NCBI RefSeq assembly: GCF_004570385.1
Contig: NZ_SPQL01000023.1
Location: 1 to 44,383 of the forward strand
From: Blastococcus sp. CT_GayMR19
Lineage (GTDB): Bacteria; Actinomycetota; Actinomycetes; Mycobacteriales; Geodermatophilaceae
Length of the DNA: 44,383 nucleotides
Reading direction: 5' to 3'
Of this stretch, positions 1 to 44,383 are shown one piece after another (the stretch's first letter is position 1; each line of letters opens with the position of its first letter). The position numbers were made by a program, and so were the translations under genes. The notes beneath the pieces were generated by a model. It saw nothing but the letters and a program-made list of their open reading frames with translations. It made no database searches and was not told the DNA's origin.

Positions 1-143
1 AGGCCGCCTGCGACGTCAAGGGCAACCTGCACCAGGGCAAGGTCGGCGTGCTGACCCTCGCCCCCACCGACGGCCTCGGCGTCCGCAACACCGAGAAACG
101 CGAACGACACCTCGAGGCGATCAACCGCTTCCGGGGTCAGTGA
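1..143 (+). CDS. ccr: crotonyl-CoA carboxylase/reductase, C-terminal end (partial)
   Basis: Only the last 46 codons are present; the reading frame begins at base 3 and stops with TGA at 141-143. The segment with GKVGVLTLAP, GLGVRNTEKR and the ending EAINRFRG matches the C-terminus I know from crotonyl-CoA carboxylase/reductase of actinobacteria and methylotrophs. The family reductively carboxylates crotonyl-CoA to ethylmalonyl-CoA with NADPH, feeding the ethylmalonyl-CoA pathway or polyketide extender units. A PHA synthase lies 5 kb away, and both draw on C4 acyl-CoA metabolism, but nothing links them directly here. The family call rests on a short tail, so it is good but not certain. Confidence 0.75.
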   Translation, partial: AACDVKGNLHQGKVGVLTLAPTDGLGVRNTEKRERHLEAINRFRGQ

Positions 144-187
144 ACCGTCCTCCGTCCGGCAGGGCACCATCTCCCTGAGCCGACGAC

Positions 188-212
188 GTCCGACCCTGCC
201 ACGAGGTCGGAC
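188..212 (+). terminator. possible terminator hairpin after ccr
   Basis: A perfect 8-bp stem (188-195 with 205-212) closes a 9-nt loop 45 bases after the ccr stop. No T-run follows, so it may be a weak terminator or mRNA-stabilising hairpin. Confidence 0.35.
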
Positions 213-233
213 TCCCCGATGTCGAGGAGCCGA

Positions 234-1025
234 ATGACCACCTCAGCCGACCCGAGGTCGACGTCCCCCGCAGCACTGCACTCCGTGGCGGACGGCCCCG
301 TGGACGCGCCCGTGCTGGTGCTCGGTCCCTCGCTGGGCACCGATCTCGGCCTCTTCGACGCCCTGGTCCCGGAGCTGGCGCAGCACTACCGCGTGATCCG
401 CTACGACCTGCGCGGGCACGGCGGGTCGCCCGTGGTCCCGGGGCCTTACGGCGTGGCCGACCTCGCCGGCGACGTCGTGGCGCTGCTCGACCAGCTCGGG
501 ATCGAACGGTTCGCGTACGCGGGCGTGTCCCTCGGCGGGGCGATCGGCCTGCAGCTCGCCGTCACGGTCCCCGAACGCGTGAGCCGGCTGATCGTCATCG
601 CCTCGGCCGCGAGCTTCCCCGATCCGCCCTCGTGGAAGGCGCGGGCGGATCGGGTCCGAGCCGAGGGCACGGAGTTCCTCGTCCCGTCGCGGATCGGCGC
701 GTGGGTCACCCCCGGGTTCGCCGAGTCCTCTCCTGAGGAGACCGAGCGGCTGCTGGAGATGCTGCGCGGTACACCGCGCGAGGGTTACGCGGCCTGCTGC
801 GAGACGATCGAGACCTTCGACCTGAGCGACCGCCTGGCCGGGATCACCGCGCCCACCCTGGTGATCGCCGGTGCCGACGACCCGGCCACGCCGCCCGACA
901 CGGTGCGCACGATCGCCGACGGCATCCCGGGTGCCCGCTTCGTCGTCGTCCCGGAGTCGTCTCACCTGGTGAGCGCCGAACAACCGGAGGCGGTCAGCGC
1001 GGAGATCCGCCGCTTCCTGGCCTGA
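234..1025 (+). CDS. alpha/beta hydrolase, 3-oxoadipate enol-lactonase-like
   Basis: This is a 263-residue soluble alpha/beta hydrolase. The nucleophile elbow GVSLGG puts the catalytic Ser near residue 99, a DD pair in the segment GADDPATPP supplies the acid, and His in SSHL near the C-terminus completes the triad. Length and the RYDLRGHGGS strand are typical of PcaD-type enol-lactone hydrolases, which open beta-ketoadipate enol-lactone in protocatechuate/catechol catabolism. I chose the ATG at 234 because GAGGAG lies 4 bases upstream; an in-frame ATG at 219 has no such site. No other pca genes are in view, so the substrate is open and a general esterase role is possible. It converges with the TIM-barrel gene downstream. 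Confidence 0.8.
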   Translation: MTTSADPRSTSPAALHSVADGPVDAPVLVLGPSLGTDLGLFDALVPELAQHYRVIRYDLRGHGGSPVVPGPYGVADLAGDVVALLDQLGIERFAYAGVSLGGAIGLQLAVTVPERVSRLIVIASAASFPDPPSWKARADRVRAEGTEFLVPSRIGAWVTPGFAESSPEETERLLEMLRGTPREGYAACCETIETFDLSDRLAGITAPTLVIAGADDPATPPDTVRTIADGIPGARFVVVPESSHLVSAEQPEAVSAEIRRFLA

Positions 1026-1056
1026 CCGCCGCGGCCACCGGCGGCCGCTGGGTCAC
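1026..1056. terminator. GC-rich inverted repeat between convergent genes
   Basis: The 40-base gap between two convergent genes contains GCGGCC and GGCCGC arms separated by six bases, so either transcript could form a hairpin. No T-tract is present. Confidence 0.3.
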
Positions 1057-1065
1057 TCGAGCCGG

Positions 1066-1875
1066 TCAGATCCCCGCGCGGGCGAGGACCTCGCGGGCGG
1101 CGTCCGCGCTCACCCGCGCGGCGACGTCCACGCCCCGGGCGACCAGTTCCTCGGAGATCACCTCCACCGCCATGACGGCCGGGGTGACGCCGTGCGCGGC
1201 CAGCGCACGGACCAGGCCGACCGTGTCGCCGTACCCCTGCCCGGGTGGCAGCCGGTGGCCCAGCGACTCGGCGCGCGGCGGGTGCATCGGTACCTCCCGG
1301 ACGTCGCACAGCTGCACCGACACGATCCGGTCGGCGGGAATCGGGTCGAGGCCGGCGGGCTCCTGCCCGGCGCGGGCCCAGTGCCAGTTGTCGATGATCA
1401 GGGCGGCGTTGCGCACCGGTGCCACGATCTCCCAGGCGGTGGCGAGGTCGGGGACGCCGCTGTACGGCATGAACTCCAGCGCGACCGTGAGATCCGGGCC
1501 CGCCCGCTCGCAGAGCGCCGCGAACGCGTCGGCCATGACGTCGAGCGGGAGCTCCTCCAGCAGCCCGGCGTTGAGGTGGCGCACGCCGAACGCGCGCGCC
1601 ATGGCGAAGACGGTCTGCTCCTTCCTCTGCTGCGCCTCGTCGCGATCGGCCTCGGTGCCCCAGGCGGTGAGGTACTCCACCTCCAGGATGCGCACCCCGT
1701 GCTGCTCGGCGACGGCGAGCATCGCCGCGTCCTCGAGGTCCGCGTCCCAGTAGTTCTCCGCGCGCAGCCCGATGCCGTCGTACCCGGCAGAGGCGGCCGC
1801 GCGCACGCGGTCGGCGAACGAGACCTCCGTGCCGAGGGTGTAGGAGCTGCAGACCAGCGGTGCCGCTTCGACCAT
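1066..1875 (-). CDS. sugar-phosphate isomerase/epimerase-like TIM-barrel protein
   Basis: A 269-residue protein of the xylose-isomerase-like TIM-barrel (AP endonuclease 2) superfamily. Expected metal-site acids are seen in order: Glu in the VALEFMPYSG strand, Asp in IIDNWHW, and a C-terminal Glu in MAVEVISEE. The superfamily includes inosose dehydratases, hydroxypyruvate isomerases and 3-dehydroshikimate dehydratases (AsbF/QuiC type). It starts 18 bases after the stop of the FAD dehydrogenase, so the two form one transcription unit. Because a dehydroquinate-synthase-like gene and a DAHP synthase are close by, a dehydratase acting on a dehydroshikimate or cyclitol compound is a reasonable guess, but the substrate cannot be read from the sequence. 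Confidence 0.7.
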   Translation of the reverse strand: MVEAAPLVCSSYTLGTEVSFADRVRAAASAGYDGIGLRAENYWDADLEDAAMLAVAEQHGVRILEVEYLTAWGTEADRDEAQQRKEQTVFAMARAFGVRHLNAGLLEELPLDVMADAFAALCERAGPDLTVALEFMPYSGVPDLATAWEIVAPVRNAALIIDNWHWARAGQEPAGLDPIPADRIVSVQLCDVREVPMHPPRAESLGHRLPPGQGYGDTVGLVRALAAHGVTPAVMAVEVISEELVARGVDVAARVSADAAREVLARAGI

Positions 1876-1893
1876 GTCGTCGTCCCGCGGCGT

Positions 1894-3648
1894 TCAGTCG
1901 CCGTCGTTCAACGGCACGGGGACGACGTCCTCGTACTCGGCGACGCCGGCGGCGTGCCGGCCCGCGATGTAGCCGAAGGTCATGGCCGGCCCGAGATTGA
2001 TGCCACCCGACGGATAGTGCCCGCCCATCACGCTGGCCTGGTCGCTCCCCGCGACGTACAGACCGGGGACCGGCTCCCCCTCCCCCGTGAGCACCCGCGA
2101 CTGCGCGTCGGCCTTCAGCCCGGCAAAGGTGCCGAAGCTGCCGGGCAGGACCTTGATCGCGTAGAAGGGACCCTTCTCGATCGGGGCCAGCGAGGGATTG
2201 GGCTCGTGGTCGGGGTCGCCGGAGCCTCGGTTGAACGCGCTCCGGCCGCGGCCGAACCGGGGGTCCTCCCCGACGGCGGCGTGCACGTTGAACGCGGCGA
2301 CGGTGTCGGCCAGCCCGGCCGGGTCGATGCCGCACTTGCGCGCGAGGTCCTCCAGTGTCCGGCCCCGCGTGAGGTAACCGGAGCGGAGGTAGGGCCAGAC
2401 CGGCACCGGGAACGGCTTGGACATGCCGAACGGGTAGCGGCGCTGGAACGTGTGGTCGCAGATCAGCCAGGCCGCGACCTCCTCGCCGTCCGGGGCGGAG
2501 GCGATCATCGCGCTGGTGAACTGGTAGTAGCCGTCGGCCTCGTTGACGAACCGCCTGCCGTCGGAGAGCACCGCGATGAGGCCGGGCTTGCCACGGTCGA
2601 CGATGTGCGGGTACGTGCCGACGCGTCCGCTGCGGTACGGCACCAGCGACACCGGGCACCAGGCGGCCGGCGAGGCCAGCGAGGTGTCGAACAGCCCGCC
2701 GGCCGATTCGCCGAGGGTGATCCCGTCGCCGGTGGTCTCCGGTGGCGCGAGGGTCCAGTGCTCCCGTCCCGTCGGGGTCCGCGGGAACAGCTCGCGACGG
2801 CGGGCCACGTCGTTCGGGAAGCCACCCGCGGCGAGCAGGACCCCGCGCCGGGCCCGGACGGTGATCTCCCCCTCGGGCGCGCTCAGCACAGCGCCGGTGA
2901 CGGACCCGTCCTGGATCAGCAAGCGGCTGGCGGGCGTGTTCACCAGGAGCCGGACGCCGAGGTCGTCGGCCGACCGGGCGAGCCGGGCGATCAGGGCCGT
3001 GCCGTTGACCAGCTGCATGCCCTGCCGGTGGGTGACGACGTCCAGCACGTGGAACGCCACCCGCCAGGCGGTGTGGCAGAAGCCTCTTCCCGAGGTCGTG
3101 GCGTGCAGAAAGGCCTGCAGATCGGGGCCGGCCATGATCCCCATCCCCAGGAACGACGTCTCGTACAGCTGGGTGCGCAGCTTCGGCCGGAGGCGCTTCG
3201 GTATCCGGCGCAGATTGATCGGCTTGGGTGCGACCGACCGCCCGCCGGTGCCGGCCCCGGGAAGGTCCCCCTGGATGTCGGCGATCCAGGTGCCGGACAC
3301 GAACTGCAGGCGCGTTTGCTTCTCGAAGAAGCCCACCATGTGCCGCGCGTTCTCCAGCAGGGCCTCGACCCGCGGCTCGTCGTAGTGGTCCCCGAGCGCG
3401 TGCTCGAGGTAGGTGCGGGGTGCGTCGACGTCCTCGATGACCCCGTCGGCCTGGGAGAGCGGGTTCAGCGGCGCCCACATCCACCCGCCGGACCACGACG
3501 TCGCACCGCCGAGGACGGGCGCCTTCTCGGCCACCACGACCGACAGGCCGTGATAGGCCGCCGTCACCGCACCGGCGAGTCCCGCCGCACCCCCGCCGAC
3601 AACCAGCAGGTCGCAGTCGAGGGAGCCTGCCCGCTCTGTCGCCGTCAT
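1894..3648 (-). CDS. FAD-dependent dehydrogenase, 3-ketosteroid-delta-1-dehydrogenase/fumarate-reductase type
   Basis: This 584-residue flavoprotein has the N-terminal dinucleotide motif GGGAAG at residues 18-23, the conserved SGGWMWAP segment near residue 50, and the C-terminal FAD loop YPSGGINLGPAMTFGYIAGR. This is the FAD_binding_2 layout shared by KstD and soluble fumarate reductases; KstD-type enzymes remove hydride 1,2-trans from cyclic ketones. The start is supported by GGAGGAGG just upstream. There is no signal peptide and no membrane segment. It is first in a two-gene unit with the TIM-barrel enzyme and divergent from the cyclase fusion, suggesting action on a cyclic ketone of shikimate type rather than a steroid. 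That substrate idea is inference. Confidence 0.8.
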   Translation of the reverse strand: MTATERAGSLDCDLLVVGGGAAGLAGAVTAAYHGLSVVVAEKAPVLGGATSWSGGWMWAPLNPLSQADGVIEDVDAPRTYLEHALGDHYDEPRVEALLENARHMVGFFEKQTRLQFVSGTWIADIQGDLPGAGTGGRSVAPKPINLRRIPKRLRPKLRTQLYETSFLGMGIMAGPDLQAFLHATTSGRGFCHTAWRVAFHVLDVVTHRQGMQLVNGTALIARLARSADDLGVRLLVNTPASRLLIQDGSVTGAVLSAPEGEITVRARRGVLLAAGGFPNDVARRRELFPRTPTGREHWTLAPPETTGDGITLGESAGGLFDTSLASPAAWCPVSLVPYRSGRVGTYPHIVDRGKPGLIAVLSDGRRFVNEADGYYQFTSAMIASAPDGEEVAAWLICDHTFQRRYPFGMSKPFPVPVWPYLRSGYLTRGRTLEDLARKCGIDPAGLADTVAAFNVHAAVGEDPRFGRGRSAFNRGSGDPDHEPNPSLAPIEKGPFYAIKVLPGSFGTFAGLKADAQSRVLTGEGEPVPGLYVAGSDQASVMGGHYPSGGINLGPAMTFGYIAGRHAAGVAEYEDVVPVPLNDGD

Positions 3649-3768
3649 CAGGGCCTCCTCCGCCTGCTACGAGTTGGCCACGGCCCGGGCGCCCGCGTCC
3701 ACGCCGTTCCACTGCTCGGGACCGGCCGAAGGGGGCGTGGCCAGTTCCGCCAGACTTCCGGCGTGGCG

Positions 3769-5349
3769 ATGATCGTGCTGGTCGGTTTCATGGGTGCAGG
3801 CAAGACGACGGTCGGGCACATCCTGGCCGAGCGCCTGGGCACGCCGTTCGTCGACAGCGACGTCCACATCGAGCGGCAACTGGGCCGCAGCATCGTCGAC
3901 GTCTTCGCCGCGGAGGGTGAGCAGCACTTCCGCGAACTGGAGCACCGGGCGATCAACGAGCTCGTCCGCGGCCCGGACGCCGTGCTGGCGCTCGGCGGGG
4001 GCGCCCTCGGGGACCTGCGAACGCGGGCCATCCTGCGCAACACGACGGTCGTGTACCTGCGGGTCGGCTACGACGAGGCACTGGCGAGAGTGCGCCAGGA
4101 CCGGTTCCGCCCGATGCTCCAGCGCGCCGACCTCGACCAGATCTACGCGCGGCGCCTCGCCGCCTATGCCGAGGTGGCCGCGGTCCAGGTGGACACGAAC
4201 GGACGTCGGCCGGACGCCGTCGCCCTGGACGTCCTCAGGGAGCTGACCCGGCTGCCCAGCACTCCCCCCGGCACGTCCAACATCCTCGTGACGCCGGTGG
4301 GCGGCACCTACTACGCGCATGTCGGCAGGCAGCTGCTCGAGCTGACGGCCACCCTGCTGCCGCACTCGGCCGACATCGAGCAGGCGGTGCTCGTCGAGTC
4401 CGACCGGGACGGGAGCACCGCCGACCAGGTGGCCGCCAGCATCACCGCCCGCGGCATCTCGGTCACGCGCGTGCCGATCGCGGACACGGAGACGATGAAG
4501 ACGTTCGCCACCGCGCAGCACGTCGCCGGTCGCCTGGCCGACGTGGCGCTGCACGCGAACGACCTGGTCGTCGCCGTGGGCGGTGAGCCGGTGTGCGACC
4601 TCGCCGGGTTCGTCGCCGCGACGTTCAACCGCGGAACCCCGCTGGCGCTGGTGCCGACGACCCTCGTCGCGCAGGCCGATTCGGCCATCGGCGGCAAGAA
4701 CGCGGTCAACCTGCCGCAGGGGCGCAACCTCGTCGGGGCCATCCACCAACCCACGGTCGTGATCGCCGACGTCACCACCGCCTGCGAGAACCAGGCGCAC
4801 GGCTTCCGTGCCGGCCTGGCCGAGATCGCCAAGCACGCCCTGATCAGCCGGAGCGATCTGCTCCCCGTCGTCGAGGACCTGGCGGACGACGCCTGCTCGG
4901 GGAACGTCGACGCCGTGCACCAGCTCGTGACCCGCAGCGTGGAGATCAAGGCCGACATCGTCAGCCGGGACGAGCGCGCGACCGGTGAGCGGATCGTGCT
5001 CAACTACGGCCACACGTTCGGGCACGCGATCGACCTGGTGTCGGGGCAGGTCGAGGACCAGGGCGAGTCCGTGGCGCTGGGCATGATGGCCGCCGCCCAC
5101 CTCGCGCGCCGCCAGGGACGGATCGACGACGTCGTGGTCGACCGGCATCGGCGCCTGCTGTCGCGGCTGGGGCTGCCGACGACCGGCCGATTCGACCTCG
5201 AGGCGATGCAACGGGCGTGGCTGCGGGACAAGAAGTACCGCCACGGCGTGCGATTCGTCGTCCTCAATGCGCTCGGCGGGCCTGAAACGGGGATCACCGC
5301 CTCGGCCGACATGCTGGCAGGCGTTCTGGACGACCTGGCGACGGCGTAG
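3769..5349 (+). CDS. aroKB: fused shikimate kinase / 3-dehydroquinate synthase-like protein with altered metal site
   Basis: The N-terminal ~160 residues are a complete shikimate kinase: P-loop GFMGAGKTT (6-14), Asp29/Asp31, FRELE Arg, LGGGA (75-79) and a lid Arg in RFRPML. Residues ~170-526 resemble AroB: PTTLVAQADSAIGGK, AGLAEIAKHALI (Glu352, Lys355), TGERIVLNYGHTFGHA (Arg408, His415, His419) and DKK (488-490). Three conserved sites differ: GGG is GGE near 271-273, the GKN lysine is Arg319, and the His of HGE, a zinc ligand in AroB, is Gln431. The kinase-cyclase order is that of AroKB fusions known elsewhere. An in-frame GTG at 3763 is an alternative start; the open frame continues far upstream but that part is antisense to the FAD gene. 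It may be a specialised cyclase rather than the housekeeping enzyme. Confidence 0.85.
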   Translation: MIVLVGFMGAGKTTVGHILAERLGTPFVDSDVHIERQLGRSIVDVFAAEGEQHFRELEHRAINELVRGPDAVLALGGGALGDLRTRAILRNTTVVYLRVGYDEALARVRQDRFRPMLQRADLDQIYARRLAAYAEVAAVQVDTNGRRPDAVALDVLRELTRLPSTPPGTSNILVTPVGGTYYAHVGRQLLELTATLLPHSADIEQAVLVESDRDGSTADQVAASITARGISVTRVPIADTETMKTFATAQHVAGRLADVALHANDLVVAVGGEPVCDLAGFVAATFNRGTPLALVPTTLVAQADSAIGGKNAVNLPQGRNLVGAIHQPTVVIADVTTACENQAHGFRAGLAEIAKHALISRSDLLPVVEDLADDACSGNVDAVHQLVTRSVEIKADIVSRDERATGERIVLNYGHTFGHAIDLVSGQVEDQGESVALGMMAAAHLARRQGRIDDVVVDRHRRLLSRLGLPTTGRFDLEAMQRAWLRDKKYRHGVRFVVLNALGGPETGITASADMLAGVLDDLATA

Positions 5350-5395
5350 GCCGGCAACCGGCCCCGCCCGAACCGATGAGCGGATCGACCGGCGA

Positions 5396-7135
5396 TCAGC
5401 TCGCCGGTTCCCTGACGTAACTGCCGGGTGCCTCCTCCAGCACGGCGAACTCCGCGTTGCCCAGCTTCTTCCGGGCCGCCACCTGCGGCCCGGCGTGCGG
5501 GGTGAGCCATGCGGCCCAGGCCGGCCACCAGCTGCCGGGGACACGCTCGGCGGCCTCGAACCAGCGGTCCGGGTCCGCGTCGAGCGGGACGGGCCCCTCG
5601 GCGCCGTCCGTTCCCTCGGGATCCGGACGGGTCCAGTAGTTGCGCTTGTTCGCGGCAGGCGGGTTGATGACGCCGGCGATGTGGCCGCTGGCACCGAGGA
5701 CGAACGTCGTGTCGCCCGACAGGATCTGGGTGCTGGCGTAGGCCGTCTGCCACGGCACGATGTGATCCTCCTTGGATGCATAGACGAAGGCCGGTACGTC
5801 GACGGCGGCCAGGTCGACCGGCTGGCCGAGCTGCACCGTCCCGCCCGGCTCGCGGAGCTTGTTCTCGAGGTAGGCGTTCCGGACGTACCAGCAGAACATC
5901 GGTCCGGGCAGGTTGGTCTCGTCGCCGTTCCAGAACAGCATGTCGAAGGCCGGTGGGGCCTGTCCCTGGAGATATCCCTTCACGACGTAGGGCCAGATGA
6001 GGTCGTTCGCCCGGAGCGAGGCGAACACCTGCCCCAGCTCGCTGCCCTTGAGGAGTCCGCCCCGGCCGATCGCCGCCTCCCGCGCCACGACCGCCGGCTC
6101 GGTGACGAGGACGCCGATCTCGCCGGTGTCTGTGAAGTCCAGCATCGTGGTCAGCAGCGTCATGCTGGCGGCGGGTTGCTCACCGCGCGCCGCCTGCACC
6201 GCCAGGGCGCTGGCCAGCAGGGTGCCGCCGACGCAGAAGCCGAGCGTGTTCACCTTGTCGGCCTTGGTGATCGACCGGGCGACGTCGATCGCCTTGAGCA
6301 CGCCCTGCTCGAGGTAGTCGTCCCAGGTCAGCCGGTCCTGCGCGGGTCCTGCGTTGCGCCAGGAGACAAGAAGGACCGTGTGGCCCTGCGCCACGGCGTG
6401 CGCGACGAACGAGTTCGTCGGCCGAAGGTCGAGGATGTAGAACTTGTTGATGCAGGGCGGCACGATCACCAGCGGCCGCTTGTGCACCTTCGCGGTCGTC
6501 GGGGTGTACTGGATCAGCTGCATCAGGTCGTTCTGGTAGACCACGCCGCCCGGCGTCGTGCCCACGTCGCGGCCCACCTCGAAGGCCATCTCGTCGGTCA
6601 TCGATACGCGGCCCTTGGCCAGGTCCTCGGTGAAGAGCTGCAGACCGTCGACCAGGCTGGCGCCGCCGGTCTCCATCGCGAGCTGCATCGCCTCGGGATT
6701 GGTCGCCAACGTGTTGGCCGGGCTCAGCGCATCGATGACCTGGCGCAGCGCGAACCCCCACTGCGCCTTGCTGTGCTCATCCAGAGGTGCGGCGTCCAGC
6801 GCCTTGTGCAGCAGGTCGCTCTGGGTGAGGTAGGTCCGGACCACAGCCTCGTACCGCGGGTCCTTGGTCCACTCGTCCCCGGCGAAGCGCTTGTCCTTGA
6901 CGGGCTCGGCCGCGGCCCCGAGACCAGGGAGGGCGGCCGTCCATGGAGCCGTCATCTGCTGCACGGCCGTCAACTGCATCGCCGTGAAATCGGCTACGGC
7001 CTTCGTCCACGGCGCCGCGACAGCGGCCACCTGCTTGCCTGTGTCGGCGATGTTGACGGCGGGCCACAGCGCGGCCGGCTCGGTCTGCATGAGGTCGCGG
7101 AGCCACTTGGCCGGGTCGGGCGACGGTGAGGACAT
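5396..7135 (-). CDS. phaC: class I poly(3-hydroxyalkanoate) synthase
   Basis: The 579-residue enzyme polymerises 3-hydroxyacyl-CoA into PHA at the granule surface. The lipase-like box GFCVGG places the nucleophile Cys301; KEDHIVPW gives Asp457 and GASGHIAGVINPP gives His485. Length and an N-terminal PhaC domain before the alpha/beta core fit class I, which acts without a PhaE partner. The frame is open further upstream to 7357, but the ATG at 7135 has GGGAG at proper distance and the preceding residues look like translated leader. It converges with aroKB across 46 bases. No phaA, phaB or phasin gene is next to it; ccr at the left edge is the only other C4-CoA gene seen. Confidence 0.93.
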   Translation of the reverse strand: MSSPSPDPAKWLRDLMQTEPAALWPAVNIADTGKQVAAVAAPWTKAVADFTAMQLTAVQQMTAPWTAALPGLGAAAEPVKDKRFAGDEWTKDPRYEAVVRTYLTQSDLLHKALDAAPLDEHSKAQWGFALRQVIDALSPANTLATNPEAMQLAMETGGASLVDGLQLFTEDLAKGRVSMTDEMAFEVGRDVGTTPGGVVYQNDLMQLIQYTPTTAKVHKRPLVIVPPCINKFYILDLRPTNSFVAHAVAQGHTVLLVSWRNAGPAQDRLTWDDYLEQGVLKAIDVARSITKADKVNTLGFCVGGTLLASALAVQAARGEQPAASMTLLTTMLDFTDTGEIGVLVTEPAVVAREAAIGRGGLLKGSELGQVFASLRANDLIWPYVVKGYLQGQAPPAFDMLFWNGDETNLPGPMFCWYVRNAYLENKLREPGGTVQLGQPVDLAAVDVPAFVYASKEDHIVPWQTAYASTQILSGDTTFVLGASGHIAGVINPPAANKRNYWTRPDPEGTDGAEGPVPLDADPDRWFEAAERVPGSWWPAWAAWLTPHAGPQVAARKKLGNAEFAVLEEAPGSYVREPAS

Positions 7136-7344
7136 GACTCTCCCAGGAGGGATCGCGGTCGGACCACCGGTCGCGCTCGCGGAGCGCGCCGGCCTGCACG
7201 CCACCCATGGTGCGCTGAGCTGCCGTTCTCCGGGTACCGAGAGCCCCTGATTCCCGCTCACCGGACTTCCGACCGGCTCAGGTCGGGCTGGAGGCTCCGA
7301 GAGCTGCGGGACGTGCACGGATCGCCCTGGCTGCCCGGACGGTA

Positions 7345-7358
7345 GGTGCACATGCACC
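7345..7358. promoter_or_regulatory. palindrome in the phaC upstream region
   Basis: GGTGCA and TGCACC are separated by two bases, about 210 bases upstream of the phaC start and just downstream of the DAHP synthase stop. The 249-base gap between these two genes shows no other gene. The palindrome could be an operator or part of a terminator; no promoter elements can be assigned with confidence. Confidence 0.25.
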
Positions 7359-7384
7359 CGTCGGGGCCGGCTGCCGAGGCTCCG

Positions 7385-8683
7385 TCATGGGCGGGGATCG
7401 CGCCCGGGAGCCGCAGCAGCCGACGTGGCGGTGTTCTTCCCGCGCACGGGGGCGCGGCGCGTCCGGGCGGCGCCGGCCAGGTCGTCGAGCATCGCAGCGG
7501 TCATGTCCAGATCCACGCAGGCGTCGGTGACGCTCTGGCCGTACACGAGGGCGCCGGGGTGCTGGTGGTCCAGGTCCTGCCGGCCGGCGACGAGATTGCT
7601 CTCCAGCATCACGCCGCGGATCGCCGTCTCGCCGCCGGCGATCTGGCCCGACAGGTCGTGCACGACGTCGAGCTGGCGGAGGTGGTTCTTCTGGCTGTTG
7701 CCGTGCGAGGCGTCGACCACGACGACCGACGGCAGACCGCGCTCGCTCAGCTTCGCCTTCGTGTCGGCGATGTGGGTGGCCGAGTAGTTCGGGCCGTTCT
7801 TGTCGCCCCGCAGGATCACGTGGGCCGTCTCGTTGCCGGTCGTGGACAGCTGGGCCGTCATCCCGTGGCGGTCGACGCCGAGGAACTCGTGCGGCGCCCG
7901 CGCCGCGACGACGGCCTGGATGGCCGCCTCGATGCTGCCTTCCGGTGAGTTCTTGAAGCCGACGACGGCCGAGAACCCGGACACCCGCTCACGAGCGGTC
8001 TGGTCGGTGACGTTGCGCGCGCCGACGCCGTTGTAGGTCACCAGCCCGTCGACGTACTGCGGGCTCAGGGCGTTCAGCGGCTCGGCCGCGACCGGAACGC
8101 CCATCGCGGTGATCCGACCCATGATCATCCGAGTCGCGATCAGGCCGACGCTGATGTTGTTCGAGCCGTCGAGGTACGGGTCGTAGGCGAAGCCCTTCCA
8201 GTCGACCTCGGTCCTCGGCTTCTCGGTGTACGTCCGCATGACGATCTCGAGGTCCCCGCCGTGCCGTTCCCGCATCTCCCGGAGGAAACCGGCGTACTCG
8301 AGCGTCGCCGCCGGATCGTGGATCGAGCAGGGTCCGGCGATGACGGCCAGCCGCCCGTCGGCACCGCGCACGATGTCGGTCACGGCCCGACGCCCGGCCC
8401 GCGTGGTCGCGGCAGACGCCGCTGAGAGCGGCAGGACCGTCGCGACGGCCTCCGGCGTGACGACGACGTCCAGACCGACGATCCGCGTGTTCGTCAGGTC
8501 GGAGAGGTCGACCGGTTCGGGGTCCAGGGAGCCCAGCTGCCGGCGGACCTCGGGCAGCAGATTCGACTGCATGGCATCGATCTGCTCGTTCACCCGGCGC
8601 TGGACGTCCAGCAGGTGGTCGGCGATGCGCTGCGCCCGGTCCAGGACGCCGTCGGCTGACAGGTCCTCGTGCTGTGCCGTCAC
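7385..8683 (-). CDS. aroF: 3-deoxy-D-arabino-heptulosonate 7-phosphate synthase, class I
   Basis: This 432-residue enzyme condenses phosphoenolpyruvate with erythrose 4-phosphate, the first step of the shikimate pathway. Class I (AroF/G/H) signatures are clear: AGPCSIHD, MRTYTEKPRTEVDWKG, PLNALSPQYVDGLVTYNGVGAR, and VDASHGNSQKNH near the metal site. Compared with E. coli AroG (about 350) it has ~60 extra N-terminal residues, predicted mostly helical, and a ~25-residue Arg/Ala-rich tail. The GTG start has GAGGAG five bases upstream. Many actinobacteria rely on class II DAHP synthase; this may be an additional isozyme with its own feedback behaviour. It lies in the same neighbourhood as the aroKB-like fusion. 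Confidence 0.92.
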   Translation of the reverse strand: MTAQHEDLSADGVLDRAQRIADHLLDVQRRVNEQIDAMQSNLLPEVRRQLGSLDPEPVDLSDLTNTRIVGLDVVVTPEAVATVLPLSAASAATTRAGRRAVTDIVRGADGRLAVIAGPCSIHDPAATLEYAGFLREMRERHGGDLEIVMRTYTEKPRTEVDWKGFAYDPYLDGSNNISVGLIATRMIMGRITAMGVPVAAEPLNALSPQYVDGLVTYNGVGARNVTDQTARERVSGFSAVVGFKNSPEGSIEAAIQAVVAARAPHEFLGVDRHGMTAQLSTTGNETAHVILRGDKNGPNYSATHIADTKAKLSERGLPSVVVVDASHGNSQKNHLRQLDVVHDLSGQIAGGETAIRGVMLESNLVAGRQDLDHQHPGALVYGQSVTDACVDLDMTAAMLDDLAGAARTRRAPVRGKNTATSAAAAPGRDPRP

Positions 8684-9026
8684 TGGTACTCCTCACGAGA
8701 CCGGCAAGACGGGCCGGCGTGTTGTGTGCGCGGTGACGAGGTTAGGCGGGACCCGTCACCCGCGAAGAGCTCAGGGGCCGTCCCGGGTGGTCATGCCGCC
8801 GCGGTGGCGGCAACACCCTCGAGGCTGTGGACCCATGGCTCGGTCACTCCGGTCGGGACGGAGGAACCCGAGTACATCGGCTGCGACCTGGATGCAGCAC
8901 TCGTCGAGGCATAGCTGGGCGCGACGAGGTCCGAGCGCTCGCTCTGATCCGCGGACACGACACCACGACCACCGCCGACCCGCCGGCGACGACGCGGCCG
9001 CCTTGGCACCCGTCGGCTGGCCGGCG
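8684..9026. other. 343-base gap without a recognisable gene
   Basis: Both strands have short open frames here (for example plus strand to 8914), but none has a ribosome site, a recognisable domain or good codon-position bias. On the minus strand, TAACCT around 8737-8742 could be a -10 element for the DAHP synthase gene, followed by a leader of about 50 bases. Otherwise I see nothing; it could hold a decayed gene. Confidence 0.4.
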
Positions 9027-10016
9027 TCAACCCCAGAACTCGGTGAGCTGTTCCGCAAGCGCCCAGCCTCGGTCGTAACCGGCTCGAGCGGCGGGCGGAC
9101 GCAGCGACAGATCCATCGCACTGGCGCCGAACAGATGCTCGGAGTCGCTGTCCGGGGAGATCGTTTCGACCCTGCTGCCGCCTGCGCGTAGTTCGTCGAC
9201 CTGCGCTGCCAGATTCGTGCCCCACTCCCGGGGATGCTGCGATCTGCCGCCGAATGGTGACAGCACCAGCACCCGCCCGTATCCGGCCGCCAGGTCGGCG
9301 TTCTCGATGGATCGGTAGCCCCCGTCGATGTACCAACGATCGCCGATGCCGTAGGCAGGGCCGCCGGCGGTGCTGGCGGCAACGGCGTCCACCAGGTCGA
9401 CTCCGCTGTGGCGGTCGAACACGACCGGTTCGCCGGTCCGGGCATCGACCGCCGTGATGTGCACTGCACGTTCCGGCCAGCGTTGACCGGGGAGTCGTGC
9501 GGCGACGGTGGCGCGCCACCGCGCGGTCCCGGAGCCGTCCGACGCCGCATCCAGGTCCAGCGCCACCGCGCCCATCCTGCGGCGCATGTCGGCCGCATCC
9601 TCGGCGGCGATGATCCGGCCCATTCGCTCCAGGTGGTCGGCCACCGGAAACGTGGGAACGCGTCCACCGTCGGGTGTGACCGGACCAGTTCGTTGCTGGG
9701 GCGCAGCGGCCAGGATGGCGGCAAGCAGTTCGGTCGGCGTCGCGCTGGTGATCTGAGCCGCCGCCGTCGATCCGGCCGACGTCCCGATGGTCAGATCGGC
9801 ATCGGTCACGTCCAATCCGGCCTCGAGCAGGCCGGCGATGACGCCGATCAACCACGCGTTGCCTGTCGATCCGCCACCGCCGAGGACCAACGCTCGTTCG
9901 CCCCCGGCGGGCGCCCGCCTCGTGGCCTCGAGCTGCGGCTGCGGTCGGTCGGACCACGGCCGGTCGGGGGCCGTCGTCGAGGTGACGTGCAGAGGTGAAG
10001 AAGGGGCTGTGTTCAT
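9027..10016 (-). CDS. patatin-like phospholipase
   Basis: A 329-residue cytosolic patatin-family lipid acyl hydrolase. The oxyanion loop GGGGSTGNAW (47-55), nucleophile elbow GTSAGS with Ser80, and DGG with Asp231 form the Ser-Asp dyad. No signal peptide is seen; the first ~40 residues are Pro/Thr-rich and probably disordered. ATG at 10016 has GAGAGG about 7 bases upstream; an in-frame GTG at 10100 would add 28 residues but lacks a ribosome site. A very strong ribosome site further upstream instead serves a 17-codon ORF, described separately. Patatin proteins release fatty acids from membrane or storage lipids; its substrate here is unknown. Confidence 0.85.
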   Translation of the reverse strand: MNTAPSSPLHVTSTTAPDRPWSDRPQPQLEATRRAPAGGERALVLGGGGSTGNAWLIGVIAGLLEAGLDVTDADLTIGTSAGSTAAAQITSATPTELLAAILAAAPQQRTGPVTPDGGRVPTFPVADHLERMGRIIAAEDAADMRRRMGAVALDLDAASDGSGTARWRATVAARLPGQRWPERAVHITAVDARTGEPVVFDRHSGVDLVDAVAASTAGGPAYGIGDRWYIDGGYRSIENADLAAGYGRVLVLSPFGGRSQHPREWGTNLAAQVDELRAGGSRVETISPDSDSEHLFGASAMDLSLRPPAARAGYDRGWALAEQLTEFWG

Positions 10017-10068
10017 GGGAGTCGCCTCTCGCGAATTGCTCGGCGGGGCGCTCCCGGTGGCGACTACC

Positions 10069-10122
10069 TCAGTCGCGCGATCGTGCTGTACAGGGGGCAC
10101 CCACTGCGGACATTGCGTTCAT
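10069..10122 (-). CDS. 17-residue leader ORF before the patatin gene
   Basis: AGGAGGTGAG, a near-perfect ribosome site, precedes an ATG at 10122 by a few bases. The ORF encodes MNAMSAVGAPCTARSRD and stops 52 bases before the patatin start. It overlaps the possible GTG start of the longer patatin frame. Such a strong ribosome site on a tiny ORF suggests a regulatory leader peptide or a small protein; no conserved motif is known to me. Confidence 0.4.
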   Translation of the reverse strand: MNAMSAVGAPCTARSRD

Positions 10123-10311
10123 GGGTCTCACCTCCTGCCGATGGATCACGATCGCCGGGACGGTCGCACACCGGCGACGCGTCGGGCAACCCACATCGTG
10201 CCGATGCCGCAGTGGGGCCGTGCGTGACAGGCTGCCGAAAGCCCCGCAACGGGCGACCGACCAGCCCCGAGTCAGGGAAGGCTCGAGGTGGTCAATCCCC
10301 CTCGGAAGAGG

Positions 10312-10348
10312 TCAGGGGCCGTTCCGGATCCCCGGAAACGACCCCTGA
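10312..10348 (-). terminator. hairpin downstream of tRNA-Pro
   Basis: TCAGGGG and CCCCTGA arms (10312-10318, 10342-10348) enclose further paired CGTT/AACG and CGG/CCG segments with two mismatches. It begins 12 bases beyond the tRNA 3' end, so it likely ends or processes the tRNA transcript; no U-run follows. Confidence 0.5.
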
Positions 10349-10359
10349 TGCCTGCTCTG

Positions 10360-10433
<74 letters not shown>

Positions 10434-10520
10434 CGTGCCGTCGCGCCTGCCAGAAACCCGGACCGCGCGACGACCGCCTGAGCAGGTTACCGCACCTACA
10501 CCTGCGTCCCGACCGCCGGT

Positions 10521-11864
10521 TCAGCCCTTCGGCTTGTCGTTGCCCCGACCCTCGCGGACCTTGATCGAGACCTCGATCGGCGTGCCCTCGAAGCCCCACT
10601 TCTCCCGGAGCTTCCGCTCCAGGAACCGCCGGTAGCCGGCCTCGAGGAACCCGGTGGAGAACACCACGAACCGCGGGGGCCGGATGTCGGCCTGGGTGAC
10701 GTACTTGATCTTCGGGGCGCGACCACCGCGGGCCGGTGGGGGCGTCTCCTGCACCAGGGCCCGCACGTACGTGTTCAGCTCCGACGTCGGCACCCGGGAC
10801 TCCCAGGAGGCCAGGGCCGCGCGCAGGTGGTCGGCCAGCTTGTTGACCCCGCGACCGGTCACCGCCGAGATGTTGACCCGCGTCGCCCACTTGACGCGCG
10901 CCAGCTCCCGTTCGATCTCCTTCTCGAGCTGGAAGTGCCGGTCCTCGTCGAGGGTGTCCCACTTGTTGAACGCGATCACCAGGGCCCGGCCGGACTCCAC
11001 CACCTGCGTGATCACCCGCTGGTCCTGCTCGCTGATGACCTCGTCGGCGGCGAGCAGCACGACGGCGACCTCCGCGGCCTGGATGGCCGCCTCGGTGCGC
11101 AGGCTGGCGTAGTACTCGGTGCCGCTGGCGGTGTTCACCTTGCGGCGCAGGCCGGCGGTGTCGACGAACCGCCACTCCTCACCACCCAGCGTCACGATCG
11201 AGTCCACCGGGTCGACCGTCGTCCCGGCGACGGAGTCGACGACGGAGCGCTCGTCCTCGGCCAGCCGGTTGAGCAGGCTGGACTTGCCCACGTTGGGCCG
11301 CCCCACCAGTGCCACCCGGCGCGGGCCGCCCTCCTCGAGCTGCTCGCGCGGAGCGTCGGGCATCGCGTCGAGGATGAGGTCGAGCAGGTCGCCGCTGGAC
11401 CGGCCGTGCAGCGCGCTGACCGCCTGCGGCTCCCCCAGCCCGAGCGACCACAGCTCGGCCGCTCCGGCCTCGCTGCGCTCGTCGTCCACCTTGTTGGCCA
11501 CGAGGATGACCGGCCGGTCGCTGCGGCGCAGGATGCGCGCGGCCGCCAGGTCGGTGTCGGTGGCCCCCACGGAGCTGTCGACGACGAGCACGATGACGTC
11601 CGCGGTGTCCATCGCGTACTTGGCCTGGCGCGTGATCGACGCCCCCATGCCGGTGGCCTTCGGGTCCCAGCCGCCGGTGTCGACGACGGTGAACCGCTTG
11701 CCGTTCCACAGCGCGTCGTAGGAGATGCGGTCCCGGGTCACGCCCGGGATGTCCTGGACGACGGCGGCGCGCCGTCCGAGGAATCGGTTGACCAGGGTGG
11801 ACTTGCCCACGTTCGGGCGGCCGACGATCGCGACGACGGGCAGCGGCCCGCTCGGCTCGCTCAT
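10521..11864 (-). CDS. der: ribosome biogenesis GTPase Der (EngA)
   Basis: The 447-residue protein has two consecutive GTPase domains, each with its P-loop: GRPNVGKST at about residue 15 and GRPNVGKSS at about 187, with NKxD motifs NKVD and NKWD, followed by the C-terminal KH-like domain ending in a Lys-rich tail. This double-G-domain architecture is unique to Der, needed for 50S subunit maturation. The ATG overlaps the cmk stop by four bases (ATGA), so translation is coupled to cytidylate kinase, an arrangement conserved in actinobacteria. Confidence 0.97.
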
Positions 11865-12565
11865 GTCCGCTCCCCCACGGCGACCGCGGAGGCGGCCAGC
11901 GAGACGACGCGGTCGATCACCGCGGCCCGGTCGAGGTCGGTGCTGTCCACGATCACGGCGTCGCGCGCCGGCCGCAGCGGGCTGTCCTCCCGCTCGCTGT
12001 CGTACTCGTCGCGGCGGCGGAGGTCCTCGGCCAGCTCCGCGACCTCGGCGGGGTCGGTGATCCCGAGCTGCCCGGCGCGGCGCTGGGCACGGACCTTCGG
12101 GTCGGCCGTCAGGTAGACCTTCAGCGTCGCCTCCGGCAGCACCACGGTGCCGATGTCGCGCCCCTCGACGACGACGGCCTCGGCCGCCTCGACCAGGGCG
12201 CGCTGCTGCTCGACCAGCTGGCGGCGCACCGCCGGAACGGCAGACACCGGCGACACCGTCCGGGTCACCTCGGCGCCGCGGATGCGGTCGGCCACATCCA
12301 CGCCGTCCACCCGCACCACCTCGGCACCGGCCGACGTCCCGACCTCGATCCGCGCCCCCGCGACGACAACGGCCACGGCCTCGGCGTCCTCCGGGTCCAC
12401 GCCGGCGTCCAGGACGGCGACGGTCGCGGCGCGGTACATCGCGCCGGTGTCGAGGTACGCGGCGCCGAGCCGGGCCGCGACGGCCCGCGCGACGCTGGAC
12501 TTGCCGGTGCCCGACGGACCGTCGAGGGTGATCTGACCCTGGAAGAAGCGCACGGGCCCGCTCAC
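11861..12565 (-). CDS. cmk: cytidylate kinase
   Basis: A 234-residue nucleoside monophosphate kinase that phosphorylates CMP and dCMP. The P-loop GPSGTGKSS lies near residue 16, DTGAMYRA near 38, and [13 protein letters not shown] near 135, as in bacterial Cmk with its enlarged CMP-binding domain. GTG at 12565 is the start; a nearby upstream ATG leads into an immediate stop in another frame. The gene follows aroH after 70 bases and overlaps der by four, so aroH-cmk-der is probably one operon. Confidence 0.96.
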
Positions 12566-12573
12566 TGCGTCAT

Positions 12574-12634
12574 CTCGCTGCTCCGCAGCACATTCGCTCC
12601 GCTCCTCGCTCGCCGGCGCTCGCTGCGAGGCTCA
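12574..12634. repeat. short repetitive GC-rich spacer between aroH and cmk
   Basis: The spacer is built from degenerate repeats of CGCTC/GCGAG-type words (CGCTCCGCTCCTCGCTCG, GGCGCTCGCTGCGAG) with internal inverted complementarity. It looks like a dispersed intergenic repeat rather than coding sequence; only this copy is in view. Confidence 0.35.
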
Positions 12635-12635
12635 C

Positions 12636-12998
12636 TCACTGGGCGATGTCCTTGCGCAGCGCCACGGCACCGCGCAGGTACACGTGCTGGACGTCCGCCC
12701 GGCTTCTCGCCGTCTCCACGTGCGCCATCAGCCGGAGCACCCGGGGCAGCGCGTGCGGCACGCCGATCTCGGTGGCGCACATCAGCGGCACGTCGCCCAT
12801 GCCCAGCTCCCGGGCGGCCAGGGCCGGGAACTCCGACACGAGGTCGGGGGTGGCGGTGAACAGGATGCTGATCACGTCGTCGTGCGCGAGCTCGTTGCGT
12901 TCCAGCACCGCGCTCACGAGCTCACGGGTGGCCTCGAGCACCTGCTCCCGGTCGTCGGCGTCGACCTGCGTCGCGCCCCGGATGGCTCGGACGGCCAT
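12636..12998 (-). CDS. aroH: monofunctional chorismate mutase, AroH class
   Basis: This 120-residue protein converts chorismate to prephenate for Phe/Tyr synthesis. It aligns over its length with Bacillus AroH-type trimeric mutases: RAIRGATQV at the N-terminus carries the active-site Arg, followed by SATPDL-like FTATPDLVSEFPA, CATEIGVPHALPR, and the C-terminal HVYLRGAVALRKD. The frame is open well upstream, but the ATG at 12998 matches the family start, with GAGGAGAAGTGC before it. Gene order aroH-cmk-der is common in actinobacteria. Confidence 0.95.
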   Translation of the reverse strand: MAVRAIRGATQVDADDREQVLEATRELVSAVLERNELAHDDVISILFTATPDLVSEFPALAARELGMGDVPLMCATEIGVPHALPRVLRLMAHVETARSRADVQHVYLRGAVALRKDIAQ

Positions 12999-13115
12999 GC
13001 ACTTCTCCTCGATCGTGGTGGGCACCCGGATCGCCGGGCCCGGGGTGAAGTCTAGGTTCGTGGCGCCACCGGCCTTCCGGTGGAGGCGCAGCGGGCCCGC
13101 TGCGAGGCTGCCGGC

Positions 13116-13505
13116 ATGCGGGCCGGGCGCGATGCGGTGGTGAACTGGTACCTGCGCTACAACGCCGTCTGCAACCGGCACGCCTTCGACGAGCTGGCTC
13201 CGTTCCTGCGGGACGTCGTCCTCGTGAACGGCGCCACGCGGACCGCCCAGGGGTACGTCGACGACCTGTTCGAGGTGCACCGCGCCTTCCCCGACTACCG
13301 CTGGGAGATCCAGCGCGTCCTCGTCGACGAACCGTGGGTGGCCGTGCACCTCGCCGACCGCGGCACCCACCGCGGCCCCTGGCGCGGCGCGCCGCCCACC
13401 GGCCGCGCCGTCACCACCGACGAGTTCGCCATGTACCGGCTCGAGGAGGGCCGGATCGCCGAGGTGTGGGTGACCGCCGACAACGCCCGCCTGCCGCGCG
13501 GCTGA
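13116..13505 (+). CDS. SnoaL-like (NTF2-fold) polyketide-cyclase family protein
   Basis: The 129-residue protein begins AVVNWYLRYNAVCNRHAFDEL and has the FPDYRWEIQRVLVDEPWVAVHLADRGTHRGPW core and GRAVTTDEFAMYRLEEGRIAEVWVTAD ending, the usual layout of SnoaL-like NTF2-fold proteins. The family includes polyketide cyclases but mostly small uncharacterised enzymes or binding proteins. No polyketide genes are near. A GTG at 13080 would add 12 residues. It lies divergently from aroH and converges on rluB, so it is an independent single-gene insert in the housekeeping block. Confidence 0.75.
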   Translation: MRAGRDAVVNWYLRYNAVCNRHAFDELAPFLRDVVLVNGATRTAQGYVDDLFEVHRAFPDYRWEIQRVLVDEPWVAVHLADRGTHRGPWRGAPPTGRAVTTDEFAMYRLEEGRIAEVWVTADNARLPRG

Positions 13506-13514
13506 GCCCGAGAT

Positions 13515-13578
13515 TGTGCGCGGATGTACAGGTATTCGGCCTGGAACCGCGCACACCGGAACGTTCCCGCGGGAACGT
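13515..13578. terminator. bidirectional terminator region with two palindromes
   Basis: Between the convergent SnoaL-like and rluB genes lie a 9-bp stem (13515-13523 with 13547-13555, with an inner CAGG/CCTG stem) and a separate 18-bp perfect palindrome at 13561-13578 that reaches the rluB stop. Either can fold in transcripts from both sides. No T-tract is present. Confidence 0.45.
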
Positions 13579-14435
13579 CAGAGGCCGACCAGCTCCTGCA
13601 GCGTGCCCAGCTCTTCCTTGGAGAGCCTCCGGATGGAGCCCGAGCGCATCCGCTGCAACTCGATGGGCCCGATCGCCGTCCGAGTCAGGCGGGAGACGGG
13701 CAGCCCGACCTCGGCGAGCAGCCGGCGCACGATGTGCTTGCGCCCCTCGTGCAGGACCACCTCGACCACGGACTGGCCGGCGTGGGTGTCCACCACCCGG
13801 AACGAGTCGACCTTGACCGGGCCGTCCTCGAGCTGGACGCCCGCCCGGAGCCGGCGGTGCAGGTCGCGGGGCACGGAGCCCGACACCTGGGCGAGGTAGG
13901 TCTTGCGCACCTCGTAGGACGGGTGCGCCAGCCGGTGTGCCAGCTCGCCGTCGGTCGTGAGCAGCAGCAGACCCTCGGTGTCCTGGTCGAGCCGGCCGAC
14001 GTGCACGAGGCCCTTGGCCAGGTCGCCGACCATGTCGCCCACGGTCGGCCGGTTGCGGTCGTCGCTCATCGCGGTGATGACGCCGGTCGGCTTGTTCATC
14101 GCATAGGTGACCCGGTCCTCGCGGATCTCGATGCGGACGCCGTCGACGGCGATCTTGTCCGTGGCCGGATCGACCCGCATGCCCTGGACGGCGACCTGGC
14201 GGCCGTTCACGCTGATCCGCCCGGCCTCGATCATGTCCTCGCACACCCGCCGGGATCCCACGCCGGCACGGGCGAGGACCTTCTGCAGCCGCTCCCCCTC
14301 GCGCTCGTCGTCGGAGTCCGCCGGCTCGCGGTCGCCGGGGTGCGCGGGGGCGAGTTCCATGTCCTCGGACCAGCCGTCGCCGGCCGGGGAATGGGTGTCG
14401 TCGTCGGGGGTCAGGTCGTCCGGTACAGCGTTCAT
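13578..14435 (-). CDS. rluB: 23S rRNA pseudouridine synthase, RluB/RsuA family
   Basis: The 285-residue enzyme has an acidic ~50-residue N-terminal lead, an S4 RNA-binding domain (LQKVLARAGVGSRRVCEDMI ... GRISVNGR), and the catalytic domain with GRLDQDTEGLLLLT, where the Asp is the pseudouridine-forming nucleophile, and EGRKHIVRR. This is the RsuA/RluB/RluE/RluF subfamily; downstream of scpAB the actinobacterial gene is usually called rluB. ATG at 14435 has GGGAGA upstream. The acidic lead is not part of the family core. The position next to scpB-scpA is conserved in actinobacteria. Confidence 0.9.
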   Translation of the reverse strand: MNAVPDDLTPDDDTHSPAGDGWSEDMELAPAHPGDREPADSDDEREGERLQKVLARAGVGSRRVCEDMIEAGRISVNGRQVAVQGMRVDPATDKIAVDGVRIEIREDRVTYAMNKPTGVITAMSDDRNRPTVGDMVGDLAKGLVHVGRLDQDTEGLLLLTTDGELAHRLAHPSYEVRKTYLAQVSGSVPRDLHRRLRAGVQLEDGPVKVDSFRVVDTHAGQSVVEVVLHEGRKHIVRRLLAEVGLPVSRLTRTAIGPIELQRMRSGSIRRLSKEELGTLQELVGL

Positions 14436-14553
14436 CGCCGCCCAGTCTCCCACCGCGGCGCACCGTGACCGAACCGCCGTCGATCCGGGCAAGAAGCAGG
14501 GCCCCTGTGGACGACGGCGCAGGCACCCGCCCCGCGCGGGAGATGATCTCCGG

Positions 14554-14781
14554 ATGCCGCCGATCGACATGCCGATGCCCGGCCCCTGGCTCATGGGGAT
14601 CGTGGCGATCGGGGCCGGGGTGGTGCTGTGGTGGCTGACCCCCGCCCTGGCGCGTCGGGACGAGGAGGTCGGTCGCTCGGTGCTGCGGGAGCGCTTCCCG
14701 GTCATCGGCTACCTCGGGGCCGCGGTCATGCTCGGCCTCGGTGTGGTCATCCTGGTGGTCGCGGCAGCCCGCTCCCTCTGA
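14554..14781 (+). CDS. small membrane protein with two transmembrane segments
   Basis: A 75-residue protein, MPPIDMPMPGPW then a hydrophobic segment (about 13-30), a short charged loop ARRDEEVGRSVLRERFP, and a second hydrophobic segment (about 48-70) ending AARSL. I know no named family. It lies on the opposite strand from its neighbours, divergent from rluB and convergent with scpB. Length, codon pattern and clear hairpin topology support a real gene. Confidence 0.65.
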   Translation: MPPIDMPMPGPWLMGIVAIGAGVVLWWLTPALARRDEEVGRSVLRERFPVIGYLGAAVMLGLGVVILVVAAARSL

Positions 14782-14799
14782 CGCCCCCGCGGAGTGGGC

Positions 14800-14838
14800 C
14801 TTTCCGCGCCGAAAGTCGCTGCGCCTCGGGAGACTTTC
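14800..14838. terminator. two mutually exclusive hairpins between convergent genes
   Basis: CTTTC 14800-14804 pairs with GAAAG 14811-14815, while GAAAGTC 14811-14817 pairs alternatively with GACTTTC 14832-14838. Both use the same central arm. The word CTTTCCGCGCCG occurs twice. It sits between convergent genes and probably ends both transcripts. Confidence 0.4.
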
Positions 14839-14859
14839 CGCGCCGGCAGTCCGGAGACG

Positions 14860-15713
<854 letters not shown>

Positions 15714-15717
<4 letters not shown>

Positions 15718-16574
15718 CGATCCTCCTCGTCGTCCTGCTCGGGATCGTCCTCGGCTGCCGGCTCGTCCGGCACGGAACCGACATAGTCGTCCACGTCGGC
15801 ATCGGCGGCGTCGTCCGCCGTCGTCGGGCCGGTCCACCGCACGTGCAGCTCCCCGAGCGGCGTGAGCTGCTCGAACACCACCCGCTGCTGCCGGTAGAGC
15901 TCCAGCAGCGCGAGGAACCGCGCGACCACCTCGTTGGTGTGGCCGCAGTCGGACGTGAGCGCCCGGAACGACGCCGTCCCCGACCGCACCAGGTGGTTCC
16001 GGACGACGAACAGCTGCTCGGCGACGCTGACGGCCGGCGCGTGCAGGTGGGAGACGCTGACCACCTCGGGCGCCTTCGGCGTCAGCGCCCGCGCGGCGAG
16101 GGCGGCGAACTGCTCGGGCGTGATGTCGAGCAGCACCTCGGGCACCAGCTCCGCGAACCGCGGCTCCAGACCGGCCGACCGGGGGTGCCGCTGGGCCGCC
16201 TCCGCCTCCCGCAGCCGCAGGAACGCCGCGGCCTGCTTGTAGGCCTTGTACTGCAGCAGCCGGGCGAAGAGCAGGTCCCGGGCCTCCAGCAGCTCGAGGT
16301 CCTCCTCGTCGTCCACGTCCGCGGCGGGCAGGAGGCGGGCGGCCTTCAGGTCGAGCAGCGTGGACGCGATGACGAGGAACTCGCTGGCCTGGTCCAGGTC
16401 CAGCTCGTTGCCCAGCGCACGCAGGTGGGCGATGAACTCGTCGGTCACCTTCGACAGGGCGATCTCGGTGACGTCGAGCTTGTGCTTGCCGATCAGCTGC
16501 AGGAGCAGGTCGAACGGGCCCTCGAAGTTGGTGAGGTGCACCGTGAAACGCGACTCCACGTGCGTCTCGGTCAC
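15714..16574 (-). CDS. scpA: segregation and condensation protein A
   Basis: ScpA, 286 residues, is the kleisin subunit of SMC-ScpAB. The N-terminal FTVHLTNFEGPFDLLLQLIGKHKLDVTEIALSKVTDEFI is the SMC-neck-binding signature, and the C-terminal part near residues 200-250 has the winged-helix kleisin end. An acidic tail closes the protein. It starts with GTG at 16574. The upstream 166-base gap to the ribbon-helix-helix gene holds a dispersed repeat element. Neighbours parA, the RHH-like gene, scpB and rluB form a block conserved among actinobacteria. Confidence 0.96.
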
Positions 16575-16610
16575 GACCGCAGCCTAGAGAGCGTCCGGTC
16601 CCGGGGCGCC

Positions 16611-16740
16611 GACGAGCGGGGGCCCGGAGGGCTCCCCGAGAAGGCACCGATTCGGCTCAACGCAGCCGGGACGGCACATGGGCGCGCGGTGTTGTCCGGA
16701 GGACGACGGTGAGCATCGTGTCCTGAGGACGACGGTGAGC
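16611..16740 (-). repeat. composite dispersed repeat, copy 1 (hairpin pair plus conserved box)
   Basis: Read on the minus strand this gap holds, in order, two hairpins with a GTCGTCCTCMGGAC core (second arm set at 16691-16707, first at 16718-16733), the 13-base box GCTGCGTTGAGCC (16654-16666), a GCCC/GGGC hairpin, and CCCCGCTCGTC. The same parts in the same order occur at 32884-33041 on the plus strand. It begins one base after the upstream gene's stop. Function unknown. Confidence 0.7.
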
Positions 16741-17244
16741 TCAGTGCCCCTTGAGCCGGCGGACCAGCACCGAGTCCTCGCCGCGCTCGTCGAGGTCGGC
16801 GAGGATCACGGCGATCGCCTCGCGGACGATCCGGCCCCGGTCGGCGGCCACGGCGTGCTGCCCGCGCAGGGTGAGCCGCGCGCTCTCCAGAGCCATGAGC
16901 TCGTCCGCGGAGATGTAGACCGTGATCTTCTCGTCGTGCTTGGTCCGGTCCGTCCGTCGCATCGGCCGGCCACGCGTCGGGATGCTGGGCTGCAGGGTGG
17001 GCGCCGGCGCCGCGGACCGGTATGCCGCCAGGTCGTCGGCCCCGCCCTGGCTCGCAGCGCCGCCCGGCACCAGCGTCAGCGGCATGGACGGCGTCTCGTC
17101 GGCCTGCCGGGTGCTGCTGCGCAGGGCCGGCGAGCTGGCCGTCGCGCTGAGGCTGGGCAGCTCGGTGACCTCGGCCTCCGAGGATGCTGCGTCGGTGCGA
17201 CGGAAGAGCTCGGACGCACCGGGAAGGACCGGCCTTCTCGTCAT
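16741..17244 (-). CDS. ribbon-helix-helix-like protein partnered with ParA
   Basis: A 167-residue protein with a ~100-residue disordered Ser/Ala/Thr-rich lead, then KHDEKITVYISADELMALESARLTLRG and GRIVREAIAVILADLDERG, which reads as a short basic strand followed by two helices of a ribbon-helix-helix or CopG-like DNA-binding fold. It follows parA by 76 bases in the same direction and precedes scpA. Small DNA-binding partners of ParA-like ATPases are common, so it may direct the ATPase to DNA. The function is inferred from fold and context only. Confidence 0.65.
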   Translation of the reverse strand: MTRRPVLPGASELFRRTDAASSEAEVTELPSLSATASSPALRSSTRQADETPSMPLTLVPGGAASQGGADDLAAYRSAAPAPTLQPSIPTRGRPMRRTDRTKHDEKITVYISADELMALESARLTLRGQHAVAADRGRIVREAIAVILADLDERGEDSVLVRRLKGH

Positions 17245-17320
17245 GCCGACACCTCCTCGCCGGCGCTCGTCGGCTGCATGACCCGAGTCGCTGTGCCCAA
17301 TGGTGATCTCGCGAGCTCGA

Positions 17321-18223
17321 TCACAGGGCCAGCACCTCCTTGGCGAGGTCGCGGTACGCCGAGGCGCCCGAGGAGGTGGGGGCCCACGTGGTGATCGGCT
17401 GCCCGGCGACCGTGGTCTCCGGGAAGCGCACCGTGCGCTGGATGACGGTCTGGAACACCACGTCGTCGAAGGCCTCGACGACCCGGCTGAACACCTCGCG
17501 GCAGTGCACCGTCCGCGTGTCGTACATGGTCGCGAGGATCCCGGAGATCTCCAGCGACGGGTTCAGCCGCTCCTTGACCTTGTCGATCGTGTCGACCAGC
17601 AGCGCGACCCCGCGGAGCGAGAAGAACTCGCACTCCAGCGGGATGATCACGCCCTGCGCCGCGGTGAGCGCGTTGACCGTCAGCAGGCCCAGGGAGGGCT
17701 GGCAGTCGATGAGGATGTAGTCGTACTCGTCGCGCACGTCGGCGAGCACCCGCAGCAGGGTCTGCTCGCGAGCCACCTCGCTGACCAGCTGCACCTCGGC
17801 GGCCGACAGGTCGATGTTGCTCGGCACGAGGTCCAGGCCCGGGATGTCGGTGTGCACCCGCACGTCGCGCAGGGTGGTCTTCCGCTCCATCAGGGCGTTG
17901 TAGATCGTCCGGTCCATGTTCTGGGCGGGGATGCCCAGTCCCACCGACAGCGCACCCTGGGGGTCGAGGTCGATGAGGAGCACGCGCCGCCCGTACTCGG
18001 TCAGCGCGGCGCCCAGGTTGATCGTGGACGTCGTCTTGCCGACGCCGCCCTTCTGGTTGCACATCGCGATGACGCGTGCGGGCCCGTGCTCCGTGAGGGG
18101 CTTGGGATCGGGCAGGGGGCGCTGCCGTGCACGCGCGGGGTCCTGCCGCGAGGCGGCCCCCATCTCCGGGCCGCTGGCGTGCGGGCGCGCGACGGCCGAA
18201 GCCGCGTCCGCTCGGGTAGCCAT
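17321..18223 (-). CDS. parA: ParA/Soj-family ATPase
   Basis: The 300-residue protein carries the deviant Walker A motif KGGVGKTTS at 58-66, switch I DLDPQGALSVGLG, and DYILIDCQPSLG, so it is a dimerising ParA-type ATPase that binds DNA nonspecifically. A ~45-residue basic/Ala-rich N-terminal extension precedes the core. It is not beside parB or oriC genes but beside scpAB and xerD, so it is the second ParA paralogue found in this position in many actinobacteria, probably linked to condensation/segregation. ATG at 18223. Confidence 0.93.
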   Translation of the reverse strand: MATRADAASAVARPHASGPEMGAASRQDPARARQRPLPDPKPLTEHGPARVIAMCNQKGGVGKTTSTINLGAALTEYGRRVLLIDLDPQGALSVGLGIPAQNMDRTIYNALMERKTTLRDVRVHTDIPGLDLVPSNIDLSAAEVQLVSEVAREQTLLRVLADVRDEYDYILIDCQPSLGLLTVNALTAAQGVIIPLECEFFSLRGVALLVDTIDKVKERLNPSLEISGILATMYDTRTVHCREVFSRVVEAFDDVVFQTVIQRTVRFPETTVAGQPITTWAPTSSGASAYRDLAKEVLAL

Positions 18224-18347
18224 GAGTCTGTTGCCTCCACCTCGTGCCCGATCCGGGGTTTCCGGTAGCGGTCAGAGGTCCTGCCCGCTCGGGTGACGAC
18301 GACGTTAGGGAGAACCACAGGAGTTCCCACGGAGGCACGCCGCGCGA

Positions 18348-18359
18348 CATGTCGACATG
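18348..18359. promoter_or_regulatory. palindrome CATGTCGACATG upstream of parA
   Basis: A perfect 12-base palindrome in the 213-base gap before parA, embedded in further GTCG/CGAC words (CGCGACATG, GGCGACGTGTGAC). On the minus strand GGGAACT around 18325-18331 and CCTAACGTCG around 18299-18308 are spaced like an ECF-sigma promoter just downstream. The palindrome would sit upstream of that promoter and could be an operator. Low certainty. Confidence 0.35.
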
Positions 18360-18436
18360 GCGACGTGTGACAACGGGTGGGATCGCACAAGTCGAAAGGG
18401 ACAGCAATCAGTGCCAAGCGAACCCGGCGCTGGGTG

Positions 18437-19402
18437 TCAGACGAGTGCCCTCGGGTGGCTGGTGGCGTAGACCTCGCGGAGCCGGTCGACGGTGACCAGC
18501 GTGTAGATCTGCGTGGTGGTGACCGAGGCGTGACCGAGCAGTTCCTGGACGACGCGCACGTCCGCGCCGCCGTCGAGGAGGTGGGTGGCGAAGGAGTGCC
18601 GGAGGGTGTGCGGCGACAGCTCCGCCGCGAGCCCGGCGCGCTCCGCGGCCGCCCGGAGGATCGACCAGGCGCTCTGCCGCGACAGCGGTCCACCGCGGGC
18701 GTTGAGGAACAGTCGTCCCCCGCGGACGCCGCCGCGACCCTTGGCGGCCAGGGCGGGCCGGGCCCCGACCAGGTAGTCCTCGACCGCGCGCAGCGCGTAG
18801 CTCCCGACCGGGACCACGCGTTCCTTGCCGCCCTTGCCGGCCAGGCGCACCACCGCCTGGCCGCGGTCGACGTCGTCCACCGCCAGCCCCACGGCCTCGG
18901 AGATGCGCGCACCGGTGCCGTAGAGGAGCTCGAGCAGCGCCCGGTCCCGCAGTCCCCGCGGCCCCTCCACCGTGCCGGCCGCCTCGATCAGCGCGACCAC
19001 CGACTCCACCGGCACCGCCTTGGGCAGCCGGCGCGCGGGGGTGGGCGGGCGCACCTCCGCGGCGACGTCGCCGGCGACCAGACCGTCGAGCAGGGCGAAC
19101 CTGTGCAGCCCGCGCACGGCGACGACGGCCCGCGCGGCCGAGGTCGCCGACAGCGGCGGATGGTCGTCGTCGCCCGAGCGCAGGGCGGCGAGGAAGCCGG
19201 CCACGTCGGACTCCGCGATCTCGCCCAGCGTGCGCACGCCCGCCGCGGCCAGGTAGCCGAGGTAGCGGCGCAGGTCGCGGCGATAGGACCCGATCGTGTT
19301 CTCCGCCAGACCGCGTTCGACGGTCAGGTGGTCCAGGTAGCCGGTGACGACGCGTTCGAGGTCGCGCGTCGCGCCGGTGGAGGCGGTGAGGGAGGCGGTC
19401 AG
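18437..19402 (-). CDS. xerD: tyrosine recombinase XerD, apparent CTG start
   Basis: The 321-residue recombinase resolves chromosome dimers at dif with XerC and FtsK. Catalytic residues are all present: Arg166 (GTGARISE), Lys190 (AGKGGKER), His265 and Arg268 ([13 protein letters not shown]), His291 (LGHAS) and Tyr300 (TTTQIYT). The core-binding domain is [24 protein letters not shown]. No ATG, GTG or TTG is available in frame before the conserved region; a CTG at 19402 lies five bases after AGGAGGTG and overlaps the ald stop as CTGA. I take it as the likely start. The next gene, parA, is 213 bases downstream. Confidence 0.9.
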
Positions 19403-20514
19403 AGAAGCACCTCCTCCAGTGCGACGGCGGCCATGCCGTGCGCCTCGGCCACCTCCGGGAGGACGACCTGCCCGCCGACGACGTTCACGCCGTGGGCGAG
19501 CGCACGGTTCCCGGCCACCGCCGCCGCCGTCCCCTCGTTGGCCAGGGCCATGACGTAGGGCAGGGTGACGTTGGTCAGGGCGTGGGTGGAGGTGTTCGGC
19601 ACGGCGCCGGGCATGTTCGCCACGCAGTAGAAGACGGACTCGTGCACCCGGTAGGTCGGGTCGTCGTGCGTGGTCGGCCGGGTGTCCTCGAAACAGCCGC
19701 CCTGGTCGACGGCGATGTCCACGAGCACCGAGCCGGGCCGCATCCGCGAGACGAGCTCGTTGCTCACCAGCGTCGGCGCCTTGGCGCCGGGCACCAGCAC
19801 CGCGCCGATGACCAGATCTGCGTCGAGGACCGCCCGCTCGACCTCGTAGGCGTTGGAGGCGACGGTCTGCAGGTGGCCCTGGTAGATGCGGTCGGCCGCC
19901 CGCAGCTTGTCGATGTCGCGGTCCAGCACGACGACCTCTGCCTGCATGCCGAGGGCGATCGCGGCCGCGTTCATGCCGGAGACACCGGCCCCGATCACCA
20001 CGACCTTGGCGGCATAGACCCCCGACACGCCGCCCAGCAGCACGCCCCGGCCGCCGTGCGCGCGCTCCAGGCTGTGCGCGCCCACCTGCGGGGCCATCCG
20101 GCCGGCGACCTCCGACATCGGCGCGAGCAGCGGCAGCGCGCCGTCGGCGGTCTGGACGGTCTCGTAGGCGATCGCGGTGGTGCCCGAGGCGATCAGCGCG
20201 TCCGTGCACTGCTTGGACGCGGCCAGGTGCAGGTAGGTGAACAGGGTCTGGCCGGCGCGCAGGCGGGAGTACTCCTCCTCGACCGGCTCCTTGACCTTCA
20301 GCAGCAGGTCGGCGTCGGCCCACACGTCGTCGGCGGCGGCCACGATCCGTGCCCCGGCGGCCACGTAGTCGGCGTCCGGGATCGAGGACCCCTCGCCGGC
20401 GGCGTGCTCGACGAGCACCGAGTGCCCCGCGCGGACCAGCTCGGTCACCCCGGCCGGGGTCAGCGCGACCCGGTACTCGCGGTTCTTGACCTCTCGGGGG
20501 ACCCCGACCCGCAT
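19399..20514 (-). CDS. ald: alanine dehydrogenase
   Basis: At 371 residues this matches Ald exactly. It reversibly converts L-alanine to pyruvate and ammonia with NAD. The N-terminal [20 protein letters not shown], the VKVKEP-like LLKVKEP, the catalytic His region TYLHLAASK, the nucleotide fold [20 protein letters not shown], and [21 protein letters not shown] are all present. ATG at 20514 has AAGGAG eight bases upstream. Its end overlaps the xerD start. Confidence 0.97.
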
Positions 20515-20687
20515 GGTGTGAACTCCTTCGTCTGGCGGATCGCTTCCCGAGGGTGACGGGAGCCGTTCCCGCGATGCGGACCCGCCCGGTCGGGGCGCGC
20601 CTCGGCCGGAGTCTAGGCACGGCCCGGCACCGCAACCGGCTCCGCGGGTTCCGTGCCCCCCGAGTTGGGGTGGACGAGGATGCGGCG

Positions 20688-21326
20688 ATGCCCCTCTACG
20701 CCCAGCACCCCGTCCTCCGCGCCCGGCAGGTCGCCGCCGACCTGGGGATGCTGGCCTGGACCGTGCTCTGGGTGCTGGTGGCGCGCGTCGTGCACGGGGC
20801 CGTCCTGGTCCTGGCCGCACCAGGGCGCGCCGTCGAGGACCTGGGCGCCTCCGTGGCCGGGAACATGAACTCCGCCGCCGAGGCCGCCGGGGACGTGCCG
20901 CTCGTCGGTGACGACCTGTCGGCTCCCTTCGAGGCGCTCTCCGAGGCGAGCGGCTCGGTCGTCGGCGCCGGCCAGGCCGCGCAGGACGCCGTCGTCACGC
21001 TGGCGCTCGTGCTCGCGCTCGTCCTCGTCGTCCTGCCGGTGGGCTGGCTCGTCCTGCGGTGGCTGCCCTGGCGGCTGAGCTACGCGCGAGAGGCCGGCGC
21101 CGCGCGGCGCCTGCTCACCGGCACCCCGGAGCTGGAGATCCTGGCCGCGCGGGCGATGGCCACCGCTCCCCTCCCCCGGCTGGCGGCCCTGCCCGCCGGC
21201 ACGGGCGCCGCCTGGCGGGGCGGCGATGCGGCCGCCATGCGCGCGCTGGCCGGACTGGAGCTGGACCGGCTGGGCCTGCGCCTGCCCGCGACCGGCGGGC
21301 CGGGGTCCGGCGCGACGAGCAGCTGA
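20688..21326 (+). CDS. putative membrane protein with two transmembrane segments
   Basis: A 212-residue protein: [22 protein letters not shown], a membrane segment (about 20-43), an extracytoplasmic stretch of ~65 residues with small residues and acids, a second strong membrane segment ([20 protein letters not shown]), then a cytoplasmic Arg/Ala/Leu-rich tail. I do not recognise a named family. ATG at 20688 has GAGGA upstream. It ends nine bases before the convergent Nudix stop and is divergent from ald. Confidence 0.7.
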
Positions 21327-21335
21327 GCCGAGCAA

Positions 21336-21938
21336 TCAGTCCGTGCCGACGGGCCGCAGCCGCGGGTTCGCCGACCGCACCTGCGCGGCGGCCAGGAGGC
21401 CGATGACCGCGCTGGCGTTGCGGATGTCGCCGTCGAAGACCCGCTGGACGGCGTCGTCGAGCGGCACCCGTTCCACCGTCATGTCCAGTTCCTCGTGCTC
21501 GACGACGAACCCCTCGGGCCGGTCGGCGTCGGAGAGCTGCTCGGCGAGGTAGATCAGCACCTGCTCGTCGCAGAAGCCGGGCGAGCTGTAGGACGTCGTG
21601 AGCAGCGACCACCGCGCGGCCGACAGCTGCGCCTCCTCGGCCAGCTCCCGCTTCGCCGTCTCCAGCGGCGGCTCGCCGTCGGCGTCGCGGAGGCCGGCGG
21701 GCAGCTCCCACAGCGGCAGGCCGAAGGGATGGCGGTACTGCCGGACGAGCACCACGCGGTCCTCGTCGTCGACGGCGACCACGGCGACCGCGCCGGGGTG
21801 CCGCACGATCTCCCGGACGCTGTCCCCGCCACCGGGCATCGCCACGGTGGCGAGCTCCAGCGAGATCACGCGACCCTCGTAGACCGTCTCGGTCGCGAGC
21901 AGCCGGTACTCGTGCGGCTCGGGATCGGCGCCACTCAT
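21336..21938 (-). CDS. Nudix hydrolase, ADP-ribose pyrophosphatase-like
   Basis: The 200-residue protein has the ADP-ribose pyrophosphatase layout: VVLVRQYRHPFGLPLWELPAGL, then the Nudix box GEPPLETAKRELAEEAQL, then SYSSPGFCDEQVLIYLAEQL. The metal-binding REL-EE core is intact, but the Gly near the box end (EExGU) is Gln. The gene is next to pyrG, as is Rv1700 in M. tuberculosis. The family hydrolyses ADP-ribose to AMP and ribose 5-phosphate. It starts 34 bases after pyrG. Confidence 0.88.
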   Translation of the reverse strand: MSGADPEPHEYRLLATETVYEGRVISLELATVAMPGGGDSVREIVRHPGAVAVVAVDDEDRVVLVRQYRHPFGLPLWELPAGLRDADGEPPLETAKRELAEEAQLSAARWSLLTTSYSSPGFCDEQVLIYLAEQLSDADRPEGFVVEHEELDMTVERVPLDDAVQRVFDGDIRNASAVIGLLAAAQVRSANPRLRPVGTD

Positions 21939-21972
21939 CGCCCGGCCCAGGAGTCGCCCGTCGCGGCCGGCA

Positions 21973-26058
<4,086 letters not shown>

Positions 26059-26062
<4 letters not shown>

Positions 26063-27219
26063 GGCTTCCCCCGCGGCGGTCCGAGCAGCTCGCGGTAGAG
26101 CGCCACGAGCTGAGCGGCGGTACCGGCCTCGTCCGGCCAGGTCGCCGCCTGGCGACGCCCGGCCTCGACCAGCCGGGCAGCATGTGCCGGGTCGGTGAGC
26201 ACCCGGACGACGGCGTCCGCGAGCGCGCCGGCATCGCCCACCTCGACCAGCTCGGCGGCGTCGCCCAGCAGCTCGGGCAGGCCCCCGGTGCGGGTGGCGA
26301 CCAGCGGGGTGCCGATCCGCAGCGCCTCCTGAGCGGTGAGCGACCGGGCCTCCCAGCGCGAGGGCAGCACGCACACGTCCGCGGCGCTCAGCAGGTCGGC
26401 GACGTCGTCCCGGCGCCCCAGCAGCGTCGCCGGCAGGCCCTCGGCGTCGATCCGGCGGGCGAGGTCGTCGTGCAGCGGGCCGTCCCCGGCGATCGCGACG
26501 AGCGGGACCTGCCCGCCCTCGGCGACCCACCGGGCGGCGGCGTCCAGGAGGAACTCGTATCCCTTCTGCGGGTGCAGCCGGCCGACGGCCACCACCAGCG
26601 GCCGCCCGTCCGCCAGGCCGAGCCCGGCGCGCACCTCGGCCCGCGTGCGTCGGACCGGCGGCAGCGGCGGCGCGGAGACCGGCGCCGTGCGCACGTCCCG
26701 CGCCCCCAGCCGGCGGGCGTTGTCGGCGAGGTCCCCGGAGGCGGCGAGCACCACGTCGGCCCCGCGGACGGTGGCGCGCTCGAGCGCGGCGAGGACCAGG
26801 CGCACGAGGCCGCCCCGCTCGGGCAGGGCGTTGTGCAGGGTGAGCACCAGCCGCGGGGCGCGAGGTGCGAGCCGGCGGGCGGCCGCCGCGACCAGCCCCG
26901 CCCGCAGGCCGTGGGCGTGCACCAGGTCGGTGCCGGACAGCGCCCGGCGGAGCGCGGCGACGGCGCGCGCGTCCGCGCCCGGCGCCAGGCCCGCCGAGAT
27001 CTCGACCGGCCGGAAGGAGGCGCCCGTCCCGGCGAAGTCGAAGAGCTCGTCGGTGGCTGCCGGCCCGCACACCTGCACCTCCGCGCCGGCGGCCCGCAGC
27101 GGCGCGAGGATCGAGCGGACGTGGGTGCCGACCCCGCCGGTGCTCGTGGCCAGGACCTCGGTGACGCGCCGCCCGGCCAGGGGGGTGCGCTCATCGGCGG
27201 GCAGCGACGGGTTCGTCAC
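26059..27219 (-). CDS. GT4-family glycosyltransferase
   Basis: The 386-residue GT-B enzyme has the N-terminal glycine loop TSTGGVGTHVRSI, the middle VAVGRLHPQKGYEFLLDA and the GT4 EX7E motif in RWEARSLTAQEALRIGTPLVATRTGGLPEL. It transfers a sugar from a nucleotide donor to an unknown acceptor on the cytoplasmic membrane face. GTG at 27219 has AGGAGGT upstream and overlaps the murJ stop (GTGA). Its place between a MurJ-like flippase and a membrane phosphatase-like protein suggests assembly of a lipid-linked envelope glycan. Confidence 0.9.
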
Positions 27220-28838
27220 CGTGCCACCTCCTGCCGACCGGACCACCGGAGCTCGCGCCATGCCGCGGTCAGCGGCGCGCGGGCAGCGACCATCATGACG
27301 GCCAGACCCACCGCCAGGGACGCAGCGCCGGTCAGCGCGCCGACGCCCAGGGCGACGAGGACGCCGTCCCCGGGCACAGGATCCGCGCCCAGGGCCCGGC
27401 TGAGCCACCAGCCAGCCCCGGCGCCGAGAACGGCGGCCAGGAGAGCTGCTGCACCGGCGCGGAGAAGGCCGCGCAGCGCCGACGGCCCGGCCGCCCGGGC
27501 GACCACCACCAGCAGGGCGCAGCCCGCCACCGTGACCCCGAGGCTGTGCCCCGCACCGAGGGCCAGGGCACGGTCGGCGGGCGGCAGCGCCGCGGCGAGC
27601 ACGATGTCGGCGACCACGGCCAGGAGCCAGCCGCCGACGACGCACACCGTCGGGGCCTTCCAGAGCCCCCGGGCGTAGAGGGCGCGGGTGAGCAGCGCGA
27701 CCAGGCCGTAGCCGATCAGGCCCGGCGCGAAGGCCAGGGTGGTGTCGCGCAGCGCGTGGACCGATGCGTCCGACCCCGTGCCCAGAAAGACCCGCGCCAT
27801 CGGTCCGGCCACCGCCACCAGCACCGCCGCGGCCAGCGCCGACGCCGCCACGACGAGGACCGCCACCGGGGCCAGCGATCGGGCGTAGCCCGCCTCGTCG
27901 CCGTCCTCGGCCCGTTCGGCCAGGCCGGGGTAGGCCGAGGTGGCGAGCGGGACGGCGAGCGCCGCCCAGGGCACCAGGAACAGGGTGAGGCCGGCGGAGT
28001 AGACGACCTGGGTGCCGTCCGGGGCCCCGTCGTTGGCGAGCCGGATCGCCACCGCGGCCACGAGCTGCTGGCCGCCGAGCGTGAGCACGCCCGCAACCGC
28101 CAGCCGCCAGACGCGCGGGGCCGCGCCCACCGGGAACCGCAGCGTCGGCCGCAGCCCGAGGCGCAGCCCGCGCATGGGCGCCAGCAGGCTCAGGGTGAGC
28201 GCCACCACGCCCAGCGTCGTGCCGACACCGAGGACCAGCTCGGCCGGCGTGGAGAGGGCCGCGGCGTCCCGATCGCCACCGATGCCGGCGAAGACCAGGT
28301 ACGCCCCGGCGACGACCAGGCTGGACAGCAGCGGGGCGACCGCCGGGCCGGCGAAGCGGCGGTGGGCCTGGAGGACGCCGGTCAGGACGATGCCGATGCC
28401 GTAGAGGACGACCTGCGGGGCGAACACGAGCAGGAACCGCGCGGCCAGCGTGACCTCGGCCTCGTCGTCCCCGCCGAGGAGCAGCCGGGCGATCGGCTCG
28501 GCGAGGACGGCGACCAGGACGGCGAGCGGCGTGAGGACGAGCAGGGTCCAGCCGAGCAGCGCCGACGCCGTCCGGCGCACCCGGCCCTGGTCGCCGGCGA
28601 CGATGCCACCGGCGAGCATCGGCACGACCAGGCTCGCCAGCGCGCCACCGGCGACGACCTCGAACACGATGTTCGGCACGTTGTTCGCAGCCAGGTAGGT
28701 GTCCCCGGTGCTGTCGGCGCCGACGGTGTTGGTGAAGACCAGCGTGCGGCCGAATCCCGCGAGGCGGGCCAGCAGGGTGAGGACGGCGATCAGGGCCGCC
28801 GCGCCGGCGACGCCCCGGGCGAGCTGCCGGCCGCTCAC
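27216..28838 (-). CDS. murJ: MurJ/MviN-family lipid flippase
   Basis: A 540-residue polytopic protein with about 14 membrane segments of the MOP exporter superfamily. The N-terminal LARLAGFGRTLVFTNTVGAD and NNVPNIVFEVVAGGALASLVVP match MurJ/MviN. MurJ flips lipid II across the membrane. Actinobacteria usually have a main MurJ near the parB/oriC end, so this copy next to a PNPT and a GT4 gene could carry another lipid-linked glycan. GTG start, 13 bases after the PNPT stop. Orthology to the main MurJ cannot be decided here. Confidence 0.85.
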   Translation of the reverse strand: MSGRQLARGVAGAAALIAVLTLLARLAGFGRTLVFTNTVGADSTGDTYLAANNVPNIVFEVVAGGALASLVVPMLAGGIVAGDQGRVRRTASALLGWTLLVLTPLAVLVAVLAEPIARLLLGGDDEAEVTLAARFLLVFAPQVVLYGIGIVLTGVLQAHRRFAGPAVAPLLSSLVVAGAYLVFAGIGGDRDAAALSTPAELVLGVGTTLGVVALTLSLLAPMRGLRLGLRPTLRFPVGAAPRVWRLAVAGVLTLGGQQLVAAVAIRLANDGAPDGTQVVYSAGLTLFLVPWAALAVPLATSAYPGLAERAEDGDEAGYARSLAPVAVLVVAASALAAAVLVAVAGPMARVFLGTGSDASVHALRDTTLAFAPGLIGYGLVALLTRALYARGLWKAPTVCVVGGWLLAVVADIVLAAALPPADRALALGAGHSLGVTVAGCALLVVVARAAGPSALRGLLRAGAAALLAAVLGAGAGWWLSRALGADPVPGDGVLVALGVGALTGAASLAVGLAVMMVAARAPLTAAWRELRWSGRQEVAR

Positions 28839-28851
28839 GCCGCTCCCCCGT

Positions 28852-29730
28852 TCACTGCGGCCGGCGGCCGAGGCGGTCCAGCTCCCGTAGTCCCGGTGTG
28901 GCCTCGATGACCTTCGTGAAGCTGACCTTCTCGCTGGCCAGCGTCAGGCCGACGATCGCGGCGAGCAGCGCCGCCCTGGGGGCCCGGCCGGGCACGGCGG
29001 CGAAGCGCAGGCCGAGGAGCGCGCCCGCGGCGTTCGCGCCGGAGTCACCGAGCATCACCACCTCCCCCAGGTCGTCCGGGAGCACGGCGAGGGTGGCGCC
29101 GAGGGGACCGGCCACGAGCCCGCCGGCCGGCCCGGCGAGCGTGGCAGCGGCGGTCAGGGCGACCGCCTTCCCGGCGCGGCCGGGCCGCAGGTCGAGCAGG
29201 TTCACCAGGTTGGCCGTGCCGGCGACCAGCCCGGTGGTGAGGACGCCGTCGACGAGGGCGCCCGGCCCCTGCGCGCGCCGGGTGAGGACGGCGGCGACGG
29301 CTGCCGCGGCGCCGATGCCCGCGACCTTGACCGCGCCCGCGGAGACCCGGCCCTCGCGCAGTGCGCGGAGGTGGCCGGACAGGCCCTTGTCCCGGGCCTG
29401 GTCCGGGCGCGCCCCCGCGAGGTCGTCGTAGCCCCCGACCAGTCCGGAGACCGTGCCGACGACGGCCGCGGCGGTCGCGGTGCCCGTCGGGGCCCCCGCG
29501 ACGGCCGAGAGAGTGGCCGCGGCCGCCAGCGCCGGTCCGCCGAGCAGCGTGACCGGCCGGCCGGCGTAGTTCATGCGCCGCCAGTGATCGCCGGCCTGGC
29601 GGACGGTCAACGCCGCCGCTCCGGCCAGGGCCGCCCTCGCGACCGCGGCTCCGGCGAGAACGAGACCTGCCCGCCGGCGTGCGCTCACGGCGTCGCTCCC
29701 GGCGCTCACGGCGTGGCTCCCGGCGCTCAC
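28852..29730 (-). CDS. MraY/WecA-like phospho-sugar transferase (PNPT family)
   Basis: A 292-residue membrane protein, shorter than usual MraY/WecA (320-360). The family motifs are in order: NYAGRPVTLLGG (54-65), YDDLAG with the Asp pair (102-103), NLLDLRPGRAGK (177-188) and MLGDSGANAAGALLG (226-240). PNPT enzymes load a sugar-phosphate onto polyprenyl phosphate. GTG 29730 overlaps the steB stop; two further GTG codons at 29709 and 29688 fall in a 21-base tandem repeat, so the exact start is uncertain. A dedicated lipid carrier step beside a MurJ paralogue and a GT4 enzyme suggests one envelope-glycan pathway. Confidence 0.8.
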   Translation of the reverse strand: MSAGSHAVSAGSDAVSARRRAGLVLAGAAVARAALAGAAALTVRQAGDHWRRMNYAGRPVTLLGGPALAAAATLSAVAGAPTGTATAAAVVGTVSGLVGGYDDLAGARPDQARDKGLSGHLRALREGRVSAGAVKVAGIGAAAAVAAVLTRRAQGPGALVDGVLTTGLVAGTANLVNLLDLRPGRAGKAVALTAAATLAGPAGGLVAGPLGATLAVLPDDLGEVVMLGDSGANAAGALLGLRFAAVPGRAPRAALLAAIVGLTLASEKVSFTKVIEATPGLRELDRLGRRPQ

Positions 29731-29740
29731 GGCGTGGCGG
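29681..29740 (-). repeat. 21-base tandem repeat at the PNPT gene start
   Basis: Three copies begin at 29681, 29702 and 29723 (GCGCTCAC seeds). Each unit equals seven codons and carries an in-frame GTG with GGGAG about 11 bases upstream, giving three possible starts. Confidence 0.75.
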
Positions 29741-30677
29741 CGGTCACCGGCGGAACCGGCTGGGCGTCCTCCCCGGTGCCGTACCGACCCGAGGTGCCTG
29801 CGGCCTCGCCACCGAGCGCGAGGATCGTGCTGATCCGCCCGGCCGCGGACCCGAGGTTGTCGACGGTCGACACGGCGGCCGACAGGTTGGGGTCGGCGCG
29901 GAGCACGCCGATCAGGCCGGTCTCCGCGGCCGAGGTCACGTCCCCGGCGACGACCGCGCCCGAGCCCGCCGCGTCCAGGGCCGAGACCAGCTCGACCAGG
30001 GTGGCGTTGCGCTCGGCGGCGTCGTCCCCGGTGAAGGCGCCGGACGTCAGGACGACGGCGTAGTCGGCGGGGGCGACCGAGTCGCCCTCGGAGGCCAGCA
30101 CGTCGAGGGCGACCAGGCCGGCCAGCACGGAGGAGGCGGCGGCGCCGTCGGGGGCCGGACCTCCGCTGGGGATCATGAGGACCTGCGAGAGGAGGCCGGC
30201 GACCAGCTCGCCGGCGTCGTCGGTCTCCGGCAGCTCGACGCCGGTCGGGGGCATGCCCGGCCCGGTCACGTAGTTCTGCAGGCTCGCGGCGGTGGACGGG
30301 TCGCTGTACTCCGGGCTGAGGCTGATCGTGCCGCTGACCGTGCCGCCCGCCTCGACGATCAGCGCGGAGACCTGGTCGACCTGCTCCGGCAGGACGTCCT
30401 CGTTGCCGAGGATGAGCAGCACGCTGCTGTTGGCCAGGGCGCCCTCGACGAGGACGGGAGCCACCGCGGTCGCGAAGGCGTCGGAGGTGTCCAGCTCCGC
30501 CTGCAGCCGCTGCGTGCGGTCCTCCAGGGAGCGCTTGTCCTGCTCCAGCGCGTCGACCTGACCCTCGATGTTCGCGGCGATCGGGTCGTTGAGCGCGGTG
30601 GTGCCGATGAGGATGCCGAGCGCAACCGCCAGGAAGACGGCGATCAGCGACACCAGGTGGTAACGGAAGTCGATCAC
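29727..30677 (-). CDS. steB: SteB/MctB-family membrane protein
   Basis: The 316-residue protein starts with GTG (VIDFRYHLVSLIAVFLAVALGILIG), one N-terminal membrane anchor, then an outside coiled coil (IEGQVDALEQDKRSLEDRTQRL, about 47-75) and a Rossmann-like domain. This is the family of C. glutamicum SteB and M. tuberculosis Rv1698 (MctB, also reported as a copper transport protein). SteA-SteB act in the RipC-FtsEX cell-separation pathway. It overlaps steA by four bases. Both roles are assigned by family; the order steA-steB before pyrG is conserved. Confidence 0.88.
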   Translation of the reverse strand: MIDFRYHLVSLIAVFLAVALGILIGTTALNDPIAANIEGQVDALEQDKRSLEDRTQRLQAELDTSDAFATAVAPVLVEGALANSSVLLILGNEDVLPEQVDQVSALIVEAGGTVSGTISLSPEYSDPSTAASLQNYVTGPGMPPTGVELPETDDAGELVAGLLSQVLMIPSGGPAPDGAAASSVLAGLVALDVLASEGDSVAPADYAVVLTSGAFTGDDAAERNATLVELVSALDAAGSGAVVAGDVTSAAETGLIGVLRADPNLSAAVSTVDNLGSAAGRISTILALGGEAAGTSGRYGTGEDAQPVPPVTAATP

Positions 30678-31861
30678 GAGAAGAGGTTCTCCAGCCAGAA
30701 CACGAAGCTGTTCCATTGGTCGAGCAGCAGATCCAGGTAGATCCGACCTGCCGCGGAGACCGCGATGGTCGACCCGATGGCGAGGAAGGCGGCCAGCACG
30801 AGGACCACCAGAGCCGCGGTGGAGATCCGGCTGCGGTAGAGGCGGCTGACGCCCTTGGCGTCGACGAGCTTGCCGCCGAGCCGGAGCCGGGTCAGGAAGG
30901 TCGAGGCCATGCCGCCCCGGCCCTTGTCGAGGAACTCGATCAGGGTGGCGTGCGTGCCGACGGCGACGATGAGCTTCGCGCCCTTCTCGTCGGCCAGCAG
31001 CATCGCGATGTCCTCGCTCGTGCCGGTCGCCGGGAAGCTGACCGCCTCCACGCCCAGGTCCTGCACGCGGGAGAGGCCGGGTGCGCGGCCGTCGGCGTAG
31101 GCGTGGACCACGATCTCGGCGCCGCAGGTCAGCGTGTCGTCGCTGACCGAGTCCATGTCGCCGACGATCATGTCCGGCTGGTAGCCGGCCTCGATGAGCG
31201 CATCGCCGCCGCCGTCCACACCGATCAGGACCGGCCGGTAGTCGCGGATGTAGGACCGGAGGGCGTGCAGGTCCTCCTTGTAGTCGTATCCGCGGACGAC
31301 GATGAGTGCGTGCCGGCCGTCGAACTCGGTGGTCACGTCCGGCACGCCGACGCCGTCGAGGAGGAGCGCCCTTTCGCGCTTCATGTACTCCATCGTGTTG
31401 GCGGCGAACGCCTCGAGCTGCGTGGACAGCCCCGCCTTCGCCTCGGTCATCGCCGCCTCGACCGTGGCGGCGTCGTGCGCGAGGCCCTCGGCCAGGACGG
31501 CGCCGTCCTCGGCGAGCAGCCGGTTCCCGTCGAGCCGGACGTGCGCGCCCTCCTTGACGGCGGCGAAGACCTCGCGCCCGACGTCGTCCAGCAGCGGGAT
31601 GCCGGCGTTGATCAGGATCTCCGGGCCGAGGTTGGGATACCGGCCGGAGATGCTCGGCGCGGCGTTCACCACCCCGCCCACGCGGCAGCCGACGAGCGCG
31701 TCGGCGCTGACCCGGTCGATGTCGACGTGGTCGATGACGGCGATGTCGCCGGGGCGCAGCCGTTTGGTGAGGTTCTTCGTGCGACGGTCCAGCCGGACGA
31801 TTCCGCCCACTCCGGGGCCCACGTCCTCAGCCCGGCCGCGCCGAAGGGTGCCGATGCGCAT
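30674..31861 (-). CDS. steA: SteA, septal cell-separation protein
   Basis: A 395-residue protein of the SteA family. Its body has the thiamine-pyrophosphokinase-like Rossmann domain (GVDGGGDALIEAGYQPDMIVGDMDSVS; FPATGTSEDIAMLLA) and a C-terminal membrane segment (about 345-370) that would place the bulk in the cytoplasm. N-terminal PGDIAVIDHVDIDRVSADALV and SISGRYPNLGPEIL match Rv1697. It is not itself a proven kinase. ATG at 31861 is chosen; another ATG three codons upstream (31870) is possible. It is the first gene of the steA-to-pyrG run and divergent from tetR. Confidence 0.9.
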   Translation of the reverse strand: MRIGTLRRGRAEDVGPGVGGIVRLDRRTKNLTKRLRPGDIAVIDHVDIDRVSADALVGCRVGGVVNAAPSISGRYPNLGPEILINAGIPLLDDVGREVFAAVKEGAHVRLDGNRLLAEDGAVLAEGLAHDAATVEAAMTEAKAGLSTQLEAFAANTMEYMKRERALLLDGVGVPDVTTEFDGRHALIVVRGYDYKEDLHALRSYIRDYRPVLIGVDGGGDALIEAGYQPDMIVGDMDSVSDDTLTCGAEIVVHAYADGRAPGLSRVQDLGVEAVSFPATGTSEDIAMLLADEKGAKLIVAVGTHATLIEFLDKGRGGMASTFLTRLRLGGKLVDAKGVSRLYRSRISTAALVVLVLAAFLAIGSTIAVSAAGRIYLDLLLDQWNSFVFWLENLFS

Positions 31862-32013
31862 GACCTGCATGCTTTCACGCGGGCGGAAGCCGTCGTCCGT
31901 GCGACGCGCATCGGCGACCCACCAGTTACTCACCGTGTCCGACACAACGGAGGCCTCGACACGCGGGCGGCGGCGCGTCCGACCACTGCGCTGGTCCGTT
32001 ACCGAGTCGTGAC

Positions 32014-32027
32014 TAACGTTGCGGATG
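32014..32027 (+). promoter_or_regulatory. putative leaderless promoter of the TetR gene
   Basis: TAACGT at 32014-32019 lies seven bases before a GTG codon at 32027, the spacing seen for leaderless actinobacterial transcripts. No good -35 hexamer is visible. Confidence 0.4.
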
Positions 32028-32878
32028 TGACTGGAGTGGCGCACGCCTTGCCCCGAACCGCATCCGTACCTGCACCTTCTCCCGAGGTGCCCGCCGCGGC
32101 CGAGGCGGCGTCCGCCACCCCCACGATCAGGGCGGTTCCCTCGGTCCAGGCCCGCACCGAGGCCCCGGCCCGTGACGTCGAGCCTCTGCCGGCGGCAGCA
32201 CCGGTCGAGGCGGATACGCCCGGTAAGGACCGCAGGGCCACGAGGGGTCCGGGACGGCGGGAGCTCCGCCGCCAGGAGACGCGGGCGGGCATCGTGGACG
32301 CGGCCGCCGAACTGTTCGCCGAGCGTGGCTTCGACTCGGTGAGCGTGATGGAGATCGCACGGCGCGCGGGCGTGGTGGAGAAGACGGTCTTCAACCACTT
32401 CCCCGTCAAGGAGGGCCTGGTCTTCGACGCCGACCCGCCGATGCGGACCGCTCTGCTCGACGCGGTCCGCCGGCGGCCGGCGGGTGAGTCGGTGTCGGCC
32501 GCGGCGGGAAGCTTCGTCGTCGCCGCGGTCAGCCTCCTGGGCTCCCCCGAGGCCGCCACCGGAGTGGCCCAGATGGCGCGGGTCATCCGCGGGAGCCGCA
32601 CCCTGCAGGTGCGGGAGCGCGAGATCCTCGGCGAGCTGACGAACGCCCTCGCCGGTCTCATCGCGGAGGAGACGGGCGCGCGCCCGGGCCAGGTCGAGCC
32701 GTGGCTGGCCGCCCACGCCGTCCTCGGGCTCTACGCGTCGCTGCTGGAGCTGGCACGCGACCAGATCCTCGCCGGGGTCGACGGTCCGGAGCTCTCCGCC
32801 GAGCTGCGGCGTCAGGGGCGCCGGGGGCTGGCCCTGCTCCAGTTCGGCCTGGCCGGCTACGCGAAAAGGAGGCCATGA
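32027..32878 (+). CDS. TetR-family transcriptional regulator
   Basis: The 283-residue protein has a ~75-residue Ala/Pro-rich disordered lead, then the TetR DNA-binding domain (RAGIVDAAAELFAERGFDSVSVMEIARRAGVVEKTVFNHFPVKEGLVFD) and a helical ligand domain. GTG 32027 is preferred because TAACGT stands seven bases before it; other GTG codons at 32009 and 32036 exist. It is divergent from steA across about 165 bases, so it may control itself and the steA run. Its stop is followed at once by the second copy of the composite repeat. Ligand unknown. Confidence 0.85.
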   Translation: MTGVAHALPRTASVPAPSPEVPAAAEAASATPTIRAVPSVQARTEAPARDVEPLPAAAPVEADTPGKDRRATRGPGRRELRRQETRAGIVDAAAELFAERGFDSVSVMEIARRAGVVEKTVFNHFPVKEGLVFDADPPMRTALLDAVRRRPAGESVSAAAGSFVVAAVSLLGSPEAATGVAQMARVIRGSRTLQVREREILGELTNALAGLIAEETGARPGQVEPWLAAHAVLGLYASLLELARDQILAGVDGPELSAELRRQGRRGLALLQFGLAGYAKRRP

Positions 32879-32883
32879 CATCT

Positions 32884-33147
32884 GTCGTCCTCCGGCCGAC
32901 GACCGCTCTACCACTTGTCATCCTCCGGCTGACACCGCATGACTCTGTCGTCCTCCGGACGACGATCGCGGCCAGGGCCGTTCCCCCGCTGCGTTGAGCC
33001 CATCCCGGCACTCCTCGGGAACCCTTCGGGCCCCGCTCGTCGTGCCGTCTCGCGGAGCGGCTCTCGTTGTGCGACGCGACTACGCACTTCTCCAGTCGGT
33101 GCCGCGGCTTCCTGCCCCTCTTCGGAGAGCCCTCCGGGCCCCCGCTC
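32884..33147 (+). repeat. composite dispersed repeat, copy 2 (three hairpins plus conserved boxes)
   Basis: Three 31-32-base units each carry an inverted repeat around TCCTCCGG: 32884-32903 (GTCGTC/GACGAC), 32916-32934 (TGTCA/TGACA) and 32947-32963 (7-bp stem, 3-nt loop). Stem changes are compensated. Then come GCTGCGTTGAGCC at 32988-33000 and a hairpin ending CCCCGCTCGTC at 33041, as in the 16611-16740 copy. A third, partial relative of the end hairpin lies at 33096-33147 and reaches the convergent gene's stop. GTGCG/CGCAC arms near 33070 make another hairpin. No gene is seen in this 267-base gap. Confidence 0.75.
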
Positions 33148-33862
33148 AGAGGGGCAGCTGCAGGGCGCGGAGGAGCTGGTCGGCCCGGTCGCCGGGGGCG
33201 TCGGAGTTCCGGGTGAAGAGCGCCACCGCGACCATGTAGCCGTCGTCGCCGGCCCAGCCGCGCCCGTCGGCGCACAGCCGCCGGATGTGGTCGCGCACCT
33301 TGGGCTCGCTGCTGTAGGGCCCGTAGTCCAGACCCATGGCGAGGAAGTTGACCACGCGGTAGCCGAGATCGGCCGCGGTGCGGACGGTCGTGAGCGGGTC
33401 GGAGTAGCTCGCGACGGCCGCGATCACGTTGTCGTAGCCGGCCTTCAGCAGCTGCAGCATCAGGTCGTTGCCGTACACCCCACCCCACAGTTCCGGCATG
33501 AGGATGTCGCGGTCGGGGGCCGGGATGTAGGGCGGATTGCTGATGACGGTCGACACCGGGGGCCCACCGGCCGCATCCGCCTGGTCGAAGAAGTCCCCCA
33601 GCTCGACGGTGTACCGGTCGGCGATGCCGCGCGCCTCGATGTTGGCCTGGGCGGCGGCGACGCTGGATGGGCTGATGTCGAAGCTGTGGACGCGGAGGCC
33701 GGGCAGCGCGACGACCACGTCGGCGATGGCGGTGGCGTCACCGGTGCCGAGCTCGACCACGCCTTCCTCCGCCCAGCGAAGCTCGGTCCGGTACTGCTCG
33801 AGCAGCATGCAGACCGAAAAGCCGTAGTGCGCCGACTCGTCGGCTGAGGAGAAGCAGCTCAC
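33146..33862 (-). CDS. class I SAM-dependent methyltransferase, HemK/PrmC-like
   Basis: A 238-residue Rossmann methyltransferase. Motif I is VVELGTGDATAIADVV, motif II acid in VHSFDISPSSV, and motif IV is SNPPYIPAP, the NPPY signature of enzymes that methylate planar nitrogens such as glutamine in release factors or adenine in DNA. It lacks the N-terminal substrate-binding domain of PrmC, so its target is unclear. GTG start at 33862. It stands alone between recN and the TetR gene and interrupts the recN-steA order known from Mycobacterium. Confidence 0.75.
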   Translation of the reverse strand: MSCFSSADESAHYGFSVCMLLEQYRTELRWAEEGVVELGTGDATAIADVVVALPGLRVHSFDISPSSVAAAQANIEARGIADRYTVELGDFFDQADAAGGPPVSTVISNPPYIPAPDRDILMPELWGGVYGNDLMLQLLKAGYDNVIAAVASYSDPLTTVRTAADLGYRVVNFLAMGLDYGPYSSEPKVRDHIRRLCADGRGWAGDDGYMVAVALFTRNSDAPGDRADQLLRALQLPL

Positions 33863-33949
33863 GGTCCTGGCCTACCCCATGCATTCCAATTGCACGCCAC
33901 CGATCACCCTTCCGTGGCCTGTGCCACACCCGGAAGCCACGCGAACGGG

Positions 33950-35746
33950 TCAGCCGCGGGCGTCCGCGGCGACGGCCAGCAGCTCGCGGGCGTGCGCCTG
34001 GCCGGTGTCGCTGTCGGCGAGCCCGGAGAGCATCCGGGCCAGCTCCCGGACGCGGTCCTCCCCCGCCACGGCCCGGATGTCGGTGGCCGTCACGCCCGCG
34101 CCGGCATCGGGTGACTTGTCGACGACCAGGTGCGTGTCGGCGAAGGCGGCGACCTGGGCCAGGTGCGTGACGACGACGACCTGATGGTCGCTGGCCAGCC
34201 GGGCCAGGCGCCTGCCGATCTCGCCGGCCGCCTGGCCGCCGACGCCGGCGTCGACCTCGTCGAAGACCATGACCGGCACCGGGTCCGCCCCGGCGAAGAC
34301 GACCTCGATGGCCAGCATGACGCGCGAGAGCTCACCGCCGGATGCGCCGCGGTGCACCGGTCGCGCCGGGGCACCCGGATGGGCGGCCAGGAGGAGCGTC
34401 ACGTCGTCGGCTCCCTCGGGCCCCGGGTCCTCGGGGTGGCTCTCGATCGAGAACGACACCCGGGCGCTCTTCATCGCCAGGCCGGCCAGCTCCCGGGCCA
34501 CCTCCGAGGCGAACCCCTCGGCGGCCGCGGTCCGGCCGGCCGACAGGTGCCGGGCCAGGTCGTCGACCTCGGTGCGGGCCGCGTCCCGCTCGGCGGTCAG
34601 CGCCGCGAGGGCCTCGTCGGAGACGTCGAGCTCCGCGAGCCGCTGCTCGGCGTCCTCGGCCCAGGCCAGCACCCCGGCGAGGCCCTCCCCCGCGCCGGCG
34701 TACTTGCGGACCAGTGCCGTGATCGCCGCCCGCCGGTCCATGACCTCGGCCAGCCGGGCGGGGTCGGCGTCCAGGTCGGCGACGTATCCGGCCAGCTGGC
34801 CGGCGACGTCGGACACCACGGCGACGGCGTCGGCCAGGTCCTGGGCGAGGAGGACGAGGGCGGGGTCGTCGGAGCCGGCCAGCGCGCGCTCGGCGGTGGC
34901 GAGGGACGCGGTGGCGTCCTGCGGGACGTCCCCGCCGGCCAGGTCGCCGGTGACGTCGCCGATCAGCGCCATGCGGGCCTCGTCGGCGGCTGCCCGCAGC
35001 GCGTCGGCGTCGCTGAGCCGCTTCACCTGGGCGGCCAGTGCCTCGTCCTCACCGGGCTCGGGCTGGACGGCCCCGATCTCGGCGAGACCGTGCCGGAGCA
35101 CGTCGGCGGCCTGGGCGAGCTCTCGGGCCTGGGTGTGCCGGCGCTCCAGGTCGGCGGCGAGCTGGCGCCAGCGCTGGAAGGCAGCGCGGTAGCGGTCGAG
35201 CAGCTCCAGGTGCGCCGCGCCCGCGTAGCGGTCCAGGGCGCGACGCTGCTCGGCCGGCCGGGAGAGCCGCATCTGGTCGGTCTGGCCGTGGACGGCGAGC
35301 AGGCCCTCGGCGAGCTCGGCGATGACGCCCACCGGGACACTGCGTCCGCCGAGGTAGGCGCGGGACCGCCCCTCGGCGCTCACCGTCCGGGACAGGATGA
35401 GGCTGCCGTCGTCGTCGGGATCGGCACCGGCGTCCGCTGCCCGCTCCCAGGCGGCGGAGTCGGCGGGCAGCAGCATCCGGCCCTCCACCCCGGCCCGCCC
35501 GTTGGCCCGGACCCGGCCCGGGTCGGCGCGCCCACCGAACAGCAGGGTCAGGCCGGTGACCACCATCGTCTTGCCGGCGCCGGTCTCACCGGTGACCACG
35601 GTCAGGCCGCTGCCGAACTCGAGGGTGACGTCGTCGATGGCGCCCAGTCCACGGATGCGGAGCTCGGTGAGCTGCCCGAGACCGGCGTGGTCGCGGTCAG
35701 TCGTCGCCGCGGGGACCCGCTCCGGCGTGGTCGTTCGTGCCGCCAC
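33950..35746 (-). CDS. recN: DNA repair protein RecN
   Basis: The 598-residue SMC-like ATPase acts in recombinational repair. It has the Walker A VTGETGAGKT at 51-60, long coiled-coil arms (about 170-370), the ABC signature GASGGELSRVMLAIEVV and Walker B VPVMVFDEVDAGVGG with the following D-loop. GTG start at 35746, a few bases from the nadK stop at 35750. The first 22 residues are an unconserved lead. The neighbours nadK and tlyA are the same as in M. tuberculosis. Confidence 0.96.
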   Translation of the reverse strand: MAARTTTPERVPAATTDRDHAGLGQLTELRIRGLGAIDDVTLEFGSGLTVVTGETGAGKTMVVTGLTLLFGGRADPGRVRANGRAGVEGRMLLPADSAAWERAADAGADPDDDGSLILSRTVSAEGRSRAYLGGRSVPVGVIAELAEGLLAVHGQTDQMRLSRPAEQRRALDRYAGAAHLELLDRYRAAFQRWRQLAADLERRHTQARELAQAADVLRHGLAEIGAVQPEPGEDEALAAQVKRLSDADALRAAADEARMALIGDVTGDLAGGDVPQDATASLATAERALAGSDDPALVLLAQDLADAVAVVSDVAGQLAGYVADLDADPARLAEVMDRRAAITALVRKYAGAGEGLAGVLAWAEDAEQRLAELDVSDEALAALTAERDAARTEVDDLARHLSAGRTAAAEGFASEVARELAGLAMKSARVSFSIESHPEDPGPEGADDVTLLLAAHPGAPARPVHRGASGGELSRVMLAIEVVFAGADPVPVMVFDEVDAGVGGQAAGEIGRRLARLASDHQVVVVTHLAQVAAFADTHLVVDKSPDAGAGVTATDIRAVAGEDRVRELARMLSGLADSDTGQAHARELLAVAADARG

Positions 35747-35749
35747 CGC

Positions 35750-36817
35750 TCATCGCTCCGGTCGGGGCTGTTCACGCAGCGCGGGCGCGTCGTCGTCCGC
35801 CGCGTCGTCGGGCGGTCCGCCGTCGCCGGTGACGAAGGCGCGGCCGAGGACGTTGCGGCTGGTGAACAGCTCGTGGCCGGGGCCGGCGTGGTGGCGCGCG
35901 TCGCGGAAGCCGCGGACCGGCAGTCCGAACTTGGCGACGAGCCGGTCGCCGAAGGTCGACGCGTGCACCCGGGCGATCCGCACCGGCTTGTCCGCCCGGC
36001 GGACGTCGACGCTGCCGCCGTCGGGGATCTCCACGAACCGCCGGCCGTCGGCCGAGATCCGCGCGCGGTTCCCGTCAGCCGGGATGGCGACGGTCAGGAC
36101 CGAGTTCGGCGAGGTGACCAGAGGGCGGGCGAAGAGCGCGTGCGCGTTGCTCGGCACGAGCAGCAGCGCCTCGACGTCGGGCCAGACGACGGGTCCGCCC
36201 GCGGAGAACGCGTAGGCGGTGGAGCCGGTCGGGGTGGCGCAGAGCACGCCGTCGCAGCCGAAGCTGGTCAGCGGCCGGCCGTCGATGGAGATGACGACGT
36301 CGAGCACCCGGGAGCGCTCGGCCTTCTCGACCGACACCTCGTTGAGCGCCCACGTGCCGCCCGTGACCGTCCCCCCGCCGTCGAGGACGTCGATCTGGAT
36401 CGCGAGGCGCTCCTCCACCGAGTACAGGCAGCGCTCGATGGCGCTGAGGGTCTCCTCGACCGCCTCGGGTTCGGTCTCGGCGAGGAAGCCGACGCGGCCG
36501 AGGTTGACACCCATCAGGGCGGCGTCGGTGTAGCGGGCCAGCTCGGCGGCACGCAGGAACGTGCCGTCGCCCCCGAAGACCATGACGATCTCGGCCCCGC
36601 GAGCGGCCTCCGCGTCGGCGGGCACGATCTCCGCGCCGGGAATGTGCAGCTCCGGCGCCTCGTCGTGGAGAACCCGGACGCCGATGCCGCCGGCGAGCAG
36701 CCGTGCGGCCGACGTCCGGGCCAGCTCGACGATGTCCGACCGGCCGGTGTGGACGGTGAGCAGCACGCGGCGGTCGTCGCCCGCCGACGCGGTCGGTTCC
36801 CGGCTCTCGTCGCTCAC
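35750..36817 (-). CDS. nadK: NAD kinase
   Basis: The 355-residue enzyme phosphorylates NAD to NADP. FGGDGTFLRA (81-90) carries the GGDG catalytic motif, ALNEVSVEK supplies the NE motif, and CDGVLCATPTGSTAYAFSAGGPVV is the second conserved block. GTG 36817 is chosen because GGAGG lies seven bases upstream; the frame continues further upstream without a better site. A ~40-residue acidic/Pro tail follows the fold. It is between tlyA and recN, as in M. tuberculosis (Rv1695). Confidence 0.96.
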   Translation of the reverse strand: MSDESREPTASAGDDRRVLLTVHTGRSDIVELARTSAARLLAGGIGVRVLHDEAPELHIPGAEIVPADAEAARGAEIVMVFGGDGTFLRAAELARYTDAALMGVNLGRVGFLAETEPEAVEETLSAIERCLYSVEERLAIQIDVLDGGGTVTGGTWALNEVSVEKAERSRVLDVVISIDGRPLTSFGCDGVLCATPTGSTAYAFSAGGPVVWPDVEALLLVPSNAHALFARPLVTSPNSVLTVAIPADGNRARISADGRRFVEIPDGGSVDVRRADKPVRIARVHASTFGDRLVAKFGLPVRGFRDARHHAGPGHELFTSRNVLGRAFVTGDGGPPDDAADDDAPALREQPRPER

Positions 36818-36870
36818 TCGCTGTCCTCCCTCGATGCTCGTCGGGTGTGTCGTTCTCTGCGTCGGGCCGT

Positions 36871-37668
36871 TCACGATGGCCCCTCCTCGACTGCTCGACG
36901 GACGTCGTCCTCCTCCGGCGGGGCGGCGTCGCGCCGCAGCCACAGGAAGAACTCCACGTTGCCGGCCGGACCGGGCAGCGGACTGGCCACCACCCCGGCG
37001 GTCCCCCACCCGAGCGACGCCGCCGACCTGGCCACCTCGAGGACGGCGTCGGCGCGATGACCGCGGTCGCGGACCACGCCCCCGGCGCCCAGCCGCTCAC
37101 GGCCCACCTCGAACTGCGGCTTGACCATCGGCAGCAGGTCGGCGCCCGCCGTGGCACAGGCTGTGAGGGCCGGCAGCACGAGTCGCAGCGAGATGAAGGA
37201 CAGGTCGGCGACGACCAGGCCGACGGGGCCGCCGATCGCCTCCGGGGTCAGGGCGCGCACGTTGGTGCGTTCGAGCACGTGCACCCGGTCGTCGGTGCGC
37301 AGGGACCAGGCCAGTTCGCCGTAGCCGACGTCGACCGCCACGACCTCGGCGGCGCCGCGGCTCAGGAGCACCTCGGTGAAGCCCCCGGTCGACGCGCCGG
37401 CGTCGAGGGCCCGGCGCCCTTCGACGGTCACGGGGAACGCGTCCAGGGCCCCGAGCAGCTTGTGGGCGCCGCGGGACACCCAGCTCGGCTCGTCCGGGTC
37501 GGTTCGGACGACGACCGGGGTGCCGGCGTCGACGCCGGTCGCCGGCTTGGTGGCCTCCTGGCCGGCGACGGCCACCCGGCCCTCCGCGATCAGCGTCACC
37601 GCGTGTTCGCGTGAACGGGCCAGACCACGGCGCACGAGTTCCGCGTCGAGTCGGCTGTGCCGCGCCAT
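36871..37668 (-). CDS. tlyA: TlyA, 2'-O-rRNA methyltransferase
   Basis: A 265-residue protein with an N-terminal S4 RNA-binding domain (RLDAELVRRGLARSREHAVTLIAEGRV) and an FtsJ-like methyltransferase domain with LDAGASTGGFTEVLLSRGA as motif I. TlyA methylates 16S and 23S rRNA riboses and its loss gives capreomycin resistance in mycobacteria. The ATG at 37668 overlaps the upstream small ORF by four bases (ATGA). The K-D-K residues expected in the catalytic domain (Lys in SRGAHK, Asp in VVADLSF, Lys in LPMVKPQ) are present. Confidence 0.95.
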   Translation of the reverse strand: MARHSRLDAELVRRGLARSREHAVTLIAEGRVAVAGQEATKPATGVDAGTPVVVRTDPDEPSWVSRGAHKLLGALDAFPVTVEGRRALDAGASTGGFTEVLLSRGAAEVVAVDVGYGELAWSLRTDDRVHVLERTNVRALTPEAIGGPVGLVVADLSFISLRLVLPALTACATAGADLLPMVKPQFEVGRERLGAGGVVRDRGHRADAVLEVARSAASLGWGTAGVVASPLPGPAGNVEFFLWLRRDAAPPEEDDVRRAVEEGPS

Positions 37669-37943
37669 CAGAGCTGGTCGATCGTGCCGAGCTCGCGTTG
37701 CAGGCGTGCGTGCTCGGCCTCGAAGACACCGACGTGCTCGGCGACGGGACGCTGCTCGAGGTCCTCGAACGACGCCGCGCCCGCCGCCCGATCCTCCGCC
37801 GTCGGCGACGGCTCGGCGGCCGGGGTCGACCCGCCGTCGGCCGCGCTGCCCGTGGACGGGCCGTCGACGACCCGGTTGCCCGCGGGCCCCGGGCCGGGCC
37901 GCGGCGGACCAGGGAGCGGTCGCGTGGGGCTCGGCTCGGTCAT
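37668..37943 (-). CDS. small hypothetical protein before tlyA
   Basis: A 91-residue protein. The first ~60 residues are Pro/Gly/Ser/Ala-rich and probably disordered; the last ~35 (ASFEDLEQRPVAEHVGVFEAEHARLQRELGTIDQL) form a likely amphipathic helix. ATG 37943 has AAAGG seven bases upstream; an ATG at 37988 is possible. It overlaps tlyA (ATGA). A similar small gene, Rv1693, stands in the same place in M. tuberculosis, which supports reality. Function unknown. Confidence 0.7.
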   Translation of the reverse strand: MTEPSPTRPLPGPPRPGPGPAGNRVVDGPSTGSAADGGSTPAAEPSPTAEDRAAGAASFEDLEQRPVAEHVGVFEAEHARLQRELGTIDQL

Positions 37944-38053
37944 GACGTGGCCTTTCGGTTCCTGGGGCGCTCGGGCGCCGCCTGACATACAGGTCGGCTT
38001 CGCTCCGGAGGTTACCGGCCGGCGACGACGGGAACGGCTCGGCGAACAAGCGA

Positions 38054-38059
38054 TAACGT
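38054..38059 (+). promoter_or_regulatory. possible -10 element of the SCP2-like gene
   Basis: TAACGT stands about 45 bases before the GTG at 38105, and AGGAGG lies nine bases before that codon. No clear -35 hexamer is seen. Confidence 0.3.
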
Positions 38060-38104
38060 CCCGCCAGCCCGTATCACCCGACCTCGTACAGGAGGCCCGC
38101 CCGC

Positions 38105-38443
38105 GTGGCCACGATGGACCAGTGCCTGATTGCTCTCAAGGGGATCCTCGGCGATCTCGCGGCCAACCCGGCCGCCGCCGGTCTCGACCGGAGCCTGTCG
38201 TGCCGGCTGACCGATCTCGACGAGGTGGTCCTGGGCCGGCTCGGTTCGGGAGCGGTGCGTGATCTCCACGTCAAGCCGCACGGACCCGAGGTCCCGAAGG
38301 CGGACATCCGTCTGACGATGACCAGCGACGACCTGGTCGCGCTGACCGACGGTCGGCTGTCCTTCGGTCCGGCGTGGGCCACGGGGCGGGTGAAGCTCGA
38401 GGCCGGGCTGCGGGACCTGCTGCGGCTGCGCAAGATCCTCTAG
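38105..38443 (+). CDS. SCP2-like sterol-binding-fold protein
   Basis: A 112-residue protein with an SCP2-type pattern: an N-terminal helix, then DIRLTMTSDDLVALTDGRLSFGPAWATGRVKLEAGLRDLLRLRKIL, the late strand-helix part shared by sterol carrier protein 2 folds that bind lipids. GTG 38105 has AGGAGG nine bases upstream. It is convergent with the HAD gene. Its end contains the first copy of a 17-base tandem duplication. Confidence 0.75.
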   Translation: MATMDQCLIALKGILGDLAANPAAAGLDRSLSCRLTDLDEVVLGRLGSGAVRDLHVKPHGPEVPKADIRLTMTSDDLVALTDGRLSFGPAWATGRVKLEAGLRDLLRLRKIL

Positions 38444-38468
38444 CCCTCCGCATCCTCTAGCCCTCCGC
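38435..38468. repeat. 17-base tandem duplication covering two opposite stop codons
   Basis: ATCCTCTAGCCCTCCGC occurs twice back to back (38435-38451 and 38452-38468). Each copy has a CTAG, which is a stop in both directions; the first serves the SCP2-like gene, the second the HAD gene. Confidence 0.9.
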
Positions 38469-39551
38469 CGAGGCCCGCTCGAGACCCCACTCGTCCAGGG
38501 CGGCGCGCGCCCGGTCGTCCGCCGCGCGTACCTGCGCGGGGGCGCCAGCCTCGGGATGGCGCGACCAGTGGGCCACGCACAGCGCGCGGAGGCCGTCCAG
38601 ACCGTCGTCCACGACGCCGCCGCCCACGCCCTCCCCGGCCTGCAGGAGCAGCCCGTCGCCGGCGTCGGCGAACCGGACCACCCAGCGCCCGCACCGGGCA
38701 CCTGCGGCCTCCGGGTGGACCGCGGGGTGCGGAACGAGCAGGCCCGCTACGTCGTGCGAGAGGAGGTCCGGGCGGTGTTCCGGAGGCGCCGACAGGAGAG
38801 TGCGGGCGTCGGTGACCCCCGTCAGGACGAGCAGGCTCGCCGCACCGGCCCGCCGAGCGCCCTCGATGTCCGTGTCGAGCCGGTCGCCGACGACCAGCGG
38901 ACGCCGGGCCCCCGTCCTGCGGACGCATTCGGCGTGCATGGCCGGGTCGGGCTTGCCGGTGACGAGGGGGCGTTGGCCAGTCATGGCACTGACCACGCCG
39001 ACCATCGCCCCGTTGCCGGGCAGCGGGCCCCGCGGCGACGGGATCGTCGCGTCGGTGTTGGTGGCGACGTGCCGGGCCCCGTCGCGGACGGCGACGACGG
39101 CCTCGGCGAGCTGGGCCCACCCGACCTCGCGGCCGTAGCCCTGGACGACCGCAGCAGGCTCGTCCTCGGCACGCTCCACGACCGTGAGACCGGCCGCCGT
39201 GAGGGCCGCCGCGACACCGGGACCGCCGACCGCGAGAACGCGGCCGCCGGCACCGAACAGCTCCGCCACCACGGTGGCGGCGGCCTGGGAGCTGGTGATG
39301 ACGTCGTCCGCGCCGGCAGGAACCCCGAGCTCGGTGAGGTGCTGGGCGACCTCGTCCGGCGTCCGGGCGGCGTTGTTCGTCACGAACCCGAGTGCCATGC
39401 CGGCGTCGCGGACGGACGCGAGGGCCTCGGGCACGCCGGGCACCGCATCGGGACCCACGTAGACCACGCCGTCCAGATCGAGCAGGGCAACGTCGAAGAC
39501 GGCGCTCGGCGGGGAGGGGCAGCCGGCGGCGAGGGGCACCGTCCCCGTCAT
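38457..39551 (-). CDS. HAD-superfamily phosphatase, NagD/glycerol-3-phosphate phosphatase-like
   Basis: The 364-residue protein has the HAD motifs DLDGVVY (Asp25, Asp27), TNNAARTPDE, GKPDPAMH and VVGDRLDTDIEGARRAG of the NagD-like (C2b cap) subfamily. In M. tuberculosis the gene at this position, Rv1692, is a glycerol 3-phosphate phosphatase; the same role in lipid turnover is likely but not shown. About 90 C-terminal residues beyond the core form an extra domain of unknown role. The start overlaps the TPR gene stop (ATGA). Confidence 0.9.
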   Translation of the reverse strand: MTGTVPLAAGCPSPPSAVFDVALLDLDGVVYVGPDAVPGVPEALASVRDAGMALGFVTNNAARTPDEVAQHLTELGVPAGADDVITSSQAAATVVAELFGAGGRVLAVGGPGVAAALTAAGLTVVERAEDEPAAVVQGYGREVGWAQLAEAVVAVRDGARHVATNTDATIPSPRGPLPGNGAMVGVVSAMTGQRPLVTGKPDPAMHAECVRRTGARRPLVVGDRLDTDIEGARRAGAASLLVLTGVTDARTLLSAPPEHRPDLLSHDVAGLLVPHPAVHPEAAGARCGRWVVRFADAGDGLLLQAGEGVGGGVVDDGLDGLRALCVAHWSRHPEAGAPAQVRAADDRARAALDEWGLERASAEG

Positions 39552-39937
39552 GCCGAACCCTGCCGCGCGCGGACCCCGCGCAGCGCGCGGGCGTAGTGCC
39601 CGAGGTCGGGCCGCATCGCCACCGCCAGCGCCAGGTGTTCCGCGGCGAGCCGGAGTTCGCCGGCGCGGCTCGCGGCCAGTCCGAGGCCGAAGTGGGCGTA
39701 GTCGTCGGTGGGACTGACCGAGATCAGCGCGGTGAAGGCCGCCATGGACTCCCTGTACCTCCCTGCGTCGTACTGGGCGCGGCCCAGAGCCTCGAGAATG
39801 CTGCGCGAGCCGGGTTCCTCGTCCGACGCCCGCATCAAGAGGGTGGCCGCGGCGGCGGGGTGGCCGTCGGCCAGAAGCTGGACGCCGCGCTGGTACCACT
39901 CGTACACGCCACCCTCGGGTGGCCCTGCGTCCGGCAT
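39548..39937 (-). CDS. tetratricopeptide-repeat protein
   Basis: A 129-residue all-helical protein with about three TPR units (YQRGVQLLADGHPAAAATLLMRASDEEPGS; ILEALGRAQYDAGRYRESMAAFTALISVSPTD; HFGLGLAASRAGELRLAAEHLALAVAMRPD). ATG 39937 has GGAGG about eight bases upstream. TPRs bind partner proteins. Overlap with the HAD gene suggests co-translation. It is small and cytosolic with no other domain. Confidence 0.85.
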   Translation of the reverse strand: MPDAGPPEGGVYEWYQRGVQLLADGHPAAAATLLMRASDEEPGSRSILEALGRAQYDAGRYRESMAAFTALISVSPTDDYAHFGLGLAASRAGELRLAAEHLALAVAMRPDLGHYARALRGVRARQGSA

Positions 39938-40041
39938 GCGCACCCCCTCCGCTCCCGGATCGGCGCGCGATCTCACGACACGCCCCGCCACGGGCATGCG
40001 CTTCCCGCCGACCGCCGCGGCGACCCGTCGCGAGCCGCTCC

Positions 40042-40055
40042 TACGATCACCGTCG
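40042..40055 (+). promoter_or_regulatory. putative leaderless promoter of the DUF1015 gene
   Basis: TACGAT at 40042-40047 is a good -10 hexamer, seven bases before the GTG at 40055, so the transcript would begin at or next to the start codon. No ribosome site precedes that codon. Confidence 0.55.
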
Positions 40056-41362
40056 TGTCCTCGCCGTCCGGTCCTGCCTCGCCACCACCAGCAGTGGGGC
40101 TCGAGGTCCGGCCCTTCCGGGCGCTGACCTACCGGCGGCATCACCCCGACGATCTCGCCCGGGTGAGCTCGCCAGCCTACGACCTGGTGACGTCCGCCGG
40201 CCGGGACCGACTGGCCGAGGCGGACCCCCACAACATCGTCCGTCTCATCCTTCCCCACGTCGAACCCGACCCGGGTGGGAGCGACGGTGCGGCTCGCTCG
40301 GCCGACCAGGCCGCCGAAACGCTGGAACGCTGGCTGGCCGACGGGATTCTGGTCCGGGACGGACAGCCCGCGCTGTGGCTCTACGAGATGACTCCTCCGG
40401 ACGGGCGGCCCGAGACCGTCGGGTGGCTGGGCGCGGTGGCGACGGGGTCCGGCGCGGTCCTGCCCCACGAGGACACCTATCCGCCGGCCGTGGAGGGACG
40501 GCGGGCACTCCTCGCCGCAACCGCGACCGACCTCGAGCCCATCGTCCTGGCTCATGACCCCGACCCCGAGGTCGCCGATCTCACCGGCTCTGCTCGATCC
40601 GCTGCTCCGACCCTGGAGGTCCAGGACACCGAGGGCGTCCGGCACCGGCTGTGGCGGGTGACGGATCGACCGCTGCTGGACCGGGTGACCGCGGCGCTCC
40701 ATCGCACGAGTGCGGTCATCGCCGACGGCCACCATCGATTCGCCGCCGCTCGTGCCCACGCGCGCGGGGCAGCGGGAGCGCCTGGTAGCGACGCGGTGCT
40801 GGCGCTGGTGACTCCCATGGGGCCCGGTGGCCTCCGGGTGGCCGCCATCCACCGCGTCCTGCCGGACCTGGGACTCGACCGCGCAGTGGCCGGTGCCACG
40901 GACGGCTTCCGCGTCCGCGAGCTCCCCACCGCCGGGACGGGACCCGACGCCGTCGTCGTCGCGATCGACCGCTGGCTCGCGGCGTCCGGCGAGACCGGGT
41001 TCCTGCTCATCGACGGCCGTCGGTTGGTGCAGCTGTCGGAACCCTCGGCTGCGGTCCTGGGCGCGATCCCGACCGAGGCGCCGGATGCCTGGCGGGGCCT
41101 GGACGTCGTGCTCGCCCACCACGGCCTGCTGGGCCACCTGCTGCACAGAGCTGACGACCCGTCGTCGGTCGTGGTCGCCCACAGCGTGGAGGAGGCGGTG
41201 CGGACCGCCCTCGACCGTCGTGGCGTCGGCCTGCTCCTTCGGGCTCCCTCCCCCGCGGACGTCGCCGCCGTCGCCCGCGCCGGCGCACGCATGCCCCGGA
41301 AGTCGACGCTGTTCGTCCCGAAACCGAGGACCGGGCTGGTGCTCCGGCCCCTGGCGGACTGA
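40055..41362 (+). CDS. DUF1015-family protein
   Basis: The 435-residue protein is a full-length DUF1015 member: RPFRALTYRR and VSSPAYDLVTSAGRDRLAEADPHNIVRLILP at the start, WLYEMTPPDG, and the hallmark VIADGHHRFAAAR. The ADGHHR motif is the family signature, suggestive of a catalytic or metal-binding site, but the function is not established to my knowledge. Start GTG 40055 is supported by the -10-like TACGAT seven bases before it. It converges with the SSB gene and is divergent from the TPR gene. Confidence 0.9.
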   Translation: MSSPSGPASPPPAVGLEVRPFRALTYRRHHPDDLARVSSPAYDLVTSAGRDRLAEADPHNIVRLILPHVEPDPGGSDGAARSADQAAETLERWLADGILVRDGQPALWLYEMTPPDGRPETVGWLGAVATGSGAVLPHEDTYPPAVEGRRALLAATATDLEPIVLAHDPDPEVADLTGSARSAAPTLEVQDTEGVRHRLWRVTDRPLLDRVTAALHRTSAVIADGHHRFAAARAHARGAAGAPGSDAVLALVTPMGPGGLRVAAIHRVLPDLGLDRAVAGATDGFRVRELPTAGTGPDAVVVAIDRWLAASGETGFLLIDGRRLVQLSEPSAAVLGAIPTEAPDAWRGLDVVLAHHGLLGHLLHRADDPSSVVVAHSVEEAVRTALDRRGVGLLLRAPSPADVAAVARAGARMPRKSTLFVPKPRTGLVLRPLAD

Positions 41363-41393
41363 GCCGGCCGGCCCGTCGCCGGAGTCCGCGGGC

Positions 41394-41753
41394 TCACGCC
41401 GTCCGTTCGCTGGCTCCGGCCCCTGAGCGGGGCACCTTGCGGCCACGGCGGCAATTGACCTCGCAGACCGATGCCGTGCCGGTGCCCGTGCGCCAGAACC
41501 GGCGCTGCAGCGCCCCCTCGACCTCGACGACGTCGCCCGGCTGCCACAGGGCGGCCCGCCGTTGCAGGGACCGGTCATAGGTGATGCAGGTGAGGACGTC
41601 GACCGATTGACCGCGCGCTCGCGGCTCCGGCCGGCGCACGACGAGCCGGAAGGTGAGCAGGGCGTCCCCGCTCGGCAGGGTCCGGATCTCCGCCGGGGCG
41701 GACACCCGTCCTCGCAGCACCACGTCGTTCCGGTCGATCACAGCCACGCTCAT
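41394..41753 (-). CDS. single-stranded DNA-binding protein, tail-less paralogue
   Basis: A 119-residue OB-fold protein: VVLRGRVSAPAEIRTLPSGDALLTFRLVVRRPE, VDVLTCITYDRSLQRRAALWQPGDVVEVEGALQRRFW, the SSB signature. The end (RKVPRSGAGASERTA) is basic and lacks the acidic DDxIPF tip through which typical SSB recruits partners, so it resembles a specialised paralogue. Overlap or operon with the 763-residue gene is weak: a 99-base gap separates them and no clear promoter is visible in it. Confidence 0.85.
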   Translation of the reverse strand: MSVAVIDRNDVVLRGRVSAPAEIRTLPSGDALLTFRLVVRRPEPRARGQSVDVLTCITYDRSLQRRAALWQPGDVVEVEGALQRRFWRTGTGTASVCEVNCRRGRKVPRSGAGASERTA

Positions 41754-41852
41754 GGGACGAGCCTTGCCCTCGGGAGAGGCACGGCCCAGCGGTCGACCGG
41801 ATCTGTGGACGCCGCCACCGGATGTGGATGGCGGCGCCCGTCGTGTCAGCCG

Positions 41853-44144
41853 TCAGTGCTGCTGGTCGGCTGCCTCGCCGTCGGACTGCTCCAGGTCGGC
41901 GGCGTCAGTGGCCGCCGCCGGGTCGCTCTCCCCGAGCAGCTCGGCCACCTCGGCCTCGACGTCCTCGTCGAAGCTCCTGCCCAGGCCGTGGTCGTCCTCG
42001 GGCAGCTCCTCGACGGTCTCCGGCTGAGCCGGGAGGTTCTCGTCGTCGTGCCCGCTGCCACCGCTCGTGGCCTCGCCCCCCGCGGTCGCCTCGCCCCCCG
42101 CGGTCGCCTCGTCCTGGGCGTCGTCGTCGGACCGGGCGTCGTCGTAGCGGTCCGGATCGTCGCCGTCGATGTCTTCGTCGTCCATGTCGGTGAACTCGAT
42201 GCCGAGCCGGTCCACGGCGCCGGTGAGGTCCTCGGGGTCGGCGGCGGCGATCGCCGTCAGCCACTCCATGGCCAGCGCCGTCTCCCCCTGCACCTCGAGC
42301 AGGTCTGCGTACGCCGACGCGAGCCTCAGCCGGAGCGGGTCGGCGCCCTCGAGGCTCTGCGGGTCGGGTCGCCCGCCCAGCGCCCCTTCGAGAACGAGCC
42401 TCGCGGCGGGCGCCTCGTCCAGGTCCAGGCGAACTCCGGCCTCGACGATCCGGAGTTCCACGGTCTCCTCCGGGTCGGGGTTCTCCGCGAGGGCCTCCGC
42501 GACCAGGCGCAGGGCGACATCCGGCCGTCCCTGCGCGCGCTCGCAGTCTGCGAGAACGGCGCGGTAGGCGGTGTCGCCGCTCATCCGCCGGTAGGCACGG
42601 ATCTCACGCGCCGCCTCGGCGTAGTCGCCGGCGTAGTAGGCAGCCACGCCCACGGCCTCGCGCACCGCCGCGACCCGGGACGCACGGTCCCGCGCCGCAC
42701 GCGCATGCGCCAGCGAGGCCTCCGGATCCTCGTCGAGGAGCGTCCCGGCCGCGACGAGATGACCGGCCACCTTGTCGGCGTTCCGCGGATCGAGGCCGCG
42801 CAGGGCTACCCGCACCGTCTGATCGAGCTCGCGCGGGTCGGCCCACTCCGGGAGGTCGGGTCCCGGCGGAAGCGGCGGCCGGCGCTCCTCGCCGTCACGC
42901 GCCGGACGGGCGGTCGTGCGTCCCGAGCCGTCTCCCCGGCCCGCCGACGGCCGACGGCCATGAGCGGCCGGTCCGCCGTGCTGCGGCCGGTCGCTCTGGG
43001 GGCGGCGGTCCTGCCACTGCGGCCGGTCCCCGGGGGGAGCGCTGCGCTCCGCGCGTTCCTGCCAGCTGCCCCGCCCGTTGCGCGAGCCGCCTGCCGGCGG
43101 CCCACCACGGCCGGGACGCTCCGCCTGAGGGCGACGGTCCTGCCACTGCGGCCGGTCACCGGTGGGACGGTCGCCCTGGGGACGGCGGTCCTGCCAGCTG
43201 TTGCCACCACTGCGCGGAGCCGAGGAACGCTGCGGGCGGTCGCCCTGAGGGCGACGGTCCTGCCACTGCGGCCGGTCACCGGTGGGACGGTCGCCCTGGG
43301 GACGGCGGTCCTGCCAGCTGCTCCCGCCACTCCGCGGAGCCGAGGGACGCTGCGGGCGGTCGCCCTGAGGGCGACGGTCCTGCCACTGCGGCCGGTCACC
43401 GGTCGGTCGGTCGCCCTGGGGGCGGCGGTCCTGCCAGCTGCTCCCGCCGGCGTGCGGAGCCCCGGACCGCTGCGGACGGTCACTATGGGCCCGATCCCCG
43501 GAGGGGCGGTCCCCCTGGGGGCGGCGGTCCTGCCACTGCGGACGATCACCGGTGGGACGCTCACCCTGGGGGCGGCGGTCCTGCCACTGCGGACGATCAC
43601 CGGTGGGACGCTCACCCTGGGGGCGGCGGTCCTGCCACTGCGGACGATCCCCGGTGGGACGCTCACCCTGGGGGCGGCGGTCCTGCCACTGCGGACGATC
43701 ACCGGTGGGACGGCCACCCTGCGGACGACGGTCCTGCCAGCTGCTCCCGCCACTCCGCGGAGCCGCCGAGCGCTGCGGACGGTCACCCTGCGGCCGGCGG
43801 TCCTGCCAACCGCCGCCATCAGCCCGCGGGCCACCACTGCGTTGCGAGCGATCACCCTGAGGTCGGTCGTCCTGTCGCGGCGACCGCTGTCCGGTCGGTC
43901 CACCGCCGAAGGAACGGCCGGCCTGGCGTCCGGGCCTTTCGTCACGCGACGAAGTGTTCTTGTGTCCATCACGACGCGGGCCCTGGTCGCGATCACCGTC
44001 GGGCCGAGACGCACGGTCCGCTCCGCCGGACCCGCTGGGGCGACCGCCTCCGCTGCGGTTCCCGGCAGGCTTGTCCGGACTGCGTCCGCCCTGAGATCCG
44101 CGGCTTCCGCGCGCTCCGTCGGAACCGCGTCGTGGACCTGTCAT
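41853..44144 (-). CDS. Arg/Gln/Pro-rich repeat protein with C-terminal TPR region
   Basis: The 763-residue protein has two parts. Residues ~1-430 are a low-complexity, strongly basic lead built from repeats of RPQGDRP, WQDRRPQG and RPTGDRPQ, with 17- and 40-residue units. Residues ~440-660 are helical and TPR-like (DLPEWADPRELDQTVRVALRGL, HARAARDRASRVAAVREAVGVAAYYAGDYAEAAREIRAYRRMSGD). An acidic tail with GGEATAGGEAT repeats closes it. The helical part resembles the actinobacterial TPR protein encoded next to tlyA (as Rv1691), here with a hugely extended lead. The lead's charge suggests RNA or nucleic-acid binding or condensation; unproven. Confidence 0.8.
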   Translation of the reverse strand: MTGPRRGSDGARGSRGSQGGRSPDKPAGNRSGGGRPSGSGGADRASRPDGDRDQGPRRDGHKNTSSRDERPGRQAGRSFGGGPTGQRSPRQDDRPQGDRSQRSGGPRADGGGWQDRRPQGDRPQRSAAPRSGGSSWQDRRPQGGRPTGDRPQWQDRRPQGERPTGDRPQWQDRRPQGERPTGDRPQWQDRRPQGERPTGDRPQWQDRRPQGDRPSGDRAHSDRPQRSGAPHAGGSSWQDRRPQGDRPTGDRPQWQDRRPQGDRPQRPSAPRSGGSSWQDRRPQGDRPTGDRPQWQDRRPQGDRPQRSSAPRSGGNSWQDRRPQGDRPTGDRPQWQDRRPQAERPGRGGPPAGGSRNGRGSWQERAERSAPPGDRPQWQDRRPQSDRPQHGGPAAHGRRPSAGRGDGSGRTTARPARDGEERRPPLPPGPDLPEWADPRELDQTVRVALRGLDPRNADKVAGHLVAAGTLLDEDPEASLAHARAARDRASRVAAVREAVGVAAYYAGDYAEAAREIRAYRRMSGDTAYRAVLADCERAQGRPDVALRLVAEALAENPDPEETVELRIVEAGVRLDLDEAPAARLVLEGALGGRPDPQSLEGADPLRLRLASAYADLLEVQGETALAMEWLTAIAAADPEDLTGAVDRLGIEFTDMDDEDIDGDDPDRYDDARSDDDAQDEATAGGEATAGGEATSGGSGHDDENLPAQPETVEELPEDDHGLGRSFDEDVEAEVAELLGESDPAAATDAADLEQSDGEAADQQH
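43138..43497 (-). repeat. three 120-base tandem repeats
   Basis: Units begin at 43138, 43258 and 43378, each exactly 120 bases (40 codons) and nearly identical. They lie inside the repeat protein gene. Confidence 0.9.
43528..43731 (-). repeat. four 51-base tandem repeats
   Basis: Units begin at 43528, 43579, 43630 and 43681, exactly 51 bases (17 codons) each, nearly identical. They lie in the same gene, upstream in its reading direction of the 120-base array, and share its words. Confidence 0.9.
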
Positions 44145-44215
44145 GACTTCTGGAGTACCTCTTCGATGTGGCGGCGCACTCGCACAAGCCGCCGGCGGCT
44201 GGAACCGGACATACG

Positions 44216-44254
44216 CAAACGGGGGTCAGAGCACGTGGCTCTGACCCCCGTTTG
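44216..44254 (-). terminator. rRNA operon terminator, 17-bp perfect stem
   Basis: CAAACGGGGGTCAGAGC at 44216-44232 pairs perfectly with 44238-44254 across a 5-base loop, ten bases beyond the 5S 3' end. It is the longest hairpin in the window and stands between 5S and the next minus-strand gene. The U-run is weak (GTTTGCG). Confidence 0.9.
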
Positions 44255-44263
44255 GTAATGGTT

Positions 44264-44382
44264 GTCCGGCGGTGTCCTACTCTCCCACCCCGTCTCCAGG
44301 GCAGTACCATCGGCGCTGAGAGGCTTAGCTTCCGGGTTCGGAATGGGACCGGGCGTTTCCCTCTCGCCATGACCGCCGTAAC
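44264..44382 (-). rRNA. rrf: 5S ribosomal RNA
   Basis: The minus strand contains the 5S sequence: GTTACGGCGGTCATGGCGAG at the 5' end, CGCCCGGTCCCATTCCGAAC, GAAGCTAAGCCTCTCAGCG, GATGGTACTGCCC, and GAGTAGGACACCGCCGGAC at the 3' end, which pairs with the 5' end. Length is about 119 nt. It is the end of an rRNA operon that continues to the right, beyond the window; the exact 5' base is at the window edge. Confidence 0.95.
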
Positions 44383-44383
44383 T

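Follow-up and report, generated by a model that had tools for sequence, protein, structure and literature searches.

A dispersed composite hairpin repeat at gene 3' ends in Blastococcus and other Geodermatophilaceae

The window (the whole stretch of DNA that was analysed, 44,383 nucleotides of contig NZ_SPQL01000023.1 from Blastococcus sp. CT_GayMR19) contains two copies of a composite intergenic repeat. Copy 1 separates a TetR-family regulator from a convergent methyltransferase-like gene. Copy 2, on the other strand, lies between a small gene and a tandem ScpA gene. The features are as follows.

32087..32878, plus strand: TetR-family regulator upstream of copy 1, start approximate (PF00440, E 5.7e-16)
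32876..33046, plus strand: copy 1 of the element, from the TetR gene stop codon to the right-hand end (model match 32939-33046, preceded by two further left hairpins)
32876..32878, plus strand: TGA that is both the stop of the TetR-family gene, which ends at 32878, and the left terminus of the element (TGACA...)
32884..32903, plus strand: copy 1 left hairpin unit 1, GTCGTC / GACGAC (sequence reading)
32916..32934, plus strand: copy 1 left hairpin unit 2, TGTCA / TGACA, a compensatory change (sequence reading)
32947..32963, plus strand: copy 1 left hairpin unit 3, GTCGTCCTCCGGACGAC (sequence reading), helix 1 of the covariation tests
32967..33001, plus strand: copy 1 conserved core, holding the 13-mer box at 32988-33000 (family form CGCGGCCAnnnGCCGTyCCC...GCGTTGAGCC; copy 1 is one base shorter)
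33002..33046, plus strand: copy 1 right-hand hairpin module with a type B right end, ...CCCTTCGGG...CTCGTCG (sequence and alignment)
33047..33147, plus strand: copy 1 extra module, a short CTCGCGGAGCGGCTC hairpin and a second right-end hairpin (similar arrangement in G004)
33146..33862, minus strand: methyltransferase-like gene, convergent, beyond copy 1 (five Pfam hits, all under curated cut-offs)
16741..17244, minus strand: gene upstream of copy 2 (no Pfam family at E≤0.001)
16606..16743, minus strand: copy 2 of the element, with two left hairpin units, core and type B right end (model match 16606-16715)
16743-16741, minus strand: stop codon of the small upstream gene, the start of copy 2
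16691..16707, minus strand: copy 2 left hairpin closest to the core, GTCGTCCTCCGGACAAC (sequence reading)
15714..16574, minus strand: ScpA gene, tandem, downstream of copy 2 (PF02616, E 2.7e-57)

Both copies lie where the original prediction placed them, and copy 1 used as a query retrieved copy 2 at E 3.8e-10. The predicted hairpin spacing of 27-32 bases is approximate: TCCTCCGG occurs in copy 1 at 32888, 32921 and 32951, a spacing of 33 and 30, and copy 2 has a single TCCTCCGG at 16703-16696 with an imperfect TCCTCAGG starting at 16729, 26 bases ahead. As proposed, a 13-base box is common to both copies. The exact sequence GCTGCGTTGAGCC occurs at 32988-33000 (+), at 16654-16666 (-) and once more on a different contig, and its reversed, uncomplemented control had no occurrences. 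However, the box is not the most conserved part of the element, since ACCGCGGCCAnnnGCCGTyCC is more conserved in the alignment of host copies; in the window, a close form of this longer motif is matched by copy 2 only, with 3 mismatches. The octamer TCCTCCGG was observed 14 times in the window versus 4.95 expected, 4 times in the two copies and 10 times inside called genes, and the family therefore rests on the whole element rather than on the octamer. Single-sequence folding of the window copies was unremarkable (z -1.73 and -1.54). The TetR assignment of the gene preceding copy 1 was borne out by Pfam, whereas the RHH-like identity suggested for the gene preceding copy 2 could not be confirmed. 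The copies had been described as starting a few bases past a stop codon; their placement at gene ends stands, but the start is the stop codon itself (32876 on the plus strand, 16743 on the minus strand). What had been read as a partial third end at 33096-33147 is actually a second right-hand hairpin module.

The repeat is abundant in its host. Copy 1 as a BLAST query on the host genome gave 47 matches at E≤1, and 29 host copies, from 30 loci fetched by this search (L023 was left out), were aligned to make the covariance model R1. With R1, scoring the best 150 of 11,808 first-look candidates gave at least 99 matches at E≤0.1 in the host genome. Each of the 16 genus genomes, the host included, has matches (10-98 each at E≤0.01), as do 101 of 112 genomes of the family at E≤0.001, where copy numbers are lower bounds because no more than 34 candidates were scored per genome. 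The two window copies thus have many further counterparts in host and family, some of them in tandem. A pattern scan gave named carriers: among the matches listed, 79 of 80 loci are titled Blastococcus, Geodermatophilus, Modestobacter, Klenkia or Geodermatophilaceae bacterium, and the remaining one is an 'unverified' Bacillus record.

Matches outside the family were rare. In a sample of the order, 39 of 249 genomes matched, 38 of them in the family and the other being G248, whose contig has long matches of 72-86% identity to loci L129 and L100. In a sample of the class, the matches were confined to 3 of 394 genomes, namely the host, one family genome and G342, whose contig is 83% identical over 979 bases to Blastococcus locus L097. 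Because these two contigs resemble Geodermatophilaceae loci, both outliers probably reflect contamination or misbinning. Plasmid, phage and viral-contig collections gave zero matches to one copy by distant blastn and to one exact pattern. Two family genomes that are each 99% complete (G030 and G079) had no match under strict filters, and other sampled genomes of their genera did; natural loss is possible in these two.

The element is a composite of about 110 bases consisting of left hairpins, a conserved core and a right hairpin module. The left part has one to about four units that repeat head to tail; in each, a hairpin with a stem of at most 7 bp and, in most cases, a TCC loop follows what is usually TGACAyy. 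The core reads ACCGCGGCCAnnnGCCGTyCC, followed by a variable stretch and ...GAGCC. The hairpin of the right module is mostly CCC(TCC/TTC/TGC)GGG and is closed in many copies by an outer stem, e.g. GTCGCGCC/GGCGCGAC; the window copies bear a second right-end type (CTCGTCG). The extra module, a short CTCGCGGGGCGGC-type hairpin and then a second right-end hairpin, was seen by eye at 33047-33147 of the window and in L201, L006 and L013, which suggests modular growth at the right end. Judged from the repeats alone, the few left units with diverged stems, the short joins and the dispersal of the copies set the element apart from a standard CRISPR, as the original prediction had stated.

The compensatory stem changes noted in the window were borne out on 93 named-genome copies and 54 host rows (50 distinct), and two hairpins covary against both shuffled and slid controls. 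Helix 1 shows 96.9% pairing in the named-genome copies, and 4 of its 7 pairs have changes on both sides; for the right inner helix the corresponding values are 98.4% and 3 of 3. The covariation score was 0.252 for these copies (0.084 shuffled, ≤0.033 slid) and 0.221 for the host copies by themselves (0.089 shuffled, ≤0.038 slid), in alignments fitted to the model and with shuffle controls that ignore the kinship of copies. A fuller 25-pair structure was 84.7% paired and scored 0.221 versus 0.089 shuffled and ≤0.049 slid, its outer stem being paired in just 58-67% of cells. The named copies were fetched by a pattern that fixes the loop and core, and conservation there is therefore partly by construction; most stem bases were free. 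The small middle helix has hardly any pair variation and is uninformative either way. An independent MAFFT alignment of the 29 host copies showed two-sided changes in 4 of 14 predicted pairs, but the covariation term given by RNAalifold was only -0.05 of -12.7 kcal/mol. Sense-strand A-C mismatches outnumber G-U pairs in the named copies, 9 to 1 in the left hairpin and 14 to 4 in the outer stem, an excess that would point to the other strand. In a wider count of the left hairpin the figures were 14 to 5 for named copies (p 0.064) and 6 to 7 for host copies.

The position of the element relative to genes was assessed with our own codon-bias gene caller, after removal of duplicates and of any cluster no more than 300 bases from the end of its locus; the host loci were 43 of the 99, taken from the better matches. 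Among the 118 clusters placed (40 host, 78 named), 58 are convergent, 36 sense tandem, 17 antisense tandem and 7 divergent; 24 have no upstream sense gene. Sense tandem positions exceed antisense ones (p 0.013). Compared with background at the named loci, convergent pairs are enriched (42/79 vs 56/449) and divergent pairs depleted (4/79 vs 86/449).

The left end of the element is anchored at stop codons. A complete sense gene lies upstream in 96 clusters (94 in the preceding count, the neighbour rules differing slightly between the two), and in 28 of these the stop codon is bases 2-4 of the element, at an offset of exactly -4 (24 TGA, 4 TAA, 0 TAG). Relative to an even spread over a 25-base span, this exact offset has p 3e-22, or 4e-18 without four orthologues. 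The stop falls within -5 to +8 in 61 of the 96, and in several other clusters additional left hairpins place the same TGACA or TAACA at the stop codon. TAG stops are rare (2/96 vs 81/701, p 0.002; p 0.06 within the 28 alone) and TAA stops somewhat enriched (7/96 vs 20/701, p 0.03), a pattern that would follow if TRAC were part of the element or of its target. In a few copies the reading frame of the gene continues into the element and ends at the core TGA (offsets -54 to -60), which indicates that some insertions are out of frame with the element's own first TGA. The positional bias of the element is strong, and together with the many further copies and the structural covariation it leaves the original prediction unrefuted.

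Five host sites were compared with their counterparts in 15 congeners (14 for site D) by DNA searches, junction alignments and the covariance model. In 74 site-by-genome comparisons the element was in the same orientation in 16, in the opposite orientation in 8 and not detected in 50. Listed in that order, the counts were 3, 0 and 12 at site 1; 5, 2 and 8 at site 2; 2, 0 and 13 at site A; 6, 1 and 8 at site B; and 0, 5 and 9 at site D. Three of the occupied statuses are weak matches of 23-26 bits (L216, L224, L265), and remnants visible by eye in G015 (sites 2 and D) and G009 (site D) were scored as not detected. Since sites 1, 2 and B include copies that are weak or decayed, part of the absence must be loss. 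The closest pair, G010 and G011, is 93.5% identical over 1,012 flank positions; the element has opposite orientations in the two genomes at sites 2 and B, and only one of them carries it at site A (the comparison excludes site D in G010).

Where the junction was read, the opposite-orientation copies also begin at stop codons. All 5 at site D start at the in-frame TGA of the other gene, and those of G010 start at a TGA (site 2) and at a TAA (site B), so in-place inversion alone is insufficient to explain them. In a fragment in G009 at site 2, the gene continues into the element. Some loci that lack the element are very compact, with 2, 14 and 35 unaligned bases between the genes at site D in G012, G007 and G003. 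No target-site duplication was readable in the junction alignments with congeners, the relatives being too diverged.

Other repeats and a transposase gene were observed at some of these sites. A second, unrelated hairpin repeat (family 2, GGACCCC...CCCCACC.CTCGC..GCTCGCGGCGGG.CCCTGC...GGGGCC) is found in either orientation at the same gene ends in some congeners without the first element: in L266, L267 and L270 (site B), L252 (site D) and 8 more loci, and by eye in L222 and L223 (site 1). A loose pattern gave 13 distinct instances of it among the analysed loci. The convergent site D of G005 is filled by a different tandem repeat (L249, 131-520; period 164, 2.4 copies). At site A of G011 (L240), an IS110-family transposase gene (128-1207, minus strand; PF01548 and PF02371) separates two parts of the element (model matches 80-166 and 1426-1517), and as the split lies in the conserved core, the element may be an IS110 landing site. 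Adjoining another copy, L038 1633-1937 (minus strand) gave a sub-threshold Rfam match to the cspA thermoregulator (43.2 bits, cut-off 78).

A few sites are occupied in more than one genus. A gene ending NIPL*, which we take to be an acyl-CoA carboxylase subunit, is followed by the element in 6 genomes: 2 Geodermatophilus, 2 Blastococcus, 1 Geodermatophilaceae bacterium and the host. The short gene behind it presumably resembles an epsilon subunit. The left stem has four versions at this site, two fully paired and two with one A-C mismatch. A gene ending GGGQYL carries the element in a Blastococcus, a Geodermatophilaceae bacterium and the G248 contig. One shared site lies between two genes resembling a single operon. 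All of the NIPL* and GGGQYL loci were found through the element itself, and repeated insertion could also have given rise to shared sites.

A search for candidate mobilising enzymes in the 112 family genomes identified no mobiliser of the element. Y1_Tnp (PF01797) was found in 0/112, and 5 of 14 control genomes were positive; a REP/RAYT or IS200/IS605-derived element was rejected on this ground. Y2_Tnp was found in a single family genome (G066) and in 0 of 14 control genomes, the G066 hit being the sole positive control for this search; because G066 has no element match, an IS91-type route was rejected. A retro-element route was likewise rejected, as RVT_1 occurs in 49/112 family genomes but is absent from the host with its 99 copies. 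As to MITE traits, no common terminal repeat was seen by eye and no partner was evident among the host matches. In Rfam searches the window matched 5S rRNA and tRNA only, and in 5 loci searched at E≤1 no family covered the element.

Integron attC sites are folded elements directly behind a gene, in cassette arrays. The repeat resembles them in its place right behind genes and in the GTTGAGC of some copies, but its copies are scattered outside cassette arrays and GTT is not conserved across them, and an attC identity was dropped for the latter reason. The closest likeness is to REPs in the broad sense. In the available text of Di Nocera 2013 (PMC3733652), GTAG/CGTC REPs are small, palindromic, intergenic, high-copy repeats, mostly in convergent or co-directional pairs and near gene 3' ends; in two species most convergent REPs lie ≤20 bp from both gene ends, and GTAG termini often provide a TAG stop. 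The element shares the high copy number, the palindromes, the intergenic position near gene 3' ends and, as far as that text describes it, a conserved unpaired end tag that often supplies the stop (TAG in REPs, TGA or TAA here). In contrast, its tag before the stem is TGACAyy rather than GTAG or CGTC, it is composite and about 110 bases long, combining several hairpins and a long core, rather than a 20-40 bp palindrome often in head-to-head pairs, and the Y1 tyrosine transposase of REP/RAYT systems is found in 0/112 family genomes. It is thus REP-like in a broad sense and outside the GTAG/CGTC superfamilies by tag, size, architecture and transposase. The main text of PMC3733652 does not mention Geodermatophilus, Blastococcus, Modestobacter or Actinobacteria.

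MIRU of mycobacteria, as described in PMC12548453, insert at start codons with a coupled ORF. Like these, the element is a short, apparently mobile repeat placed exactly at a translation signal; by the same description it differs in lying at stop codons, often between convergent genes, and in its covarying hairpins, and the start codons downstream of it lie at scattered distances. Searches of the open-licence PMC literature did not list the element, and the available portion of PMC4255298 holds nothing relevant.

Taken together, the analysis shows about 100 dispersed copies with covarying hairpins, a left end anchored at the stop codon, gene ends at which the element is variably present and in both orientations, and a few sites shared between genera. 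The dispersal, the occurrence in both orientations and the variable presence favour mobility, and the covarying hairpins, the shared sites and the anchoring at gene ends speak for a role at the 3' end. With slightly better than even confidence, we interpret the repeat as a REP-like, non-autonomous dispersed element that acts as a portable 3' end. Such an element would be, or would once have been, mobile, inserting or surviving at the 3' ends of genes and bringing a TGA or TAA that would replace the host stop or coincide with it. Its transcript would form hairpins from about 4 nt past the stop, and these may serve to block exonucleases, to separate convergent transcription or, inside operons, to weaken read-through. 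Roles of this sort at 3' ends have been proposed for REP/BIME repeats. A rather doubtful alternative is a mobile element that seeks stop codons. Here the left terminus TGAC/TAAC would be a landing signal, and an enzyme other than a Y1/Y2 transposase or reverse transcriptase would bring the element into gene ends in either orientation, leaving the gene intact and supplying a structured 3' UTR.

A rival reading is an element that is chiefly a transcription terminator kept by selection, a shared cassette copied to gene ends by recombination, with mobility incidental. Like intrinsic terminators, the element has GC-rich hairpins at gene ends, with a strong convergent preference. Its right-hairpin loops TCCG, TTCG and TGCG fit UNCG, some of its sites are common to several genera, and by eye the family 2 repeat stands in either orientation at some sites where congeners lack it. 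However, no T-run was seen after the hairpins on reading copies, a terminator would have no use for the long conserved core, one shared site lies within a probable operon, and the exact left-end offset is left unexplained; we consider this reading unlikely. The fold could instead be one of single-stranded DNA, in a transposon remnant whose bottom strand forms hairpins with GNA loops and was moved by an unrecognised HUH-type enzyme. The covarying stems and the one-sided target preference would suit this, as would the loop variants, which read GNA or GGNA on the bottom strand, and the outer-stem A-C mismatches, which are G-T on the opposite strand. The absence of Y1_Tnp from the 112 family genomes, the single Y2_Tnp hit among them and the lack of asymmetry in the wider host left-hairpin count make it distinctly improbable.

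The original prediction had offered a 3'-UTR regulatory RNA, a protein-binding array and a small mobile element as possible readings. Of these the data favour the last, a scattered and seemingly mobile element that lodges at the 3' ends of genes and probably has a function there. An array of protein-binding sites, e.g. for a nucleoid or partition protein, would agree with the highly conserved, partly dyadic core CGGCCAnnTGCCG and with the repetition of the left units. A sequence-specific site, however, has no need of compensatory stem changes, and such an array does not account for placement that tracks stop codons so exactly; we regard it as very improbable. Covariation and sense position are what a cis-regulatory RNA or riboswitch-like 3'-UTR of specific genes would display, but the copies stand behind different genes, which leaves a gene-specific regulatory RNA unsupported, and the window and 5 loci (E≤1) gave no Rfam match over the element. 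We give this reading hardly any credence.

The REP-like element is present in most sampled genomes of the Geodermatophilaceae as a high-copy, structurally conserved repeat for which no counterpart was found in Rfam or in searches of the open-licence PMC literature. If it is mobile, it illustrates how a selfish repeat can persist by landing at the stop codon, where it does the least harm or the most good. It is also relevant to the way in which transcripts are ended between closely packed convergent genes in GC-rich actinobacteria, a question that can be tested directly at the sites that are occupied, empty or inverted in related species.
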